A stretch of 64,000 bases of DNA, taken from NCBI GenBank assembly GCA_028713125.1, contig JAQTOU010000001.1, positions 514,273 to 578,272 of the forward strand, read 5' to 3'. The DNA is from Elusimicrobiales bacterium. GTDB taxonomy: Bacteria > Elusimicrobiota > Elusimicrobia > Elusimicrobiales > UBA9959. The notes under the pieces are model-generated. The model made no database searches, was not told where the DNA came from, and was given only the letters and a program-made list of their open reading frames with translations. The translations under genes were made by a program, and so were the position numbers. Shown here piece after piece: positions 1 through 64,000 of the stretch. Positions within the stretch are counted from its first letter, which is position 1. The number at the start of each line of letters is the position of its first letter.

Positions 1-259
1 CGGTGAAGAGCAGAGGCGTGGGCCCGTTGACCGGGGACTGATTTATCGACTGCAGCAGCCCTATCATGGCCACTCCAAGCACGGCCGGCAGCAAGGTCTT
101 ATAAAGCGGGTTATCGTGGCTGTCTCCCCCCTTAGCATAAAGCCTGGCCGCGCCTATAAAAAATACCGCATAAAGCGGTACATAGGCCCAGGGCTCAACC
201 GCCGCGAAAGCAAGCGGAGCGAAAACCAGCGAAAGCAGCAGTAAAATCTCCATCGGCAT
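1..259 (-). CDS. O-antigen ligase-like membrane protein, 5' fragment
   Basis: The gene is read leftward and runs off the window edge, so only about the first 86 residues are visible. They begin MPMEILLLLSLVFAP and continue with AFAAVEPWAYVPLY. A hydrophobic first helix followed by a (F/A)-A-V-E-P-W-A motif is typical of the N-terminus of O-antigen ligase/polymerase (RfaL/Wzy-like) proteins, which are inner-membrane proteins. A second hydrophobic segment (LLPAVLGVAMIGLLQ) follows a short hydrophilic loop. The start is ATG at 259 or ATG at 253; neither has a convincing Shine-Dalgarno. The gene diverges from the phosphatase gene at 324 across a 64-bp palindromic spacer. Family assignment rests on the N-terminus only. 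Confidence 0.55.
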   Translation of the reverse strand, partial: MPMEILLLLSLVFAPLAFAAVEPWAYVPLYAVFFIGAARLYAKGGDSHDNPLYKTLLPAVLGVAMIGLLQSINQSPVNGPTPLLFT

Positions 260-262
260 TTC

Positions 263-318
263 AATTTTACCTTATTCCCCCCTGTCGAGGCGAAGCCTCG
301 GCAGAATAAGGTAAAATT
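263..318. repeat. Long palindrome between divergent genes
   Basis: Two perfect 14-bp outer arms (263-276 and 305-318, arm AATTTTACCTTATT) enclose an inner hairpin (about 282-304) with core GAGG-CGAA-CCTC-type pairing. The outer arms place a TAAAAT box facing outward on each side: 312-317 for the + strand gene at 324, and 269-264 for the - strand gene at 259. The inner core resembles the REP-like palindromes at 3828, 5070, 5799 and 6087. It may be a symmetrical divergent promoter, a REP copy, or both. Confidence 0.6.
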
Positions 319-323
319 TATGC

Positions 324-752
324 ATGAAAGTACTTTTTATATGTACCGGGAATATGTGCCGGAGCCCGGCGGCGGAGAAGCTGCTTGCGCTTTACGGCGG
401 GGCGGCAGGGTTCGAGACCAGGTCGCGCGGGACGGCGGCGCAGCCTTACTGCAAGATGCCTCGGCAGATAACGGAATTTCTCACTAAGCAGGGCGTAAGC
501 AGCCTTGAGCATAAGCCCGCTTTGGCCGGCGAGGCTGACATTGACTGGGCCGACCTGATCCTTGTTATGGAAGGGATGCACCGGGATATTCTTGCGGATA
601 AATTCCCCCAGAGCATGAGGAAGACGCAGTTATTCCTGGATTACGTCGGGGAAAGCGGGGATCTCAGGGATCCCATGGGGAAGTCGGATAAAGTGTTCGA
701 AGAAGTTTTACAACAGATACAGGAAGCGATAAAGAAAATAGTTTCCAAATAA
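324..752 (+). CDS. Low-molecular-weight protein-tyrosine phosphatase
   Basis: A 142-residue protein of the usual LMW-PTP length, predicted cytoplasmic. The P-loop is C7-TGNMC-R13-S14, matching the family signature C-x5-R-S, and the late general-acid motif appears as DPMGKS. The family removes phosphate from tyrosine (or arginine) residues. In many bacteria such enzymes work with BY-kinases that control capsule or exopolysaccharide export, which fits the O-antigen-ligase-like gene facing it, but no kinase is visible here. ATG at 324 follows a TAAAAT box by only 6 nt, so the mRNA could be leaderless; there is no Shine-Dalgarno. Confidence 0.9.
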   Translation: MKVLFICTGNMCRSPAAEKLLALYGGAAGFETRSRGTAAQPYCKMPRQITEFLTKQGVSSLEHKPALAGEADIDWADLILVMEGMHRDILADKFPQSMRKTQLFLDYVGESGDLRDPMGKSDKVFEEVLQQIQEAIKKIVSK

Positions 753-768
753 CTATAACTTCAGTAAA

Positions 769-805
769 AGAAAAAGGCCGCTGAGTGCTCAGCGGCCTTT
801 TCTTT
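769..805. terminator. Bidirectional intrinsic terminator
   Basis: A GC-rich stem (AAAGGCCGCTGAG pairing with CTCAGCGGCCTTT around a short loop) is flanked by A-rich sequence upstream and T-rich sequence downstream. It lies between the convergent phosphatase gene (ends 752) and the barrel gene (ends 820) and can serve both. Confidence 0.85.
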
Positions 806-819
806 GCGGCGGTTAGTTC

Positions 820-1983
820 TTAGAACATCGCCTTTATGCCGAGGGCGAATACTTTGTCATTGTACTCGTTGGCTCTCTCGTTGGAATTGCGGTTCTTGTA
901 GGTGAAACCGGCGTCGGCGGACAGCCATTTCTGGATGTTGTAGACGGCGGTAAGGCCGATGCTGGTATTCTCGTCCAGGCGCTTCGGGCTGGTGGCAGTG
1001 GTCCTCTCGGGGTACTGCACGCCTTCGTAGCCGAGGTTGATGCCGGCCTTCACTTTATTGATCATGCGGGTCGCGCCTACGTTCAGCATGGTGCTGGTGT
1101 AGAAGCGGCTGGCGCCGTAGGTGGATTCGATATTGGCGCGCTTGCCGTAGATGGTGATATCGGTCCGCTCCATCGCTTTCCAGACTGCCTGGGCGCTGTA
1201 GCCCATGGTGGTGATGTCTTTCTTCGCGGTGGAACCGACGCTGTTCTTGTCGTACTTGCGGGCCTGCATACCGACGGACACGGTGCCTTCGACCTTGGGG
1301 GCGATATTGCCGACCAGGCCGAGGTCTATGTTATTGTAGGTAGCGTCGTTGACGTTGCTGTTCTCGTAGTTAAGCATGCCTAAGCGGTAGGAGGCCAGGA
1401 CCTTGGTCTTGGGCTGCCACTGGTAGGACACATCGAAACCGACCAGGTTCTCGGCGCGGTCCAGGTTGGCGAAGCTGCTGGCGAGGTAGTTATTGTAGAC
1501 GTTCTGCAGGGCGATGGCGAAGCCGAATTTGCCGCGGAGAGGGGCGTCGTACTTGAGGGCGACGGTGTTCTCTATGCGCTTTGCGCGGGCGGTAGTTTCG
1601 GAGTTAGCCTGGTCGGTGGTCTGCTTGTAGTTGTCGTTCACACCAACGGTCATATCCTTGGGCAGCTTGGCCTTTGCGGAGAAGTTCGCGTTGTGGTGAG
1701 TGGCGTTATTGATGGTGGCGGCGCGGGAGTAGTTCAGGATCTCCATGTTATAGCCGCCGGTGAGGTCGAGGCGGGCCCCGACTTTCTCGACAAGGCCGAA
1801 ACCCAGGGCGGTGCGGTTAATGACCGCGCCCTTGGCGTTGTGCTTGTTGAGGTAGATATTGCTGTCGTAGCTCTCGAGGGTGCTCATGAAAGGGTTGACT
1901 TCCATGTTCCCGAGCTTTATGTTCTGCTGCGCGCCGGCGGCGGCAGGTATTAAGAGAACGGCTGCGATTAAAAGGTTCTTCAT
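820..1983 (-). CDS. Outer-membrane beta-barrel protein
   Basis: A 387-residue secreted protein. The N-terminus MKNLLIAAVLLIPAAAGAQ is a clear signal peptide, and the rest is a run of alternating aromatic/polar strands ending in KAMF; a C-terminal Phe is the usual barrel-assembly signal. The pattern (LESYDSNIYL near the N-terminus, then repeated amphipathic strands) resembles the BBP2-type porins found with exopolysaccharide or FecR genes. An AGGAG sequence lies upstream of ATG 1983. The FecR-like gene ends 34 bp upstream in the same direction, so the two probably form an operon. Substrate is unknown. Confidence 0.75.
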   Translation of the reverse strand: MKNLLIAAVLLIPAAAGAQQNIKLGNMEVNPFMSTLESYDSNIYLNKHNAKGAVINRTALGFGLVEKVGARLDLTGGYNMEILNYSRAATINNATHHNANFSAKAKLPKDMTVGVNDNYKQTTDQANSETTARAKRIENTVALKYDAPLRGKFGFAIALQNVYNNYLASSFANLDRAENLVGFDVSYQWQPKTKVLASYRLGMLNYENSNVNDATYNNIDLGLVGNIAPKVEGTVSVGMQARKYDKNSVGSTAKKDITTMGYSAQAVWKAMERTDITIYGKRANIESTYGASRFYTSTMLNVGATRMINKVKAGINLGYEGVQYPERTTATSPKRLDENTSIGLTAVYNIQKWLSADAGFTYKNRNSNERANEYNDKVFALGIKAMF

Positions 1984-2016
1984 TTATTTATAGTCTCCTT
2001 ATATATGGGCGCTGGC

Positions 2017-2682
2017 TTAGTTGCAATCGGGGCTGGACGAGCTGACATCGCAGACAGCCTGTACGACTTCCACGGTGGGGATCACGGTGGTGGCCGGGGG
2101 TTCCACGATCACTACGGGCTCTTTGACCTCGGGCGTCGCGGGGGTGGAAGCGGTAGGGGTGATAACAGGCGCGGAGGGCACGGTCACGGTCTGGCCGGCC
2201 TGCACGGTCTGCGTTTCGCCGCCTGAAGCGTTGGTCATAACCGCATTGCCTTTCTCCATGGAGATATTGACATTGCCGTTAGTGTTGATCATCTTGACTT
2301 CGCTGTTGGCGGTCAGGATTACGTTCTGGCCTGACTCGGTCTTTACGGCGACCGGGGTACCGGCGCCTAAGGCCACGTTCACCTGGCCGGCATTGGAGGC
2401 AACTGAGAAGTTGGAACCGGTGGCTCCGGAAATCTTTTTGCCGCCCGCCTCGATCTCGATAGTTCCGTCGACAACCGCGAAAGTCACCTTATTGTCGGTG
2501 ATCTCGGGGATGGCGTCGCCGGGCTTAAGGGTCATTACGACCACGCCGTCTTTCATTATGTTGACGGTTCCGGTTATCTTGGTGATCTTTATGGTTTTAG
2601 CGGCCTGGCCGGGGGCCTGGGCGAACACATTGGCGCTAAACGCGAATACGGCGGATATGGCTAACAGTTGGAACAATTTCAT
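2017..2682 (-). CDS. FecR-domain secreted protein
   Basis: About 221 residues with a signal peptide (cleavage after ...SANVFAQA). The region TGTVNIMKDGVVVMTLKPGD resembles a FecR/LysM-type beta-rich domain, followed by repeated VxVxTxxG strands and a Pro/Thr/Val-rich C-terminal tail containing two Cys. Such proteins sit in the periplasm or at the outer membrane. ATG 2682 is preferred because AGGAGG lies about 5 nt upstream; a GTG one codon earlier is possible. It probably partners the barrel protein encoded directly downstream. A strong sigma-70-like promoter lies at 2716-2744. Confidence 0.65.
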   Translation of the reverse strand: MKLFQLLAISAVFAFSANVFAQAPGQAAKTIKITKITGTVNIMKDGVVVMTLKPGDAIPEITDNKVTFAVVDGTIEIEAGGKKISGATGSNFSVASNAGQVNVALGAGTPVAVKTESGQNVILTANSEVKMINTNGNVNISMEKGNAVMTNASGGETQTVQAGQTVTVPSAPVITPTASTPATPEVKEPVVIVEPPATTVIPTVEVVQAVCDVSSSSPDCN

Positions 2683-2715
2683 CACTACCTCCTAAACCTT
2701 AGTTGGAACAAGAAT

Positions 2716-2744
2716 ATAGTAGCAGAGTAGTTTTAACTTGTCAA
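2716..2744 (-). promoter_or_regulatory. Sigma-70-like promoter of the FecR/barrel operon
   Basis: Read on the minus strand, TTGACA (2744-2739), a 17-nt spacer and TACTAT (2721-2716) lead to a start about 35 nt upstream of ATG 2682. Confidence 0.7.
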
Positions 2745-2760
2745 GATTTTTTTGCGATTA

Positions 2761-2797
2761 TACCGCTAGTTGAAACTTTTGCGGTATTTGGTAGAAT
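2761..2797 (+). promoter_or_regulatory. Promoter with overlapping dyad, possibly leaderless
   Basis: TTGAAA (2770-2775), a 16-nt spacer and TAGAAT (2792-2797) place the transcription start at about 2804, exactly at the ATG of the next gene. A dyad TACCGC (2761-2766) / GCGGTA (2781-2786) overlaps the -35 region and could be an operator. Confidence 0.5.
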
Positions 2798-2803
2798 TGA
2801 ACT

Positions 2804-3823
2804 ATGAAAACAATCGTACTATTTTTAGGCTTGGCGGCGCTTTCCCCTTTCGCTGCGGCGGCCGGGGATTTCCCCCTTGGGTTTTACGGTATCACCGGGC
2901 CGAAGGAACTTGGCGTTTTGAAAGAAGCGGGGTTCAACTGCTTCCACACTTATACGCAGGACCCGGAGCGGCTTGCGGCGCTTGCGGCGGAAGCGAAGAA
3001 GCTCGATCTGAAGATGGTGGCCTACCCGGACAGGGTCATAGACTCCTCTTATACTAAGGAGGCGAAACGCTGGCCGGTGCTGGCCTGGTACCTTTACGAT
3101 GAGCCGGAAGTTCGGAAGTTCCCGTTGGCTTCGCTTGAACAAATGGACAAGCGGGTTAAGGATTGGTCCTCGGCGGCAAAAACCGTTTTTGTGATGGGCG
3201 AGGGCGTGGCCGCTTTCAATTACGGCGGCGTGGCCGATATGCTGATGGTGGACTGGTATCCTGTTCCCCACCTGCGGCTCGAGTCCGTCGGCGAGCAGAT
3301 CGCTATGGCTAAGGCCGGCGCCGCTATCAAGGACCCTTCGCGGCAGAACAAGCCCGTCTGGGCCGTGCTCCAGGCTTTCGACTGGATCGGCTACCCGCAG
3401 AAGCGGCAGCCCCCCGTTGGCGGCTTTCCCACTTTCGAACAGGTCCGCTTTATGACCTACCTCGCTATAGCGCGCGGTGCCGAGGGCATTTTCTACTTCA
3501 CCTATACCGGCTCAGACGGCGTGCCTTTGCCCAACCGCCCCGAGCGCTGGGGCACCTACCAGCGCATGGCCGCCGAGCTTAACGCTCTTATGCCCGTCCT
3601 GAAAAAAGGCAAGCCCGGCGTCCTCCCGGCCGGCCTTGACGCGAACCTGGCCTCCCGCGCCCTCAAACAGGGCGGCAAGAACTACATCATATTGCTGAAC
3701 GCTTCGGAGGCCCCACTCCCCCTCAACCTCGAAGTCCTCTCCCCCTACCGCCCCCTCTTCGAACAAAACAGGGCGCTCCCCCCCACCCTGTCCCCCCACA
3801 AAGTATTAGTGCTGGAAAAATAA
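2804..3823 (+). CDS. Secreted TIM-barrel (glycoside-hydrolase-like) protein
   Basis: A 339-residue protein with a signal peptide (MKTIVLFLGLAALSPFAAAAG). The body reads like a glycosidase TIM barrel: FYGITGPKELGVLKEAGFN, then WYLYDEPE with an acidic pair typical of a strand-4 acid/base site, MLMVDWYPVP, AVLQAFDW and GAEGIFYFTYTG near strands 7-8. The C-terminal 60 residues look like a small beta domain (NYIILLNASEAPLPLNLEVL). A sugar-active role is inferred from this layout. No Shine-Dalgarno precedes ATG 2804, and the promoter position suggests a leaderless transcript. A REP-like palindrome and a terminator follow the stop. Confidence 0.6.
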   Translation: MKTIVLFLGLAALSPFAAAAGDFPLGFYGITGPKELGVLKEAGFNCFHTYTQDPERLAALAAEAKKLDLKMVAYPDRVIDSSYTKEAKRWPVLAWYLYDEPEVRKFPLASLEQMDKRVKDWSSAAKTVFVMGEGVAAFNYGGVADMLMVDWYPVPHLRLESVGEQIAMAKAGAAIKDPSRQNKPVWAVLQAFDWIGYPQKRQPPVGGFPTFEQVRFMTYLAIARGAEGIFYFTYTGSDGVPLPNRPERWGTYQRMAAELNALMPVLKKGKPGVLPAGLDANLASRALKQGGKNYIILLNASEAPLPLNLEVLSPYRPLFEQNRALPPTLSPHKVLVLEK

Positions 3824-3827
3824 TACC

Positions 3828-3850
3828 CTATTGAGGTTGAGCCTCGATAG
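3828..3850 (+). repeat. REP-like palindrome, copy 1
   Basis: Arms CTATTGAGG and CCTCGATAG around a TTGAG-type loop. It is the same element as at 5070, 5799 and (reversed) 6087, with one A-to-G change that keeps a G:T pair. It lies 4 bp after the stop of the TIM-barrel gene. Confidence 0.8.
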
Positions 3851-3857
3851 AGGAACA

Positions 3858-3898
3858 GCAAGCAAAGAGCCCGGCTGATCGCCGGGCTCTTTGCTTGT
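3858..3898 (+). terminator. Terminator hairpin left of the toxin-antitoxin module
   Basis: The stem CAAGCAAAGAGCCCGGC pairs with GCCGGGCTCTTTGCTTG. It closely resembles the hairpin at 4656-4697, and the differing bases keep pairing in both. Confidence 0.8.
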
Positions 3899-3905
3899 CG
3901 GATTC

Positions 3906-3952
3906 TATATTTCAACACGACACGCCCTTGTCGGGTTCGCCTGCTATAGTAT
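3906..3952 (+). repeat. 47-bp element, left copy
   Basis: This 47-bp stretch matches the reverse complement of 5829-5875 at 41 of 47 positions by hand alignment. It contains a small hairpin, CGACA...TGTCG. The two copies bracket the toxin-antitoxin genes, the orphan antitoxin and the RAYT gene as inverted repeats. Confidence 0.7.
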
Positions 3953-3975
3953 TATCAGAACAGTGATTTTCCACC

Positions 3976-4004
3976 TTGACAGACAGTAGCTTGTAAGCTA
4001 CACT
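3976..4004 (+). promoter_or_regulatory. Promoter/operator of the toxin-antitoxin operon
   Basis: TTGACA (3976-3981), a 17-nt spacer and TACACT (3999-4004). The spacer contains a perfect dyad GTAGCTT (3986-3992) / AAGCTAC (3995-4001), well placed for autorepression by the antitoxin. A GGAGGGG ribosome site follows before ATG 4018. Confidence 0.75.
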
Positions 4005-4017
4005 ATAGGAGGGGATC

Positions 4018-4362
4018 ATGGATATTTCCCCCGTAAGTATTCAGTTCTATATGACCGTATCGGGAAGGTGCCCTTTCGAAGAATGGCTGCATTCCCTCGA
4101 TAGCCACACGCAGCACGCGATAGACGCCAGGGTTATCAAACTCCGCCGGGGTCTCTTTGGAGATTTCAAGCATCTGGGCGAGGGCATTTATGAGTTGCGC
4201 TTTCACTTCGGCCCCGGATACAGGATTTATTACGGCATACACGAAAGGACGCTAGTCCTGCTGCTTGAGGCGGGCGATAAGAAAAGCCAGACAAAAGATA
4301 TTGAGGTCGCAAAGTATTTCTGGAGAGATTTTATAAGGAGGCATAGAAATGAAACTCACTAA
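4018..4362 (+). CDS. RelE/ParE-superfamily toxin (Gp49/HigB-like)
   Basis: 114 residues, the usual size for PF05973-type toxins. Characteristic features are the N-terminal SGRCPFEEWLHSLD segment, helix ARVIKLRRGLFGDFKHLGEG, then YELRFHFGPGYRIYYGI and LLLEAGDKKSQTKDIEVAKYF; the R-x-Y-Y and GDK motifs are typical. Such toxins are usually ribosome-dependent or free mRNA endoribonucleases. The toxin comes first and its end overlaps the antitoxin start by 14 nt, the HigBA-like order. GGAGGGG precedes the ATG. Confidence 0.9.
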   Translation: MDISPVSIQFYMTVSGRCPFEEWLHSLDSHTQHAIDARVIKLRRGLFGDFKHLGEGIYELRFHFGPGYRIYYGIHERTLVLLLEAGDKKSQTKDIEVAKYFWRDFIRRHRNETH

Positions 4363-4639
4363 AAGCTACCATGAAGATTTACTAAAACGTCTTGCCGATC
4401 CCAAATATGCCTTGGGATACCTCAACGCCGTGCTTGAAGATGGCGATGAGGGAGACTTCCTGCTGGCCCTGCATGACGTAGCCCAGGTACACGGCGGCCT
4501 GGCGCAGATAGCCCGGAAGACCAAGCTCAACCGCGAGCACCTCTTCCGCATGCTTTCCAAGAAGGGCAACCCGCAGCTCCACAACCTGCGCCTCATAGCC
4601 GGAGCCATGGGCTATAAATTCACCCTGCGAAAAGCCTAG
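4349..4639 (+). CDS. HTH antitoxin of the addiction-module antidote family
   Basis: 96 residues: MKLTKSYHEDLLKRL, then LALHDVAQVHGG and a lambda-repressor-type HTH (LAQIARKTKLNREHLFRMLS), then the family-typical KGNPQLHNLRLIAGAMGYKF end. This matches the 'putative addiction module antidote protein' family that pairs with Gp49-like toxins. It should neutralise the toxin at 4018 and bind the dyad at 3986-4001. An AAGGAGG-like site lies inside the toxin gene just upstream. A paralogue without a toxin lies at 4712-5014 in convergent orientation. Confidence 0.9.
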   Translation: MKLTKSYHEDLLKRLADPKYALGYLNAVLEDGDEGDFLLALHDVAQVHGGLAQIARKTKLNREHLFRMLSKKGNPQLHNLRLIAGAMGYKFTLRKA

Positions 4640-4655
4640 GTGAAGAGGCTCTACA

Positions 4656-4697
4656 GCAAACAAAGAACCCGGCGGTTAGCCGGGTTCTTTGTTTGTG
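4656..4697. terminator. Terminator hairpin right of the toxin-antitoxin module
   Basis: The stem CAAACAAAGAACCCGGC pairs with GCCGGGTTCTTTGTTTG. It lies between convergent antitoxin genes and is a sequence relative of the hairpin at 3858-3898 with compensating base changes. Confidence 0.85.
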
Positions 4698-4711
4698 GCT
4701 TTCTGATTTTT

Positions 4712-5014
4712 TCATCGACTGGAAGGTGTTACTAAGAAGCCTATACGGATGCCGTAAACGGCCAATATGTTTTTCACCGTGAAGAACTCCGGGTTTCCTG
4801 AATGGGAAAGAATTTTGTAAAGACTCGTGCGGCTCATCTTGGTGGCCTTTGCCAAAGCGCCTATACCCCCTTGCGCGGTGGCGACATTGCGTACGGCCTT
4901 CATAAGGGACCCGATATCATTATCCTCAGACACGGAATTAAGATAGGCAGCAGCCTCCGCAGACTTGGAAAGTTGCTTAAACAAATACGAGCGATGGGAT
5001 ACAGTTCGTTTCAT
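4712..5014 (-). CDS. Orphan HTH antitoxin, paralogue of the 4349 gene
   Basis: 100 residues with the same plan as the antitoxin at 4349: SYLFKQLSKSAEAAAYLNSV, LMKAVRNVATAQGGIGALAKATKMSRTSLYKILS, GNPEFFTVKNILAVYGIRIGF. The HTH is intact. No toxin gene is adjacent: upstream there is only its own promoter (5032-5060), a REP and the 3' end of the RAYT gene. It may be a stand-alone repressor, an anti-addiction antitoxin or the remnant of a module whose toxin was lost when the RAYT arrived. There is no good Shine-Dalgarno before ATG 5014. Confidence 0.8.
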   Translation of the reverse strand: MKRTVSHRSYLFKQLSKSAEAAAYLNSVSEDNDIGSLMKAVRNVATAQGGIGALAKATKMSRTSLYKILSHSGNPEFFTVKNILAVYGIRIGFLVTPSSR

Positions 5015-5031
5015 TGTCCTATTCTTGACAT

Positions 5032-5060
5032 AGTGTATCCCATAGGAGACACATTGTCAA
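5032..5060 (-). promoter_or_regulatory. Promoter/operator of the orphan antitoxin
   Basis: On the minus strand, TTGACA (5060-5055), 17 nt and TACACT (5037-5032), the same hexamers and spacing as the promoter at 3976-4004. A dyad (GTGTATCC 5033-5040 / GGAGACAC 5045-5052, one mismatch) lies in the spacer and -10 region. Its sequence differs from the dyad at 3986, so the two antitoxins may bind different operators. Confidence 0.7.
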
Positions 5061-5069
5061 CGCAATTCA

Positions 5070-5092
5070 CTATTGAGGTTGAGCCTCAATAG
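5070..5092 (+). repeat. REP-like palindrome, copy 2
   Basis: Arms CTATTGAGG and CCTCAATAG. It overlaps the 3' end of the RAYT gene and provides that gene's TAG stop on the minus strand. Confidence 0.85.
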
Positions 5093-5783
5093 GGGGCCCC
5101 GGCTCGATAGGCGCACTCTTACGATTTTCAAGCCATTTTGACATGCCGGTCAAACCACCACCGTCCCGGTGAAAGAACTCAGCCAAAAGATCCCTCTTTG
5201 TAACTGCCGGAAAGTTACTTATCCCCGCATAATCCCTGAAGCTGCTCCATTTATAGGCTTTAAGGAAACTGACTTGAGCTTCTATCGAAGGAAGCGGCGC
5301 CGTCAACTTAAGCGGATTGGCATGTATGTAATACGGGATCCCGTCAAAGTGTCCGTCATTTTCGATCATCACCGCCTTAAACCTTCCCTGGAATAACACG
5401 CCTGTCCGCTGGTATTTTTTATTAAAGTACATAGTGTACGCCGTCCCAAGCTTATGCATAAATGCGGCGACGCCGCACTGAACGCGCTGGGTAAGAAGTA
5501 AATGGTAGTGGTTTGGCATCAAGACAAAGGCCAATATATCCACCAGTGGTTTATCGCCTATGCCGACTGGGCGCAAAGAGATAAATTTATTTGAATTGCT
5601 GGATTGCGGATAATTCCTGTCAAAGGCATAGCCGAAGTTGAGCACAGGTTTAGAATTATTCATTTCCCGGAGGTCTCCGAGAAACCTGTACCTATCGTGA
5701 TCATTCAAAAAAACTTCCCGTTTATCAGTTCCCCGATTGTAGATGTGATATATCTGTTCCTCCGCAAATGCAACTCTCCTCAT
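5070..5783 (-). CDS. REP-associated tyrosine transposase (RAYT, IS200-like)
   Basis: 237 residues of the Y1/HUH single-strand transposase superfamily. The N-terminus YHIYNRGTDKREVF is the usual beta strand; N91-HYHLLL contains the metal-binding HUH pair H92/H94; then LGTAYTMYFNKKYQRTGVLF and QGRFKAVMI carry the catalytic-tyrosine helix and the RAYT hallmark; NPLKL and YKWSSFRDYAG follow. All motifs are intact, so it is probably active or recently active. Its last codons (IEAQPQ-stop) are read from a REP palindrome (5070-5092), and another REP lies 16 bp upstream of the start (5799-5821). The family is thought to mobilise REPs. Confidence 0.9.
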   Translation of the reverse strand: MRRVAFAEEQIYHIYNRGTDKREVFLNDHDRYRFLGDLREMNNSKPVLNFGYAFDRNYPQSSNSNKFISLRPVGIGDKPLVDILAFVLMPNHYHLLLTQRVQCGVAAFMHKLGTAYTMYFNKKYQRTGVLFQGRFKAVMIENDGHFDGIPYYIHANPLKLTAPLPSIEAQVSFLKAYKWSSFRDYAGISNFPAVTKRDLLAEFFHRDGGGLTGMSKWLENRKSAPIEPGPPIEAQPQ

Positions 5784-5798
5784 AACGCCCCCTTTACC

Positions 5799-5821
5799 TT
5801 ATTGAGGTTGAGCCTCAATAG
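5799..5821 (+). repeat. REP-like palindrome, copy 3
   Basis: TTATTGAGG and CCTCAATAG arms, same orientation as copy 2, 16 bp upstream of the RAYT start codon. The preceding TTTACC also recalls the arm of the palindrome at 263-318. Confidence 0.85.
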
Positions 5822-5828
5822 CCTAGAG

Positions 5829-5875
5829 ATACCATAGCAGACGAACTCGACAAGGGCGTGTCGACTTGGAATATA
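5829..5875 (-). repeat. 47-bp element, right copy
   Basis: Reverse-complement partner of 3906-3952 (41/47 identical). It sits just upstream of the REP-RAYT unit. No other copy was noticed in the window. Confidence 0.7.
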
Positions 5876-5876
5876 A

Positions 5877-5916
5877 GACAACGGGCTACTTTTCCCAAGA
5901 AAAATAGCCCGTTGTC
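5877..5916 (-). terminator. Hairpin terminator after the 49-codon gene
   Basis: GACAACGGGCTA (5877-5888) pairs with TAGCCCGTTGTC (5905-5916), and an inner TTTT/AAAA pairing extends the stem. A short T/A-rich tract follows on the minus strand. It probably ends the thrS and small-gene transcript. Confidence 0.65.
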
Positions 5917-5929
5917 GTTTATGTAAGTA

Positions 5930-6079
5930 TTACAGGGAGTATGGAGAGACGTTTACGGCTTTGCCGTTTTTCCAGATAGCCAGGGGTCGTCCGGTCTTCT
6001 TATGATCGGCTACTACTTTCCGTATTGCAACTTTCATGGCTATTTCCGCTTTATCCTGCATGGACAGCCTTTTTTTCAT
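5930..6079 (-). CDS. Small conserved-looking protein, 49 aa
   Basis: The frame encodes MKKRLSMQDKAEIAMKVAIR followed by KVVADHKKTGRPLAIWKNG and KAVNVSPYSL. A helix ending in VVADHKKTG, then PLAIWKNGKAV-V-P, is a pattern I associate with a family of tiny uncharacterised proteins often found near toxin-antitoxin or mobile genes; that recollection should be tested. It is cytoplasmic, positively charged and has no membrane segment. It lies 23 bp after the thrS stop across a REP hairpin and is followed by a terminator, so it could be expressed from the thrS transcript. Function unknown. Confidence 0.6.
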   Translation of the reverse strand: MKKRLSMQDKAEIAMKVAIRKVVADHKKTGRPLAIWKNGKAVNVSPYSL

Positions 6080-6086
6080 AAGTCAG

Positions 6087-6120
6087 CTATTGAGGCTCAA
6101 CCTCAATAGGAACTATTGAG
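6087..6120 (-). repeat. REP-like palindrome, copy 4, plus a half copy
   Basis: 6087-6109 is the inverse orientation of the other copies (arms CTATTGAGG and CCTCAATAG). A further half arm, CTATTGAG, sits at 6113-6120. The thrS stop codon TGA (6105-6103) and its last codons lie within this sequence. Confidence 0.8.
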
Positions 6121-7872
6121 GGCGCGGGTGTCGGCTTCGGTTTTGGCTTTGGAGATGAACTCTTCCAAGCTTACGCCGAAGACGGACTTGTTGCCGCGGA
6201 GGCGCAGGGTGATATTGCCGGCCTCTTTTTCCTTCAGGCCGACTACCACGAGGTAGGGGTGCTTATGCATCGCGGCTTCGCGGACCTTGGCGTTGATGGT
6301 TTCATGGCGCAGGTCGGCTTCGACGCGCAGGCCGGCGGCTTTGAGCTTGGCCGTGACTTCTTTGGCGTAGCCTTCGGCGTCCTCGGTGATATTGAGGACC
6401 TTCACCTGCAGCGGCGAGAGCCATAGCGGGAAGTTGCCGGCGAAATGCTCGATGAGGAAGCCGATGAAGCGCTCGTGGGTTCCGAGCGGCGCGCGGTGGA
6501 TGCACAGAGGCGTCTTTTCTTCGTTCGAGGAATCCTTATAGGTCAGGCCGAAGCGGCCGGGCACGGCGAAGTCCACCTGGTTGGTGGCCAGCGTGAACTC
6601 TTTGCCGATGGCGCTCCAGACCTGCACGTCTATCTTGGGGCCGTAGAAAGCGGCCTCGTTGGGGATCTCTTTGTAGGCGAGTTTCCCCTCGTCCAGCGCG
6701 GTGCGGACCATCTTCTCGGTGGTGGCCCACATTTCGGGGTTATCCACATACTTCTTGCCCAGGCCCTCGGCGCCGTGGGTGGAGTAGCGCATGATATATT
6801 TTTCGATGCCGAAGATCTTGAAGTAGCCCAGGTACATATTGCAGACGGCGAGGAACTCTTCCTGGAACTGCTCGGGCGTGCAGTAGATATGCGCGTCGTT
6901 CATCTGCATCGAGCGCACGCGCATCAGGCCGAAAAGCTCGCCGGACTGCTCGTAGCGGTAGCAGGTCCCGTACTCGGCCATGCGCACGGGCATGTCGCGG
7001 TAGCTGCGCGGCTTGGAGCCGAAGATCTTGTGGTGGTGCGGGCAGTTCATCGGCTTGAGATAATATTTCTGCCCGTCTATCTCCATCGCCGGGAACATGC
7101 TCTCGGCGTAATAAGGCAAATGGCCGCTCTTGTGGTAGAGCGTGTCTTTGCAGATATGCGGCGTTTTCACGCGGACATAGCCGCCGGCGGCCTCGGTCTC
7201 TTTGGCGAGCCTTTCAAGCTCCTCTATCATCACAGCGCCGTTGGGCAGCCAGAGCGGCAGGCCCGGGCCTATATCGTCGTCGAAAGTGAAGATCTCGAGC
7301 TGCTTTCCGATCTTGCGGTGGTCGCGCTTCGCGGCCTCTTCCTGCTGCTTTACATAGGCGACGAGCTCGTCCTGCGTCTCGAAAGCCACGGCGTAGATGC
7401 GCTGCAGCATCGGGTTCTTCTCGCTTCCGCGCCAGTAAGCGCCGGCGATGGAAGTGAGTTTGAAAGCTTTAAGCTTGCCGGTATGCTCGACGTGGGGGCC
7501 TTTGCAGAGGTCCTCGAAAGGGCCGTTCTTGTAAATGCTGATGACGGAGCCTTCGGGGAGGTCATTGATAAGCTCGACTTTGTATTTCTCCCCTTTCTCC
7601 GCGAAATGTTTGAGGGCTTCGGCGCGGGGCAGTTCCACGCGCTCGAATTTCTGGGCCTGGCCGAGGATATGCTTCATCTTCTTTTCGATGAGGGGCAGGT
7701 CTTCGGGGGTGAAGTGGTGCTCGAGGTCGAAATCGTAGTAAAAGCCGTTCTCGATGGCGGGGCCGATGCCGTATTTCACGCCGGGGAAGAGCTGGCCGAC
7801 GGCCTGGGCCATGACGTGCGCCAGCGAATGGCGCATCTTGTGGAGGAGTTCTTCTTTGTTTTCTTCTGCCAT
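6103..7872 (-). CDS. thrS: Threonyl-tRNA synthetase lacking the TGS domain
   Basis: 589 residues charging tRNA-Thr in the cytoplasm. The editing domain is present (H15-SLA-H19 and the CKGPHVEHTG motif), followed by the class II core: MNCPHHHKIF, the RMAEYGTCYRYE motif 2 region, and HRAPLGTHERFIGFL motif 3, then an anticodon-binding domain (LSPLQVKVLNI to the end). E. coli ThrRS has 642 residues with an N-terminal TGS domain; here the protein begins directly at the editing domain. The C-terminal SSY and stop come from REP sequence. tRNA-Val and queF lie upstream on the same strand. Confidence 0.95.
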   Translation of the reverse strand: MAEENKEELLHKMRHSLAHVMAQAVGQLFPGVKYGIGPAIENGFYYDFDLEHHFTPEDLPLIEKKMKHILGQAQKFERVELPRAEALKHFAEKGEKYKVELINDLPEGSVISIYKNGPFEDLCKGPHVEHTGKLKAFKLTSIAGAYWRGSEKNPMLQRIYAVAFETQDELVAYVKQQEEAAKRDHRKIGKQLEIFTFDDDIGPGLPLWLPNGAVMIEELERLAKETEAAGGYVRVKTPHICKDTLYHKSGHLPYYAESMFPAMEIDGQKYYLKPMNCPHHHKIFGSKPRSYRDMPVRMAEYGTCYRYEQSGELFGLMRVRSMQMNDAHIYCTPEQFQEEFLAVCNMYLGYFKIFGIEKYIMRYSTHGAEGLGKKYVDNPEMWATTEKMVRTALDEGKLAYKEIPNEAAFYGPKIDVQVWSAIGKEFTLATNQVDFAVPGRFGLTYKDSSNEEKTPLCIHRAPLGTHERFIGFLIEHFAGNFPLWLSPLQVKVLNITEDAEGYAKEVTAKLKAAGLRVEADLRHETINAKVREAAMHKHPYLVVVGLKEKEAGNITLRLRGNKSVFGVSLEEFISKAKTEADTRALNSSY

Positions 7873-7940
7873 AGTTTCCTTAATTTAAAAAGCCCGCCAG
7901 TACCCAGAGCGGGTTCCAACGGGCTCTCTGTACTTAAATC

Positions 7941-8015
7941 TGGTGCCCAGTACAGGGATCGAACCTGTGACCTTTCCCATGTCAAGGGAACGCGCTACCG
8001 CTGCGCCAACTGGGC
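7941..8015 (-). tRNA. tRNA-Val (GAC)
   Basis: 75 nt with an encoded CCA. The acceptor stem GCCCAGT pairs at the 3' end before A-CCA; the anticodon loop TTGACAT gives GAC; the T loop is GTTCGATCC. It lies between queF and thrS on the same strand. Confidence 0.95.
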
Positions 8016-8044
8016 CTAAATCGCAAAATTATTATAGCAAAAAT

Positions 8045-8085
8045 GGGGACAGGCTACTTTATTGAAAATAAAGTAGCCTGTCCCC
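8045..8085. repeat. Perfect 17-bp inverted repeat, GGGGACAGGC family
   Basis: Arms GGGGACAGGCTACTTTA (8045-8061) and its exact complement (8069-8085) around a 7-nt loop. A near-copy lies at 52156-52199. It sits 5 bp after the queF stop and may act as a terminator, but having two dispersed copies suggests a mobile palindrome. Confidence 0.75.
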
Positions 8086-8090
8086 TTTCT

Positions 8091-8498
8091 TTATTTTTTA
8101 GCTTTGTACTGGGCTATTATCACGGAGCTCAGGCCGCCGCGCGGGGTGAAGTCGGCGGTGACGGTGCAGGAGCGGGGCTTTATCGCTTTTATCACGTCGT
8201 CCAGGATGCGGTTGGCGATGTTCTCCATGAAGATGCCGCAGTTGCGGTACTGGAGGAAATAATATTTGAGCGACTTCAGCTCTAGGCAGAGCTTGGCGGG
8301 GACGTATTCTATAGTGATGGTCCCGAAATCGGGGAGGCCGGTCTTGGGGCAGACGGAGGTGAACTCCGGGTGCTCGATCATTATGGTGTAGTCGCGCTTG
8401 TACTGGTTCTCCCAGGATTCTATCTCGGGCAGCTTTATGCTTTTTACGCTCTGCGCCTGGCCCTGGGTATAACCGAACTTCGTCGAGGTGTTTTTCAT
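8091..8498 (-). CDS. queF: NADPH-dependent 7-cyano-7-deazaguanine (preQ0) reductase
   Basis: 135 residues, the short (type I, unimodular) form. FTSVCPKTGLPDFGT holds the nucleophilic C50 and the acid D57; LELKSLKYY is the family substrate/NADPH motif, and YRNCGIFMENIAN follows. It reduces preQ0 to preQ1 in queuosine biosynthesis. AAGGAGC precedes ATG 8498. It lies 9 bp downstream of copA in the same direction. No other queuosine genes or preQ1 riboswitch were seen. Confidence 0.95.
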   Translation of the reverse strand: MKNTSTKFGYTQGQAQSVKSIKLPEIESWENQYKRDYTIMIEHPEFTSVCPKTGLPDFGTITIEYVPAKLCLELKSLKYYFLQYRNCGIFMENIANRILDDVIKAIKPRSCTVTADFTPRGGLSSVIIAQYKAKK

Positions 8499-8507
8499 AT
8501 TAGCTCC

Positions 8508-10706
8508 TTAAATTTTCGCGCGCTTAAGCCTGAGGGAATTCATTACCACCGAAATAGAACTGAGCGCCATAGCGGCGCCGGCCGCGGAGGGCGGGATGAC
8601 CACGCCCCACTTCGGATAAAAGACCCCGGCGGCCATCGGGATAAGAACGATATTGTAAGCGAAGGCCCACGCCAAATTCTGGTTGATAGTCCTCTTTATC
8701 CTCTTCGAGATCCTGACCGCGGTTATCACGGAGCGCAGGTCATTGTTCATCAAGGTGATGTCGCTCGAGTGCACGGCCACGTCGGTGCCGGAACGCATCG
8801 CCATACCGAGGTCGGCCTCGGAAAGAGCGGGCGCGTCGTTGAAGCCGTCGCCCACCATCGCGGTGCGCTTGCCCAGGGCTTTGTAGCGCATCACCAGCCG
8901 GCGCTTCTCCTCGGGGAAGATCTCGGCGTGGAAAGTCTTTATTCCGACGGCGGCGGCCGCATGGGCCACCACGGCCTGCCGGTCGCCGGAGGCCATCACC
9001 GGCTCTATGCCCATGGCTTCGAGTTCTTTGATTATTTCTGCGGCCTCGGGGCGCAGTACGTCGGCCAGGCGGCCGTAGCCCATGAATTTCCCGTCGAGCG
9101 CGGCGAGCAGCATGGAGTCGGAGGAAGCGGTGATCTCGGCGCGGACGGCCGGCGGGACCGGCAGGGGCAGCTCGTCGAACCATTTAAGGCTGCCCACCAC
9201 CATCTCCCCCCCGGCGGCATGGGCGCGGACGCCTTTGCCCGGCACGGCTTCAAAAGCGGTAAGCGCGAGCGGCTTTACCTTTGCTTCCTTGGCCTGGCGG
9301 CGCACGGCCTCGGCGAAAGGGTGCTCGGATTTCTCCTCGGCGGAGGAAAGAAGCTGCAGCAATTTTTTCTCGGTAGTCTCGAAAGGGTGCAGGCTTTCCA
9401 GGCGCATCCGGCCCTCTGTCACGGTCCCGGTCTTGTCGAAGATCACGACGTCCACGCCCGAGGCGCGCTCGAGCACGTCGGCATTGCGGATAAGTATCCC
9501 GGCGGAAGCGGCCCGGCCGAAGCCGACGGCGACGGCCATCGGAACCGCCAGGCCCATCGCGCAGGGGCAGGCCACGGCGAGCACCGCGGCGAAAATTCCG
9601 GCGGCCCGCGCGAGATCGTAATAATGGAACCAGAACGCCGCGGCCGTGGCGGCTATCAGGAATACCGCGGGCACGAACCAGGCTGAGATCCTGTCCACCA
9701 TATGCTGCACTGCGCTCTTCTCGGCCTGGCTTTCTTCTACGGCGGTTACGATCTTCATCAGGACCGTGTCTTCACCCACGCCCTCGGCGGTGAATTCGAG
9801 CGCGCCGGTCTTGTTTATGGTCCCGGCATAGACGCGCGCGCCGGCTTCTTTCTCGACGGGAACCACTTCGCCGGTAAGGAGGCTTTCGTCCATTGCGGAG
9901 GAGCCGCCCGTCACCCTGCCGTCCACGGGGACCTGCTCGCCGGGGCGAAGCAGGACCAAATCGCCGGGAACTATCTCGGCCACGGGCACGGTCTGCTCCT
10001 TGCCGTCTTTAAGGCGGCGGGCGAACTTGGGCGCTATCTTGAAAAGCTTGGCCACGGCCTCGCCTGCCTTGTTCTTTGAACGGGCCTCCAGCCAGCGGCC
10101 GAGGTTTATAAAGGTCACCAGCATGCCCACTTCATGCCACTGGGCGTGGTAGTGCATCCCGCTGCCGGGGAAGATTGTGACGAAGACGCCGTAAAAATAA
10201 GTGACGCTTGTGCTGAGCGAGACCAGCGAGTTCATGTCGGCGGTATGGGCCTTAAGCGCGCGCAGGAAGCCCTGGTGGAAATGCTTGCCGGCGAACCACC
10301 AGGCGAGCCCGGCGACGGTCATCATCGCGTAAGGGTTTATCGGAGAGACCAGGTCGAGCAGGAGGAAGCTGGTAAGGAGCAGGCCGAGCAGGAAGCGCTT
10401 AAGGAAAACGTTCTTTTCCCGCTCCAGCTCTTTCAGGGCGGTATTCTCGGCGGCGCCGGCCGATTCGGAGAAGGCCAGGGCTTTATAGCCGAGCTCCTCT
10501 ATCCTGCCGGAGATAAGCCCGGAATTTGCAAGGGCCGGGTCATAGGAAAGGAAAGCCGTGCGGGAAGGGAGGTTGACGGACACGCCGGCCACGCCGGGCA
10601 GGGAGTTAAGGCCGTTCTCGAGCCGGGCCACGCAGGAGGCGCAATGAACGCCCTCGAGCGGTATGACCGCGCGCTTGAATTTTTTCTCCGGTACGGCTTT
10701 GTCCAT
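8508..10706 (-). CDS. copA: Cu(I)-translocating P-type ATPase
   Basis: 732 residues. One N-terminal heavy-metal-associated domain (GVHCASC, C22/C25), then transmembrane helices, the TGE loop (LTGEVVPVEK), the ACPCAMG ion-site motif, DKTGTVTEG phosphorylation site, SEHPFAEA, GDRQAV and MVGDGFNDAPAL. The last two helices carry YN (FAYNIVLIP) and M-SS (MALSSISVV), the Cu+ set. It exports copper across the inner membrane. It lies between a lipoprotein protease gene (6-bp gap) and queF; no CopZ or CueR-type gene is close. Confidence 0.93.
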   Translation of the reverse strand: MDKAVPEKKFKRAVIPLEGVHCASCVARLENGLNSLPGVAGVSVNLPSRTAFLSYDPALANSGLISGRIEELGYKALAFSESAGAAENTALKELEREKNVFLKRFLLGLLLTSFLLLDLVSPINPYAMMTVAGLAWWFAGKHFHQGFLRALKAHTADMNSLVSLSTSVTYFYGVFVTIFPGSGMHYHAQWHEVGMLVTFINLGRWLEARSKNKAGEAVAKLFKIAPKFARRLKDGKEQTVPVAEIVPGDLVLLRPGEQVPVDGRVTGGSSAMDESLLTGEVVPVEKEAGARVYAGTINKTGALEFTAEGVGEDTVLMKIVTAVEESQAEKSAVQHMVDRISAWFVPAVFLIAATAAAFWFHYYDLARAAGIFAAVLAVACPCAMGLAVPMAVAVGFGRAASAGILIRNADVLERASGVDVVIFDKTGTVTEGRMRLESLHPFETTEKKLLQLLSSAEEKSEHPFAEAVRRQAKEAKVKPLALTAFEAVPGKGVRAHAAGGEMVVGSLKWFDELPLPVPPAVRAEITASSDSMLLAALDGKFMGYGRLADVLRPEAAEIIKELEAMGIEPVMASGDRQAVVAHAAAAVGIKTFHAEIFPEEKRRLVMRYKALGKRTAMVGDGFNDAPALSEADLGMAMRSGTDVAVHSSDITLMNNDLRSVITAVRISKRIKRTINQNLAWAFAYNIVLIPMAAGVFYPKWGVVIPPSAAGAAMALSSISVVMNSLRLKRAKI

Positions 10707-10712
10707 AGTTCG

Positions 10713-11528
10713 CTACCGCTGCACTTCGAGCTTCCAGGCTTTTTCAAGTTCGGGCAGGTTTTTCCACAGGCCTGAATAAGTGTCTTCGAGCGCCCTGTCC
10801 ACGGTAGCGCCGTCGCGCAGCTTCCCGATGAAGATGGAGAAGCTGAAAGAGCCGCCCTGCTTTATAAGGAAGCCCGCCACGGAGCCGGCCTGCGCGTACC
10901 AGCGGTCCACATTGCGCTGGCTCTCGCTCTGGGGGACCAGGTTTATCATCTGCGAGAAAGGGATGGGATTCGGCGCGACGCCGGAGCGCACGCGGTCCTC
11001 GTAAAATATCGCCGAGGCCTGGTTGGAGCGGCTTTCCTCGTAGACCGCCACGCCCTCGTTCAGCCAGCGCAGCGCGCCGGACTGGGAGAGGCCCATGAAT
11101 TCATTGAAGATAAGGTGCGTCATCTCGTGGCCGATAGTTGCCTTCAGGCCTTCCCCCTCGAACAGGAGGAGGGCATTGCCGTAAGCGGCCCCGCCCGACC
11201 AGCCCGGCTGGCCGGTCTTGGTATGATACTCGTCGGCGTCGCGGTAGATCACCACATTGTAGGGCCGGGCGGGCACGAAGGAGTAAAGCCCCAGGTCCTG
11301 CATGATGCGGGTATAGTTCTCCTCGAGGAGAGCGGCGTTAAGCAGGGCCGAGGAGGAAGAATAGGCCTTCACGGCGAAATGCGCGGTCTCCTCGGTCTTA
11401 TAGCCGGGGTCGAGGCCCTGGTAGGGCGACTCCACCGGCTGGGCGAGGGCGGCGGCCGGCGAACCCTCCGTGGGGATATCGACGCAGGCGCAGCAGGACA
11501 GGAGGAGCAAAGCGAGAAGTGTTTTCAT
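10713..11528 (-). CDS. Lipoprotein metalloprotease (gluzincin, peptidase MA-like)
   Basis: 271 residues. A short signal ending in a lipobox-like LLSC (Cys12; neighbouring Cys are alternatives) predicts a lipid-anchored protein. H134-EMT-H138 with E158 in WLNEGVAVYEE forms a gluzincin zinc site as in PF13485 (peptidase MA family). The preceding ARPYNVVIYRDADEYH and the GGAAYGNALLLFEG strand fit that fold. It probably acts in the periplasm or on the outer-membrane inner face; substrate unknown. The gene overlaps nothing but is tightly packed between a GT-C gene and copA. Confidence 0.75.
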   Translation of the reverse strand: MKTLLALLLLSCCACVDIPTEGSPAAALAQPVESPYQGLDPGYKTEETAHFAVKAYSSSSALLNAALLEENYTRIMQDLGLYSFVPARPYNVVIYRDADEYHTKTGQPGWSGGAAYGNALLLFEGEGLKATIGHEMTHLIFNEFMGLSQSGALRWLNEGVAVYEESRSNQASAIFYEDRVRSGVAPNPIPFSQMINLVPQSESQRNVDRWYAQAGSVAGFLIKQGGSFSFSIFIGKLRDGATVDRALEDTYSGLWKNLPELEKAWKLEVQR

Positions 11529-11546
11529 CGTATAAGCGCGGCCTTC

Positions 11547-13676
11547 CTAGTACAGCTCTATCATTTTTTTAGTTATGCGCAGGCCGGAGACCCGGATGCC
11601 GTAAGGGTTGTCCGAGAAATCGAGCCTGAAGGTGAAGAGCTGCAGCAAATAGGGAGAAAGCGTGACCGGGCCGAGGACGAAGAAGAGCGGCTTGGCTTCA
11701 AGCACCGCGCCGTCCTTGATGGACAGGGCGAAATCGGCGTGCAGCCGCCGCCCGCGGGCCAGGGCGGTAACGTCGAGATTGTCGTCGAGGGTTATCTTCA
11801 GGTCGGTCAGGAAAGGGTAGCGCTCCGCGAGGTAGCGCTCCACCGCGTATTCGGTGATCTTGGCCGAGGTCACTTTTACGGCGCCGACGCCGGCGGGGAC
11901 GAATGGGTTAAGCGAGGCGCTCGCGGCGGAGAGGCCGCTGATATCCAGCGTAAGGCCGTAGACGTCCCCGCCCAGAAGCAGGGCCGCCGGCGCGAAAAGG
12001 TTCGCCGAGGCGTAAACTCCGGAGGCCTGGTCGAAGCCGGAAAGCTGCAGGGTCGCGTCCTCGATGCCGAGCGGGCCCAGGGCGAGGTTCCTCACCTCGT
12101 GCGTCCCGTTCCCGAGGAACATCTCGGCGGAGGGGTTCTTTACGTAGACTTCGGCCCTGGAAGTGTCGTTCAGCTCCAGGTCGGCCTTTTTATCGAAGAC
12201 GGCGGGGAACCAGGGCTTGTTCTTCAGGGCGGCGAAGGAAGCTTCCACCGCGGAGGGCTTCTCGCCGAAGCGCGGGGTTTTATGGATAAGTACGAAAGCG
12301 CAGGCGGGGCAGGCCGGGCTGTCGGCGAACTTGACCTGCAAAGGCGACTTGGTGGCGGCGAAGCGCAGGGCCCCCGAATTAAGGCTTTCGTCGCCGTAGA
12401 TCCCGACCAGGCCGCCCTTGAGCGGGGCATTGTTCTCGATGAGAGCGAGGAGCTCGGCGGAGCGGAAATCGCCGGCGGGAGGCGGCGGCAGGCCCGCGAG
12501 CGGGTATTTGCCGCCGAAAGAGCGCACCAGCCCGGACTGGTTCACGGCGCCCAGGGCGAGGACGAAAATAAGGAGGTACTTGCGGGCCTGGTGCGGCGTC
12601 ATCACCGGCACGGCTATCGCCAGGGGCAGCAGCGCCGGGTAGAGCAGCTGCGGGTGGCTGCCGCGCACGACCCAGGTCAGAAGCAGGTAGGGCGCCCAGA
12701 ACCAGGCGGCCACTACTTTCTTTTTTTCATAGGGCATGAAGACCGAATAGTACATCCAGGTCAGCCCGGCCGCGCCGAGGAGGAAAAGCGGCAGCCCCGC
12801 GGCGGAGACGCCCAGCTTGAAATAATGCCAGAAGCCGTTATAGTCCCCCCAAAGCGGGACCAGGCCGGCGGCCACGGCGGCGATGGCGAACAGATACCAG
12901 GGCAAATTCAGGACCAGGCCCGGGAGCATGCCCTTGAACAGCTCGTCGCGGCTGGACGGGTTGGCGAAGCCCTCGATTATGAAAGGCGCGAGCGGCAGGG
13001 CGTAAAGCCAGAAGAACCTGTGCGAGAAAAAGCCGAGGCCGAGGCAGACGGCGAAAGCGAAAGACCACTGCGGGTGCTCGAACTCGTCGGAGCGGATATA
13101 GCAGGCGTAAACCGCGGCCGCGAGGGCCATCAGCGCCATCTCGGGAGCGGGCCGGCGCGCGGTCTCGAGCACGAAAGGGAAAGCCAGGGCGAAAGCGGCG
13201 CCGAACCAGCCGGCCATATTCGGGCGGCTCCTGCGCACGGCCAGGAAGATCGCGAGCGCGAGCACCAGCATGTAAAAAGAATTCACGACGATGAGCGCGA
13301 GATTTAGGTCGCTGGTAAGGTAGTTCAGCACCGGCACATAGGACAGGTAATAAAGCGGCGGGTTGAGCGTGAGGTCGGAGAACTCCGGCTTGAGGAGCGC
13401 CCAGAAGCCCTGGCTTTTGAGGTAGGCAGCGTAGCGCAGCACGCCGCCGAAGCTCTCCGCGTCGGCCTGGTTGAAGAAATAGCCGCGCCTGAAGGCCCAC
13501 TGGGCCAGGAGCAGGGCGTGGAAAAGCCAGATAGCGCCCAGGACGATGAGGCCCGTTGAAAGTTTCTCCCGCCCGGGCCGCACAAGCTCCTTTTCGAAAA
13601 GGAGGCTTTCGAAGGTCATCCTGGTAGCCAGGAATTTTTTACGCCAGGGGGAGAGATTGTCCGTATCTTCTGACAT
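11547..13676 (-). CDS. GT-C membrane glycosyltransferase with C-terminal LmeA-like domain
   Basis: 709 residues. Residues from about 40 to 390 hold about ten transmembrane helices with ArnT/PMT-like signs: FNQADAESFGG in the first loop (acidic catalytic position), LNPPLYYLSYV and ETARRPAPEMALM. A soluble segment follows, and roughly the last 200 residues are beta-rich (RNLALGPLGIEDATLQLSGF, VTSAKITEYAVERYLAERYP, DNPYGIRVSGLRIT), resembling DUF2993/LmeA lipid-binding domains. The likely role is sugar transfer from a polyprenyl donor at the periplasmic face; the fused domain is unusual. Fourteen base pairs separate it from the TPR gene upstream. Confidence 0.65.
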   Translation of the reverse strand: MSEDTDNLSPWRKKFLATRMTFESLLFEKELVRPGREKLSTGLIVLGAIWLFHALLLAQWAFRRGYFFNQADAESFGGVLRYAAYLKSQGFWALLKPEFSDLTLNPPLYYLSYVPVLNYLTSDLNLALIVVNSFYMLVLALAIFLAVRRSRPNMAGWFGAAFALAFPFVLETARRPAPEMALMALAAAVYACYIRSDEFEHPQWSFAFAVCLGLGFFSHRFFWLYALPLAPFIIEGFANPSSRDELFKGMLPGLVLNLPWYLFAIAAVAAGLVPLWGDYNGFWHYFKLGVSAAGLPLFLLGAAGLTWMYYSVFMPYEKKKVVAAWFWAPYLLLTWVVRGSHPQLLYPALLPLAIAVPVMTPHQARKYLLIFVLALGAVNQSGLVRSFGGKYPLAGLPPPPAGDFRSAELLALIENNAPLKGGLVGIYGDESLNSGALRFAATKSPLQVKFADSPACPACAFVLIHKTPRFGEKPSAVEASFAALKNKPWFPAVFDKKADLELNDTSRAEVYVKNPSAEMFLGNGTHEVRNLALGPLGIEDATLQLSGFDQASGVYASANLFAPAALLLGGDVYGLTLDISGLSAASASLNPFVPAGVGAVKVTSAKITEYAVERYLAERYPFLTDLKITLDDNLDVTALARGRRLHADFALSIKDGAVLEAKPLFFVLGPVTLSPYLLQLFTFRLDFSDNPYGIRVSGLRITKKMIELY

Positions 13677-13690
13677 TTAATGGGGCTCCG

Positions 13691-14638
13691 TTATTTCCGT
13701 TTCTTCCTGGCGGGCGCGGCCGGTTTTTCGAGCGCGTCCAGCTTGGCCCGGTAAACCGAAGCTGATTTAGGCGAAAGCTCGGCGGCCAGCCTGTACTGCG
13801 CCACCGCGTTCTCCTTGTCCTTCATCGCGGCGTAGATATCGCCCATCAGCCCGCGGAGCTGGTAGGAGTCCGGCTTGACGGCCGCGGCCCTGGACGAAGC
13901 CTCGAGCGCGCCTTCGAGATTTCCCACTTTATAAAGCGAGAAGGCCAGCCAGTAGGTGTAAACCGGGTCTTCGGGCTTGAGCTCGGCGGCTTTCGAGAAT
14001 TCCTGCACGGCGCCGGCATAATCCGTCATAAAATAGAGCGCTTTGCCGCGCTCGAAAATAGCCAGGGCCGCGGCCGGGTTGAGGGCCAGGAGCGCGTCCA
14101 GGTCCGCGAGCGCGGCGGGCAGATTGCGGGCTTTGCGCGCGCAGAGAGCGCGGTGGTAATAGGCCATCTGGAATTTATCGTTCAGCTCGAGCGCGCGGGT
14201 AAGGTCGGCGGTGGCGCCCTCGCAGTCGCCCAGCTTGTAGGCCGAGAGGCCGCGGTTGAGCAGCGCGAAGGAATAATCCGGCTTCACGGCCAGCGCTTCG
14301 GTGAAAAGGGTCACGGCCTCGCGGTAGTTCCCCCCGTCCATAAGGAGCGCGCCGAGGTTATTGTAGGCGGGCAGGAAAGAAGAGTTCATCTCTATGGCCT
14401 TGCGGTAATCCAGGCCGGCCTTCTGCCTGTCGCCCTGCCGCTCGAAGGCCAGGCCGCGCGAAGTGAGGGCCTCGGGATAATTCCTTTTGATCAGGAGCGC
14501 CCTGTTGTAGTTCTCGAGGGCCTCGTTGTCCTTCCCGGCGGCGTAAAGGTAGTTCCCACGCTCGAAGTAGAACTCGGGCGACCTGTTGCACCCGGCCAGC
14601 CCGGCGGCTATCAGCGCGAATAAAATTATTTTCTTCAT
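13691..14638 (-). CDS. TPR lipoprotein
   Basis: 315 residues. MKKIILFALIAAGLAGCN is a lipoprotein signal with lipobox LAGC (Cys17). The rest is a continuous array of about eight tetratricopeptide repeats (for example AYNNLGALLMDGGNYREAVTLFTEAL and FALLNRGLSAYKLGDCEGAT), ending in a Lys/Arg tail. It is likely a periplasmic scaffold for envelope proteins. Its ATG overlaps the lspA stop (ATGA), so they are translationally coupled. Confidence 0.85.
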   Translation of the reverse strand: MKKIILFALIAAGLAGCNRSPEFYFERGNYLYAAGKDNEALENYNRALLIKRNYPEALTSRGLAFERQGDRQKAGLDYRKAIEMNSSFLPAYNNLGALLMDGGNYREAVTLFTEALAVKPDYSFALLNRGLSAYKLGDCEGATADLTRALELNDKFQMAYYHRALCARKARNLPAALADLDALLALNPAAALAIFERGKALYFMTDYAGAVQEFSKAAELKPEDPVYTYWLAFSLYKVGNLEGALEASSRAAAVKPDSYQLRGLMGDIYAAMKDKENAVAQYRLAAELSPKSASVYRAKLDALEKPAAPARKKRK

Positions 14639-15126
14639 AGTTTTCCCGCTCCCTGGCTCCCGACCCCCGACTCCCGACTCTTATGCCCGTCTTTCTCGTC
14701 CTTCATCCCCAAAGCCATAAGCACCGCCCCGACCGTGATAGCGCTGTCCGCCACGTTGAACACGGCCGGAAAAAAAGAGAAGTCGAAGTAATCCACGACG
14801 AAACCGTAGGCGATGCGGTCGTAGATATTCCCCAGCGCGCCGCCCAGGACCAGCGCCAGCCCGAGGGAGGCCGCCCGGCCGTTGGCCTCTATGCGCCGCC
14901 GCAGGTACAGAAGCACGGCCACAAGCGCCGCGCTGAAGACAAGGAAGAACAGGTTGCTGTCGCTGAACATCCCGAAAGCCACGCCGGTATTCTGGGCGTA
15001 GGTCAGGTGGAAGAAAGACAGGACTTCGACGGATCTGTAAAAGACCGTCTTCAGCACCCAGGCCTTGGAGGCCCGGTCGAGCAGGAATACGGCGAGTATG
15101 ATGGCCGGTACGGCTAGTTTCCTCAT
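14635..15126 (-). CDS. lspA: Lipoprotein signal peptidase (prolipoprotein signal peptidase II)
   Basis: 163 residues with four transmembrane helices. The aspartyl dyad is present: D103 in GNIYDRI and D127 in NVADSAI. It cleaves lipoprotein signal peptides at the inner membrane, and the neighbouring TPR and metalloprotease genes encode likely substrates. The start is ATG 15126, overlapping the ileS stop as ATGA; a much longer open frame upstream is an ileS shadow. The C-terminal tail (SRESGVGSQGAGKL) is encoded by a GTCGGGAG-type tandem repeat at 14648-14680 and looks like a recent addition. Confidence 0.95.
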   Translation of the reverse strand: MRKLAVPAIILAVFLLDRASKAWVLKTVFYRSVEVLSFFHLTYAQNTGVAFGMFSDSNLFFLVFSAALVAVLLYLRRRIEANGRAASLGLALVLGGALGNIYDRIAYGFVVDYFDFSFFPAVFNVADSAITVGAVLMALGMKDEKDGHKSRESGVGSQGAGKL

Positions 15127-17945
15127 CCTTTGGGCGCGTCCTCCATTGCTTTGGCGCAGCGGCCGCAGACCCCGGCATGGGCCGTATTGGAGCCGATATC
15201 GCGGCGCCACTGCCAGCAGCGGGGGCACTTCGCCCCCTCGGCCTTGCTGACTTTCACTTCGAGCTCGGGGGCGGCGGCGTCGAATTCCACGGCGGCCTCG
15301 GATACTATGGCCACCTGCGGCCAGAGCGGGAGCACGGATTCGAGCAAAGCTTTCATTTCGGGCTTGGACGTGCGGAGGATTATCCGGGCCTCGAGCGAAG
15401 AGCCCACGGCGCCGGTCTTGCGGACTTCCTCGATGGCCTTTGTTACGGTCTCGCGCACCGACATCAGCTTCGCCCAGCGCTCCAGGAGGGCCTGGTCGGC
15501 CCAGGAAGCGGGGAGTTTGGGATAGTCGGCCAGGAAGACGCTCTCTTCCAGCGACGGGTCGATCTCGGTCCTGGCGGTCTTCCACGCTTCCTCGGCGGTG
15601 AAAGACAGCACGGGGGCGCTCATCTTCAGCACGGCGGTGAGGATGTCGTGCAGCACGGTCTGCGCCGAGCGGCGCTCGGGCGAGTCGGGGCTGAAGGTGT
15701 AGAGCCGGTCCTTGAGCGAGTCCAGGTAGAAGGCGGAGAGGTCCAGGATGCAGAAGTCGGCCACGGCCCTGATGGCCGGGCGGAACTGGTAGTTCTCGTA
15801 ATGCTGCTGCACCGCGGCCGCGGTGACGGCCAGGCGGGCGCGGATATAGCGGTCCGTCTCCACCAGCTTGTCGTCGGGGACGCGGTGTTTGGCCGGGTTG
15901 AAGTCGCTGAGGTTGCCAAGCAGGTAGCGCACCGTATTGCGGATCTTGCGGTAGGTGTCGATGGTCCCGGAGAGGATCTTCTCGGAGATGCGGATATCGT
16001 CGCCGTAGTCGCACAGCGCGGTCCAGAGGCGCAGGATCTCGGCGCCGTATTTCTGGATTACTTCCTGCGGGGCGAGGACATTGCCGGTGGATTTGTGCAT
16101 CGCGCGGCCCTGTTCGTCCAGGACCATGCCGTGGGTCAGCACGGCTTTGAACGGCGGGTGGCCGTTCAGCGCCACCGACGGGATGAGCGAGGTCTGGAAC
16201 CAGCCGCGGTGCTGGTCGGAGCCCTCCAGGTAGAGGTCGGCCGGGAAGAAGTCGCCGGCGCCCAGCATGCCGCCTTTCAGGACGGCGTACCAGGAGACGC
16301 CGGAATCAAGCCAGACGTCCATGATGTCTTTCTCTTTGGAGAACTTCTCTCCGCCGCAGGAGCATTTCTGCCCGGGCTCCATCAGTTTCTCGACGGGCTC
16401 GGAGAACCAGAAATCGCTGCCTTCGGCGCGGACGCGGTCTTCCATCCGCTTGAGGAAGGCGTAATCCTCCTGGACCTTGCCGCATTCTTTGCAGTAGACG
16501 GCCAAAATCGGCGTGCCCCAGTAGCGCTGGCGCGAGAGGCACCAGTCCGGGCGGGTCTTGAGCATGCCGGTCATGCGGCCGTGGCTGGCGGCCGGGATCC
16601 AGTCGACCCCGTCGGCCTCTTTCATGAGCTTTTCGCGCAGGCCGTCGCGGTCGATGGTCAGGAACCACTGCTCGGTGGCGCGGAAGATCACGGGCTGCTT
16701 GCAGCGCCAGCAGTGCGGGTAGCTGTGCTCGATCTTCTTCAGGGCCAGGAGCAGGCCGTCGGCCTTCAGGGTCTCCACGACTTTATCGTTGGACTCGAAG
16801 ACTTTCATCCCTTCGAAGATCCCGGCGTCGGAGTTGAACTTCCCGTCCTCTTTGACGGGGCAGAAGATATCGAGGCCGTGCTTCTTGCCGGCGTGGAAGT
16901 CTTCTTCGCCGTGGCCGGGGGCGATATGCACGATGCCGGTGCCGGTGGACATGTCCACGAAATCGGTGGTGATTATAGGGCGCGTGAAGCGGCGGGCTTC
17001 CGGGAGATGCGCCGCGAGGCAATGGTGGTACTTCAGGCCCACCAGTTTTTCGCCGGGGATAAGGTCGCCTTTCACGGCTTCCAGGCCGGTGGCGGCCAGG
17101 AAAGCGTCGGCAAGCTTGTCGGCGACTATGAGGTACTGCCCGCCGGTCTCCAGCACGCGGTAGTCCTCCGTCTTCGACACGGCCGCGGCCATATTGGAGG
17201 GCAGCGTCCAGGGCGTGGTGGTCCAGATCACGATGGAGGCGCGGTTCTTCGCCACGGCGGCCAGGCCGTCGGGCAAGGTCTCAAGCGGGAAGCGGACGTA
17301 GATCGAAGGGGAGGTCTTGTCCTTGTACTCGACCTCGGCGTCGGCGAGGGCGGTCTCGCAGGAGACGCACCAGTAGATGGTTTTCTTGTCGCGGTGGATG
17401 TGGCCCTGCTCGAGCAGCTCGCGGAAGGCCTTTATCACCGTGGCCTCGTACTCGTTGGTCATGGTGATATAGGGCTTGTCCCAGGCGCCCAGCACGCCCA
17501 GGCGCTTGAACTCCGTGCGCTGCAGGTCGAGGAAGCGGGCGGCGAATTCGCGCGCGCTGCGGCGGAAAGCGGGGATGTCGTCGATGTGGCGCTTGCCCAT
17601 CTTCATTTCTTTCAGGAGGGCCTGCTCGATAGGGAGGCCGTGGCAGTCCCAGCCGGGGACGTAAGGGGCGAGGAAGCCGAGCATCGAGCGGGACTTCACG
17701 ATGATGTCCTTGAGGATCTTGTTGAAAGCGTGGCCGATATGGATATGGCCGTTGGCGTAGGGCGGGCCGTCGTGCAGGACGTAGGGCTTTGCGCCGCGGC
17801 GCTTCTCGAGCATCCTGCCGTAAAGGTCCATTTTCTCCCAGGCCTCGAGAATGCCGGGCTCTTTCTGGGTGAGGTCCCCCCTCATTGAGAAAGAGGTGGT
17901 CGGCAGGAAGACGGTTTTTGAATAATCTGTGTTCTGAGTGGTCAT
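15123..17945 (-). CDS. ileS: Isoleucyl-tRNA synthetase
   Basis: 940 residues, the bacterial class with a C-terminal zinc finger. The HIGH-type motif is H67-IHIGH; the editing domain carries TTPWTLPSN and the GHGEEDF segment; the KMSKS loop reads AMHKSTGN, so the first K-M is replaced. The C-terminal CPRCWQW...CGRC finger is intact. It charges tRNA-Ile in the cytoplasm. It is first in the minus-strand run ileS-lspA-TPR-GT-C, and the ileS-lspA pairing is common in bacteria. Confidence 0.97.
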   Translation of the reverse strand: MTTQNTDYSKTVFLPTTSFSMRGDLTQKEPGILEAWEKMDLYGRMLEKRRGAKPYVLHDGPPYANGHIHIGHAFNKILKDIIVKSRSMLGFLAPYVPGWDCHGLPIEQALLKEMKMGKRHIDDIPAFRRSAREFAARFLDLQRTEFKRLGVLGAWDKPYITMTNEYEATVIKAFRELLEQGHIHRDKKTIYWCVSCETALADAEVEYKDKTSPSIYVRFPLETLPDGLAAVAKNRASIVIWTTTPWTLPSNMAAAVSKTEDYRVLETGGQYLIVADKLADAFLAATGLEAVKGDLIPGEKLVGLKYHHCLAAHLPEARRFTRPIITTDFVDMSTGTGIVHIAPGHGEEDFHAGKKHGLDIFCPVKEDGKFNSDAGIFEGMKVFESNDKVVETLKADGLLLALKKIEHSYPHCWRCKQPVIFRATEQWFLTIDRDGLREKLMKEADGVDWIPAASHGRMTGMLKTRPDWCLSRQRYWGTPILAVYCKECGKVQEDYAFLKRMEDRVRAEGSDFWFSEPVEKLMEPGQKCSCGGEKFSKEKDIMDVWLDSGVSWYAVLKGGMLGAGDFFPADLYLEGSDQHRGWFQTSLIPSVALNGHPPFKAVLTHGMVLDEQGRAMHKSTGNVLAPQEVIQKYGAEILRLWTALCDYGDDIRISEKILSGTIDTYRKIRNTVRYLLGNLSDFNPAKHRVPDDKLVETDRYIRARLAVTAAAVQQHYENYQFRPAIRAVADFCILDLSAFYLDSLKDRLYTFSPDSPERRSAQTVLHDILTAVLKMSAPVLSFTAEEAWKTARTEIDPSLEESVFLADYPKLPASWADQALLERWAKLMSVRETVTKAIEEVRKTGAVGSSLEARIILRTSKPEMKALLESVLPLWPQVAIVSEAAVEFDAAAPELEVKVSKAEGAKCPRCWQWRRDIGSNTAHAGVCGRCAKAMEDAPKG

Positions 17946-18040
17946 TTGCGAAGTCCTTTATAAATAGAAGTATAAATTATACAAAAAACCGCGCCCGCCC
18001 GCCGCCCATGTGCTACAATTATGGGATGACAGGAACAAAT

Positions 18041-18613
18041 ATGTTTTTTAAGAACGCCCACTGCCTGGTGACCGACCACGGCTCCCCTCTAGCCGACGAT
18101 ATAGAGCGCCAGGAGTACCTGCGCCTGCTTGAAAAAGCGAAAAAAGAATTCGGCCTTGAAATGCCGGCCTACGCCCTGCTGCCGGGCCGCGCGCTCGTTT
18201 ATTTCATCACCCCCGGCGCCGACCTGCACTCCGTGATGGGCGCTTTCGGCAGGGAGAAGACCCTGCCGGGCTACGCCGCCGGCCGCTGCAAGTACAAGCT
18301 GGTCCAGCCCGAAAAATACGCCGCCGCCCTGGCCCGCTTCATCCACCAGGCCCCGGTGAAGGAAAACCTCTCGGCCAGGCCCGAGGATTACCGCTGGTCA
18401 AGCGCCGGGCAGTATTTGGGCCTGGCCGAAGGCCCCGCCGACAAAGCGGCCGTCCTCAGGACCTTCGCGGAGGACGCGGGCGAGGCCCTCGCTAAATATA
18501 CGGCTTTCATGGCCGAGCCGGTGCCGGGCAAATTATGGCGCCCCTTCGACAAGAACAGGGACGCCGTGCTGGGCGACCGCGAGTTCACCGCGGTCCATTC
18601 CCCCCATAATTAA
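18041..18613 (+). CDS. Degenerate RAYT/Y1-transposase-like protein (catalytic site lost)
   Basis: About 190 residues. The back half reads ARFIHQAPVKENLSARPEDYRWSSAGQYLG, the RAYT-type signature usually written Y-I-H-x-N-P-V...P-x-D-Y-x-W-S-S. The front half keeps the fold outline (HCLVTDHGSPL, RQEYLRLLEKAKKEFGLEMPAYALLPG), but the HUH motif is replaced by RALVYFI and the tyrosine helix by MGAFGREKTLPGY. The frame is open and uninterrupted, which argues for a retained, non-transposase DNA-binding role. ATG 18041 has AGGA upstream; ATG 18026 lies at the predicted transcription start of a TACAAT box (18014-18019) and is possible. Confidence 0.75.
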   Translation: MFFKNAHCLVTDHGSPLADDIERQEYLRLLEKAKKEFGLEMPAYALLPGRALVYFITPGADLHSVMGAFGREKTLPGYAAGRCKYKLVQPEKYAAALARFIHQAPVKENLSARPEDYRWSSAGQYLGLAEGPADKAAVLRTFAEDAGEALAKYTAFMAEPVPGKLWRPFDKNRDAVLGDREFTAVHSPHN

Positions 18614-18659
18614 TAAAATTTTATATACTCTTAAAAACGCGGGTGCGGAGGTTAATTTT

Positions 18660-18914
18660 ATGGATACTACACTTCTAACTGTTTGCGTGGTCGTTGTGAC
18701 GCTGGCTTTCGTGGCGCTGGTGGTGCAGGCCGTCCTTACGCTGCAGCAGGTGCGCCATACGGCCAAGGCCGTGGAGTACCTGGCCCTGAACGCCGACGGC
18801 AAGCTGACGGCGCTCGACCCCGTCATCGGGGCGGTCAAATCCGTCTCCGGCGCGGTCTCGAGCGGCTGGTTCAAGCTCGCCCAGACCGTCTACGGGCTCT
18901 TCTCGAGGGAATAA
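18660..18914 (+). CDS. Small single-pass membrane protein
   Basis: 84 residues. A strong N-terminal transmembrane helix (LLTVCVVVVTLAFVALVVQAVL) is followed by an amphipathic helix (TLQQVRHTAKAVEYLALN) and a short C-terminal region with VIGAVKSVSGAVSSGW. The layout resembles short DUF948-type proteins. GGAGG lies 8 nt before the ATG. Its TAA stop touches the start of the cyclic-nucleotide-binding gene (stop 18912-18914, next ATG 18915), so the two are made together. Function unknown. Confidence 0.7.
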   Translation: MDTTLLTVCVVVVTLAFVALVVQAVLTLQQVRHTAKAVEYLALNADGKLTALDPVIGAVKSVSGAVSSGWFKLAQTVYGLFSRE

Positions 18915-19406
18915 ATGCGACTGCTGAATATCCTGAACCGCATCTACGACGAGGAGATCCTCGCGAAGCTGACCTTTCTTAAAAGCATCAAGCTCTTCGA
19001 CGGAATAAAGAAGCGCCAGCTGATCCACGTGCTCGAGAGCCTGCAGGAGCGCACCTACCTCAAGGGCGAGACCCTCTTCGCCCAGGGCGACATAGGCCGC
19101 GCGCTCTTCATCGTCTTCGACGGCAATATCGCCCTCTCCCGCCTGGACCCGGTCACGCAGAAGAGCTCGGTGATAGCCCAGGTGCACCCGGGCGAGTTCT
19201 TCGGCGAGATGGCCCTGCTGGAGGAAATGCCCCGCACCGCCACCGCGCACGCCACCGAGGACACCAAGGTTTTCATGCTCTTCAAGATAAAGCTGGAGTC
19301 GCTTCTTTTCGCGCGCCCGACGATAGGCGTGGTGATAGCGGCGCAGCTGGCCAAGATCCTCTCCGCCCGCCTGAGGGCAATCATAGAGAAGCCGACAGAG
19401 GGATAA
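18915..19406 (+). CDS. Cyclic-nucleotide-binding domain protein without HTH
   Basis: 163 residues. Residues about 25-140 form one Crp/cNMP beta-roll: LFDGIKKRQLIHVLE, GETLFAQGDIGRALFIVFDG, and the phosphate-binding-cassette region FFGEMALLEEMPRTATAHA, where the E...R pair is conserved. No DNA-binding HTH follows, only a helix (ARLRAIIEKPTEG). It is probably a cytoplasmic ligand sensor acting on a partner protein, most simply the membrane proteins encoded on either side. The ligand is not certain from sequence. Confidence 0.85.
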   Translation: MRLLNILNRIYDEEILAKLTFLKSIKLFDGIKKRQLIHVLESLQERTYLKGETLFAQGDIGRALFIVFDGNIALSRLDPVTQKSSVIAQVHPGEFFGEMALLEEMPRTATAHATEDTKVFMLFKIKLESLLFARPTIGVVIAAQLAKILSARLRAIIEKPTEG

Positions 19407-19412
19407 GAGAAC

Positions 19413-20489
19413 GTGCAGACAGAAACCCAGAACAAGGTAAGCTACGCGCAGTTCATCCTCCCGGTCTCCATAGGCCTGGCGGCGGTCTACTTCATCGTCC
19501 TGGCGAAAGCCGCGATCTTCCCCTTCATCCTGAGCGCGGCGCTGGCCTACGTCCTCAGCCCGATCATAAAATACTTCGAGGTGCGCGGGATAAAGCGCAC
19601 TTACGCGGTGGCCGGGCTCTATCTCGGCGCCGGGGCGCTGATCTTCATAATCGTTTACGTGCTCATGAGCCTGCTGTCCGTGGAACTCGAATCGCTGAAG
19701 CAGGACTGGCCCTCCTACGCCGGGCGCTTCCAGGCTTTCGTGATGAAATTCAACACCAAGCTGGTCAAGGACTATCCCTTCCTCTCCTCGCTGCGCCTGG
19801 AGCAGAAGCTGGATCATTTGCTCGAGCTGGTCCCGCAGCTCATCCTTTCCGTCCTGCCGATGATGACGCTGCTCTTCATCGTGCCTTTCATAACTTTCTT
19901 CATGCTGGTGGGCGGCGCCGGCATCCTGGACTACCTGGTGGACCATCTGCCCGCGCGCCACGCCGAGATCATCCACCACATCGCCTCGCGCATAGACGGC
20001 TCGCTCGGCAACTACCTGCGCGGCATCCTGACGGAAGCCTTCGTCATCTTCCTGATAACCTTCACCGGCCTGCTGCTGATGAACCTGAACTACGCGGCCG
20101 TCATCGCGATCACCATCGGCCTCTCCAGCCTGGTGCCCTACCTGGGCGCTATCGTCGGGGCGGTGCTTTCCTCCATCGTGGCCTACCTGCAGTTCGGGGC
20201 CCTGCTCCCGATCATCAAGCTCCTCGCTTTTTTCACCGGCATCCGCTTCTTCGACGACTGGTTCCTGCAGCCCTATATCATGAAGAAAGCCGTGGACCTC
20301 AACCCCGCGATCATCCTGCTGGCCCTGATGGCCGGCGCGGAGATCGGCGGGATCTGGGGCGTGATCTTCTCGATCCCGGTCACCTGCATCATCAAGGAGA
20401 TCATGCAGATCGCCATCGAGCTGCAGGAGACCGAGTTCCGCTGGAAGCCCAAGCCGGAGCCGACACGCGTCAGCATCCCGTACACTTAA
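19413..20489 (+). CDS. AI-2E family transporter
   Basis: 358 residues with about eight hydrophobic segments. Family traits are FPFILSAALAYVLSPIIKYFE near the N-terminus, the central soluble loop (ESLKQDWPSYAGRF to LDHLLELVPQ), and the C-terminal FLIT, GLSSLVPYLGAIVG and RFFDDWFLQPYIMKKAVDLNP motifs. PF01594 members export small molecules or exchange ions; the substrate here is unknown. The start is GTG at 19413, 6 nt after the sensor gene, and the ribosome site is weak. A terminator follows. Confidence 0.88.
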   Translation: MQTETQNKVSYAQFILPVSIGLAAVYFIVLAKAAIFPFILSAALAYVLSPIIKYFEVRGIKRTYAVAGLYLGAGALIFIIVYVLMSLLSVELESLKQDWPSYAGRFQAFVMKFNTKLVKDYPFLSSLRLEQKLDHLLELVPQLILSVLPMMTLLFIVPFITFFMLVGGAGILDYLVDHLPARHAEIIHHIASRIDGSLGNYLRGILTEAFVIFLITFTGLLLMNLNYAAVIAITIGLSSLVPYLGAIVGAVLSSIVAYLQFGALLPIIKLLAFFTGIRFFDDWFLQPYIMKKAVDLNPAIILLALMAGAEIGGIWGVIFSIPVTCIIKEIMQIAIELQETEFRWKPKPEPTRVSIPYT

Positions 20490-20503
20490 GCCCTTTCCCG
20501 GCA

Positions 20504-20536
20504 AATAAAAAAGGCGCCCTGAAGCGCCTTTTTTTA
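20504..20536. terminator. Bidirectional terminator
   Basis: AAAAAAGGCGC...GCGCCTTTTTTT between the convergent AI-2E gene (ends 20489) and response-regulator gene (ends 20551). Confidence 0.85.
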
Positions 20537-20550
20537 TTGTCGGCCGGACT

Positions 20551-20928
20551 CTATTTTTTTATAGCTTTCGCGATCTCGGCGCGCATCATGTCCACGGGGC
20601 AGGGCTTCTGCAGGAAGCCTTTCACGTTCGATTCCTGCTTGAAGATCTGTTCAGTGGAAGGGTCGAAGTGGCTGGCCGTCATGACCAGGATCGGGATGTT
20701 CTTGACCTCTTCGTCGGAAAGGAGCATCCGCATCAGCTCCAGGCCGGAGACGCGGGGCATCATCACGTCCATCAAAATGATGTCGGGCTTGACCAGGCGG
20801 GCCTGGTCGAAGCCGTCCTTGCCATCGGTGGCGGTGTGCACCTCGTAGTCGTCCGTGCCCAGCGCCATCTGCGCCAGCTGCAGGAAGTTCAGGTTGTCGT
20901 CCACCACGAGCACGCGTATTTTAGCCAT
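20551..20928 (-). CDS. Stand-alone response regulator receiver (CheY-like)
   Basis: 125 residues consisting of a receiver domain only. The acidic pair is D10-D11 (VVDDN), the phosphoacceptor D54 (ILMDVMMP), the switch Thr lies in LVMTAS and the Lys is K108 (FLQKP). It has no output domain and should act by protein contact. The true start is ATG 20928; an open frame continuing upstream runs through tRNA-Leu and is not coding. It may be cotranscribed with that tRNA. No histidine kinase is nearby. Confidence 0.9.
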   Translation of the reverse strand: MAKIRVLVVDDNLNFLQLAQMALGTDDYEVHTATDGKDGFDQARLVKPDIILMDVMMPRVSGLELMRMLLSDEEVKNIPILVMTASHFDPSTEQIFKQESNVKGFLQKPCPVDMMRAEIAKAIKK

Positions 20929-20955
20929 ATTAATGTATACCTGATAAAAGCCGGA

Positions 20956-21039
20956 TGGGCAAGGAGGGAATCGAACCCTCATGATCGTGAGATCGCAGGT
21001 TTTTGAGACCTGTGCGTCTACCAATTCCGCCACTTGCCC
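20956..21039 (-). tRNA. tRNA-Leu (CAA)
   Basis: 84 nt with a long variable arm. The acceptor GGGCAAG pairs with CTTGCCC, discriminator A; the anticodon loop CTCAAAA gives CAA. The 3' CCA is not encoded. Confidence 0.93.
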
Positions 21040-21060
21040 GCACCGCTATTCTACAAAATT

Positions 21061-21774
21061 TTACTTCGCGGCCGCGGCCGCCCGGAGGCCGAGCAGGTCG
21101 TCCAGGCGCACCGGCTTCAGGCCTTTCTTTTTGGCTTCCTGCAAAATGGCTTCGGTGATGCGGAGGTTCTTCTCTTTGACCTTCCCCCCGCCGTCGTGCA
21201 TCAGGATTATCGCGCCGGGCTTTACGGCCTTAAGGTATTCCGCCGTCATCTTTTCCTCGGAGAGCCTGGTCCAGTCGCTGCCGTAGGTCCAGTTGACGAT
21301 AGCGTAGCCCAGCCTGCCGGCGACCTGGCGCACCCAGGGTTTGTCGTAGCCGTTGGGCATGCGCAGCACCGTAGTACGGACGCCCGAGGCTTTTTCTATG
21401 GCCGCTTCGGCCCTTTCGAGCTCTCTCTTTAGTATCGCCTCGTGGTCCGGGGCCTTCCCGGTCTTGGGCCAGAACATATGGGTATCGGTGTGATTGCACA
21501 CCAGGTGCCCGGCCCCGGCCACTTTTTTTACCCTGTCCGGGTACTGGCGGACATAGGTCCCTACCATGAAGAAAGAAGCCTTCACGCCATGCTTCTCGAG
21601 CAGCTTGAGCAGGTCCTCGGTGATATAGCCGGGCCCGTCGTCATAGGTAAGGGCGAACTCGGCTTTTTTCCGGTCCCCCTCGGCGTAGAATTTGCCCGCG
21701 GGAGAACCGGCCGCCCGGCAGGTCCCGGCCGCGAGCGAAAGAAGGACAACACACATGATGAGGTTTTTTTTCAT
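21061..21774 (-). CDS. Secreted polysaccharide deacetylase (NodB homology)
   Basis: 237 residues with a signal peptide (or lipoprotein-like signal, ...AAGTC). NodB motifs are in place: TYDDGP (D45/D46) with the metal-binding H95 and H99 in HTDTH, RMPNGYDKPW, and ILMHDGGG near the C-terminus. It removes acetyl groups from an N- or O-acetylated surface sugar or peptidoglycan. It follows the ABC permease gene by 4 bp, suggesting a shared transcript with the ABC exporter. Confidence 0.9.
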   Translation of the reverse strand: MKKNLIMCVVLLSLAAGTCRAAGSPAGKFYAEGDRKKAEFALTYDDGPGYITEDLLKLLEKHGVKASFFMVGTYVRQYPDRVKKVAGAGHLVCNHTDTHMFWPKTGKAPDHEAILKRELERAEAAIEKASGVRTTVLRMPNGYDKPWVRQVAGRLGYAIVNWTYGSDWTRLSEEKMTAEYLKAVKPGAIILMHDGGGKVKEKNLRITEAILQEAKKKGLKPVRLDDLLGLRAAAAAK

Positions 21775-21778
21775 ATTT

Positions 21779-23446
21779 TCAGATCTCGTGCTTCTCGAGG
21801 TTCCGGAGCCCGACTTTCCACGGGATATACAGGGCAGCGGAATTCAGGACGAGGAACACGGCGGCGCAGAGGGCCACCGCGCGCATATCCCAGGCGTGGT
21901 CGCGGCCGAGGCGCTCCGCGAAGTGCATCTGCACCGGCCAGGCCTCTACCCCCACCAGCAGCGAGAGGTAGCCCATTGCGCAGGCCATATAGAGGAAGCC
22001 GCCGTAGGAGGATTCGAGCTGGTGGATATTCTCGACGTTAAAATCGGGGAAGATAGCGCCGAAGCCGATGCCCATCACCGTGATCACGACCGCGGCCACG
22101 CCTATGGTGAAGGTGGACAGGACGGAAATGAACAGGTCGGCGTGGAGCAGATAGTTCGAAACGGTGATCAGGATCAGGCCTATCAGCACGGCCGGCAGGA
22201 GCGAGACGGTCAGCTTCTCCCGCATCACGGCGGCCGTGGTCACGGGCGAGGACTTGAGCAGCCAGAAGCTGTTCCCCTCCAGGCTGACCGCCGGGAAGGT
22301 GAAGCGGAGGCCGATCGCGGCCATCACGAAGCCGGCCACCCCGACGTTCAGGAAAGAGACCATGCTCTTGAGGTCCGGCGTGTCGAGCGGCAGCTGGCGG
22401 ATGCTGAAAAGGTAGACGGCGATCAGCGCGCCTATCAAAATTATCTGCGACCAGTAGCGCGCGTCGCGCGCGAGCATCAGGCGGTCTTTCCAGTAAAGCG
22501 TCAGGTAGGAGCGCAGGGCCGGGAATCTCGACGCCAGGCGCTGCTCCGGCAGCGGGGTCCTGCTCCCTTTGAACCTGGGCGAGCTCTGGGCGCCGCTGAA
22601 GCCGCGCATATAGACCAGCCCCGACAGGTAATAGATAAGCCCGTACAGGGCGGCGGCCGCCGCGGTGAGCACGCCGGCGCTCACGGCGAAAGCGGCCCAG
22701 TGCCCGGCGGAATAGGCCACCATGGCCTTGGTCACCCACCAGGAAGGCATATACGGGGCCGTCGGCGACTGCAGATACTGGATATACTGCGCCACGACCT
22801 GCAGAGAGTCCGGGCGCAGGAGCTGCTCCGGCTTTGAAAAGCGGAAGATGACATAGACGAAAGCGACCGAGACGCTGCCAAGCAGCCAGGTGATATCCCG
22901 CGTCTTCGACGAAGGGAAGGCGTACATCACGAGCATGCTGAAAAAGATCCCGACCGCACCCGCCAGCATCACGAAAGGGACCATGAGGAAGAGGTAGGCC
23001 ATGTAAAAGCCGGCGCCCAGCCCTTTAACGCGGCCCAGGGCTATGATATAGGGCAAAATGGCCAGGACCAGCGTCCACGACGAGTAGAACACCGTCTCCA
23101 GCGCTTTATCCAGGAAGATGAAGCGCAGGTCCAGCGGCGTAGAGAAGAGGAACTTGAGGTCGAAGGAATAATAAAGCGTGCTCATCGAGATGATGATGGA
23201 GGAGACGATGACCATGGAGAAGGTCATGAGCAGCACCATGGAGGTGAGCTTCCAGGAAAGCATCGGCCCGATGAGCTGCACGCCCTCCAGGTAGGTGAGA
23301 AGGCGCCAGAACCCGCTGTAGAGCGCCGCGAGCATCAGCAGGCCGACGGCGGCGAACATAAGGTTCTTCACCAAGTGCCAGCCCCGCAGGGCGCGCAGGG
23401 TGTTGAAGAACGTTGTGGCTTTCCTTTGTATGAGGATATTGAACAT
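21779..23446 (-). CDS. ABC exporter permease subunit
   Basis: 555 residues with about twelve to fourteen hydrophobic segments and no nucleotide-binding domain. The N-terminal TFFNTLRALRGWHLVKN and the FDLKFLFSTPLDLRFIF segment resemble the 'putative ABC exporter' (PF16949) family; EGNSFWLLKSSPV is also typical. It pairs with the ATPase encoded 26 bp upstream. The cargo is unknown, and the deacetylase downstream hints at an envelope polymer. Confidence 0.8.
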   Translation of the reverse strand: MFNILIQRKATTFFNTLRALRGWHLVKNLMFAAVGLLMLAALYSGFWRLLTYLEGVQLIGPMLSWKLTSMVLLMTFSMVIVSSIIISMSTLYYSFDLKFLFSTPLDLRFIFLDKALETVFYSSWTLVLAILPYIIALGRVKGLGAGFYMAYLFLMVPFVMLAGAVGIFFSMLVMYAFPSSKTRDITWLLGSVSVAFVYVIFRFSKPEQLLRPDSLQVVAQYIQYLQSPTAPYMPSWWVTKAMVAYSAGHWAAFAVSAGVLTAAAAALYGLIYYLSGLVYMRGFSGAQSSPRFKGSRTPLPEQRLASRFPALRSYLTLYWKDRLMLARDARYWSQIILIGALIAVYLFSIRQLPLDTPDLKSMVSFLNVGVAGFVMAAIGLRFTFPAVSLEGNSFWLLKSSPVTTAAVMREKLTVSLLPAVLIGLILITVSNYLLHADLFISVLSTFTIGVAAVVITVMGIGFGAIFPDFNVENIHQLESSYGGFLYMACAMGYLSLLVGVEAWPVQMHFAERLGRDHAWDMRAVALCAAVFLVLNSAALYIPWKVGLRNLEKHEI

Positions 23447-23472
23447 GATGAAGGCGCCCGCCGCGCCCGGGG

Positions 23473-24198
23473 CTACTCAGTTAATTCCAGGAAAATATCT
23501 TCCAGGGAGCGCGGGCCGAGCGCGCCGGAAGCGAGCTTTTTAACTTCATCCACGGTGCCCCTGGCCACCAGGCGGCCGTGGTAGATTATCCCGACGGTAT
23601 GGCAGAGCTTCTCGGCCATGTCCAGGATGTGCGTGCACATGAAGACGGCGGCGCCTTCGCGGGCGATGTCGGCCAGGAGCCCCTTGAAGCGGCGGATGCT
23701 CTTGGGGTCGAGGCCCACGGTGGGCTCGTCGAACAGAACGGCCTTCGGGCGGCGGAGCAGGACGCTCGCGATAAGCAGCTTCTGCTTCATCCCGTGCGAA
23801 TAGCTCTCGAGCAGCTCGCCGGAGGCGGCGCCAAGCTCGAAAGTCTCGAGCAGCTCCGGGATGCGCTTTTTCTGGTCGGAAGCGGGCAGGGAATAGAGGT
23901 CGCCGATGAAGCGCATGAACTCCCAGCCGGTCAGCTTGGGATAGACGAAAGGCTCGTCGGGGATATAGGCCATCGCGCGCTTGGCGCCCAGCGGGTCGAC
24001 GGCCAGGTCGAAGCCGGCCACGCTCACGCTCCCCGAGGTGGGGCGCATGATCCCGGACAGGATCTTCACGGTGGTGGTCTTGCCCGCGCCGTTGGGCCCG
24101 AGGAAGCCGAAGATCTCCCCCGGCTCGACGCGCAAATTAAGCCCGTCGACGGCCCTGAAAGACCCGAAATCCTTTGTAAGGTTTTTAATTTCTATCAT
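23473..24198 (-). CDS. ABC transporter ATP-binding protein
   Basis: 241 residues. Walker A GPNGAGKTTT, the Q-loop region DEPFVYPKLTG, signature ESYSHGMKQKLLIA (SHGMKQ in place of LSGGQ), Walker B AVLFDEPTVGLD, and the H-loop MCTHIL. It belongs to the CcmA/NatA-like exporters and drives the permease at 21779. It begins a three-gene minus-strand unit (ATPase, permease, deacetylase). Confidence 0.92.
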   Translation of the reverse strand: MIEIKNLTKDFGSFRAVDGLNLRVEPGEIFGFLGPNGAGKTTTVKILSGIMRPTSGSVSVAGFDLAVDPLGAKRAMAYIPDEPFVYPKLTGWEFMRFIGDLYSLPASDQKKRIPELLETFELGAASGELLESYSHGMKQKLLIASVLLRRPKAVLFDEPTVGLDPKSIRRFKGLLADIAREGAAVFMCTHILDMAEKLCHTVGIIYHGRLVARGTVDEVKKLASGALGPRSLEDIFLELTE

Positions 24199-24203
24199 CG
24201 CGG

Positions 24204-24240
24204 TAAAAAAAGCGCCGACCGGCTTTGCCTGGTCGGCGCG
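24204..24240 (-). terminator. Terminator of the SurA-like gene
   Basis: On the minus strand, GCGCCGACC pairs with GGTCGGCGC and is followed by seven T. It lies between the SurA-like gene (ends 24259) and the ABC ATPase start (24198). Confidence 0.85.
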
Positions 24241-24258
24241 TCGAAACGGCTGAGGGCT

Positions 24259-24954
24259 TCAGCGGCCCTGTTCGCGCAGTTCCAGGTAGTTCTTCACTTC
24301 CTGCTGGTTGGTGAGCTGGCGCAGGAGGTAGTTGGCCACATTGGCGAACTTGTCCTGGGCGAGGTCGGAGGCGTACTTGGCGCGCTCTTTCTCGAAATTC
24401 TTCAGGTCTTTGTTCTTGCTCAGGTAAAAGGCCTTCGTCTCTTCGGGCGTGACCTTTACGGCGGTGTAGAGGAACTGCTTGAACTTGGTGGCGAGGCGGG
24501 CTTTCTTGCGCCAGGCTTCGTAGTCGGCGGGCGACATCGCGAACTCTTTATAGATGGTCTGGTAATAAGCGCGCGGGCTGAAGGCGCCGTTCTCGTGGAA
24601 CTGCGGGGTGTTCTGCACTTCCACCGCCACTTCGAAGTCGGGCACGAGCATGCCCATTTTCGTGCCCTGCTGGCTGAGCAGTTCCTCTATGACCATCTCG
24701 CGGAACACTTCCTGCTTGACGCTCTTGGAAAGGATCTCGTTGACCTCGGTGCCGGAGTCTTTCACGCTGGCCATCACCCGGTTGACCTGGGTGAGGAAGC
24801 GCTGGTACGGGATCTTTTCGCCGCCGACTTCGGCCACCGCGTCCATGCTGGAGCTGGTGAACACCTGCCCGCTCACGAAGAAGATGGAGCCGACGAAGAC
24901 GACCACCACTATCGTGAAGATCAGCCGCTTGTGATGGGAGAAAAAAGAGATCAT
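24259..24954 (-). CDS. SurA/PpiD-like periplasmic chaperone without PPIase domain
   Basis: 231 residues. One N-terminal transmembrane anchor (LIFTIVVVVFVGSIFFVSG) is followed by a SurA-N-type domain: VAEVGGEKIPYQRFLTQVNR, REMVIEELLSQQGTKMGM, VEVQNTPQFHENGAFSPRAYYQTIYKEF. The sequence ends in a helical VTPEETKAFYLSKNKDLK region; no parvulin domain is present. It may be an inner-membrane-tethered folding factor. It overlaps the bactofilin gene by 4 nt (ATGA). Confidence 0.75.
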   Translation of the reverse strand: MISFFSHHKRLIFTIVVVVFVGSIFFVSGQVFTSSSMDAVAEVGGEKIPYQRFLTQVNRVMASVKDSGTEVNEILSKSVKQEVFREMVIEELLSQQGTKMGMLVPDFEVAVEVQNTPQFHENGAFSPRAYYQTIYKEFAMSPADYEAWRKKARLATKFKQFLYTAVKVTPEETKAFYLSKNKDLKNFEKERAKYASDLAQDKFANVANYLLRQLTNQQEVKNYLELREQGR

Positions 24955-25382
24955 TGTTGTTTAGCCTCGGTCTTGTTGGTTTTTGCCTGCTGCTGGGGCT
25001 GCTGCCGCTCCGCGCTTTTAGCCGTGTTTACGTCCATGGAACAGTTGCCGTTGAAGTGAGCGCCTTCCTCGAGCATGATGCGCGGCGAGCGCATGTCGCC
25101 GTCGAGATGCGAGCCGGCGAGCACCTCGATATGGTCGAGCGCCGTGATATTCCCCTTCACTTCGCCGCTGACATAGCAGATCTCGCAGGAGATATCGCCC
25201 TTCACCTTGCCCGACTTGCCGACGGTGACGATCTTCGCGTCCACGATGGAGCCGTCCACCCGCCCGTCGATGCGCAGCGAGCCCTTGGCCGTCAGCGTGC
25301 CCTGGAAATAAGCCTCGGAGCCGATAACGGTATCTCCGTTCTTGCTTTCGAAGCTTATATTTGTGTTCTTGAAAAGCGCCAT
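24951..25382 (-). CDS. Bactofilin
   Basis: 143 residues. The central right-handed beta-helix has the regular hydrophobic/Gly pattern of DUF583: GSEAYFQGTLTAKGSLRIDG, then VDGSIVDAKIVTVGKSG, KGDISCEICYVSGEVKGN, LEVLAGSHLDGDM and GAHFNGNCSM. A disordered Gln/Lys tail follows. Bactofilins polymerise on the inner membrane and position murein enzymes. The gene is directly downstream of an M23 peptidase gene, the arrangement seen in many bacteria. Confidence 0.92.
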   Translation of the reverse strand: MALFKNTNISFESKNGDTVIGSEAYFQGTLTAKGSLRIDGRVDGSIVDAKIVTVGKSGKVKGDISCEICYVSGEVKGNITALDHIEVLAGSHLDGDMRSPRIMLEEGAHFNGNCSMDVNTAKSAERQQPQQQAKTNKTEAKQQ

Positions 25383-25394
25383 AGTATCCCCCTC

Positions 25395-26375
25395 TTACAG
25401 TCCCCCGAAAAGTCCGTCGAACAGCCCGGCTACATTGCCGGCGTGCTTGCCGCCCACCTGCAGGAATTTCATCGGGTCGCGCGGCAGGCCGCCGGTCCAG
25501 ACCTCGTAATGGAGGTGGTTGCCGGTGGAGGTCCCGGTGGAGCCCATCCGGCCGATGATCTGGCCGCGCTTGACCACCGTGCCTTCCTTGGCCAGGACTT
25601 CGCTCATATGCCCGTAAAGTGTAGAGAAGCCGAAGCCGTGGTCCACCACGGCGCACATCCCGTAGCCCTGGGCCCAGCCAGAATGCCTGATAACGCCGTC
25701 GGCGGAAGCGTAAATGGGCGTGCCGGCCTCGTTCGCGATGTCGATGCCGCTGTGGTACTCGCTAGCGAGGCGCATAGGGGCTATCCGGTAGCCGAAAGGC
25801 GAGGTGACGCGGCCCTCGGCCGGCCAGATGGACGGGGTGGCGCGGGCGCCGTTATGGCGGTCGGTAAGGTAAAGGGTGATCTCGGTATAGCTGGAGAGGC
25901 GCTTGCGGGACTCTTCCTGCATCTTCTGGATGGAATTATTGAGCGTGGTCTCTTTTATCTCGGAGGCCTTGGCGCTGAGCAGCTTGCGGAAATCCTTCAG
26001 GTCGGATTCCTGCGGGCCGCCGAGCCCCTGCTCGCGGTCTAGGAAGCCGGGATCCATGCCCAGGACCTTGCGCAGCTGGTTGTCGGTGCGCTTGGTCATC
26101 TCAAGGTAGGCCATGCCCTGGTCCACCTGCTCGGAAACATAGGCCATCTTGGTGCGGAGGATCTTATTGTCGGCCTTGGTGACGTAATAATCGAAGTGGC
26201 GGCCCGCTATATAGCCGGCCCAGATTGTCATGCTGGTCCAGGCGAGGCCGAAAACGAGCAAAAGGGACACCGGCAGGTTGAACCGCAGGGAAGGCATGCC
26301 GTTATGGGGAATGATAAAAACGCTGACCGGCTTGGCGACGTTTTTAAGGAAGCGCAGGATGGCTTTTAACCACAT
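25395..26375 (-). CDS. Membrane-anchored M23 (LytM-type) metallopeptidase
   Basis: 326 residues. One transmembrane helix near residue 35 (LPVSLLLVFGLAWTSMTIWAG), a coiled-coil stretch (KADNKILRTKMAYVSEQVDQ to the LSAKASEIKE region), then the M23 domain: YHSGIDIAN, GVIRHSGWAQGYG, HGFGFSTLYGHMS and GNHLHYEVW, with all zinc and catalytic His/Asp present. It should cut or bind peptidoglycan cross-links. It is probably guided by the bactofilin encoded 12 bp downstream. Confidence 0.92.
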   Translation of the reverse strand: MWLKAILRFLKNVAKPVSVFIIPHNGMPSLRFNLPVSLLLVFGLAWTSMTIWAGYIAGRHFDYYVTKADNKILRTKMAYVSEQVDQGMAYLEMTKRTDNQLRKVLGMDPGFLDREQGLGGPQESDLKDFRKLLSAKASEIKETTLNNSIQKMQEESRKRLSSYTEITLYLTDRHNGARATPSIWPAEGRVTSPFGYRIAPMRLASEYHSGIDIANEAGTPIYASADGVIRHSGWAQGYGMCAVVDHGFGFSTLYGHMSEVLAKEGTVVKRGQIIGRMGSTGTSTGNHLHYEVWTGGLPRDPMKFLQVGGKHAGNVAGLFDGLFGGL

Positions 26376-26393
26376 TTACATATGATAACTATA

Positions 26394-27257
26394 TTATTGT
26401 CCGCTGTCAACCCGGGGCGGGGCCTTTTTGGCGGCGGCGGGGGCCGCTTTGGGCGTCCCGCTTATGACGGAAGGGTCGAAGGTCATTTCGCCGTCTCCGT
26501 CCTCATCCGAGGGCTGGGAATCTACGGAAGGCTGCCCCATAGGGACGGAGACCGCCCCCCCCTGCTGCGCGCCCCCTGGCATACCCGGGAGCATAGGCAT
26601 GCCTCCCGGCATGTTCCGCATCAGCGGCCGCATCTCCGGGTCGTTCATGAATTCCATCATCAGGCTCAGGAATTCCGGGCGGGCGGCGTATTTCATCATG
26701 ATCTTGTCCATGCCCTTGGCGTTCTGCATCAGGCTTATCACTTTAAGGGGATTATCGCCCTTCGAAGCGGCGAAAGCGGCGGCCATGTCCGGGTTTTTCT
26801 TCATATCGGCCAGAAAAGCTTTGACGATGGGCCTGTCGGCGTACTTGTTCATCGCTTTCAGGACCTGCCCGCTCTCGTCCGGGTTCATGATGCCGACCGA
26901 TTGCTCGCCCGGCAGCCCCCCCGAGAAAAGGCCCAGCCCGGAGCCGGAGGCGGAAGTGGAAGCGAAGACTCGCTGCCCCATCGGTATGGTCCTGTTCTCG
27001 GACTGGTAGCCGGAGGCCGGAGGAGGGAAGGCCTGGAAAACGTCCTCCAGGGCGTCTTTCGCATTGGAGATCTTGTGGTAAATGTAGAAACCGCCGCCGG
27101 CGATGATCAGGAACATAGAGACGAGGACCGCGGCCACTATTTTGAGGGTCTTGTTCCTGCCGCGCACTCGCGCAAGCTCTGCGCGGAGCTCTACTTCCTG
27201 GGGGTCGGGCTCGGGGGCTTCCCCGGACGGTACAGGAGCGTTGTTGGTCTCGGTCAT
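26394..27257 (-). CDS. Single-pass membrane protein of unknown function
   Basis: 287 residues. An acidic N-terminal tail, a helix (VELRAELARVRGRNKT), one transmembrane segment (LKIVAAVLVSMFLIIAGGGFYIY), then a periplasmic part. Its middle (FLADMKKNPDMAAAFAASKG, LSLMMEFMNDPEMRPLMRNM) has a Sti1/DP-like helical look, followed by a Pro/Gly/Met-rich linker (PGGMPMLPGMPGG) and an Ala/Lys-rich tail. It lies 18 bp upstream of the M23 peptidase gene and is probably cotranscribed with it. No family recognised. Confidence 0.7.
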   Translation of the reverse strand: MTETNNAPVPSGEAPEPDPQEVELRAELARVRGRNKTLKIVAAVLVSMFLIIAGGGFYIYHKISNAKDALEDVFQAFPPPASGYQSENRTIPMGQRVFASTSASGSGLGLFSGGLPGEQSVGIMNPDESGQVLKAMNKYADRPIVKAFLADMKKNPDMAAAFAASKGDNPLKVISLMQNAKGMDKIMMKYAARPEFLSLMMEFMNDPEMRPLMRNMPGGMPMLPGMPGGAQQGGAVSVPMGQPSVDSQPSDEDGDGEMTFDPSVISGTPKAAPAAAKKAPPRVDSGQ

Positions 27258-27373
27258 AATCTCCCCGCTGGCAAATTTATCTTTACATCCGACGGCCGCA
27301 ATTGGTAAACTGTTATTCTACAAAATAAAAGCAGCTTTTTAAGCCGGCTTTTTATAAGTAAATCGGTCCATGC

Positions 27374-27449
27374 GCCCCCATCGTCTAGCGGTTAGGACGC
27401 TGCCCTTTCAAGGCAGAGATCAGGGGTTCGAATCCCCTTGGGGGCGCCA
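27374..27449 (+). tRNA. tRNA-Glu (TTC)
   Basis: 76 nt. The acceptor GCCCCCA pairs with TGGGGGC, discriminator G, encoded CCA. The anticodon loop CTTTCAA gives TTC. Confidence 0.96.
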
Positions 27450-27457
27450 ACTTTCTC

Positions 27458-27492
27458 CAAAAAACAAACCCCGCTCCGGGGTTTTGTTTTTT
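27458..27492 (+). terminator. tRNA-Glu terminator
   Basis: AAAAAACAAACCCCG pairs with CGGGGTTTTGTTTTTT, 9 bp after the tRNA. Confidence 0.85.
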
Positions 27493-27518
27493 AGCGGCCG
27501 CGGAAGCGGGATACAACT

Positions 27519-27890
27519 ATGACGGATAATAAAGACACCGCCGCAAAGATAAGCGTCCTCGGTATCTGCGGGACCGACCCGCTCACCGGGACCAACGGGA
27601 TAAAGGTCCATAAGCTCATACTGGAGCAATGGGGCGGCTCAAAAACCGTCGAAGTCGATTTCGCGAAGGTTCTCCCCTCCCCTACTTTCCTGGAGCAGGC
27701 GGTCGGCGAGCTGATCGGTAAATTCCAGAAAGCCGAGATCATCGCGAAGCTCAAAGTGACCGGCCTCTCCGCGGCCGATAAAGTCATATTGAACAGCATC
27801 GTCGTGAACCGCTATCACGCCCTGGCCAATGCCGAGAAATACAAAAACCGTCCCCCCACCATCCTCACGCTGAAACCAAAAAACCGTTAG
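27519..27890 (+). CDS. STAS-like (DUF4325) domain protein
   Basis: 123 residues. VEVDFAKVLPSPTFLEQAVGEL followed by ISKF-like helix (IGKFQKAEIIAKLKVTGLS) matches the DUF4325 pattern of a strand ending in D-F-x-x-V then S/P-x-x-F. STAS-like proteins often carry or regulate anti-sigma or histidine-kinase partners. ATG 27519 lies after a tRNA-Glu terminator, so it likely has its own promoter. Partners are not obvious; the next gene encodes a coiled-coil protein. Confidence 0.65.
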   Translation: MTDNKDTAAKISVLGICGTDPLTGTNGIKVHKLILEQWGGSKTVEVDFAKVLPSPTFLEQAVGELIGKFQKAEIIAKLKVTGLSAADKVILNSIVVNRYHALANAEKYKNRPPTILTLKPKNR

Positions 27891-28129
27891 GCCCAAGTCC
27901 GATTTCCTTTACAAGCACTTCCCGCCGGCGCCGGAAGCTCCGGCCGATGCTTTACGACCTGATGATCCCCCGCTAAAAGACGGGAGAACCGGGCGTTGAC
28001 TTTTTCCGGATAGTTTCATAGAGTAACCCTAGAAAAGACATCGGGGGGCAGTTAGTCTTAAAAATCAAAATTGTTGTCGGGCGCGCGGCGCTTGTGTGAG
28101 TTGTTTGCCGCCCGCCCAGGAGGGACGAT
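27891..28129. other. 240-bp intergenic stretch
   Basis: No gene was found on either strand. It holds a probable promoter at 27996-28024 for the coiled-coil gene, followed by about 100 nt of leader. An AGGAGGGACGAT ribosome site directly precedes ATG 28130. Confidence 0.5.
27996..28024 (+). promoter_or_regulatory. Probable promoter of the coiled-coil gene
   Basis: TTGACT (27996-28001), a 17-nt spacer and TAGAGT (28019-28024). Confidence 0.45.
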
Positions 28130-28873
28130 ATGGAAGAGATAAATACCGCCGACAAGGTTTTCGTCGAACTTAAACTGCTGGAAAAGCAGCTGGGCGACCT
28201 GAAAAGAGATAATGAGCGGCCGACGGGGGCTTCCGCCCCCGGAGCGGGAATTAAGCCGGTGGAGGGCCGGATCGAGGAGATGAGCCACCTTCTTTTGCGC
28301 ATCAAAGAGCAGGCCTCCGCGACTTTAGGCGAAGCTATCCGCAAGCAGAAAGAATGGGCGGAGATGAAAGCGGAGATGGACAAAGAAAAGAGCTATATCC
28401 GCCTGCTTCAGAAAAAGCTTAAAGAAAAGGAACTGGCCGTGGCACCGGACGGCGGGCAGCCCGGCGCCGGTTTCGCCGGCGGGGTCCCGACAGACCTGGG
28501 GCTTACCGCCGAGGAGGACAAGGCCCACAACCGGCTGGAAGGCGAAAGGAAGGAATTCAAGGAGCACTACGACTCGCTGGAAAATGATTTCGAAACGAGG
28601 GAGAAAGAGTTCCTGGACGAAATAAGGGCCCTAAGGGAGAAAGAAACGAGGATGGCGCTGGAGAACGAGAAGCTCGGCATAGACCTGTCCATAGCGCAGC
28701 AAAGAAGGGAGGCGGCCGAGCAGAAAGCCTCCTCGGCGGCTGCAAGGATGATGGATATGGACGTCTATAATAAATCCGCGGCGCTCGCCCTCAAGGAGAA
28801 AGACCAGGAGATAAGCGACCTGAAACAAGCGGTCGAGGAAGCCCGGTCCGCGACGGCCCGGAGCGGGAAATAA
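28130..28873 (+). CDS. Cytoplasmic coiled-coil protein
   Basis: 247 residues, almost entirely helical heptads: FVELKLLEKQLGDLKRDNER, a Pro/Gly linker, EEMSHLLLRIKEQASATLGE, KEKSYIRLLQKKLKEKEL, a second Gly/Pro linker around residue 115, then a long coil EGERKEFKEHYDSLENDFE...EISDLKQAVEEARSA. No enzyme motif, signal or membrane segment. Two flexible linkers divide it into three coil segments. It is convergent with the HtrA protease gene, ending 6 bp from it. Function unknown. Confidence 0.75.
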   Translation: MEEINTADKVFVELKLLEKQLGDLKRDNERPTGASAPGAGIKPVEGRIEEMSHLLLRIKEQASATLGEAIRKQKEWAEMKAEMDKEKSYIRLLQKKLKEKELAVAPDGGQPGAGFAGGVPTDLGLTAEEDKAHNRLEGERKEFKEHYDSLENDFETREKEFLDEIRALREKETRMALENEKLGIDLSIAQQRREAAEQKASSAAARMMDMDVYNKSAALALKEKDQEISDLKQAVEEARSATARSGK

Positions 28874-28878
28874 GGACG

Positions 28879-30240
28879 CTATTTAGACTGGATGCTGAGG
28901 GAGAGGGATTCCCCGTTCCTTACCAGGTCGAATACTACGCCGTCATAGAGGCTGGCCGAAGAAAAAACTTTTTCAAGGTCTCCGGCCGAGCGCGGCGAGA
29001 TCCCGTTGACGGTCTTGATGAGGTCTCCGCGGCGCAAAGAGCCCGCAAGGCGGGACTCTTCCGAGATCCCCGCGACCAGGGCGCCATCCTCGTAGATCAG
29101 GCTTAGGCCTTCCCATTCAAAAAGATCGCCGGGAGCCGCCGCCCGGGGGCCGGCGCGACCATGACGCGTGATCCTTTCGAGCACCGTTTCGCGCTCGCCC
29201 AGTTTTACTTTGACCTTCTTTTTAACGCCCCCGCTCTGATAAACCAGTTCCACCTCGTCGCCGGGGCGCCTGGAGTAAGTTTCCAAAAAAAGGTCTTCAT
29301 TATTTTCCACGGGAACCCCGTCGCAGCTGAAGATGATATCCCCGCGCCTTATCCCGGCCCTGTAAGCGGGCGCGCCGGGTATGGCGACGTTCACCACCGC
29401 GCCGCCCGGGCCGGCAAAGCCGAGGCGCGCGGCCGTGAGCGGGTCCAGGCCGGCCAGGGCGAGGCCCAGCCAGCCGCGCTTTACCTTGCGGCCCGCAAGA
29501 AGGTCTTCAAGGACTATTTTTATTTCCGAAGCCGGCACGGCGAAGCCCATGCCGGCGAAGACCCCGGTAGGCGACGCTATGGCCGTGTTTATCCCTACCA
29601 CCTCGCCCTTAAGGTTTAGCAGCGGGCCGCCGGAGTTCCCGTAGTTCACGGCCGCGTCGGTCTGTATCAATTTTTCATACCTGCGGCCGGCTACGGGCAG
29701 GCTGGCGTTCAAAGCGGAGATGATCCCGGAAGTCACGGTCTGTTTGAAGCCGAAGGGATAGCCGACCGCCAGGACGAAATCGCCCACTTTCAGGGCGGCC
29801 TTTCCGTTCAGGTCCAGCCAGGGGAAAGGACCCTCGCCTTTTATCCTCAGGAGCGCGATATCCAGCGCGGGATCGCTGCCGACGAAGGAAGCCGGCCATT
29901 CTTTCTCGACCCCTTTCGCGTCCTGGGTCATTATCTTTATATTCACCGCTCCCTCGACCACGTGGAGGTTGGTTACTACGTAACCGCGCTTGTCGATGAT
30001 AGCGCCGGAGCCCAGGCCGGCGCTGTTGTACCGGTACACCTTCTCCGAGGGCATGGAGTAGCCGAAGAAAAAATCCGGCTCCCAGACGGACTGGGTTTCC
30101 TCCTTTATTACCTGGACGCTGACTACGGCCGGGCCGGCCCTGGCCGCGGCGGAATTAAAAGCCAGCTGAAGGTCCGCCGCCCCCTGCGCCGCCGCAATAG
30201 CGGGAAAGAACAGACAGGCCAGCAGTAAGATGGTTTTCAT
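28879..30240 (-). CDS. HtrA/DegP-type serine protease with two PDZ domains
   Basis: 453 residues. A signal peptide (MKTILLLACLFFPAIAAAQG) is followed by a trypsin-like domain with H93 (TNLHVVEG), D127 (DPALDIALLRI) and S203 (GNSGGPLLNL). PDZ1 spans about 280-360 (AGIRRGDIIFSCDGVPV) and PDZ2 the C-terminal 75 residues (LRRGDLIKTVNGISP). This is the DegP/DegQ layout for periplasmic protein quality control. ATG 30240 is chosen because the signal peptide begins there; an upstream in-frame extension is Pro/Arg-rich and unlikely. Two Hsp20 genes lie just upstream on the same strand. Confidence 0.93.
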   Translation of the reverse strand: MKTILLLACLFFPAIAAAQGAADLQLAFNSAAARAGPAVVSVQVIKEETQSVWEPDFFFGYSMPSEKVYRYNSAGLGSGAIIDKRGYVVTNLHVVEGAVNIKIMTQDAKGVEKEWPASFVGSDPALDIALLRIKGEGPFPWLDLNGKAALKVGDFVLAVGYPFGFKQTVTSGIISALNASLPVAGRRYEKLIQTDAAVNYGNSGGPLLNLKGEVVGINTAIASPTGVFAGMGFAVPASEIKIVLEDLLAGRKVKRGWLGLALAGLDPLTAARLGFAGPGGAVVNVAIPGAPAYRAGIRRGDIIFSCDGVPVENNEDLFLETYSRRPGDEVELVYQSGGVKKKVKVKLGERETVLERITRHGRAGPRAAAPGDLFEWEGLSLIYEDGALVAGISEESRLAGSLRRGDLIKTVNGISPRSAGDLEKVFSSASLYDGVVFDLVRNGESLSLSIQSK

Positions 30241-30298
30241 TAAGCGGCCTCCGCCTACCGGTTTCCCGCCCCGGCGCGCGGCGGGGGCGGGGAACGGT

Positions 30299-30736
30299 TC
30301 AGAGCACAATTATCTTGTTCGGTTTCGCTTCCTCGGATTTAGGCAGCCTTATCTCCAGTATCCCGTCGCGGAGCTTGGCCGTAACCAGGCTGGTTTTTAT
30401 CGGGACGGCCAGCTTGAAGGCCCTGTAGAAGCGCCCGGAGGGAATTTCCTGCCGGATCAGCGCCTTCCTGGTAATTTCGCTTACCTCCCGCTTCCCGCGT
30501 ATCATAAGAGTGTTCTCTTTTACCTCGGTCTCCACATCGGCTTTGTTCACCCCCGGGAGAGCGACCATCATGGTGAAGCCGTCATTGTCCTCGGTTACGT
30601 CGGCATACGGGACCCACTCGGTCATGTAGTCGCCTTCCGCGGCAGCTTTCCTGTTCAGGAAAGTATTGAACGTGTTCTCTAAATTATCGCGCATCTTCTC
30701 TATATCCTTCTCTATAGTGGCAATTCCGGTATTCAT
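30299..30736 (-). CDS. Hsp20 small heat-shock protein (second gene of the pair)
   Basis: 145 residues. The alpha-crystallin domain spans about 45-135: YADVTEDNDGFTMMVALPGV, KENTLMIRGKREV, SGRFYRAFKLAVP, and the A-x-L-x-D-G-I-L-E-I strand. It ends in an I-x-I/V motif (KIIVL) used for oligomer assembly. It is a cytoplasmic ATP-independent holdase. It follows the other Hsp20 gene by 15 bp; the two proteins are clearly related but diverged, suggesting a hetero-oligomer. Confidence 0.93.
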   Translation of the reverse strand: MNTGIATIEKDIEKMRDNLENTFNTFLNRKAAAEGDYMTEWVPYADVTEDNDGFTMMVALPGVNKADVETEVKENTLMIRGKREVSEITRKALIRQEIPSGRFYRAFKLAVPIKTSLVTAKLRDGILEIRLPKSEEAKPNKIIVL

Positions 30737-30751
30737 TTTTCCCCCTTTTAT

Positions 30752-31198
30752 TTACTGTACGGTTATCTGGCGGGCCTTGTCCGTCTTCTGCTTGTTCATG
30801 GTTATCTTCAGGACCCCGTCTTTGTATACGGCCGTCGCGTCGCCGGGCTTTACGGCAGAAGGCAGGGTAAAGGCACGGTAGAACCTGCCATAGCTCTGCT
30901 CTTTCATCCTGTATCCGCCTGAACCTTTCTCCTCTTTTTCCTCGCGGCGCTCGCAGGAGATCGCAAGCGAGTTCTCCGTAAGGTTCAGGTTTATGTCCTT
31001 CTTCTCGACGCCCGACAGGGCCAGCGAAACTTCTATGGTGCTGTCGGTCTCCCTTATGTCCATCTGCGGCGTATTGACCGCTTTCGGCCCCGTCAGGGGG
31101 AGGTCGAAAAGATCCTCCAAAGCCCTGCCCAGCGATTCGAAAGGCCTTACCGCCGCGTCCGTCCAGCCTTTCGATGTTGCCAAGTCCTTGTCACCCAT
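30752..31198 (-). CDS. Hsp20 small heat-shock protein (first gene of the pair)
   Basis: 148 residues. Alpha-crystallin domain: QMDIRETDSTIEVSLALSGV, LTENSLAISCERREE, YGRFYRAFTLPSAV and DGVLKITMNK; the C-terminus is QITVQ. AAAGGAGG lies 7 nt before ATG 31198, one of the best ribosome sites in the window. No CIRCE element was seen upstream. A GC-rich dyad (GACCG...CGGTC, 31236-31257) lies between this gene and the coiled-coil gene upstream and could regulate the pair. Confidence 0.93.
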   Translation of the reverse strand: MGDKDLATSKGWTDAAVRPFESLGRALEDLFDLPLTGPKAVNTPQMDIRETDSTIEVSLALSGVEKKDINLNLTENSLAISCERREEKEEKGSGGYRMKEQSYGRFYRAFTLPSAVKPGDATAVYKDGVLKITMNKQKTDKARQITVQ

Positions 31199-31296
31199 AG
31201 TCCGCCTCCTTTAGTATTCACTCCATTACAAATATGACCGCCCTGCCGGCAGCGGTCTCATTTTTGCGCAAAAGCTGTTTCGGGCCGGCAAGAGCT

Positions 31297-31593
31297 CTAT
31301 CTCGGCTGTTTGAATTTTTCCGCGATCTGGCGGCCGGCCTCTTTCAGGTCGCTCCAGGCTTTGTCCATGCCAGCTGCCAGGGCTTCCCAGGCGTCGCCGG
31401 TGCTTTCCTTTAGCTGCCGCAGTTTTATCTGCACGTCCAGGCGCCTGGCGTTGAATTCGGCGATCTCCCGCTGCAGCCTTATCTTGTGCTCCAGCGCCTC
31501 ATGCTCCACCCTCTCCGTGAACCCGTCGATCCTGTCCCCGAGCACCTTCAGCTGGCTGTTGAGTTTCTCGATATATTCTTCTTTTCTTCCCAT
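31297..31593 (-). CDS. Small coiled-coil protein
   Basis: 98 residues, all helical: YIEKLNSQLKVLGDRIDGFT, ALEHKIRLQREIAEFNARRL and QIKLRQLKESTGDAWEALAA. No signal or membrane segment. The pattern of a short helical bundle near Hsp20 genes recalls 'sll1863-like' stress proteins, but this is only a resemblance. ATG 31593 has GGGGG five nt upstream and is preferred to a start at 31647. Confidence 0.7.
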   Translation of the reverse strand: MGRKEEYIEKLNSQLKVLGDRIDGFTERVEHEALEHKIRLQREIAEFNARRLDVQIKLRQLKESTGDAWEALAAGMDKAWSDLKEAGRQIAEKFKQPR

Positions 31594-31650
31594 TTTTCCC
31601 CCTCGCGCGGCGCCCTGACCGGGCGGCCGCGGAATCTTAACTCTCAAATC

Positions 31651-31917
31651 TCAGTTCAGCTGACGGGCATGGGCGGCGTGGGCCAGGCGGCAGCGCCGGT
31701 ACGGTTCTGACCCGGCGGCGGCGCTGAAAAACCTGCGCCCCGCCCGGCGGCGGCTGCGCAGGATCCCCTCTCTTTCGAGCAGTTGAAGCACGCTTAGCGC
31801 CGTCCCGACCCTGAACCCGGAGAGCCAGGCGGCGGCCGGGGCGCTCAGCGGCGCCCCGGGACTCCCGAGAAAATGCGCGAGCAGCAAACCGAATTCTTTT
31901 GAATCTACGGTCCCCAT
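31651..31917 (-). CDS. Putative small winged-helix protein
   Basis: 88 residues. LLLAHFLGSPGAPLSAPAAA, then FRVGTALSVLQLLEREGILR and RRAGRRFF read as two helices followed by a recognition-like helix and a wing, as in MarR/PadR-type domains. The C-terminus is Arg/Ala-rich. It may regulate the stress cluster; no operator is identified. It sits about 57 bp upstream of the coiled-coil gene. Confidence is limited by its short length and GC-rich composition. Confidence 0.5.
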   Translation of the reverse strand: MGTVDSKEFGLLLAHFLGSPGAPLSAPAAAWLSGFRVGTALSVLQLLEREGILRSRRRAGRRFFSAAAGSEPYRRCRLAHAAHARQLN

Positions 31918-31947
31918 TCTACCCCCATGACTTTACCGCGCCTTGCG

Positions 31948-32268
31948 CTACCAGAGATTCAGGCTGACTTCCTCGGCGACCTCATCTAAGCCCCGGTATT
32001 TAGGTCTTGAGTGATACTTTACCGAAGGCGCGGCCGGGGCGGCTTCCGCTTTCAGCTTCGCCAGCTCCCGGTCGAGCACCAGGCAGAATTTCTTGTAGTT
32101 ATGGTGCCCGCCGAAGGCCCTGCTTCCGTATCTGAACTCGTGCTCCCTGCCGTCCGAGGACAGCGTCACCAGGAGCGAGAGATGTTCGTCGACTACCGAG
32201 CAGTCGACGCCTTTCTCCGTATAGAAATCTATTATTTTCCGGGCAAAAACAGTATTTTCACGCAGCAT
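31948..32268 (-). CDS. Hypothetical protein, 106 aa
   Basis: An alpha/beta protein: NTVFARKIIDFYTEKGVDCS, VVDEHLSLLVTLSSDGREHE, FRYGSRAFGGHHNYKKFCLV and LDRELAKLKAE, then a Pro/Ala linker and VAEEVSLNLW. No signal or membrane segment. The strand-helix order looks like a small ligand- or nucleic-acid-binding domain, but I recognise no family. It lies between the DUF4912 gene and the winged-helix gene on the same strand and is probably in the same operon. ATG 32268 follows an AGGGGGGAA-type ribosome site. Confidence 0.65.
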   Translation of the reverse strand: MLRENTVFARKIIDFYTEKGVDCSVVDEHLSLLVTLSSDGREHEFRYGSRAFGGHHNYKKFCLVLDRELAKLKAEAAPAAPSVKYHSRPKYRGLDEVAEEVSLNLW

Positions 32269-32320
32269 AGTTCCCCCCTGTCCCCTCGAATCCCGCGGAG
32301 CTTCCTTTTGCTTTAACCTC

Positions 32321-33169
32321 CTATTCCGTCAGCCTCGTTATCTCTATTTCTATCTGCCTCGAATCGTTTTCATCTTTGGACAGCGCCTTGATAGGCAGGT
32401 CGGTGACCCCGTCCTGCAGGGCGAAGCGCAGTGAAAAGGTCCCGTCCGCATTCAGCTTGATCTTGCGCCCGCCCACGGTGACGAAAGCGCCGGGCTCCGT
32501 GGCCCCGTAGAGTATAAGTTCGCAGTCGGCCAGCAGCCAGAAGGCCTTCCGCTCCGGCCTCTGCGGCGCGTGTGAAGAAAGGGAACTTACGCCCCAGGAC
32601 GAAGCTCTTGAGAAAACGGACCGCAGCATCTCCCAGCGCTGGGCCAGCGACTTGGCCACCTCGCCCGAGCCTTTGCCGATATACTCCACCCCGGAAAGCT
32701 GCAGCAGCTTGTCGAAATCCTCCGAGACGGCCATCCATTTCTCGTCCGTGACGTCCGAGATCCCTCCCGGAGGCAGAAGGACGGTATTGCTCTTAACGAT
32801 CCCCTCGAACTCTCCCGAGGGCAGAACGAGCCCGAGCTCGCAGGAGTAGGAGCGGCCCCCCTCCTGGACATGTACGTACCAGTTCCCGGCTTCGAACATT
32901 ACGGGCACGTCGAAATATTTCCCTGCTTCGCCGTTATGGGCGGTCAGGTCGTAGACGCGGATCACCTGCCGCGACTTCTCGAAAATATCCTGCCCGTGCT
33001 CCCGGGCGAAACGGGCCTTCGAATTCGGTGTTATCTCCCAGTAGAGATACATCCAGTTGGGATCCCTCGGCAGCAGGGCCGCCATGGTCGTCCCGTAGGC
33101 TTCCGGCAGCGTTCTGCTGTCCGTATCCGGCTGGCTGATCTTATCGGTTAAAGAACCTGAAGAAGGCAT
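32321..33169 (-). CDS. DUF4912 domain protein
   Basis: 282 residues. Residues about 20-140 match the DUF4912 pattern: EAYGTTMAALLPRDPNWMYL, YWEITPNSKARF, IRVYDLT and YFDVPVMFEAGNWYVHVQEG; the C-terminal third holds a second small beta domain (LILYGATEPGAFVTVGGRKI, DGTFSLRFALQDG). DUF4912 proteins are uncharacterised and often found with glycosyltransferase or stress genes. There is no Shine-Dalgarno before ATG 33169; it may be translated by coupling to the small frame ending at 33183. Confidence 0.75.
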   Translation of the reverse strand: MPSSGSLTDKISQPDTDSRTLPEAYGTTMAALLPRDPNWMYLYWEITPNSKARFAREHGQDIFEKSRQVIRVYDLTAHNGEAGKYFDVPVMFEAGNWYVHVQEGGRSYSCELGLVLPSGEFEGIVKSNTVLLPPGGISDVTDEKWMAVSEDFDKLLQLSGVEYIGKGSGEVAKSLAQRWEMLRSVFSRASSWGVSSLSSHAPQRPERKAFWLLADCELILYGATEPGAFVTVGGRKIKLNADGTFSLRFALQDGVTDLPIKALSKDENDSRQIEIEITRLTE

Positions 33170-33182
33170 AAAAATTCGACCT

Positions 33183-33353
33183 TTAAACCGCGGCGCAAAG
33201 AAAATGATTCGACGCTTTAAGGAAATGTTCTGCCTTAAGATAATAGAAAGAGCGCAAAAGCAGGTTTCCCGCGCCCGCCGCGGGAGCCTTCACGCTTTTA
33301 TGTCCGCGCCGCCGCCCGACCGCCGCGCGGCGCCTGTTGTTTGTAGTTTTCAC
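33183..33353 (-). CDS. Possible small basic protein, 56 aa
   Basis: A frame starting at GTG 33353 directly after an AGGGGGAAAA ribosome site. It encodes MKTTNNRRRAAVGRRRGHKS and then VKAPAAGAGN, a strongly basic stretch, followed by LLLRSFYYLKAEHFLKASNH and a short hydrophobic end. It stops 13 bp before the DUF4912 start, which has no ribosome site of its own. It could be a nucleic-acid-binding peptide or simply a leader that couples translation. Its GC-rich Arg codons mean a chance frame cannot be excluded. Confidence 0.4.
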   Translation of the reverse strand: MKTTNNRRRAAVGRRRGHKSVKAPAAGAGNLLLRSFYYLKAEHFLKASNHFLCAAV

Positions 33354-33599
33354 TTTTCCCCCTAATATGCGGCAACCGCGCCGGGCCCGCCGTTCCTGGC
33401 GTAAGCTCCGGAAAATGCCGATCGAAGTCTCGGCAGCGCTTTAAGTCGCGGTTGTCCGTTGTCAAACCCTACCCAAGGATAGTTTACAGGTATTGTTCAA
33501 AAAATACAAACACCCGAAAGGGCTAGGAAGGCGGACATAATAGGGTTAATCCGAAAGGACTATTCCGGAAAAATAAAAAACGGTACGGCACGACGGAAT
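33354..33599. other. Intergenic stretch
   Basis: No further gene was found. On the minus strand TTGACA lies at 33465-33460 with only a weak -10 (TTAAAG-like) downstream. Near 33540-33600 there is a short imperfect hairpin (CCGAAAGG and CCGGAA repeats) that could end an upstream transcript. Confidence 0.35.
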
Positions 33600-35165
33600 T
33601 CAATGTTCCGCGGCCGACATCTGCGCCTGGCTCTTGATATGCCGGCTGCCTTTGAAAAAAAGCACGAAAGGCGCCGCTATCACGGCGGTGTAGGCCAGCC
33701 ACCTGAAGCAATCCGTGAAGGATAAAAGCACGGCCTGCATGACGACGGCCTTGTAGGCGAGGCCGTAAGCCGCCATCGGGTTGGAGACAAGGGTCTTTAC
33801 ATGGGCGGACCATTCCAGGAACTGCTCGCCGTACTGGGAGATATTGGAGGCCAGCGCGGTCTGGTGCACCTGCGCCATGCGCGTCTGCATCGTGAAGATT
33901 ATGGAGATGCCCACGCTGGCCCCGATATTGCGCAGCAGGGCGAAAACGCCGCTGGCCTGCTGCAGGTCGGACTGCGGGAGGTTGGCCATGGTCAGCGTGG
34001 TCAGCGGCACGAAGATGAACCCCATCATCAGGCCGTTGAAGAAAAGCGGGGCTATTAAATTAGTGCGGGCTATGCCCAGGTTGAAGGTGGAAAACGTTAT
34101 GAGCGTCACGGCTATGCCGATGAAGCCAAGGAGCATCATCAGCCGGTTGCCGACCTTGGAGACCAGCTTGCTTATTACGATCATGGAGATCAGCGAGCCT
34201 ATCCCGCGCGGCATCATGGACAGGCCGCTCTGGAAGGCCGGGTAGCCGAGCAGGGACTGCATGAAGATGGGCAGGATGGCCGTGGAGCCCATCAGCACGG
34301 CGCCCAGCACGGCGGACAAAAGAGTGCCCAGGGCAAGGTTGCGGCTCTTCAAAAGGCGCAGGTTCATGAAAGGATGCTTCTGGCGCAGCTCCCACCAGGC
34401 GAAGAGCGGCAGGGACACCGCGGCGAGGAAGGCGCCGAAACGGATCCAGGCGTCGGCGAACCAGTCCACTTCCTGCCCTTTGTCTATCACAAGCTGGAAA
34501 GCCCCGATGCCTATTATCATCAGCGCAAGGCCGAAGTAGTCTATCTTCGCGGACCTGTCCCGCTTCAGGTAGGGCGGGTCCTCGAGGAACATATTCTGCA
34601 GCACCAGGCCGAGCACGCCTATCGGGACATTGATATAGAAGATCCAGCGCCAGGAATAATTATCTGTGATCCAGCCGCCGAGGATAGGCCCGATTATGGG
34701 CGCCACCACTATCCCCATGCCGTAGGCCGCCATGGCCTGGCCCCGCTTCTCCTGCGGGAAACTTTCAAGGAGCACGGCCTGCGCCAGGGGCTGGAGGCCG
34801 CCGCCGGCGATGCCCTGCAGGATGCGGGCGATGATAAGCTGCGGCAGGGTCTGGGCCATGCCGCAAAGAATAGATGAGACGGTGAAAAGGCCGACAGAAA
34901 GCGCCATGAAGCGCTTGCGCCCGACGAAAACGCTCAGCCAGCTGGAGGCCGCCAGCATGATGGCGCCGGCCACCAGGTAACTGGTCAGGACCCAGGAAAC
35001 TTCGTGCGTGGAGGCCGACAGGCCGCCGGCGATATGCGGCAGCGAGACATTGGCCACCGAGGTGTCCAGGACCTGCATGAAAGTGGTAAGCAGCACGGAA
35101 AAAGCGACCAGCCACGGTGAGTGGGTGGGCTTCCAGAAGCCGCGCTGCGCGCCGGGCTCCGCCAT
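33600..35165 (-). CDS. DHA2-family MFS multidrug transporter (EmrB-like)
   Basis: 521 residues with about 14 transmembrane helices. DHA2/EmrB traits are MQVLDTSVANVSLPHIAGGL in helix 1, LGYALTGAI-like SWVLTSYLVAGAIMLAAS, the motif A region FVGRKRFMALSVGLFTVSS, and motif C (GIVVAPIIGPILGGWITDNY) in helix 5. It should export drugs or other amphiphiles using the proton gradient together with the HlyD-like protein and the TolC-like channel encoded next to it. Its start overlaps the adaptor stop by 1 nt (TAATG). Confidence 0.93.
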   Translation of the reverse strand: MAEPGAQRGFWKPTHSPWLVAFSVLLTTFMQVLDTSVANVSLPHIAGGLSASTHEVSWVLTSYLVAGAIMLAASSWLSVFVGRKRFMALSVGLFTVSSILCGMAQTLPQLIIARILQGIAGGGLQPLAQAVLLESFPQEKRGQAMAAYGMGIVVAPIIGPILGGWITDNYSWRWIFYINVPIGVLGLVLQNMFLEDPPYLKRDRSAKIDYFGLALMIIGIGAFQLVIDKGQEVDWFADAWIRFGAFLAAVSLPLFAWWELRQKHPFMNLRLLKSRNLALGTLLSAVLGAVLMGSTAILPIFMQSLLGYPAFQSGLSMMPRGIGSLISMIVISKLVSKVGNRLMMLLGFIGIAVTLITFSTFNLGIARTNLIAPLFFNGLMMGFIFVPLTTLTMANLPQSDLQQASGVFALLRNIGASVGISIIFTMQTRMAQVHQTALASNISQYGEQFLEWSAHVKTLVSNPMAAYGLAYKAVVMQAVLLSFTDCFRWLAYTAVIAAPFVLFFKGSRHIKSQAQMSAAEH

Positions 35166-36037
35166 TATTTCAGGTGTACCGTAGGTTCCACCGACATGCC
35201 GGGAACCAGCATCATGCCGTCAAGCGGCTCGTCGAAAACTATCTTGACCGGGACGCGCTGGACCACTTTCACGAAATTGCCGGTGGCGTTCTCGGCGGGG
35301 AGCAGGCTGAACCTGCCGCCGGTCCCGGACTGGATGCTGTCTATATGCGCCTTCAGGGTCCTGCCGGGGAAAGCGTCGACCTTGACGCCGACCTGCTGGC
35401 CTATGCGCATCCGGGTCAGCTGCGTTTCCTTGAAATTGGCTATCACCCAGACCTCGTCGGTAACTATGGCCATCAGCGGCTGCCCGACCTGCACGTAGGC
35501 GCGCGGCTCGGCGTTCTTCTTGGTGATCTTGCCGGTCTCCGGCGCCGTTATGCGGGTGTAGGAAAGGTCCAGCTCGGCGGCCGAGACTTTCTTTTCGGCC
35601 AGGAGAGCTTTGGCGCCGAGCACGTCAGCGTCGGACATGGCCTTTTCATAGGCCTGCCGGGACAGGTCGTCGCGCTTGAAAAGCTGTATCGCGCGCGCGT
35701 AGTCGGCGGCGGCGCGCTGGGCCTCCGCTTTCGCGGCGGAGAACTCGGCCTTCGCCTGCTCCAGCTTTACCTGGTAGTCGCGGGCATCTATCTCAAGAAG
35801 GAGGTCGCCTTTTTCCACATGCTGGTTATCCGCAGCTTTGACGGACTGGATCTGGCCGGGAACCTTGGAGCTTATAGGGATGACGTGCGTTTCTATGGAA
35901 GCGTCGTCGGTGCTTTCGTGCGCTTCCGCGTAGCGCCAGTACGCCGCCCCGGCGGCCAGGATGAGGGCGCAGAACGCGGCCAGCAGCAGCCAGTGGGGCC
36001 TTTTGGAGGCTTTCTTGTTGTCGGTGTTTTCTGTCAT
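35165..36037 (-). CDS. HlyD-family membrane fusion protein (EmrA-like)
   Basis: 290 residues. One N-terminal transmembrane helix (PHWLLLAAFCALILAAGAAY), a biotinyl-lipoyl half (HVIPISSKVPGQIQSVKAAD), a helical hairpin (YQVKLEQAKAEFSAAKAEAQ...), and beta-barrel part (YTRITAPETGKITKKNAEPR, IANFKETQLTRMRIGQQV). It bridges the EmrB-like pump to the outer-membrane channel. ATG 36037 with AAGGAA just upstream is preferred; a TTG at 36055 overlapping the tolC stop is the alternative. Confidence 0.93.
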   Translation of the reverse strand: MTENTDNKKASKRPHWLLLAAFCALILAAGAAYWRYAEAHESTDDASIETHVIPISSKVPGQIQSVKAADNQHVEKGDLLLEIDARDYQVKLEQAKAEFSAAKAEAQRAAADYARAIQLFKRDDLSRQAYEKAMSDADVLGAKALLAEKKVSAAELDLSYTRITAPETGKITKKNAEPRAYVQVGQPLMAIVTDEVWVIANFKETQLTRMRIGQQVGVKVDAFPGRTLKAHIDSIQSGTGGRFSLLPAENATGNFVKVVQRVPVKIVFDEPLDGMMLVPGMSVEPTVHLK

Positions 36038-36051
36038 AGGTTCCTTAGCGG

Positions 36052-37362
36052 TCAAAATTTCAGGCTTTTCATGCTGCCGAGGGCCAGGGTCAGGCGGATA
36101 TTGGCTTCTTTGTGCCTGGAGAGCGCGTCCACGCGGCTGTCCCGGGCGCGGGAAAGGGAGGTCTGGGCGTTAACGAGCTCGACATTGTCCCCCACCCCGG
36201 CGGCGAAGCGGTTGCGGGCCATCTCGAGCTCCTGCTCGCCCAGCGTTACGGTCATGGAGGCGGTCTCTACTTCCTCCGCCGAAGCTTTGAGGCGGTAAAG
36301 AGCTATCCTGACCTCCTCCTCCACCTGGACGAAAGTATCGCGGAGGCGGCTTTCCGCCTGGCTCTTCGCGGCCGAAGCCCCGTCTATTCCGGCGTCAAGG
36401 CGCCCGCCCGAGAAAAGAGGCAGCCTGGCCTTAACGCCCATGTCGCCTACCAGTTTAAGGTCGTGGTCGGGATTCGCGCCGCTCATCGCGGCCGAGCCTG
36501 TCACGGACACGGTGGGCAGCCGCGACCCCTTTGCGGCCGCCAGGGAGTATTCTCCGGCCGAGAGCCAGGTCCTGGCTATCGCTATCTCGAGCCTGGCCGA
36601 CTGCGCCGTTTTTACGGCTTCGCCAGGGTCCAGGGGCTGGTCGGGGGCAAAAGACAGTTCTTCGGTCAGATCCACTTTTTGCGCCAGCGGCACGCCAAGC
36701 ATGTGCTTGAGGCGGAGGCGGGCTTCCTCCAGGGAGGTCCTCGCCCTTATGACCCGCAGGCTCTCTTCCGCCTCGCGGGTCTTGGCCCGGACCACGTCCA
36801 GGCCGGTGGCCGAGCCGGCTTCATGCTTGTTCTCGGCGAGTTCCCTCAGGCTCCTGGCCAGGTCCCGCCCTGAGGAGGCGGAGTTCTCGGCCGCGGAAGC
36901 GCGGAGCACGTCGAGGTAGGCCAGGGCCGCCGCGGCGGTAACCTGTTCTTTTACAAGCTCCAGCCGCAGGAAGGAGATCTTCTCCTCCTCGCTCTTCGAC
37001 CTGGCCAGGCCGCGCGCCGACAGGTCGAGCACGCTGGCGACCAGGCGCAGCCTCGCGTCGAAAGTATTGAAGGGACCTATCAGGTTCGCCCCCCCGCCGG
37101 GCAGACTGCCGAAGCCCATTGCGGTCAGGTTTTCCCTGAGCGTGCGCTCCTGGGAAACGGAGAACTCCACCTGGGGCAGCAGCCTGGCGGCCGCGGAAAG
37201 AGCCTCGGCCTTCTGCGCCTCGCCGGAGGACGCGGCCAGCTTTACATAAAGGTTGTTCTTCAGCGCGAGGTCGAAGCAGCGCTGGATATCGAGCCCGCCG
37301 GCGGCAAAGGCCGGGGCCGAGTGCAGCAGCGCCGCCAGTAAAAGTGTCGTGGATCTTTTCAT
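36052..37362 (-). CDS. TolC-family outer-membrane efflux protein
   Basis: 436 residues with a signal peptide (MKRSTTLLLAALLHSAPAFA). The OEP duplication is visible: first half FDLALKNNLYVKLAASSGEA...YLDVLRASAAENSASSGRDL, second half AKTAQSARLEIAIARTWLSAGEY...DTFVQVEEEVRIALYRLKAS. It is the outer-membrane tunnel for the pump encoded downstream. A large palindrome (37402-37443) lies about 40 bp upstream of its start and may regulate the operon. Confidence 0.93.
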   Translation of the reverse strand: MKRSTTLLLAALLHSAPAFAAGGLDIQRCFDLALKNNLYVKLAASSGEAQKAEALSAAARLLPQVEFSVSQERTLRENLTAMGFGSLPGGGANLIGPFNTFDARLRLVASVLDLSARGLARSKSEEEKISFLRLELVKEQVTAAAALAYLDVLRASAAENSASSGRDLARSLRELAENKHEAGSATGLDVVRAKTREAEESLRVIRARTSLEEARLRLKHMLGVPLAQKVDLTEELSFAPDQPLDPGEAVKTAQSARLEIAIARTWLSAGEYSLAAAKGSRLPTVSVTGSAAMSGANPDHDLKLVGDMGVKARLPLFSGGRLDAGIDGASAAKSQAESRLRDTFVQVEEEVRIALYRLKASAEEVETASMTVTLGEQELEMARNRFAAGVGDNVELVNAQTSLSRARDSRVDALSRHKEANIRLTLALGSMKSLKF

Positions 37363-37383
37363 ATCTTAAAAAATAGGCGGGGT

Positions 37384-37443
37384 GACAGCTGTCTAATTAA
37401 AGCGACACACGACTTAATTACCTGCGATTAAGTTGTGTGCCGC
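37384..37443. repeat. Palindromes upstream of the efflux operon
   Basis: A 17-bp stem (37402-37418 pairing with 37427-37443, one mismatch and one G:T pair, 8-nt loop) built on ACTTAAT/ATTAAGT. Next to it, 37384-37393 is a perfect GACAGCTGTC palindrome. They lie between the aminotransferase stop (37478) and the tolC start (37362). They could be a terminator for the first gene, operators for the efflux genes, or both. Confidence 0.6.
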
Positions 37444-37477
37444 CTTTTTCTGAACGGCCGGGAGGCAGGTTTACGGA

Positions 37478-38995
37478 TCAGTGTCCGGCTCCGGCTTTTG
37501 CCGGGACTTTGAGGACCAGTTCCTTCAGCCCCTTGCGCATGACATTGACTATCATGTCTATCTCGGCGCTGGTGATGCTGAAAGAGGGCGTGAAGCGCAG
37601 ACCGCATTCGCCGCCGTGGATCATTTCGATGCCGTTGACGCGCATGAATTCCTCGAACCCGCCGACGCCCAGGACGCAGTAGCGCTTGGGGTTGAGCATC
37701 GCGCTCACCATCAGGCCGGTGCCCACCACCTGCTCGATGGCGCCGGGGAATTCCTTCGACAGCTCCTGGAACTTGGCGATGAACTCCTGGCCGCGCTCGC
37801 GGATGTTCTTGCGGATCTCCGGGGTGACCGCGTCGAGGACGGTGCAGCCGACCTCCATGGCGCGCGGGTTGCCCGTCATGGTATTTCCGTAGAGGCCGGT
37901 GACGTACTGCGCGGCCACCGGGCCGCTCAGGGCGATCACCGAGAGCGGGAACTGCCCGGCATTGAGGGCCTTGGAGAAAGTTTCCATGTCCGGCGGAAGG
38001 CAGGTCTCGTAGCCGGCGTAATCCACGATGCTCAGGCAGCCCTGGGCGCGCAGCGCGGCCTGGATGGAATCCACCACAAGCAGGCTGCCCATCTTGGTGG
38101 TCAGGGACCTGGCTTCATTATAGTACTCGCGGGTGAGCGCGAGGCCGGGAATGCCTTCGCCCATGACCGGCTCGACGAAGAAAGCTTCGAAGAAGATCCC
38201 TTTCTGTTCGGCTTCGGCGAAAGTTTTGCGCAGCGCTTCGTGGTCGTTGATCGGCACGAAAAGCATATTGTCCACGTCGCGGTAGGAGGCCAGGTGCTTT
38301 GCGTAGGCCGAGCGGCAGGAATGCGAGGTGCGCGCGGGGCCCTCGGTGCGGCCGTGGAAGCCTTCCACTACGGCGAGGCGCATGACTTTCTTCCCGGCCT
38401 GGCGGCCGCCGGCATCGGTCATGGTGCGGGCGTGGATGTCGGCGACGCGGCAGGCGAAAGTTACGGACTCGGAGCCGCTGTTCAGGAAAACGAATTTCTC
38501 GTAAGGGCAGGCGCCGCGGACGCGGCCGATCTCTTTGGTCAGGCGCTCCGTCAGGCGGTGCTGGCTGAAGGCCGGCGTCATCACATTGGCCATCACGTAG
38601 GGCTCGCTCATCGCCTTGAGGACGGCCTCGGGCGCGTGGCCCATGCCGAGCATCCCGTAACCGCCGGAATCGTGGACCACCGCGCCGTGCGAGGTGACTA
38701 TCCAGGAGCCTTTGGCAGCGAGCGGGGTATAGGGGTTTATGCTGGCCGCGTTATAAAAATTGAGGACCTTGCCCTGCAGCAGGGCGCAGAGCTCTTTCTC
38801 GTCCATCTTGTAGAGCTTCTCTTCCTCGGGCGAAACCTTGCGGCGGTTCTCGGCGGCGGTCTTGATCGCCGAGGCGAGGTCTTTGTCGGCGGCCAGGAAC
38901 TGGCGGATGACCTCGTCGCTAAGACCTTTCGTTCGGGCGGGTCCGGCGGAACTACGGATAGAATTCAAAAGATCCATACAGTGCTGAGATGACAT
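37478..38995 (-). CDS. Class III (PLP-dependent) aminotransferase
   Basis: 505 residues. A class III fold is shown by SWIVTSHGAVVHDSGGYGML, the PLP-phosphate region FLNSGSESVTFACRVADIHA, VEGFHGRTEG, and the lysine in METFSKALNAGQFPLSVIAL. The length and N-terminal helical extension recall L-lysine 6-transaminases, but the usual D-E-V-Q after the ring-nitrogen Asp strand reads DSIQAAL here. It probably moves an amino group between an omega-amine or lysine-like substrate and a keto acid. It stands alone between an MFS gene and the efflux operon. Confidence 0.8.
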   Translation of the reverse strand: MSSQHCMDLLNSIRSSAGPARTKGLSDEVIRQFLAADKDLASAIKTAAENRRKVSPEEEKLYKMDEKELCALLQGKVLNFYNAASINPYTPLAAKGSWIVTSHGAVVHDSGGYGMLGMGHAPEAVLKAMSEPYVMANVMTPAFSQHRLTERLTKEIGRVRGACPYEKFVFLNSGSESVTFACRVADIHARTMTDAGGRQAGKKVMRLAVVEGFHGRTEGPARTSHSCRSAYAKHLASYRDVDNMLFVPINDHEALRKTFAEAEQKGIFFEAFFVEPVMGEGIPGLALTREYYNEARSLTTKMGSLLVVDSIQAALRAQGCLSIVDYAGYETCLPPDMETFSKALNAGQFPLSVIALSGPVAAQYVTGLYGNTMTGNPRAMEVGCTVLDAVTPEIRKNIRERGQEFIAKFQELSKEFPGAIEQVVGTGLMVSAMLNPKRYCVLGVGGFEEFMRVNGIEMIHGGECGLRFTPSFSITSAEIDMIVNVMRKGLKELVLKVPAKAGAGH

Positions 38996-39053
38996 GAGGG
39001 CCTCCTATAGAACCAGCGATAACCAAAAATTGCTTAAGAATTATTTTACTAAA

Positions 39054-40205
39054 TTACTCTTCGCAGTAAGCCAGGAAATAGGCGGTTCCGGCCAGCCCGC
39101 AGACGAAAGCGGCGAGCAGGTTGAGCCTGGGCGAGACGCTCCACAGGAAGCCCCCCGCGATAACGGCGGCCGCCACCACGGTGTCCCGGACGAAATAGTA
39201 AGCCCCGTAGGTCAAAGCCTTGTTCTCCTCGGGGGCCAGGTCCAGGATCAGCGCTTTGCGGGCCGGCTCTCCGAATTCCTTGAAGCCCCTTATGATAAAA
39301 GCGAAAACCAGCGCGTAAAGCGACCTGGAGAACAGAAGCACCAGCGGGAAAGCGGAAAAGAAAGCGAAAGTCACGGCTATATAGGGCTTTTTTGTCTTTG
39401 TCTTTTCTACCAGCCACGCCACCGGGACATAGATAAGGATAGCGGAAACCATCTCGATGCTTGTGAGCCACCCGAACTGCACCGGCGAGACGCCTATGCC
39501 TTTGATGCACCAGATCACCACGAAAGCGTAAGGGATCTGTTCGCAGAAACGTATCAGGATGTCGGAGACGAGCAGGGACTTTAGCCGCGGCCCGGTTCGG
39601 GCGAGGACCTTCAGCGGGTTTTTCTCCATTTGCGCCGCGGCCGGTTCCGCGACATGCTCCAGGAAATAATGCTGCAGAAGCAGGGCGAGGACGGACAGGA
39701 AGAGGGCGAAAGTGAAAGCGATCCTTACCCCGTCCTTTACCCCCCAGCTCTGCACGCAGTAGCCGCCCAACAAAGGCCCCACGGCCATAGGGATGCGGCG
39801 GGCGATGGAGTGCATGGAGACGCCCATGGTCCTTTTATGGAAAGGGAGCAGCTTGGAGATCGCGCCCATGATGGCGGGGAGCGAGACCGAGGACCAGGCT
39901 ATGAACAGCACCGCCCCGGCGAGGGCGGCCTGCCAGGACGGGAAGAAAATGACGATAAGGTAGCCGGCCACCGCGGCCAGGTTGAACAGGAGCAGCGACC
40001 TCTTGTAGCCGATGCGGTCGCTGAGATAGCCGCCGGGGAAGGAGTAGACGGCGCCCAGGAAATTATCGGCCGCGTTGAGGAAACCCACCGCGAGGCTGGT
40101 CCCGCCCAGGGCCATTATGTAAAGAGGCAGGAACCGCTCTCCCATCTTCTCCCCCATCTCTATAAGGACGGCGGCCGAGAGGAGGACCAGCAGGTTCTTT
40201 TTCAT
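39054..40205 (-). CDS. MFS transporter
   Basis: 383 residues with about 12 transmembrane helices. Motif A reads GGYLSDRIGYKRSLLLFNLA between helices 2 and 3; helix 4-5 has GAVLFIAWSSVSLPAIMGAI. It belongs to the major facilitator superfamily; the drug/sugar subfamily cannot be decided. The start overlaps the stop of the M15-like gene upstream (40205), so the two are translationally coupled. Confidence 0.85.
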   Translation of the reverse strand: MKKNLLVLLSAAVLIEMGEKMGERFLPLYIMALGGTSLAVGFLNAADNFLGAVYSFPGGYLSDRIGYKRSLLLFNLAAVAGYLIVIFFPSWQAALAGAVLFIAWSSVSLPAIMGAISKLLPFHKRTMGVSMHSIARRIPMAVGPLLGGYCVQSWGVKDGVRIAFTFALFLSVLALLLQHYFLEHVAEPAAAQMEKNPLKVLARTGPRLKSLLVSDILIRFCEQIPYAFVVIWCIKGIGVSPVQFGWLTSIEMVSAILIYVPVAWLVEKTKTKKPYIAVTFAFFSAFPLVLLFSRSLYALVFAFIIRGFKEFGEPARKALILDLAPEENKALTYGAYYFVRDTVVAAAVIAGGFLWSVSPRLNLLAAFVCGLAGTAYFLAYCEE

Positions 40206-41041
40206 CAGGATCTTTTCTTCGCGGGAGGAGGTTTGGAAACGGTCTTGCGCGCCGGCGCCGACAGCTTGCCGGGAGCGGCCTTCCGGGGAGAGCGGACTGT
40301 CTTGCGGCGGGCGCGGCGGCGCGGCGGGCGGCTCACCACCCAGTAGCGGCTTTTGCCGACGTCCAGGTGGGTGAACCCCTTGTAAGGATAATAGCCTACC
40401 CCGCCGACGGCGAGTTTCTGGCCGAATTTCTTGACCTTAGTGGAACTGTAGCCGGGGATCTTTATGTCCGCGGCCCAGCCGAGCATATGCATGCTGTGCT
40501 TCGCCGCGCCGGGGATCTTCCCGTTAAGCTTCGGCGTGCGGTAGCCGCTTAAAATAATAAGTCCCTTTTTGCCGAACTTATCTTCCACCGCGTCCAGCAG
40601 CTCGACCAGTTTTACGGCCATCAGCGTCTCGCGCCCGGTCAGGCGGCAGCGCATGAAATGGTTCAGTTTATCCAGGACCTCTCCGTCGTAGGTTCCGTCC
40701 GCCAGGCGGTAGCGGAAGCTGTGTTTCTCCCCTGTATCGTTGCGGGTCAGCGTCAAATTGCCGTTGCCGCCCAGGTTTACCGGCTCCGGGGTATGCGCCA
40801 TCGCGCTGCTGATAAAAAGATAGGCATCGGAATCCTCGCCTTCCTCCAGGTCCCGCACGTCGTCTTCGGTAACCGGCGAAGTGTCAGGCGCGACGAAGTA
40901 GTCGGGGCTGAAGGCCAGCTGGTCGAGGAAGGTGGCCGAGTTAAGCTCTATGGATTCCGTAGTGACAGGTCCGGGCCCCTGCGCGCGGACCGGGGCCGGA
41001 GGGAGGAACAGGGAGAAGATAAGGACAAAGAAGTATTTCAT
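40205..41041 (-). CDS. Secreted M15/DUF882 (YcbK-like) peptidase-fold protein
   Basis: About 278 residues with a signal peptide (MKYFFVLIFSLFLPPAPVRA). The C-terminal domain (about 110-230) has LSGYRTPKLNGKIPG, the motif H-S-M-H-M (AKHSMHMLGWAADIKIPG) with the H...D pair, and GVGYYPYKGFTHLDVG; these are the zinc ligands of the M15/DUF882 fold. It ends in an Arg/Lys/Pro-rich tail. The family acts on peptidoglycan peptides. ATG 41041 begins the signal peptide; a TTG 4 codons earlier is less likely. Confidence 0.8.
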   Translation of the reverse strand: MKYFFVLIFSLFLPPAPVRAQGPGPVTTESIELNSATFLDQLAFSPDYFVAPDTSPVTEDDVRDLEEGEDSDAYLFISSAMAHTPEPVNLGGNGNLTLTRNDTGEKHSFRYRLADGTYDGEVLDKLNHFMRCRLTGRETLMAVKLVELLDAVEDKFGKKGLIILSGYRTPKLNGKIPGAAKHSMHMLGWAADIKIPGYSSTKVKKFGQKLAVGGVGYYPYKGFTHLDVGKSRYWVVSRPPRRRARRKTVRSPRKAAPGKLSAPARKTVSKPPPAKKRS

Positions 41042-41090
41042 GCGGCGAAGCAATATTTTACCAAATACGCCGCGCGCCGGGGCTAAGGAG

Positions 41091-41501
41091 CTATTTACCT
41101 GGAGTGGTTACGCTGAAAGTGGAGTGTTTTACGCCCCTGACCGATTTCAGGGCGTCGGCGAGCGCTTTAACTTTCGCGCCGGGGCCTTTTACGGCTATTA
41201 TTTCAAGGCAGTTGTCCTGGTCCAGCTGCGCCCGCTGGGAGGAAATGACCACGGCCATAGCGGCGCGCTGCAGCGCAAGCAGCCGGCCCGCGGTCTCGCG
41301 CCGGCGGGGGTCGAACACCACGGTAATTGCGCCGGCCACGGTACCGCCGCGCGCGAAAGCGTCCGAGACGAATTCCTTCCGTATCAGGTCCGCGATAGCC
41401 TTAGAGCGGTTGCAAGAGCCTTCAGCGCCGATGAAAGCGTCGAACTTCCGGAGGAGCTCCCCCTCCAGCGAAACGCCGAACCTTACCAGTTTGTCTTTCA
41501 T
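41091..41501 (-). CDS. NikR-family ribbon-helix-helix regulator with altered metal site
   Basis: 136 residues. N-terminal ribbon-helix-helix (KLVRFGVSLEGELLRKFDAF...NRSKAIADLIRKEF) and a C-terminal ACT-like domain (GAITVVFDPRRRETAGRLLA, NCLEIIAVKGPG, VRGVKHSTFS). In E. coli NikR nickel is held by H76, H87, H89 and C95; by alignment these are R79, R90, Q92 and C98 here, so only the Cys remains. A perfect dyad GTGTTAC-N13-GTAACAC lies just upstream (41503-41529), suggesting autoregulation. It probably responds to a different ligand or represses constitutively. Confidence 0.8.
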   Translation of the reverse strand: MKDKLVRFGVSLEGELLRKFDAFIGAEGSCNRSKAIADLIRKEFVSDAFARGGTVAGAITVVFDPRRRETAGRLLALQRAAMAVVISSQRAQLDQDNCLEIIAVKGPGAKVKALADALKSVRGVKHSTFSVTTPGK

Positions 41502-41502
41502 A

Positions 41503-41529
41503 GTGTTACCTTTGCATAAAGAGTAACAC
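41503..41529 (-). promoter_or_regulatory. NikR-type dyad operator
   Basis: GTGTTAC (41503-41509), a 13-nt spacer and GTAACAC (41523-41529), perfect 7-bp arms 1 nt upstream of the NikR-like start codon. The same half-sites and spacing have been reported for the Geobacter NikR operator. Confidence 0.75.
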
Positions 41530-41573
41530 AAAAAAGGCTCTTGGTCAAACCGGCGTTCCGCGGAAGACCGGGG

Positions 41574-43415
41574 TCAGAGGAACCTGACGCTGAGCCCGCA
41601 TTTAAGCACCCTGCCGGGCAGCGGATAATAGCCGTTGACGGTGTCGGCGGTCTGGGCGTAATGAGCGTCCAGCACATTATCCGCCCCGGCGAAGAGCTCG
41701 AAGCTGTCCAGCGTCTTGGAAAAGTACAGGTCCGCGCTCAGGTAGGACGGGAGCTTCAGGCCGCCCTCGTCCGCCGCGGTGTACTGCCTTTCGCTGTAGT
41801 AGGCTTTCGCGCGTATATCCGCAAGGGAGGTTTTAATTTCGGCGTTAAGGCTGAAGCGGTTCCTCGGGCTGAAAGGCAGCAATTTATAAGTCCCGGAAGT
41901 CCGGCCTTTGCTGATATTATGAACGTAGCCGAGCCCGGCGCTGAAGGCGGAGCTTTTATACCCGAGCGAGGCTTCAGCCCCCCTGTTAAAGCCGGAATCC
42001 AGGTTGTACGCCGCCCAGCTCTTTAAAGGGTCGAGGGCGATGCGGTCTTTTACGTCCGAGTAATACAAGCCGAGCGAAGCCCGGACCCCCGAGCTGAAAG
42101 CCGCGGAAACCCCGGCCTGCGTCTGCCAGGAATGCTCCGGCTTCAGGTCCGGCGAGCGGTCGGCCGCGGGGACCCACGGGTTGTAAAGATCGGCGAAAGT
42201 GGGCGCCTGCCAGGCGCGCCCGGCCTGCGCCGAGAATTTCCAGACGAAGTCCGGCGAGTAGATGACCGAGAGCCGCGGGCTGGACTGGTCGGCGTAGCCG
42301 ACGTTCCTGTCGTACCTGTAGGACGGGATGACGCTCAGGCCCTTCAGCGGCGCCAGGGTCAGCTGCCCGAAAAGCCCGGTGTTCTGCCTGAAGTGGTCTC
42401 CGTAGGTATCCGATTTCAGCAGGCCCTTTTCATACTCTATCCCGCATTCAGCTTTATTGAAGAAAGAAAAGCCAAGCATGGCCCTGTTGGTCAGCGTGCG
42501 CGTCAGCTCGTCGCTCCAGGCATTATGGGAAAAGAACCTGCTTACGCCGGAGTCGCCCTCAAGTTTGTACCTGCTGTTCTCCGTCAGAGGCATGTCGAGC
42601 GCGACCCGGCCCAGCCCGAGGCTGGAGCGCTGCAGGTCGGTCAGGGAATTAGCGGAGCGCTCGCGCCTCCCGTTCCAGTCTTCGACGGGCACGGGCGTTC
42701 CGCCGGGAACGCCGTTCTCCGAGTTATTCCTCAGCGCGTTGAAGGTAAGCTTTCCGTCCTTTCCTACCGCCAGTGAGGCTTTCCCGGTGAAGGATTCTTT
42801 GCGGGAAGCCGAGTTGCGCTGAAACCCCGAGGAGGCGTCCCGCGCCGCGCCCAGCGCGGTTTTGAACCGGCCGGCGGCGCCCATGAACGAGACCGTATTG
42901 GCAGTCCCGCCGTAAGACGACAGGACCGTCCCAAGTTCCGCGTGCTTTACCCCCTCGTTGGGGCTGCGGCTCACGAAATTTATCACGCCGCCCTCGGCGT
43001 TCGCGCCCTGCACCGAGGACCAGGCGCCGGGCAGGATCTCCACCCTCTCTATCCCGGCCGCGGGAAGCGCTGAAAGGTCGACGGTTCCGGTTATATCGGC
43101 GGGGATGCGCATCCCGTCGAAAAGCACCGCGGTCTGCCTGGCCGCGAAGCCCCTCATGCCGGCGGAGGCGAGGCCCGCCGCCCCGTTGGTCCGCCTCAGC
43201 AGCACCGGGAAGCCGGTTTCAAGCAGGTCCCCGGCCGAAGAAGCCGACGCGCTCCGGGCGCGGGGGATATAGAGGGTCACGGCGTCCGCCGGTTTCGGGA
43301 CGCTTTTCAGCGAAGATTTACTGACGGAGAGATAAACTTCTCCGTTTTCTTCGGAATAAGCCGGGACACAGAGGGCAAGGATGACAGCAAGGAATACAGC
43401 AGGCGCTTTTTTCAT
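41574..43415 (-). CDS. TonB-dependent outer-membrane receptor (BtuB-like)
   Basis: 613 residues with a signal peptide (MKKAPAVFLAVILALCVPAYS). The plug domain runs VTLYIPRARSASASSAGDLL, AGLASAGMRGFAARQTAVLF, GMRIPADITGTVDLSALP and IERVEILPGAWSSVQGANAEGGVINFV. The 22-strand barrel follows and the protein ends PLPGRVLKCGLSVRFL. A cobalamin riboswitch directly upstream indicates uptake of a corrinoid. GGAGG lies 5 nt before ATG 43415. No btuCDF or TonB genes are in the window. Confidence 0.9.
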   Translation of the reverse strand: MKKAPAVFLAVILALCVPAYSEENGEVYLSVSKSSLKSVPKPADAVTLYIPRARSASASSAGDLLETGFPVLLRRTNGAAGLASAGMRGFAARQTAVLFDGMRIPADITGTVDLSALPAAGIERVEILPGAWSSVQGANAEGGVINFVSRSPNEGVKHAELGTVLSSYGGTANTVSFMGAAGRFKTALGAARDASSGFQRNSASRKESFTGKASLAVGKDGKLTFNALRNNSENGVPGGTPVPVEDWNGRRERSANSLTDLQRSSLGLGRVALDMPLTENSRYKLEGDSGVSRFFSHNAWSDELTRTLTNRAMLGFSFFNKAECGIEYEKGLLKSDTYGDHFRQNTGLFGQLTLAPLKGLSVIPSYRYDRNVGYADQSSPRLSVIYSPDFVWKFSAQAGRAWQAPTFADLYNPWVPAADRSPDLKPEHSWQTQAGVSAAFSSGVRASLGLYYSDVKDRIALDPLKSWAAYNLDSGFNRGAEASLGYKSSAFSAGLGYVHNISKGRTSGTYKLLPFSPRNRFSLNAEIKTSLADIRAKAYYSERQYTAADEGGLKLPSYLSADLYFSKTLDSFELFAGADNVLDAHYAQTADTVNGYYPLPGRVLKCGLSVRFL

Positions 43416-43429
43416 TTTTCCTCCCGCGA

Positions 43430-43592
43430 GAGTAGCCGCGCCATGACAAAGGCGGCTTCCTCGTGAAAGGAGTTCCGTCCCTCGCAGGCTGCGACTATTC
43501 CGGCGGTAGACCGGGCTTGGTCCGCCAGGGGCGGACCTCACCGTTGCGGGGCAGCGCCGGATTCACACCGGCTTCCTCCGCCAGAACGATAT
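43430..43592 (-). promoter_or_regulatory. Cobalamin riboswitch
   Basis: On the minus strand the leader holds GGAAGCCGGTGTGAATCC followed by GGCGCTGCCCCGCAACGGTG, the B12-box core, with flanking stems GGTCCGCC...GGCGGACC and a 3' stem close to the ribosome site (GGAGG). It should block translation of the receptor when adenosylcobalamin is abundant. A TATAAT box lies at 43599-43594. Confidence 0.92.
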
Positions 43593-43593
43593 T

Positions 43594-43599
43594 ATTATA
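43594..43599 (-). promoter_or_regulatory. -10 box for the riboswitch leader
   Basis: TATAAT on the minus strand immediately upstream of the riboswitch; a matching -35 is not clear. Confidence 0.5.
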
Positions 43600-43750
43600 C
43601 CAAACTTGATTTTAGTCGTAGTGCAAAAGGCCTAAAGGCGGCTGGGCCCAATAACATCGGTGAAATAGGCCTATGCGCCCATAAGGAATAGTCTGTAAAT
43701 GGATATTATTGTAATTGAAGCGAACCCGTACATTTAAGGAGAGTTACCGA

Positions 43751-45187
43751 ATGAAAAAAGTTGATATAAGCAAGCTGCTTCTGGCCTCGGCCTTCCTGGC
43801 CGCCCCCGCCGCCGCGCTGGACTTCGACAGCCTCCCTTCCGTCAAGGACATAGTCAGCCAGGCCAGGACCGCGGAAGTTTCCGCCCCCCTCCCGGCCCTG
43901 CCCGCGGACACCAAAGCGGTCAAAGAGTGGACCATCATGGTGTTCATGAACGGAAAGAACAATCTCTCCTCCTACGTCATAAAAGACATGAACGAGATGG
44001 AAGTCTTCGGCCCTACCGACAATATCAATATCATAACCCAGGCCGCGCGCATGAAAGAAGCCGCGCCCTACAACCCGGGCGGCGGCGGTTACGACGATTA
44101 TCCCTGGGGCGGCGGCCCGGTGGTTCCACACCCCGGCTGGCCTAACCCGTACTGGGGCGGGCTGCCCCCGATGCTGAACAAGGCCGGCGAAACGAAGGAC
44201 GCCTCCACCGACTGGGTCGGCGTGCGCCGCTACCTGGTCACCAAGGACGGCGACAATTCCGCGCTCTCCTCCACGATGCTCTCGGACCTGGGCACGGTCG
44301 ACATGGGCGACTACAAGCAGCTCGCCGAGTTCGGCAAGTGGGTCAAAGCGAATTATCCCGCCAAGAAATACATGCTCATCGGCTGGAACCACGGCTCCGG
44401 CTGGGAGAAAAGCCTGCACCTTTTCCCCTCCGTGAAGGGCATCTCGTATGACGACGAGACCAACAACCACATCAGCACCCCGCAGCTGGCGCAGGCCATC
44501 CGCGAGATGGGCGGCGTGGACATCTACGCCTCCGACGCCTGCCTGATGCAGATGGCGGAAGTCGCCTACGAGCTGAAAGACACCGCGAAGATCACCGTGG
44601 GCTCAGAAGAGAACGAGCCCGGCGACGGCTGGGGCTATAACGAGTTCCTCTCCCGCGTTCATTCCAACCAGACTAACCTGACCCCCGACGTGATGGCCGC
44701 AGCGGCCGTGCAGGGCTACAAAGCCTTCTACGCGCCCAAGGGCACCGCCACCACGCAGTCCGCTATCCGCACCTCCGGCCTGGTCGCTTTCCGCGCGCTG
44801 CTGGACCAGTGGGTGGACATGGTCATGAAAGAAGACAAAGCCATGCTGAACGAAGCGCGCGGCGCCGCCGTCGGCTTCGGCGGGGCCGAGTCCAAGGACC
44901 TGACCAACTTCATGGAGCTGGTGCACGGCAAGACCAAGTCCGCCGCGCTTAAGAGCCAGACCGTGAAGGTGATGGACCAGTTCTACAAGAAAGTCCTCAT
45001 CGACAACGCCACCACCGGCGACAAGTTCAAGAACGCCTACGGCCTGGGCATCTACCTGCCCGGCTACAGCTTCGACGCGAACTACAATGAGCTGGCCTGG
45101 GCGAAGGACGGGAAGTGGGACGAGTTCCAGAAGTGGCTGACCACGAAGGACGCCGGGACTCAGACCGCCGCGGCCCCCGCGCAGTAG
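43751..45187 (+). CDS. Clostripain-family (C11) secreted cysteine protease
   Basis: 478 residues. A signal peptide (MKKVDISKLLLASAFLAAPAAA), a propeptide-like stretch, then the catalytic domain: EWTIMVFMNGKNNLSSYVIK, H214 in GWNHGSGW and C264 in YASDACLMQMAE. The pair is the clostripain/legumain-type dyad, which usually cleaves after basic residues. A Gly/Pro/Trp-rich insert (about 108-142, NPGGGGYDDYPWGGG...) interrupts the first part of the domain. GGAGA lies 9 nt before ATG 43751. It is followed by a terminator. Confidence 0.9.
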   Translation: MKKVDISKLLLASAFLAAPAAALDFDSLPSVKDIVSQARTAEVSAPLPALPADTKAVKEWTIMVFMNGKNNLSSYVIKDMNEMEVFGPTDNINIITQAARMKEAAPYNPGGGGYDDYPWGGGPVVPHPGWPNPYWGGLPPMLNKAGETKDASTDWVGVRRYLVTKDGDNSALSSTMLSDLGTVDMGDYKQLAEFGKWVKANYPAKKYMLIGWNHGSGWEKSLHLFPSVKGISYDDETNNHISTPQLAQAIREMGGVDIYASDACLMQMAEVAYELKDTAKITVGSEENEPGDGWGYNEFLSRVHSNQTNLTPDVMAAAAVQGYKAFYAPKGTATTQSAIRTSGLVAFRALLDQWVDMVMKEDKAMLNEARGAAVGFGGAESKDLTNFMELVHGKTKSAALKSQTVKVMDQFYKKVLIDNATTGDKFKNAYGLGIYLPGYSFDANYNELAWAKDGKWDEFQKWLTTKDAGTQTAAAPAQ

Positions 45188-45218
45188 AGCCAAAGCTGCC
45201 CTGACCGGCAGCGGCAAT

Positions 45219-45252
45219 ATAAAAGGCCCTTCGAAGGAAGGGCCTTTTTATT
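45219..45252. terminator. Bidirectional terminator
   Basis: AAAAGGCCCTTC pairs with GAAGGGCCTTTTTA between the convergent protease gene and hypF. Confidence 0.88.
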
Positions 45253-45265
45253 TGTCAGGTGGGGC

Positions 45266-47557
45266 TCAGTTCTTTTCCTTGTAGCCTTTAAGCGCGTACC
45301 AGGCCTGGCCCAGCGCTATCCCGCCGTCGTTGGCGGGGACCTGGCGGTTTGTATAAACGGTCAAACCCGCTTTTTGCAGGCCCGCCGTCACGAGCTCCAG
45401 CAGCACCCGGTTCTGGAAAACCCCGCCCGAAAGACAGACGGACTTAAGGCCGGACTGCCGCGCAAGAACGCGGGCGGCTTCGACGGCGGCGCCCGCTATG
45501 CCGGAATGGAGCCGCGCGGAGATAAGGGCCAGCGGCCTGCCGGCCAGCCTGTCGGCCACTACGGACCTGACGGCCGGGGCCGGGTCGATCTCGAGGCCGG
45601 AGGGACCGGCGGAGATCCTGAAATTATAGCCGGGCCCGGGCCTGGTCCCGGGAAGCAGGCTTTCCAGTTCCATAGGCCCCTGGGCTTCGTAGGTAGCTTC
45701 CGCCCTGATACCGGCGAGAAAGCTGAAAGCGTCCAAAAGGCGGCCCATGCTGGAAGTCTGCGGGCAGTTCACGCCTGAATCAAGCATGCGCTCCACCGTA
45801 GCGGCCCGGCGGGAGGGAACGGCGGCGAAGAGACTGCCGGCGGCGCGGCGCCAGCCGGGGCCGAAAGCGTCCTTGACCAGGGCGAGAGCGGGGCGCCAGA
45901 TCTCGAGCGCCGCGATATCCCCGCCGGGCAGGCCGAAGTATTTCAAATGCCCGGCCCGGCGCCAGGTCTTCTTATCGAAGAGAAGAAACTCGGAACCCCA
46001 GATCTTCCCGTCGGTGCCGTAGCCGGTCCCGTCGAAAGCCAGGCCGAGGAAAGGACCGTCGAGGCCGTGCTCCGCCGCGACGCTGAGCGCGTGCGCGGCG
46101 TGGTGCTGCACGGCGAGCTTCCTGCCCGGCAGGGACCTGGCGAGCCCGGAGGAAGCGTAGTCGGGGTGCAGGTCGTGGGCCGTCAGCGCCGGGCGGACTT
46201 TCAGCAGGCGGCCGAGGTTCGCGAGCGTCTCGCGGAAGAATTCCTGGTTCAGGGGCTCGGAGAGGTCGCCTATATGCTGCGACAGGAAAGCTTCCTTTCC
46301 CCGCGTAAAGCAGAAAGCGTTCTTAAGATCGGCCCCGCAGGCCAGGACCTGCCTCCCGCCGGAGGAAAGCTTCACGGCCGAAGGCACGAAACCGCGCGCG
46401 CGGCGGGCCAGGCGCAGCTCTCCGGCCGCCTCGAAAGCTACGCTGTCGTCGGCACGGTTGTGGATGGGGCGGTCATGGGAAAGGGTGAAAGAGGCCGGCC
46501 CGGAAAGCCGCTTCCCGGCTTCGGCCAGGTCTTTGCAGATCGGCTCGTCGCGGAAATTCCCGGAGGTCATGACGAGCGGGCCGGCGAAGCCTTTCTTTTC
46601 CAGCAGCGCGAAGAGCGCGGCGTGCAGCGGCGTGTAAGGCAGCATGACGCCCAGTTTAGAAAGCCCGGGCGCAGCCGCCTCTAATTCCCGGGAGCGCCGG
46701 CGGAGCATGACCACGGGAGCTTCCGGTGAAATTAGAGCCGCCGCCTCGAGCGCGGAGACCCGGCAGTATTTGCGCGCGGCGGCGAGGGAGGGCAGCATTA
46801 CGGCAAAAGGCTTGTGCGGGCGGCGCTTCGCGGCGCGCAGCCTGGCGACCGCGGCCTTGTCGTCGGCGCGGCAGGCAAGGTGGAAGCCGCCCAGGCTTTG
46901 CAGCGCTCCCGTCCTGCCGGAGATAAGCAGCTCGGCGGCCTTCTCAAGAGCAGCGGCGCCGAGCAGCGGTTTCCCCCCGGCCTCCAGCTTCAGGGAAGGC
47001 CCGCAGGCCGGGCAGGCGTTCGGCTGGGCGTGAAAACGGCGGTCCAGCGGGTCCCTGTACTCGCGCAGGCAAGCGGGGCACATTGAAAAACCCGCCATCG
47101 TAGTGAACGGGCGGTCGTAAGGCACGGTTTTAACTATAGTGTAGCGCGGGCCGCAATTCGTGCAATTAGTGAAAGGGTAAAGATAACGCCTGTCGGAAGG
47201 GTCCAGCAAGTCCCCGAGGCAGTCGGCGCAGAGCGCGAGGTCGGCGGGAATGATGGCGGAGGCCGGCGCCCTGCCGCCGCTTTTAGCGATGGAGAAATCT
47301 TTTTGCCCGGCGGGCGAGAGGTCGGAGGAAGAGACCGAATCTATCCTGGCTGCCGCCGGCTTGCGCCTGCTCAGCTCCCTGATAAACTTCCCGACGCCGG
47401 CCGCGGGGCCCTCTGCTTCGATGGTCACCCCCGAGGCGTCGTTCTTCACCCAGCCGCCCAGCGCTCCCTCGAGGGCCAGTTTATAAACATGCGGCCTGAA
47501 ACCGACGCCCTGCACGACGCCGGTGATCAATATTTTTTTTCTTATTATGCGGGCCAT
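45266..47557 (-). CDS. hypF: Hydrogenase maturation carbamoyltransferase HypF
   Basis: 763 residues. An N-terminal acylphosphatase domain (GVVQGVGFRPHVYKLA), two zinc fingers (CADCLGDLLDPSDRRY...CTNCGPRY and CPACLREY...CPACGPS), a YrdC-like domain (PHKPFAVMLPSLAA), and a Kae1-like C-terminal part (VQHHAAHALSVAAEHG, CLSGGVFQNRVLLELV, ANDGGIALGQ). It makes the CN ligands of the [NiFe] active site from carbamoyl phosphate with HypE. It is the last gene of the hyp operon. Confidence 0.96.
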   Translation of the reverse strand: MARIIRKKILITGVVQGVGFRPHVYKLALEGALGGWVKNDASGVTIEAEGPAAGVGKFIRELSRRKPAAARIDSVSSSDLSPAGQKDFSIAKSGGRAPASAIIPADLALCADCLGDLLDPSDRRYLYPFTNCTNCGPRYTIVKTVPYDRPFTTMAGFSMCPACLREYRDPLDRRFHAQPNACPACGPSLKLEAGGKPLLGAAALEKAAELLISGRTGALQSLGGFHLACRADDKAAVARLRAAKRRPHKPFAVMLPSLAAARKYCRVSALEAAALISPEAPVVMLRRRSRELEAAAPGLSKLGVMLPYTPLHAALFALLEKKGFAGPLVMTSGNFRDEPICKDLAEAGKRLSGPASFTLSHDRPIHNRADDSVAFEAAGELRLARRARGFVPSAVKLSSGGRQVLACGADLKNAFCFTRGKEAFLSQHIGDLSEPLNQEFFRETLANLGRLLKVRPALTAHDLHPDYASSGLARSLPGRKLAVQHHAAHALSVAAEHGLDGPFLGLAFDGTGYGTDGKIWGSEFLLFDKKTWRRAGHLKYFGLPGGDIAALEIWRPALALVKDAFGPGWRRAAGSLFAAVPSRRAATVERMLDSGVNCPQTSSMGRLLDAFSFLAGIRAEATYEAQGPMELESLLPGTRPGPGYNFRISAGPSGLEIDPAPAVRSVVADRLAGRPLALISARLHSGIAGAAVEAARVLARQSGLKSVCLSGGVFQNRVLLELVTAGLQKAGLTVYTNRQVPANDGGIALGQAWYALKGYKEKN

Positions 47558-47569
47558 TGGACCAGCCGG

Positions 47570-48391
47570 CTACTTCCCCGTAGTTACCTCGCCTTTCGCG
47601 TAGTCCAGCTCGCTGCCGAACATGCTGTGCGGGACAAGGTAAACGGCGAAAGTGACGATCACGGCCAAAATTATCCACGGCTTGTGGTTCTTTTGCTTCA
47701 GCACTGCGAACAGGGCGGGGAGCCAGAAGACCAGCATGATAAGGGTCTTGTTATCGGTAAGGTCCATCCCGAAAGGGAAACCGGTCCAGGCCTGACCGAA
47801 AGCGTACTGCTGTACTATAGGGCCGAACAGGAAACCGCCCAGGAGCAGGAAACCGAGGTTGAGAACGACGGCTTGCTTCACTACGATGTCCCCCGCGAAC
47901 AGCGAGAGGAAAATGCGCACGGAAAAGAACATGAACGAGAAGATAAAGACTATATGGGGCAGGAGGGCCCAAATAGGCACGGCGCCTTTGAAGCGCGTCA
48001 CCACCGGGGTTTTAGAGAGTTCCTGGTCGATCGAGATGTCTCCCCCCGGTGTATGAAGAAAAACACGATATTCGAGCTTGCCTGCCGGGGGCTGGCCGGG
48101 GAGCGAACCGGAGAGAACGCCGTCCGCGTACTCCATTTCCGCCTTAAGCGGCTCGTCGGAGCTCTTGTAGCGCTTCCAGAGGATGTAGCCCTGCAGGGGA
48201 ACGGCTGATTTGACCTTCATCACGCAGTCCGCGCCGCCCACGGTGCAGCTGCGCGGGAAGCGGTAGGAAATTTCCGAGCTGCCGTAGGAGGCATGCCCTC
48301 TTACCGGGTAAGTAGGACCGGTCATGCGCTGGAACATCGCGAAAGCTAGCGTTATAATGAAACTCAGTATCCAAAGCGTATTTTTTTTCAT
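47570..48391 (-). CDS. Membrane protein of unknown function inside the hyp operon
   Basis: 273 residues. An N-terminal transmembrane helix (LWILSFIITLAFAMFQRM), a periplasmic beta domain of about 120 residues (YPVRGHASYGSSEISYRFPR, MKVKSAVPLQGYILWKRYKS, LEYRVFLHTPGGDI), then four to five transmembrane helices (WALLPHIVFIFSFMFFSVRI, GFLLLGGFLFGPIVQQY, ILAVIVTFAVYLVPHSMF). It lies between hypE (22 bp) and hypF (12 bp). The position suggests a link to hydrogenase maturation or electron transfer, but the family is not recognised. Confidence 0.8.
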   Translation of the reverse strand: MKKNTLWILSFIITLAFAMFQRMTGPTYPVRGHASYGSSEISYRFPRSCTVGGADCVMKVKSAVPLQGYILWKRYKSSDEPLKAEMEYADGVLSGSLPGQPPAGKLEYRVFLHTPGGDISIDQELSKTPVVTRFKGAVPIWALLPHIVFIFSFMFFSVRIFLSLFAGDIVVKQAVVLNLGFLLLGGFLFGPIVQQYAFGQAWTGFPFGMDLTDNKTLIMLVFWLPALFAVLKQKNHKPWIILAVIVTFAVYLVPHSMFGSELDYAKGEVTTGK

Positions 48392-48413
48392 TTGTAGTGA
48401 TCCTCCTGTTTCT

Positions 48414-49424
48414 CTAGCAGATCCTCGGGAGCTGCTCCCCTTCGAGCATCAGCATTATGCGCGAACCGCCTATGGAAGTGCGGAGCCTGACCTGCGGCTT
48501 TTTTTCCTTAAGCATGCGGCCCGCTATCCGCGCGTTCTTCCCGTACTTGTGGGAGCGAAGCGCCTTGAGTATTTCAGCGGCCGCCTCCGGCGCGGCGAAA
48601 AGGACCAGCTTCCCCTCGTTGGCCACGTACATCGGGTCCAGGCCGAGCAGGGCGCAGGCGTTCCGCGTCGGGGCGGAGACGGGCACGGACTCTTCGTCCA
48701 CCTCCGCCGTCAGCCCGCAGGCCCCGGAAACCTCGTTGAGCACCGTGGCCAGCCCGCCGCGGGTAATATCGCGCATCGCGCGGATCCCGCGGACCTTGAG
48801 CGCAGCTTCCACGAGCCCGTTGAGCGGGGCGGCGTCGCTCTTTATCGCGCCCCCCAGGCCGAGCCGGTGGCGCGCGTTCATCACGGCTACGCCGTGCTCG
48901 GCTAAATTGCCGCTGACTATTATAAAGTCTCCCGGCCTGACGGCGGCGGAGGTAAGGCTTCTGCCCGCGGGGATCAGGCCTACGCCGGAAGTATTGATGA
49001 AAACACCGTCGGCTTTTCCTTTCTCCACGACCTTGGTGTCGCCGGTCACGATGGAGACGCCCGCTTCGTCGGCGGCGCGGCGCATCGAGGCGGCGAGGCG
49101 GGAGAGCAGGTCAATGGGGAACCCCTCTTCGAGAATAAAGCCGGCGGAGAGGGCGAGCGGGCGGGCGCCTTTGACGGCGAGGTCGTTGACCGTGCCGCAG
49201 ACGGCCACCCGGCCGATATCAGCGCCCGGGAATTCCACCGGGGTGACCACGTACGAATCCGTAGTGAAGGCGAGGGTGGCGCCCGGGATCTTTACCTCGG
49301 CGGCGTCCTCCAGCGGGAGGAGCGCGGGGTTGCTGAAGCTTTTGAGGAAAACGGTTTCCACCAGCTCGCGGCTGAGGCGGCCGCCGCTGCCGTGGCCGAG
49401 CAGGATCTTTTTAACGGCGGGCAT
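48414..49424 (-). CDS. hypE: Hydrogenase maturation protein HypE
   Basis: 336 residues. The AIRS/PurM fold is shown by LLGHGSGGRLSRELVE, TDSYVVTPVEFPGADIGR, AVCGTVNDLAVKGARP and the TRGGLATVLNEVS region. The C-terminus ends PRIC, the Cys that is carbamoylated by HypF and dehydrated to thiocyanate. ATG 49424 overlaps the lysR stop (ATGA). A much longer open frame upstream is a shadow of lysR. Confidence 0.96.
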   Translation of the reverse strand: MPAVKKILLGHGSGGRLSRELVETVFLKSFSNPALLPLEDAAEVKIPGATLAFTTDSYVVTPVEFPGADIGRVAVCGTVNDLAVKGARPLALSAGFILEEGFPIDLLSRLAASMRRAADEAGVSIVTGDTKVVEKGKADGVFINTSGVGLIPAGRSLTSAAVRPGDFIIVSGNLAEHGVAVMNARHRLGLGGAIKSDAAPLNGLVEAALKVRGIRAMRDITRGGLATVLNEVSGACGLTAEVDEESVPVSAPTRNACALLGLDPMYVANEGKLVLFAAPEAAAEILKALRSHKYGKNARIAGRMLKEKKPQVRLRTSIGGSRIMLMLEGEQLPRIC

Positions 49425-50332
49425 CAACCCCTCCCCGGCGCCGCTTTCCTGGGCGCGTCGAAAATACCCATGAAGTTCCTGGCCGACGAGGAAAGTTTGC
49501 GGCCGCGGCTGTAGATCAGGTAGATAGGGCGCAGCAATTCCGCGTCGGAGATCTTGAGGACGCGCAGCGTCGAGCCGTTCTCGTCCTTCCTGACCGAGGA
49601 GAGCGGAACCAGCGACACGCCGTCGCCGGACGCCACGGCCGACTTGATGGTCTCCAGGTTGTCGAGCTCCATCTTTACCCTGGCTTTCACGCCGTGGCGC
49701 CGCAGGAAGGCGTCTATATAGTGGCGCGACGGGAAGATCCTGTCGAAGTGGATGAAGTCGAGGCCGTTCAGGTCCTTGACGCTCACGGATTTCCTGGCCG
49801 CCATCGGCGAAGCGGCGCCGACGATAAGGACCATCTCGTCCTTCGCCACCGGCAGCATGGCCAGCCCCGGGGCCTTGCGGTAGGGGCAGGCCATGAAGCC
49901 GAAGTCGGCCCGGCCGGAGGTGATGTCGGAGTAGATCTGCGAGAACTGGCGGTACTCGACGCTGACCCGGGCCCCCGGATTGCGCTCGATGAACTGCTTT
50001 ATATAGCCCTGGATGATGTAGACGCCGGCGCTGTAGATGGTAGAGATCTTGACCTCGTCGCCCTGGCGCGCGTCGCCCAGCTGCCGGATGGCCTTGAGAG
50101 CGCCGTCCACGACGACGCCGACCTTCTTGGCCGCCTCGTAAAGCTTTTCGCCGCAGGGCGTGAGGAGTATTTTCCCGCCCTGGCGGTTGAAGAGCTTGCA
50201 TTTCAGGATGAACTCCAGCTTTTTGATCTGCTGGCTGACGGCGGACTGCGAGATATAGTTCATATCCGCCGTCTTGGAGAAGCTTCCGGTATCCGTAAGG
50301 TCGCGGAAGACCTTGAGGGTTTCTATGTTCAT
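49424..50332 (-). CDS. LysR-type transcriptional regulator inside the hyp operon
   Basis: 302 residues. N-terminal winged HTH: MNIETLKVFRDLTDTGSFSK, SQSAVSQQIKKLEFILKCKL, LLTPCGEKLY; then a two-lobed effector domain beginning VKISTIYSAGVYIIQGYIKQ. It is embedded between hypD (3-bp gap) and hypE (4-nt overlap), so it is coexpressed with the maturation genes. A dyad upstream of hypC (51752-51772) is a candidate target. The effector is unknown. Confidence 0.92.
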   Translation of the reverse strand: MNIETLKVFRDLTDTGSFSKTADMNYISQSAVSQQIKKLEFILKCKLFNRQGGKILLTPCGEKLYEAAKKVGVVVDGALKAIRQLGDARQGDEVKISTIYSAGVYIIQGYIKQFIERNPGARVSVEYRQFSQIYSDITSGRADFGFMACPYRKAPGLAMLPVAKDEMVLIVGAASPMAARKSVSVKDLNGLDFIHFDRIFPSRHYIDAFLRRHGVKARVKMELDNLETIKSAVASGDGVSLVPLSSVRKDENGSTLRVLKISDAELLRPIYLIYSRGRKLSSSARNFMGIFDAPRKAAPGRG

Positions 50333-50335
50333 AAA

Positions 50336-51463
50336 TCAGCCTCCGTACTTGAACCAGGCCGCGCAGGCTCCCTCGGAGGAGACCATGCACGGGCCCACGG
50401 CGTTTGAAGGGGTGCAGGCTTTGCCGAAAAGCGGGCAGTCCGGCGGGAGGGCCTTGCCCAGGAGTATCGTCCCGCAAAGGCAGCCTTTGGGCTCGGGCGC
50501 TTCCCTATATTCGATCTTGAACCGCTTGACGGCGTCGAAGGAGGCGTAGGCTTTCGAGAACTCAAGGCCGGTGTTCCCGACCCGGCCGATAGCGCGCCAG
50601 GTAGCGGCTGAAACGGAGAAGACTTCCTTCATGAGCTTCAGCGCGGCCGGATTGCCTTCGGCGCGCACGGCCCTGAAATATTCATCCTCCACGAGCGGCT
50701 TACCCGAGACGACCTGCTTGAGCAGCATGCTTATCCCGGACAGGATATCCAGCGGCTCGAAGCCGGTGACGACGCACGGGACGCGGTGCTTCTCCGCGAC
50801 GAATTTGTAGGGCGCGGTCCCGATTATCGCGCTTACATGGCCGGGAAGCATGAAGCCGTGGATCTTGTTCTCCGGGTCCGAAAGCAGCAGCTCCAGGGCG
50901 GGAGGGACCAGTTTGAAGAAAGCGGTGGAGGAGAAATTCTTCAGGCCAAGCTTCTTCGCCCGGACCACCGCCCCGCCGATCACCGGGGCCGTGGTTTCGA
51001 AGCCCACGCCGATAAAGACCACTTGCCGCGAAGGCTCGGCCGCGGCCATGGCCACCGCGTCCAGCGGGGAGTAGACCACGCGGATATCCGCGCCGCGCTC
51101 GCGCGCCGAACCGAGGTCGAGGCCTTTCGAGCCTTTTACCTTGAGCATATCGCCGAACGTGGCGATTATTACGCCCGGGACCGCGGCCAGGGCGAGGACC
51201 CTGTCGATATCGCCCTGCGAGGTGACGCAGACGGGGCAGCCCGGGCCGGAGAGCATCCGCAGTTCCTTCGGGAAAAGCCTGCGCATCCCGCTTGCGGCTA
51301 TGGCCATGGTATGCGTGCCGCAGACCTCCATGAAATTCACGGTTCCGCCGGTTTTAGAAGCGGCTTCGGCGGCCAGCCTGGTTATTTCGGAAATAGCGGA
51401 GGCGGCGAGGGCGCGGTCGCGCCACAGCGGAGAGGAAAAGCGTTCGGCGGGAGAGGCCTTCAT
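50336..51463 (-). CDS. hypD: Hydrogenase maturation protein HypD
   Basis: 375 residues. MEVCGTHTMAI, SGPGCPVCVT (redox CxxC), GFETTAPV, PGHVSAIIG and VVTGFEPLDI, and the C-terminal iron-sulfur cysteines (KGCLCGTILLG, CPLFGKACTPSNAVGPCMVS). It assembles Fe(CN)2CO with HypC. It overlaps the hypC end by 4 nt. Confidence 0.96.
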   Translation of the reverse strand: MKASPAERFSSPLWRDRALAASAISEITRLAAEAASKTGGTVNFMEVCGTHTMAIAASGMRRLFPKELRMLSGPGCPVCVTSQGDIDRVLALAAVPGVIIATFGDMLKVKGSKGLDLGSARERGADIRVVYSPLDAVAMAAAEPSRQVVFIGVGFETTAPVIGGAVVRAKKLGLKNFSSTAFFKLVPPALELLLSDPENKIHGFMLPGHVSAIIGTAPYKFVAEKHRVPCVVTGFEPLDILSGISMLLKQVVSGKPLVEDEYFRAVRAEGNPAALKLMKEVFSVSAATWRAIGRVGNTGLEFSKAYASFDAVKRFKIEYREAPEPKGCLCGTILLGKALPPDCPLFGKACTPSNAVGPCMVSSEGACAAWFKYGG

Positions 51464-51714
51464 GGCTTCCCCGCGGGCCCGCCGGGGGCGGCGCCGTGTT
51501 CCATGCCGTATATTTCTTTGAAAAGCTTGAGCGTCTCTTCGGCTTCCTCAGGCTCGAGCACCTGTATGGCGAAACCGGCGTGGACCAGGACATAGTCGTT
51601 CTTCTTGGCGCCGGGCACCAGGTCCAGGGAGACGGTGCGGTTTATGCCGCTGAAATCCACGTCAGCGTTGTTTTCTTTGATCGAGGTTATTTTTCCGGGA
51701 ACTGCGAGGCACAT
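51460..51714 (-). CDS. hypC: Hydrogenase maturation chaperone HypC
   Basis: 84 residues beginning MCLAVPGKI with the essential Cys2, then the OB-like barrel (ADVDFSGINRTVSLDLVPGA) and DYVLVHAGFAIQVLEPEEA; a helical tail of about 25 residues follows. It binds HypD and the hydrogenase large subunit and is the first gene of the operon. No hypA, hypB or hydrogenase structural gene is in the window. Confidence 0.96.
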   Translation of the reverse strand: MCLAVPGKITSIKENNADVDFSGINRTVSLDLVPGAKKNDYVLVHAGFAIQVLEPEEAEETLKLFKEIYGMEHGAAPGGPAGKP

Positions 51715-51751
51715 AAGGTTTCCTTTTTCTCGCCGGAACTGTCAGGACGGT

Positions 51752-51772
51752 GATATTAGTTTTGTTAATATC
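51752..51772. promoter_or_regulatory. Dyad in the hyp operon promoter region
   Basis: GATATTA (51752-51758), 7 nt, TAATATC (51766-51772): a perfect 7-bp inverted repeat with the T-N11-A-like symmetry typical of LysR-type sites. A TATAAT box lies nearby on the minus strand (about 51791-51786). It is 38 bp upstream of the hypC start. Confidence 0.55.
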
Positions 51773-51865
51773 CCTTCAATAGAATTATACTATTTTAGCG
51801 CCGGCCGGGAAGGCCGGGAATGAACGCCCGGGAATTGCCGGTTCTGCCGGCGCGGATTATTTTGC

Positions 51866-51871
51866 TATAAT
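51866..51871 (+). promoter_or_regulatory. -10 box for tRNA-Tyr
   Basis: TATAAT 32 bp upstream of the tRNA-Tyr gene; the -35 is weak. Confidence 0.45.
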
Positions 51872-51903
51872 CTATATTCCGTAGTTTATGTTCTTTAAAT
51901 CAT

Positions 51904-51987
51904 GGTTGGGTGACTGAGCGGTCAAAAGTAACGGTCTGTAAAACCGTCGGGCTTCGCCCTACGAAGGTTCGAATCCTTCCCCAACCA
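51904..51987 (+). tRNA. tRNA-Tyr (GTA)
   Basis: 84 nt with a long variable arm. The acceptor GGTTGGG pairs with CCCAACC, discriminator A; anticodon loop CTGTAAA gives GTA. CCA is not encoded. Confidence 0.95.
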
Positions 51988-52011
51988 TATTTATTGCCAG
52001 ACTTGTTTTAT

Positions 52012-52095
52012 GCGCGGGTGGCGGAACTGGCAGACGCGCACGGCTCAGAACCGTGTGACCGCAAGGTCTTATGGGTTCAACTCCCTTCCCGCGCA
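52012..52095 (+). tRNA. tRNA-Leu (CAG)
   Basis: 84 nt. The acceptor GCGCGGG pairs with CCCGCGC, discriminator A; anticodon loop CTCAGAA gives CAG. CCA is not encoded. It is 24 bp after tRNA-Tyr and shares its transcript. Confidence 0.95.
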
Positions 52096-52106
52096 TTAAT
52101 TTAATT

Positions 52107-52137
52107 AAGCTGTTCGCATTCATGCGAACAGCTTTTT
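52107..52137 (+). terminator. tRNA operon terminator
   Basis: AAGCTGTTCGCAT pairs with ATGCGAACAGCTT and is followed by T6. Confidence 0.9.
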
Positions 52138-52155
52138 TAATTTGCAGTATAAAAA

Positions 52156-52199
52156 GGGGACAGGCTGCTTTGTTACGGCAAATAAAGCAGCCTGTCCCC
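52156..52199. repeat. Inverted repeat, GGGGACAGGC family, second copy
   Basis: GGGGACAGGCTGCTTT (52156-52171) and its exact complement (52184-52199) around a 12-nt loop. It differs from the copy at 8045 at one arm position with a matching change in the other arm. It ends 4 bp before the pilD stop. Confidence 0.75.
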
Positions 52200-52202
52200 T
52201 TT

Positions 52203-52988
52203 TTAAAACGGCAGGACGATAAAGAAGTCTTCAGGCCTTATTAAGGAATATAGATTTATCACCGCGCCAAGCGCGAGGAAAGGGCCGAAGGGCATATGCG
52301 ACATCCTGTCGGCCCTCTTCAGCAGAAGCAGACTAACCCCGTATACCGAACCGAAGAACGAAGCCATGATAACGGCCGTAAGAACGCCCTGCCAGCCGCA
52401 AAGGGCCCCTATCCCGCCCATCAGGAAGATATCCCCCTCACCCACCGCGTCCTTCTTGTAAATTTTCTTGCCGAGCATGGCCAGGCCCCAGATAAAGCCG
52501 CCGCCGGCCGCCGCGCCGAGGGCGGAGGACGCCAGGCGTTCGCCCCAGCCGCCCTGGAAATATGGATTGACTAAGCTTCCGCCCAGGCCAAGCGCGAATA
52601 GCGCCAGGGAGAAGGCGTCCGAGATCAGCATGGTTTCGAAATCTATAACGCTCATCACGATAAGGACATAGGTCGAGAGCAGGGCGACGCCCAGCCAGAC
52701 AGGGTTTCCCTGCCATTTGAAAGCGAGCAGGGCGGTAAGCAGGCCGGTGAGGAGCTCTATGACGGGATATTTGACCGAGATAGGTTCCTTGCAGGAGCGG
52801 CAGCGCCCGCCCAGAAGAATAAAGCTGAGCAGCGGGATATTGTCGTAGAACTTTATGGGGGCCAGGCATCTGGGGCAGCGGGAGGCCGGGTAGACTATGG
52901 ACTCGTCCTTCGGGAGGCGGGCTATGCACACATTGAGGAAACTGCCCAGCAGCAGGCCCAGCGCGAAAGCTATTGAGACGATAAGCAT
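52203..52988 (-). CDS. pilD: Prepilin peptidase / N-methyltransferase
   Basis: 261 residues with about seven transmembrane helices. The cytoplasmic loop holds two CxxC pairs (C38/C41, C63/C66), and the aspartyl protease residues are D116 (SVIDFETM) and D186 (GEGDIFLMG). It cleaves and methylates type IV prepilins and pseudopilins at the inner membrane. The pilin gene encoded 81 bp upstream on the same strand carries a matching cleavage site. Confidence 0.95.
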   Translation of the reverse strand: MLIVSIAFALGLLLGSFLNVCIARLPKDESIVYPASRCPRCLAPIKFYDNIPLLSFILLGGRCRSCKEPISVKYPVIELLTGLLTALLAFKWQGNPVWLGVALLSTYVLIVMSVIDFETMLISDAFSLALFALGLGGSLVNPYFQGGWGERLASSALGAAAGGGFIWGLAMLGKKIYKKDAVGEGDIFLMGGIGALCGWQGVLTAVIMASFFGSVYGVSLLLLKRADRMSHMPFGPFLALGAVINLYSLIRPEDFFIVLPF

Positions 52989-53018
52989 ATTTATATTCTA
53001 ACTAATTGCCCCGGAAAT

Positions 53019-53052
53019 AAAAAACCCCGCCCGCCGAAGCGGACGGGGTTTC
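53019..53052 (-). terminator. Pilin terminator
   Basis: On the minus strand AAACCCCGTCCGC pairs with GCGGGCGGGGTTT and is followed by T-rich sequence, 17 bp after the pilin stop. Confidence 0.88.
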
Positions 53053-53068
53053 AGAGTCTGTCCTTCTA

Positions 53069-53521
53069 TCAGAAGGTAGACCAGGGCGTGTTGACAGCAG
53101 CGTCTCCGCGGCCCTTTATGTCCTCATGCGTGCAGTTGACGATGAAGTTACCCCAGGTAACGGCGAGGGTGGGGTCATTGGCATACATCCAGCCGGGACC
53201 GTCAACGACGGCCTGGGCGCCAAGGATGGTGCGGCTGTCGCCGTGTCCGGTGCCGGGCATCTTGGCCAGGGGGATCTCGGCGATGTACTTCGCGTTGAGG
53301 GTGATGCAAGCGAGCGTGTCGGCCGGGAACCAGCCTTCGTTGTCGCCGTAATACACCTGCACAGCGCTGCGGACAGAGGAAAGCGCGCCCTTAGTGGAGC
53401 CTTCCTTGGCCTTGTTGATGAGGTCGGCGAACTTCGGTATGGCTATGGCAGCCAGGATACCGATGATGGCTACGACGATCATCAGCTCTATCAGGGTGAA
53501 GCCCTTTTTGTTGTTCTTCAT
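53069..53521 (-). CDS. Type IV pilin / pseudopilin (GspG-like)
   Basis: 150 residues. MKNNKKG is the leader, cleaved before F8 of [20 protein letters not shown], with Glu5 of the mature protein present. The globular part has an alpha-beta core and two Cys near positions 72 and 129 that could form a disulfide (LACITLN, IVNCTHE). It should build a type IV pilus or type II pseudopilus with PilD and PilB encoded nearby. A strong promoter and AAGGAG ribosome site suggest high expression. Confidence 0.93.
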
Positions 53522-53597
53522 TATTAGTCTTTCTCCTTAACTTTCTTAGTCTCCCCCCACGGATGATATATAGATGATGCCCCAGGGGTTTTATTAA

Positions 53598-53625
53598 TAT
53601 ATATAACTACAGATTTGCTTGTCAA
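53598..53625 (-). promoter_or_regulatory. Pilin promoter
   Basis: On the minus strand TTGACA (53625-53620), 16 nt and TATATA (53603-53598). About 70 nt of leader follow, with a small CCCC...GGGG hairpin. Confidence 0.65.
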
Positions 53626-53650
53626 TAAAAAATCCCCTTCCGGGGACTCT
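53626..53650 (-). terminator. tRNA-Ser terminator
   Basis: On the minus strand AGTCCCC pairs with GGGGATT around GGAA and is followed by T-rich sequence. It lies between tRNA-Ser and the pilin promoter. Confidence 0.75.
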
Positions 53651-53706
53651 TTATTTCCATAAAGCTGCGGAGCGGACTGCTCTGTCCTGCGCCGCTTTGG
53701 ACACTG

Positions 53707-53733
53707 CGCCATTTTTACGAAGTAAAAATGGCG
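53707..53733. repeat. 12-bp inverted repeat overlapping the tRNA-Ser 3' end
   Basis: CGCCATTTTTAC (53707-53718), GAA, GTAAAAATGGCG (53722-53733), perfect arms. On the minus strand the right arm includes the encoded CCA and discriminator of tRNA-Ser, so the trailer can pair with the mature 3' end. Confidence 0.7.
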
Positions 53734-53818
53734 GAGAGGAAGGGATTCGAACCCTTGATACCCTTGCGAGTATACAGACTTTCCAGGTCTGCGCCTTCAA
53801 CCGCTCGGCCACCTCTCC
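53729..53818 (-). tRNA. tRNA-Ser (GGA)
   Basis: 90 nt with a long variable arm. The acceptor GGAGAGG pairs with CCTCTCC, discriminator G, encoded CCA. Anticodon loop CTGGAAA gives GGA. Confidence 0.95.
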
Positions 53819-53912
53819 AATTGTCCAGCCCGGATCCGCCGTTTCCACAACTTCCTCCGGGTGACGAACTACGACGGTGTTATAATTTTAGGATATTTGA
53901 TAAGATGACACA

Positions 53913-54392
53913 ATGGCGAAAGAGGAAAAGAAGGAAAGAATAGAGCCCGTGGCGACCAACCGCAAGGCGCGCCACGACTATCTTATCTCCGACACTTACG
54001 AGGCCGGGCTGTCGCTCCAGGGGCCGGAAGTCAAGTCGCTGCGCCTCAGGCAGGCGACCCTGACCTCGGCTTTCGCCCGGGCGGAGAAGGACGGGCTTTA
54101 CCTGTACGGCCTGCACATAGCGCCCTACGCTTTTAACACCCAGGAAGAGATAGACCCGATACGGACCCGCAAGCTGCTGCTGAAGAGGCAGGAGATAAAG
54201 CGCCTTACCGGGGCGCTGACCATTAAAGGGATGACCCTGGTGGCCCTGGAGATCTATTTCAAGAACGGCTGGGCCAAAGTGCTGCTGGGCCTGGCCAAAG
54301 GCAAAAGGTCGGCGGATAAACACGACTCCATCAAGAAGCGCGACATAGACCGCGAGATGCGCAGGGAATTCAAGGAGAAGTATAAAGGCTAG
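53913..54392 (+). CDS. smpB: SsrA-binding protein SmpB
   Basis: 159 residues. ATNRKARHDYLISDTYEAGL, the GPEVKSLR motif, YLYGLHIAPYA and the C-terminal KGKRSADKHDSIKKRDIDRE tail are diagnostic. It delivers tmRNA to stalled ribosomes in trans-translation. A TATAAT box lies at 53881-53886. The N-terminus MAKEEKKERIEP is slightly longer than usual. The tmRNA gene itself is not in the window. Confidence 0.97.
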   Translation: MAKEEKKERIEPVATNRKARHDYLISDTYEAGLSLQGPEVKSLRLRQATLTSAFARAEKDGLYLYGLHIAPYAFNTQEEIDPIRTRKLLLKRQEIKRLTGALTIKGMTLVALEIYFKNGWAKVLLGLAKGKRSADKHDSIKKRDIDREMRREFKEKYKG

Positions 54393-54416
54393 GAAAGCGG
54401 ACAGCTTCCGGCAGCT

Positions 54417-54460
54417 ATAAAAAAGAACACCCCGCGCCACGCGGGGTGTTCTTTTTTATA
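54417..54460. terminator. Bidirectional terminator
   Basis: AAAAAAGAACACCCCGCG pairs with CGCGGGGTGTTCTTTTTT between the convergent smpB and barrel genes. Confidence 0.92.
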
Positions 54461-54478
54461 GCCCGTTACAGGCTGCGT

Positions 54479-55195
54479 CTAGAACCTGAAGCCGGCGCTT
54501 GCGTTAGCGAGCGAGCGGTCGTGGGTGTAGGTAATGCCGCCGGCGAGATAGCCCAATTTTATCTTGACCCTCATACCCGCGGTATAGCGGGCGGCGGAAA
54601 CGAAAACTTTCTTTCCGGCCAGCGAGATATCGTTGACTCCCTGGACCTGGAACCTGGTCATATCATAGGCGACGCCTATGAACGGCGACACTACCGGGAC
54701 ATTGATGGAGATCACCAGGCCGGTGTTGAAATGCACGGCGTTGAAATACCTGTGCGTGGCCATGTTGGCCATGCCCACCAGCATCGCGTTGATCTTGTAT
54801 TTCTCGTCCGAGAGGTTCCAGAGGCCGTAGCGCAGCCCGCCGCCGGCCACCGCGACGCCTTCAAAGGCGCCGCCGCGCACGAACCCGTCGATGCGGTACG
54901 GCATGCCTATCTCGGCCTGCACGAAGCCCAGGCCGAACAAATTGTTTTTCTTGAGGACGGAATTGCCGCTGGAAGGGTTGAACTGGGTCACCCCGCGCAC
55001 GCCGATATCGAACCCCGCGAAGCCCAGCGGGCGGGCCGTCTGGTTCGTGCCGGAACCCAGCAGGCCGCCCAGGTCGCGCGCGAACGGCTTCAGCGCGGCA
55101 AGAGTGACGCCGCGGAAATTATCGTAGTTCGCGGCGGCGGCGCTGGAAAGCCCCAGCAGCGAAGCGAAAGCGAAACAGATAGTTTTTTTAAGCAT
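54479..55195 (-). CDS. Small outer-membrane beta-barrel protein
   Basis: 238 residues with a signal peptide (MLKKTICFAFASLLGLSSAAAA). Regular alternating strands (GFAGFDIGVRGVTQF, NLFGLGFVQAEIGMPYRID, VAVAGGGLRYGLW, FNTGLVISINVPVVSPFIGVA) and a final ASAGFRF with C-terminal Phe indicate a barrel of about 10-12 strands. It lies 52 bp downstream of pilB on the same strand; whether it serves the pilus is unknown. Confidence 0.72.
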   Translation of the reverse strand: MLKKTICFAFASLLGLSSAAAANYDNFRGVTLAALKPFARDLGGLLGSGTNQTARPLGFAGFDIGVRGVTQFNPSSGNSVLKKNNLFGLGFVQAEIGMPYRIDGFVRGGAFEGVAVAGGGLRYGLWNLSDEKYKINAMLVGMANMATHRYFNAVHFNTGLVISINVPVVSPFIGVAYDMTRFQVQGVNDISLAGKKVFVSAARYTAGMRVKIKLGYLAGGITYTHDRSLANASAGFRF

Positions 55196-55247
55196 TGAAA
55201 TTCCTCATTGCGCTGCGGTCGCCGCAGGCTATTATCTCCGGCCGGCC

Positions 55248-57050
55248 CTACTCTTTTTCGGCCGCGCCGCCCAGAACTTCCTTCACCGTGGTAAGGCCGA
55301 GAAGGACCTTCTCCAGGCCGTCCATGGCTATGGTGCGCATCCCGTTCCTCATCGCTATCTCCTTCACGGGGATAGCGGAAGGGTCCTTCAGGAGCTGCAG
55401 CCGGATCTCGTCGTTAAGGATGAGCAGCTCATGCATGCCGCAGCGGCCCTTATAGCCGGTGCCTTTACAGACGTCGCAGCCCTTGGCCCTGAAAACTTTC
55501 GCTCCAGGGGCTACCTTTACGCCGTTGGCTTCGAAGACGGCGAGTTCCTCGGGGCTGGGATCGGCCTCCACCTTGCAGTCCTTGCAGAGGCGGCGGGCGA
55601 GGCGCTGCGCCAGCACGGCCTTCATTGTATTGGCGACGACGAAGCGCGGCAGGCCCATCTGCGTGAGGCGCTCCAGCGCCGAGGGCGCGTCGTTTGTATG
55701 GATGGTGGAGAAGACCAAATGGCCGGTCATGGCGGCTTCCAGCGCTATGTGCGCCGTCTCTTCGTCGCGGATTTCGCCGACCATGATGACGTCGGGGTCG
55801 AGGCGCATGAAGGAGCGGAGCGCGGAAGCGAAGTCGAACTTCTTCCCCTCGCCGAGCTTCACGTCGGGGTTCACGGGCACCTGCACGATCCCGTCGATAT
55901 TGTACTCCACCGGGTTCTCGGCGGTGATGATCTTGATGTCCGGGCGGTTGACGTGGTTGAGACAGGCGTAAAGCGTGGTCGATTTACCGGAGCCCGTGGG
56001 GCCGCAGACCAGCACGAGGCCGAAGTTCTTCTTGCCGCCTATGCCCTGGAACTGCTGCAGCAGCTTCGCCTCGGTGTCGGGCAGGAAGCCCATGATCTTA
56101 ATATCGACGCGCACCGAGGCGCGGTCGAGGATACGCATCACGCAGGACTCGCCGAATACGGTGGGCACCATTTCCACGCGGAACTCGATAGGGTTGCCCT
56201 TGGCGATGATCTGGATGCGCCCGCTCTGGGGAATGCGCCGCTCCGTGATGTTCATGGAGTTGGACATGATCTTGATCTTGGCGGTAATGGCCTGGCGGAA
56301 GGCCCAGGGGATGCTGAAAGAGGCGGCGCGCAGCATGCCGTCCACGCGGTAGCGGACCATGACCTTGGAAGTTTTGCCGTTGGGGTCCTCGAACGGCTCG
56401 ATATGGATGTCTGAAGCTTTGGTGTTCAGGGCGCCGAGTATGATGGCGTTGACCAGCTTTTCCACCTCGGGGGCGGAGGCGTCTATATCGCTGATGTCTT
56501 TTTTATCGGCCTCAGCCGCAAGCGAGAAGCTGCCCTCTTCCGCCGGGGCGGCCTGGGACTGGGCGACGGATTCGATCAACTGGTCCACCTGGGCGCTGTC
56601 CTGCTTGCCGTAGACGGTTTCAAGGACTTTAAGTATCCAGGGGGCGAGCGCGAGGTACGGCTTTACGTCGAGCCCGGTGCGCAGGCCGATGTCCTCCACG
56701 ATCAGGAAGTCCCTGGGGTCGGCCATGGCCAGGAAGAGGGAATTATCCTGGCGCGCGAAAGGCACGCAGAGCTGCTTGCGCGCTATCTGTTCGGGAAGCA
56801 GCTGGACCACTTCGGGCAGGGCCTCGACTTTGGTGAGGTCCACGGCCTTGAAGCCCCATTCGTCGGCCATCACTTTAAGAAGCTTGAGCTCCGGGATGAG
56901 CTTCATCTCGATCAGGACGCTCTGGAAAGGCTTATTGTCTTTTTTGGAAGCTTCCTCGGCGGCCTTGACCTGTTCTTCAGGAATGAGTTTATCCTCAATG
57001 AGGATCTCCCTCAAGTTCCGCTTGCGCTGAAGTCCTTTAGGCAGTGGCAT
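55248..57050 (-). CDS. Type IV pilus assembly / type II secretion ATPase (PilB/GspE family)
   Basis: 600 residues. An N-terminal GspE-II domain (LREILIEDKLIPEEQVKAAE), then the ATPase: Walker A GPTGSGKST, the Asp-box and Walker B region (VGEIRDEETAHIALEAAMTG), the His box TIHTND, and a zinc tetracysteine (CKDC...CDVC). It powers pilin polymerisation at the inner membrane. It sits near pilD and the pilin gene; no PilC, PilT or secretin gene was found in the window. Confidence 0.93.
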   Translation of the reverse strand: MPLPKGLQRKRNLREILIEDKLIPEEQVKAAEEASKKDNKPFQSVLIEMKLIPELKLLKVMADEWGFKAVDLTKVEALPEVVQLLPEQIARKQLCVPFARQDNSLFLAMADPRDFLIVEDIGLRTGLDVKPYLALAPWILKVLETVYGKQDSAQVDQLIESVAQSQAAPAEEGSFSLAAEADKKDISDIDASAPEVEKLVNAIILGALNTKASDIHIEPFEDPNGKTSKVMVRYRVDGMLRAASFSIPWAFRQAITAKIKIMSNSMNITERRIPQSGRIQIIAKGNPIEFRVEMVPTVFGESCVMRILDRASVRVDIKIMGFLPDTEAKLLQQFQGIGGKKNFGLVLVCGPTGSGKSTTLYACLNHVNRPDIKIITAENPVEYNIDGIVQVPVNPDVKLGEGKKFDFASALRSFMRLDPDVIMVGEIRDEETAHIALEAAMTGHLVFSTIHTNDAPSALERLTQMGLPRFVVANTMKAVLAQRLARRLCKDCKVEADPSPEELAVFEANGVKVAPGAKVFRAKGCDVCKGTGYKGRCGMHELLILNDEIRLQLLKDPSAIPVKEIAMRNGMRTIAMDGLEKVLLGLTTVKEVLGGAAEKE

Positions 57051-57216
57051 GCTTAATTATTATAAATATATTGGGCGGCGGTTACAAGCCCATGGCCTTG
57101 CCGTTACGGGAGGCCCCCGGACGGCCGGGCCCCCGCGCTTTCAGCAGCCCGGGCGCGGCCCGCCCGGGGCCGTTTCTGTTGCCTGCGGCTTTTTTGTAAG
57201 ATACTCACACCGCTTT

Positions 57217-58845
57217 ATGCAGCCAAACGACCAGGCCGGACCTCCGGCGACGCCCTTCCTCTCCCGGCTCCGGGCGCCCCTTCCCGTATACCTCTGCCTG
57301 ATAGTCCTGGCGGTTTTCCTCCCCGCGCTCGGCAACGGTTTTGTGGATTGGGACGACGTCCAGTACGTGGTTTCGAACCCGGCGCTCCGGGGCTCCTGGC
57401 TGGACGCCCTCGCCTTCTCGCCCGGCTATTACCACCCGCTGACCACCCTGACCTACAAACTTGAGTTCGTCCTCTTCGGGCTGAACCCGCTCCCCTATCA
57501 CTTTACCAGCCTGGCGCTCCACCTGGCGGTCTGCGTATCGGCTTTCCGCCTGCTGACGGCGCTCGGCGCCCGCCGGGGCACGGCTTTCCTCGCGGCCCTC
57601 CTCTTCGGGATCCACCCGGTGCACGTCGAGCCTGCGGCCTGGATATCCGGGCGGAAAGAGCTCCTCTGGGGACTTTTCTCCTGCTGGACCCTGACCTTCT
57701 ATCTCAGGTTCCTCGACACGCGTTTAAAGAAATATTTCCTCTGGTCGCTGGCGTTTTTCGCCCTCGCCGTCCTCTCCAAGCCTTTCGCCGCGGTGCTGCC
57801 TTTTGTAATACTTCTCTGCGATCGTTACAGGGACCGGGCTTTCAGCTTCCGCCTCCTGGCTGAAAAAGTCCCTTATCTCGCGATAGCGCTGCCGCTTATC
57901 ACTTTATCTACGGGTCCTTCCGGTTTTCTCCTGGAGAGCGGGGCCGGTTCTTTCAGCCTTGCCTGGAGCGCCGCTTCAGCGGTACAGAACGCGTTTTTTT
58001 ACGCGCAGAAACTTCTTCTGCCGTTCAGCCTGTCTTCGCTTTACCCTTCGCAGGTCCTCTCCTGGGGCGCGCTCCTGCTGCCGGGCGCCCTACTCCTTTC
58101 GGCTTTCGGCGCGCTGAGGCTGGTAAAGGCCCGCGACCCCGAGGCCGGGAAAATTGTTTTTTTCGGCCTTGGGTTTTTCCTGGTAACGCTCCTCCCTGCC
58201 CTGCTGGTTTCCCCGCCCGCCGACCGCTACGACTATCTGCCGGCGCTCGGCTTGTTATTTATTTACGCGGAATTCCTCTTCCGGTTTTACGGCGCCCTGC
58301 GCGGCCCCGCGGCTGAGGGGCGGGCGCCGCTGGCCAGCCGGCTGCTGGTCGCCGCCGCGGCCGCGCATTTTTGTCTTTTGGGGGCCGCCTCGGCGCAAAG
58401 GGCCACGGTCTGGAAAACCAGCCTGGCGCTGTGGGAGGATGTCCTGGAGAAATACCCGCTGGAAGCCGTAGCCTACTACGGGCGCGGTAATGCCCGCGCC
58501 GCGGCCGGGGAATACGACGGAAGCCTGCGGGATTTCACCCGCTGCCTTGAGCTTTCCCCCCTCTACTGGAAAGCCCTGAACAACCGGGCCCGCCTTTTTA
58601 CCGACGGGAAGGAATTCGACAAAGCGATAGCGGACTATAGCGCCGCTATCGCCCTGAACCCGCGCGAGCCGCGCCTGTTCCTCAACAGGGGAAACGCCTA
58701 TTTCATGAAAGGGGATCCCGCCCGGGCCGTTAAAGATTACGACCTGGCGCTGGCCCTCGCCCCGGGCCTCGCGCCAGCCATCGAGAACAAGCGGCGGGCC
58801 GGGGCCGGGAGCTCCGGGCCCAAAGCGGCCGGGGCGGGTTTCTAG
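57217..58845 (+). CDS. TMTC-like GT-C membrane protein with TPR repeats
   Basis: 542 residues. About ten transmembrane helices with TMTC/DUF1736-like motifs: FVDWDDVQYVVSNPALRG, YHPLTTLTYKLEFVLFGLNP, HPVHVEPAAWISGRKELLWG; then a C-terminal block of three TPRs (AVAYYGRGNARAAAGEYDGS, YWKALNNRARLFTDGKEFDK, PRLFLNRGNAYFMKGDPARA). Such proteins are O-mannosyl/glycosyl transferases or surface-polymer enzymes. ATG 57217 begins just after a promoter-like region; an upstream open stretch is Pro/Arg/Gly-rich and not coding. It is convergent with gtrA (4-nt overlap). Confidence 0.8.
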   Translation: MQPNDQAGPPATPFLSRLRAPLPVYLCLIVLAVFLPALGNGFVDWDDVQYVVSNPALRGSWLDALAFSPGYYHPLTTLTYKLEFVLFGLNPLPYHFTSLALHLAVCVSAFRLLTALGARRGTAFLAALLFGIHPVHVEPAAWISGRKELLWGLFSCWTLTFYLRFLDTRLKKYFLWSLAFFALAVLSKPFAAVLPFVILLCDRYRDRAFSFRLLAEKVPYLAIALPLITLSTGPSGFLLESGAGSFSLAWSAASAVQNAFFYAQKLLLPFSLSSLYPSQVLSWGALLLPGALLLSAFGALRLVKARDPEAGKIVFFGLGFFLVTLLPALLVSPPADRYDYLPALGLLFIYAEFLFRFYGALRGPAAEGRAPLASRLLVAAAAAHFCLLGAASAQRATVWKTSLALWEDVLEKYPLEAVAYYGRGNARAAAGEYDGSLRDFTRCLELSPLYWKALNNRARLFTDGKEFDKAIADYSAAIALNPREPRLFLNRGNAYFMKGDPARAVKDYDLALALAPGLAPAIENKRRAGAGSSGPKAAGAGF

Positions 58846-59285
58846 CGCGCGCCGCCGGCTTTATCTTTCGGGGCGCGGAAAGAATAATCGCGGTGGCTGA
58901 AGTAGCTTAAGACGATCGTGATAGGCACGCAGCAGACCTGGGCGGGGACCGGGTGGAGCCCGAAGCCGTCCACCAGGATGAACATCAGCCCGAAGCCGAG
59001 CAGCGCCGTCCCGCCGTAAACGACATAGAACTTTAAATATTCCCGCAGGACATTCCCGCTGGTCTTGAAGACGAACAGCTTATAGCAGATATAGGTGTTC
59101 GTAATGGCCAGGATATTGGCCGGGACCAGCAGCACCAGGTAATTCACCCGGTGGTGCAGCCGCTCGTAAAGCAGGGCGTACACCGCCATGCCGAAGAGCG
59201 TGTTCCAGCCCCCGACGGCCAGGTAGCGCGCGGCCCGGTGCACCCCGGCCTTATGCTGCCGGTATTTCTGCGCGATACTTTTCAT
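58842..59285 (-). CDS. GtrA-family membrane protein
   Basis: 147 residues with four transmembrane helices. ARYLAVGGWNTLFGMAVYAL and NTYICYKLFVFKT are family motifs, ending with RDYSFRAP. GtrA proteins are thought to flip or support a polyprenyl-linked sugar; the companion glycosyltransferase gene lies directly upstream (23-bp gap) as expected. Confidence 0.9.
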   Translation of the reverse strand: MKSIAQKYRQHKAGVHRAARYLAVGGWNTLFGMAVYALLYERLHHRVNYLVLLVPANILAITNTYICYKLFVFKTSGNVLREYLKFYVVYGGTALLGFGLMFILVDGFGLHPVPAQVCCVPITIVLSYFSHRDYSFRAPKDKAGGAR

Positions 59286-59308
59286 CTGGTTTTGCTCATG
59301 GCCGGGCG

Positions 59309-60250
59309 CTAAAAATTAAGTTTTTCCTCTTCGATGACCAGGGGCTTGTCCTTGACGTGGGTATAGATGGCGCCGACATATTCGCCGATGATGCCGATGA
59401 AGATCAGCTGCACCGCCGAGAAAAAGAACAGCCCGATTATCAGCGGGGCGATCCCCATGCTGAACGTCTGCCAGTACACCAGCTTATAGATGAAATACGT
59501 CAGCGCTACCAGCAGGCTCAGCGCGGCCAGGCAGAACCCGCAGAAGGCCGCCAGGCGGAGCGGCAGCTTGGTGTGATTCACGAAGCCGGTCATCGCGACG
59601 TCGTACAGGGTGAAGAAATTATTCTTGGTCCGGCCATGCCTGCGGCCGGCTTTTACGAAAGGGACATCCGCCCGCTTCAGGCCTATTTCGCCGACCAGGC
59701 CCCGGAAATAAGGGTACGGGTCGTGAAATTTTTTCATCGCCTCCATGAATTTGCGGTCATACAGGCCGAAGCCGGTGAAATCGCTTATCTGGGCGTTTTC
59801 GGAGAATTTATCCAGCAGCCGGTAATAAAAGCGCCGGACGATCCGCGTCAGCGGGTTTTCCCTGGTCTGCGGATTTACCGCGCAGACCACGTTAGCCCCT
59901 TTTTCCCACTCCCGCACCAGGTCGGCGATCAGCTCCGGGGGATCCTGCAGGTCGGAACACATTGCGACGACCGCGTCGCCGCCGGCCTGCAGCAGCGCGT
60001 TATACGGCGAGCGCACCTGCCCGTAATTCCTGGAATTGAAAATTACCTTGAACCTTTTATCCTGCGCGGCCAGGCGGCGGAGTATCCCGCGGCTGCCGTC
60101 GGTGGACATATTATCCGCGACGATGATCTCGTAGTCGTAGCTCCCCAGTCCGCGGATAACCCCGGTAACCCTGTCGTACAGTTCCTGCAGATTGGCTTCT
60201 TCGTTATAACAACCGACGACCACGCTGATCTTTTTTAATTCTGCGTTCAC
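59309..60250 (-). CDS. GT2 glycosyltransferase (DPM/GtrB-like)
   Basis: 313 residues. The GT-A domain (SVVVGCYNEEANLQELYDR, IIVADNMSTDGSRGIL, MCSDLQDPPELI) is followed by two transmembrane helices at the C-terminus (LAAFCGFCLAALSLLVALTY and APLIIGLFFFSAVQLIFIGI), as in undecaprenyl-phosphate sugar transferases (GtrB/ArnC-like). It should load a sugar onto the lipid carrier for the GtrA-linked step. Confidence 0.92.
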   Translation of the reverse strand: MNAELKKISVVVGCYNEEANLQELYDRVTGVIRGLGSYDYEIIVADNMSTDGSRGILRRLAAQDKRFKVIFNSRNYGQVRSPYNALLQAGGDAVVAMCSDLQDPPELIADLVREWEKGANVVCAVNPQTRENPLTRIVRRFYYRLLDKFSENAQISDFTGFGLYDRKFMEAMKKFHDPYPYFRGLVGEIGLKRADVPFVKAGRRHGRTKNNFFTLYDVAMTGFVNHTKLPLRLAAFCGFCLAALSLLVALTYFIYKLVYWQTFSMGIAPLIIGLFFFSAVQLIFIGIIGEYVGAIYTHVKDKPLVIEEEKLNF

Positions 60251-60281
60251 AAGGATCTCCTCCGCCCCGGGCGCCGGCGCG

Positions 60282-61445
60282 CTATTTCAAAACGATCACT
60301 TCGTTGGACAGGCCCATGGCCCGTATCTCCGCGATAACCTCGGCGCTGAAAACCGCGACGCTGACCAGGATGGCCGGGTTCTTTTTCAGCCTCCGGATGG
60401 CGGCGGGGGGCCGCACGGTATGCCCGCCGATGGACATGCCCTGCTTGTGCCTGTCGTTATCGACTACCATGACGATATTGCATTTGGCCAGCCCCGAACA
60501 GGCCAGCAGCCGGCTGGTATAATTTCCCGCTCCCCACACGATGACTTCCCGCTTCCCCCTGGCCAGCCGGCCGATGACGCGCCCGCCGGCCGCTTTAGCG
60601 TTCGTCTGCCCGATATAAGCGGCGACGCGGTTCCGCGAGTACGACCGGCTGTCCGCGGCCGGGTTCTGCGCGTTCTCGTAGACGCAGAAGACCATCGGCT
60701 GGGTGGTCTTTGAAAGGGTGACCGTGGTCTTGAGGGAACCGACCATGTTAAAGCCGTGACGCAGCCCCAGGTTCAGCAGCGACGTTTCGTCGAAGTGGTT
60801 GATATGCTCGATATTGAAATAATCGAAGGGGACGGCGTCATATTCCGGGTAACGCGACGCGTCCGGCACGCAGACGAAGAGGAGCCCGCGGCGGGTCAGC
60901 AGCCGGCTCATCGTCTTCATGATCTTTCCGACGTCGTAAATATGTTCCAGCACCCCCGAGAGAACGGCGCAGTCGTATTTCCTGCCCGCGGAAACGGAGA
61001 AAACGCTGCCCCTGATCCCGCGGATCCCCCTGCTTTTCAGGGCGGAAACGCATTTTTCCGAAGGGTCGAGCCCTGTGAGGTCCGTCAGCCCCAGCTTCCG
61101 CAGTTCCGCTATCAATTCGCCGTTCCCGCAGCCGATATCGATGACGCTGTCGCCCCTGCCGCGGACGAATCCGCTGATCCAGGCGGCGCGGTCGATGAAT
61201 AAAGAGGTGTCCGGGGAGGTGTAAGCCATCTCATACTTGGACATTTCGCCGTAATACTTATCATAGGCGTCCTGGTCCGCCGGGGTGTCGGCGTAGACAA
61301 AGCCGCAGCTGCCGCATGCCACGACGTCGTACTTGTCGGGCAGCGGGTGGCCGGCCGGCAGCACGAATCTCTGCGTATGCAGCAGTTCGGCTCCGGAGCG
61401 GCCGGCGCAGACAGGGCAAGCCCGCCGCAGACTGGTTTTCAGCAT
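60282..61445 (-). CDS. C-methyltransferase-like SAM enzyme with zinc N-terminus
   Basis: 387 residues. Two CxxC pairs at the N-terminus (CPVC, CGSC) resemble the Methyltransf_13 zinc domain. The SAM fold has VIDIGCGNGELIAELRKLGL and VLEHIYDVGKIMKT. A C-terminal Rossmann-like domain (EVIVWGAGNYTSRLLACSGL, MVVDNDRHKQGMSIGGHTVR) matches sugar C-methyltransferases such as TylC3. It probably modifies an NDP-deoxysugar for surface glycan. Confidence 0.88.
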   Translation of the reverse strand: MLKTSLRRACPVCAGRSGAELLHTQRFVLPAGHPLPDKYDVVACGSCGFVYADTPADQDAYDKYYGEMSKYEMAYTSPDTSLFIDRAAWISGFVRGRGDSVIDIGCGNGELIAELRKLGLTDLTGLDPSEKCVSALKSRGIRGIRGSVFSVSAGRKYDCAVLSGVLEHIYDVGKIMKTMSRLLTRRGLLFVCVPDASRYPEYDAVPFDYFNIEHINHFDETSLLNLGLRHGFNMVGSLKTTVTLSKTTQPMVFCVYENAQNPAADSRSYSRNRVAAYIGQTNAKAAGGRVIGRLARGKREVIVWGAGNYTSRLLACSGLAKCNIVMVVDNDRHKQGMSIGGHTVRPPAAIRRLKKNPAILVSVAVFSAEVIAEIRAMGLSNEVIVLK

Positions 61446-61457
61446 GATGACGATCCC

Positions 61458-63101
61458 TTACCGCAATTTAAAAAATTCGGCCCAATCCTGCCAATACCGG
61501 CTGCCGGCCGTCAGCTCGTCGAACTTCTTCCTGTTCTCGAGCGCCTGGCCGTGGTCGCCCTTGCCTTCGTAGGCCTTTGCCAGGCCGTAATGCGCGAAAG
61601 CGTGGCCCGGATAGGCGTTGAGAACGTTCTTAAAGCTGACGATGCACTCGTCGTAATTCCCGGCGCGGAGACTGTAATTATGGATGAAGTTGGTATGCAG
61701 GTTCATCATATAGGTCTGCCTCTCTATATGGGCGGGCGCGTAGCTCGGCGTGCGGATATTGCACTTGGTCAGGCTGGGCGAGAAAAAGCTGTCGTCCACG
61801 AGATACCCGTTCTCCTTGCATTCCGCGTACAGGCGGCTCCCGGGGACCGGCAGGGCGATCATGAAAAAGACCCAGTTAAACCCGATATCGTCCAGCGTCT
61901 CCAGCGTTTCTTTCCTGTGCTCGTCCGTTTCTCCGGGGGACCCCACCACTATATTCGCCAGGACGCTTATCCCGTATTTCCTGAGGCTGAGCACCGCGCG
62001 TTTGGCCTCTTCCTTGGTGATCGGTTTCTGGATTACGTGCCTCAGGACGTGGTCCGACCCGGATTCCAGGCTGGTGTACTGGAAGGTATTGCCCAGCCGG
62101 GCCAGCAGTTCGGCCACTTCGTCGTCGATATTGCGCATGAGCAGCGCCGGGAAATTAACGTGGATCCCCATTTTTACGAACTCGTTGAGGATCAGCTTCG
62201 CGCGTTTTTTGTCGAACAGGAAAGAGTCGTCGCAGACGAAGAGTTCCGTCAGTCCTTCTTTGTCCACCATTTCGCGCACGTCGCCCACGACCCTCTCCAG
62301 GCTCATGGACCGGACCTTCTTCCCGTGCACGTTGAAGCCGGCGCAGAAATTGCAGTTAAAAGGGCAGCCCCGCGACGTGTAGATGATCCGGGAGACCATT
62401 TTCTTGTCGAAATCCTTTTTATACACCGTGCCCTTCTGCTTCGGCAGGTTGAAATTGGAAAGGTCCGTGCAGTTGAAATCGATCGGGGGGATGGAGTCGA
62501 GGTCGGCGAGAGTCTTGTTCACGGGCTTGATGCCGGCGGCCAGACTTTCCCTGGTGACGAAGGCGGGATCCGTCCTCACGTACGCGGGAATGTCGCCGCT
62601 TTCCGCCAGGCCCAGCAAAGGCAGCTCCCCCTCGCCGAAAACGACCGCGTCGACCGCGGCCTCCGCGGCTATTTCCCGGTGGAGGACCGTCGCCAGGTTT
62701 CCGCCGACGATGAGGAACGCCCCCGGGGCGGCTTTTTTTATCCCCGCGGCCACGCGGCCCAGGAACCGGTAGCCCACGTTGAACATGACGGAGATCCCGA
62801 CCACGTCAGGCTCGTATTTGCCAGCTTCCGCCGCGACGAATTCCTCGAAGTGCGCCTGCGCGTCGCCGATCATCCTGCCGAGCCGGTACTGCGTGACCAG
62901 GTGATCGTTGATGTCGACGATCCTGAACTCGACTTTCCGGCCCGCGTATTTTTTCACGTAGGAACAGAGCGTGAGCAGGCCGTACGGGACGTTCACGATC
63001 GCCCGCGTATCGTATAAATATTTCTGGGCCCCTTCCACGGTCAGGTCCGAGATGGGCATGCTGACCAGCAGGATCCTTACCGCCTTATCGTTCATGGCCA
63101 T
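61458..63101 (-). CDS. B12-binding radical SAM enzyme with C-terminal TPR
   Basis: 547 residues. The N-terminal region (RILLVSMPISDL, PYGLLTLCSYVKKYAGRK, DVVGISVMFNVGYRF) is a cobalamin-binding fold of the usual class-B type, although no DxHxxG is obvious. The radical SAM cluster is CPFNCNFC (residues C-x3-C-x2-C). The last about 60 residues contain one or two TPRs (YDECIVSFKNVLNAYPGHAF, YGLAKAYEGKGDHGQALENR), unusual for the family. ATG 63101 or 63095. Substrate unknown. Confidence 0.88.
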   Translation of the reverse strand: MAMNDKAVRILLVSMPISDLTVEGAQKYLYDTRAIVNVPYGLLTLCSYVKKYAGRKVEFRIVDINDHLVTQYRLGRMIGDAQAHFEEFVAAEAGKYEPDVVGISVMFNVGYRFLGRVAAGIKKAAPGAFLIVGGNLATVLHREIAAEAAVDAVVFGEGELPLLGLAESGDIPAYVRTDPAFVTRESLAAGIKPVNKTLADLDSIPPIDFNCTDLSNFNLPKQKGTVYKKDFDKKMVSRIIYTSRGCPFNCNFCAGFNVHGKKVRSMSLERVVGDVREMVDKEGLTELFVCDDSFLFDKKRAKLILNEFVKMGIHVNFPALLMRNIDDEVAELLARLGNTFQYTSLESGSDHVLRHVIQKPITKEEAKRAVLSLRKYGISVLANIVVGSPGETDEHRKETLETLDDIGFNWVFFMIALPVPGSRLYAECKENGYLVDDSFFSPSLTKCNIRTPSYAPAHIERQTYMMNLHTNFIHNYSLRAGNYDECIVSFKNVLNAYPGHAFAHYGLAKAYEGKGDHGQALENRKKFDELTAGSRYWQDWAEFFKLR

Positions 63102-63133
63102 ATCCGTTGCCCGGCGCCGCGGTCCAGGGCGTC

Positions 63134-64000
63134 CTATATCGCATATAACACCGTTTGGGTCTGGTTGTCGCTATAATGCCGCAGGTAAAATTTGTACTCC
63201 GGGACGAATGATTTCAGGAGGAGCAGGAGGTCGAACAGGTCTTCCCGCTTATGGTAGGCGCAGACCGCCATTTTAGGCTTCCATTTTTTTATGGTCCGCT
63301 CCGCGCCGAGGATGACGTTGTGTTCGGCGCCCTCGATATCCATCGAAATATAGGTCGCGCGCCGCCCGTCCAGGACGTTATCCACCGAGTCGACTTCCAC
63401 GGGCGTGGAGGGCGATACGCCGTCGCTGGTTTCGGAAATACGCGAACTGCCCTCGCGGCCGTCCTGGAAGTGAAGGAGGGCGCGGCTGTGCCAGGCCCCC
63501 TTGGCATGGACCTCGACGTCCCGGATCCCGTGCCTGGAAAGCGTTTCCCGGAGTATCGCCAGGTTCTTTTTATCGGGCTCGAGCGCTATGATCCCGTCGT
63601 GTTTCCCGCCGGTGCGCCGGGCGAATTCAAGGAGGTCGTCCCCCCGGTAGGCGCCGACGTCGACATAGACCTCGTCGCCCTTTAGCTCGACGATCTCCTC
63701 GTCGAAGTATTCCAGCCCCCCCCTGACCGCGGCATACAGCGAGAAATCGCCGGACAATTTGGCGTTAAGGACATTGATGAAAACTTTTTTAGACGCCGCG
63801 TCGGCGAGAGAGGCATACGCTTCCTCGAACTCCCGGAGATGCCGGCGCACATACTGGTAGGTGAGCTTTTCGCCGCAGACCTCGTAGCCCCGCAGGTACC
63901 AGGCCGGGCTCTTATCGCCCGCCGCCGCCAGCTGCGAGAATATCGCATCCTTATATTGGGGACCTACCGAAGCTACGATCTGGTAGCCGCCCCCCTGGCG
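63134..64000 (-). CDS. FkbM-family methyltransferase, 5' end beyond the window
   Basis: The frame continues to the window edge without a stop, so at least 288 residues are present and the start lies outside. FkbM motifs are VYVDVGAYRGDDLLEFARR, GIIALEPDKKNLAILRETLS and MDIEGAEHNVILGAERTIK. The visible N-terminal part (GGGYQIVASVGPQYKDAIFS) fits the family. It probably O-methylates a surface sugar and belongs to the same minus-strand glycan cluster. Confidence 0.9.
   Translation of the reverse strand, partial: RQGGGYQIVASVGPQYKDAIFSQLAAAGDKSPAWYLRGYEVCGEKLTYQYVRRHLREFEEAYASLADAASKKVFINVLNAKLSGDFSLYAAVRGGLEYFDEEIVELKGDEVYVDVGAYRGDDLLEFARRTGGKHDGIIALEPDKKNLAILRETLSRHGIRDVEVHAKGAWHSRALLHFQDGREGSSRISETSDGVSPSTPVEVDSVDNVLDGRRATYISMDIEGAEHNVILGAERTIKKWKPKMAVCAYHKREDLFDLLLLLKSFVPEYKFYLRHYSDNQTQTVLYAI

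Follow-up and report, generated by a model that had tools for sequence, protein, structure and literature searches.

The closest described systems are the NikR proteins of Escherichia coli, Pyrococcus horikoshii and Helicobacter pylori and the NikR regulon of the Geobacter type. In E. coli NikR the high-affinity nickel ligands are His76, His87, His89 and Cys95 (PMC7055735), a set abbreviated here as HHHC, and H. pylori NikR binds DNA with a Kd of 4.5 nM with nickel versus 4.9 uM in the apo form (PMC9860126). The published delta-proteobacterial NikR site is GTGTTAC-[N13/14]-GTAACAC, which occurs exactly in G. metallireducens (PMC545781). The orthologue described here is encoded by an Elusimicrobiales bacterium within a 64,000-nucleotide stretch of DNA (the window), and departs from a well-known regulator in a modestly surprising way: three of its four ligands are replaced, and a perfect operator lies at its own start.

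The NikR-like protein and its operator

The features of the locus are as follows.

39054-40205, minus strand: MFS permease gene, also found after nikR in the sister genome G012 (Pfam, synteny)
40205-41053, minus strand: M15-type peptidase gene directly downstream of nikR (Pfam, synteny)
41091-41501, minus strand: nikR orthologue, 136 aa, ATG start (translation, Pfam/NCBIfam, alignment, constraint by region)
41503-41529, minus strand: NikR-type dyad GTGTTACTCTTTATGCAAAGGTAACAC, no mismatches to GTGTTAC-N13-GTAACAC, conserved at nikR in relatives
41520-41548, minus strand: putative nikR promoter, read from the sequence and compared with relatives
41574-43415, minus strand: gene for a BtuB-like TonB-dependent receptor, the upstream neighbour of nikR, with its start placed at an internal ATG (Pfam Plug and beta-barrel; NCBIfam TonB-B12 below cut-off)
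43467-43603, minus strand: AdoCbl (B12) riboswitch ahead of the TonB receptor gene (Rfam RF01482, 64.6 bits)
45266-47557, minus strand: hypF, part of the conserved hyp-TonB-nikR neighbourhood (Pfam, synteny)
50336-51463, minus strand: hypD, of the same neighbourhood (Pfam)

The 136-aa protein matches the Pfam NikR_C domain (1.5e-21) and, at 122.7 bits against a cut-off of 105, the NCBIfam NikR equivalog NF003381; its best PDB match is P. horikoshii NikR (2bj1, 1e-25). The ribbon-helix-helix DNA-binding domain (about residues 1-50) is intact and the ACT-like C-terminal domain is present, as expected of a NikR. In an AlphaFold2 model (mean pLDDT 82, for a monomer and from an input alignment of mostly HHHC proteins) the C-terminal fold is predicted to be retained, with a TM score of 0.9 to 2y3y and 1q5y. 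A TTG start upstream of the ATG, at the operator, is a mechanical ORF call, and the ATG was taken as the start.

Alignment to the P. horikoshii and H. pylori proteins places R79, R90, Q92 and C98 at the positions of E. coli H76, H87, H89 and C95, just as the original prediction had read them, so that the square-planar nickel site is lacking. Seven of the eight C-terminal histidines are gone, H126 alone being left. The octahedral or potassium site (E30/D34) is likewise changed, to K34/D38, although K or Q at the E30-aligned position is also found in the HHHC orthologues and is thus a clade feature. A sequence error masking the histidines is very unlikely, given an open frame and 17 separate replacements where conservation is otherwise 90% or more, and is further disfavoured by similar losses in four other assemblies. 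Despite its nickel-responsive NCBIfam name, the known site in this protein is almost certainly unable to bind nickel, and its residues predict that nickel-dependent DNA binding is absent. That nickel or another metal is still sensed through different residues, such as Cys98 together with backbone or linker groups, is a most improbable alternative: C98 and Q78 are retained, but the histidines are nearly all lost and the sister protein in G012 lacks the cysteine too.

The dyad ends one base before the nikR ATG, overlaps the putative -10 and includes the AAAGG ribosome-binding sequence. The putative promoter consists of a -35 TTGACC (41548-41543), a 17-bp spacer and a -10 TACTCT (41525-41520) lying in the left half-site; in relatives the -10 is mostly TACTAT, and the window version is therefore weakened. 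Half-sites and spacing are identical to those of the Geobacter-type operator (PMC545781), in agreement with what had been proposed for the site. With spacers of 11-16 scanned, no other exact copy occurs in the 39 contigs (3.48 Mb) of the genome, so the search for further copies that had been suggested found none. The next-best N13 sites carry three mismatches and number 20, versus 57 for a backwards control pattern; because the control gives more, these looser matches are background. Sites with N14 and at most two mismatches number 3, versus 4 in the control, and the reversed half-site orientation gave no matches in the genome. A wider dyad regulon in this genome was accordingly rejected, no other site being above background, as was a second NikR sharing the operator, since none is encoded.

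Across the genus almost all nikR orthologues, whether or not they encode an HHHC protein, have the dyad immediately upstream, usually preceded by a TTGAC -35 and with its left half-site overlapping the -10. With at most one mismatch it occurs once per genome, at nikR, apart from two sites in G029, which has two nikR copies. There is no dyad at nikR in G023, G006 and G025b, where the gene stands behind hypF or behind a gene for RND efflux, and in G012 the operator has two mismatches and the -35 is altered. The dyad is thus the ancestral nikR auto-operator of the genus and accompanies, in most cases, an intact HHHC protein; the perfect operator beside the ligand-less protein is inherited. As a sign of new function it was rejected; the pairing that had first drawn attention to the locus is real but less remarkable than it appeared.

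Repeated ligand loss and transporter linkage

Orthologues are present in most members of the genus. The HHHC set is kept in 28 full-length orthologues, which are 64-75% identical to the window protein, and in a G008 copy truncated by a contig end. Five orthologues have lost ligands: that of the window genome (G000, RRQC), G012 (HRQL), G023 (RRRC), G021 (HHQC) and GWA2_51_34 (YRHC). None of these five genes contains a stop or frameshift. Elsewhere in the genus the gene itself has been damaged. In G003, all that is left of nikR behind a perfect dyad is a stub of 31 aa, and a deletion (L106, reverse strand from base 9635) fuses the stub, out of frame, to the start of a NicO-like permease gene; in G018 (L118:5672-5882) there is no nikR between the TonB receptor and NicO-like genes, and only a decayed dyad, GTGTCACTATTTAAGCTGAGGTAGGAC, is left. 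Ligand-less NikR proteins were not found in the titles, abstract beginnings and passages of the open literature that were searched.

The proxy tree, ((G000,G012)79,G027)95, was built from an alignment that took in the neighbouring LysR regulator gene (first labelled HypE, with no effect on the alignment); a protein tree with an archaeal outgroup was distorted and was left out of the placement. R90, Q92 and the downstream MFS gene are common to G000 and G012, and part of the ligand loss may therefore predate their split.

The replaced pocket had suggested a ligand switch, in which an organic or corrinoid effector has taken over the old metal site and governs the regulation of nikR and its neighbours. 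We consider this quite unlikely. The five ligand-loss proteins have no new site in common, and the recurrent changes are mostly single-step, for example H to R; nor does the genome hold another copy of the dyad that could define a new regulon. In its favour, a B12-controlled receptor adjoins nikR. The corrinoid label of that receptor is sound, because the AdoCbl riboswitch is present in the window and at the receptor gene of the four relatives checked (L033, L034, L038 and L095), and both the receptor and the hyp genes (hypF, hypD) are near nikR as had been noted. The same B12 receptor neighbourhood is, however, found in genomes with intact NikR; the closeness of receptor and hyp genes to nikR is an inherited gene order and does not speak for a new ligand.

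The common gene order in the genus is hypD, lysR, a gene without assigned name, hypF, a C11 peptidase gene (reverse), the TonB receptor gene, nikR, in some cases a beta-barrel protein gene, in some cases a NicO-like permease gene or CbiM/NikM-Q-O, and the M15 peptidase gene. The product encoded between hypF and lysR (window 47570-48391, minus strand) is a 273-aa protein found genus-wide with no Pfam or NCBIfam match. In G016 the nikR operon is followed by an Rfam nhaA-I RNA motif (L095:10994-11042).

In most relatives a nickel transporter gene thus stands between nikR and the M15 peptidase gene, and in the window there is none. The window genome has no member of the CbiM/NikM family and no standard NicO; its NicO-like permease gene is at C11:697231, about 140 kb from nikR, and carries no dyad, so that control of nickel uptake genes, as expected of a NikR, was not found. 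The NicO-like permease is probably a nickel transporter, judging from its position and histidine-rich loop. Such His-rich permeases (for example L095:9225-9929) are widespread in the NikR operons of the genus and have no Pfam or NCBIfam match. Genes of the NiFe-hydrogenase family are retained in all genomes searched.

We scored a nikR gene as linked where it stands with a direct NikM/NicO system, an RND efflux gene, an ECF S-component, or a TonB receptor and a Gate-type permease. By this definition HHHC is found in 27 of 27 linked genes versus one of six unlinked (Fisher p 2.5e-5), and, with only nickel transporters counted as linked, in 20/20 versus 8/13 (p 0.005); these p-values are indicative, since the classes were drawn after seeing the loci and the genomes are not independent. 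All five ligand-loss genes are unlinked. The sixth unlinked gene, that of G027, the next relative in the proxy tree, encodes an HHHC protein with no transporter downstream, and together with the tree suggests that transporter loss preceded ligand loss. Similar losses have therefore arisen several times in the genus, nearly always with nikR no longer beside a transporter gene. At three loci (L047:8001-11603, L041:8001-11289 and L098:8001-11602) an HHHC nikR is followed by genes for a TonB receptor and a permease with a Gate domain (PF07670, below cut-off), a set that is possibly an undescribed nickel uptake operon.

Constraint on the regulator and its likely fate

Constraint was compared among residues 1-50, 61-100 and 101-136 at positions at least 90% conserved in the 28 HHHC orthologues. 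The window protein departs at 14 of 30 such positions in 61-100, compared with 1/28 in 1-50 and 2/22 in 101-136 (Fisher p 2e-4 and 5.5e-3). Pooled, the five ligand-loss proteins depart at 4/140, 58/150 and 8/110 in order along the chain (p 3e-15 and 3e-9); HHHC proteins left out one at a time show 0-2 N-terminal departures and a median of one C-terminal. Since the sites were equally conserved beforehand and the departures are unequal, relaxation is confined to the metal region; the DNA-binding domain and distal C-terminal half are as conserved as in the nickel-binding orthologues. In a codon model, omega on the window-genome branch is 0.014, 0.43 and 0.06 for the three regions, with backgrounds of 0.06-0.08, and residues 61-100 differ from background with 2dlnL 33.7; because the model used a coarse grid and divergence at synonymous sites is high, the contrast deserves more trust than the omega values themselves. 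A value of one is rejected in all three regions (2dlnL 156, 25 and 79), and the open frame too is unlike that of a pseudogene.

These results bear on the possibility, which we regard as unlikely though it deserves some weight, that the gene is decaying: NikR would have become purposeless after the transporter moved and would be drifting, its sensor site lost first. The truncated gene behind a retained operator in G003, the missing gene and decayed dyad of G018, and the weakened promoter elements of G000 and G012 are what such decay could look like. Conservation on either side of the metal region, the intact frames of all five ligand-loss genes and the perfect window dyad argue against it. The fast yet non-neutral evolution of residues 61-100 would also suit a switch of ligand, as would the existence in the genus of a second family, named NikR2 here, which shows that ligand-less proteins of this kind can be stable.

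NikR2 is present in many members of the genus and in two sister genera, and is absent from the window genome. In all 20 copies examined every nickel ligand is missing and two cysteines are invariant; an auto-dyad, TCATAY-N14-GTATGA or a close variant, was found in 15 of 19 upstream regions. In most loci the gene (L055:5976-6396, L105:8559-8993, L044:12846-13257, L028-L031 and L054-L067) is followed by genes for a TonB receptor and for a membrane protein of some 550 aa that has no annotation. Descent of the window protein from NikR2 was rejected, because the two are about 36% identical (36-40% at most), far below the identity to HHHC orthologues. NikR2 may be a stronger candidate than the window protein for a NikR with a new ligand. 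As to the suggestion that the latter is a ligand-switched descendant, these comparisons give good support to a nickel-binding ancestor, a lost metal site and a retained auto-operator; the switch itself is disfavoured by replacement residues that differ among lineages.

We think it rather probable that the window protein is a sensor-dead NikR, uncoupled from nickel transport and kept as a metal-independent autorepressor. Synteny and operator conservation show that the ancestral NikR acted on the dyad over its own promoter, the nickel-bound form, by analogy with intact orthologues, repressing an operon of nikR, in some cases an outer membrane protein gene, and the nickel transporter gene. In the window lineage the transporter gene would then have left the operon, a step to which transporter linkage, the tree and the codon model all point; nickel responsiveness would have had no linked target, and the metal site would thus have been released from selection. 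Most likely the remaining tetramer would still occupy its one operator, which spans the -10 and ribosome-binding sequence, in the absence of nickel; nikR would then be constantly repressed by its own product, and the downstream peptidase gene perhaps along with it. Several observations count against autorepression by this protein. Canonical apo-NikR is about a thousandfold weaker on DNA, so that binding by the metal-free protein might be too weak to have any effect; G000 has a weakened -10, the operator is mismatched and the -35 changed in G012, and nikR is destroyed in G003 and G018; and an omega below one in residues 61-100 leaves room for some remaining constraint there.

An extension of the autorepressor reading, that NikR has repeatedly become a metal-independent repressor with its operator kept and with arginines mimicking the nickel charge and locking the DNA-binding form, is unlikely, and that arginines in place of histidines could replace the metal charge is speculation. 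If true, it would provide a natural series of metalloregulators with metal sensing switched off and function kept. The genus in any case supplies close orthologues with nearly the same operator and with sensors that range from intact through partly to fully lost, so that the fate of a metalloregulator after its target transporter leaves can be tested directly; it also shows that an equivalog model can call a protein nickel-responsive although the metal site is lost.

Comparison with known systems

The window protein resembles the NikR proteins of E. coli, P. horikoshii and H. pylori in its ribbon-helix-helix and ACT-like domains and its NikR-type operator, and differs from them in its high-affinity ligands, in the loss of nearly all C-terminal histidines and in the lysine at E30 of the potassium site, a position at which most of the clade has K or Q. 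Its dyad is that of the Geobacter-type regulon (PMC545781), where the site mostly precedes a nickel transporter or hydrogenase operon, whereas the window site precedes nikR only and the transporter gene is elsewhere. With the HHHC proteins of its own genus it has the same dyad and, in many, the hyp-TonB-nikR neighbourhood; unlike it, they keep all four ligands, and their genes are linked to a transporter gene everywhere except in G027. NikR2 likewise combines a NikR fold lacking nickel ligands with an auto-dyad at its own start, but is set apart by the sequence of that dyad, its invariant cysteines and a different adjacent TonB receptor.
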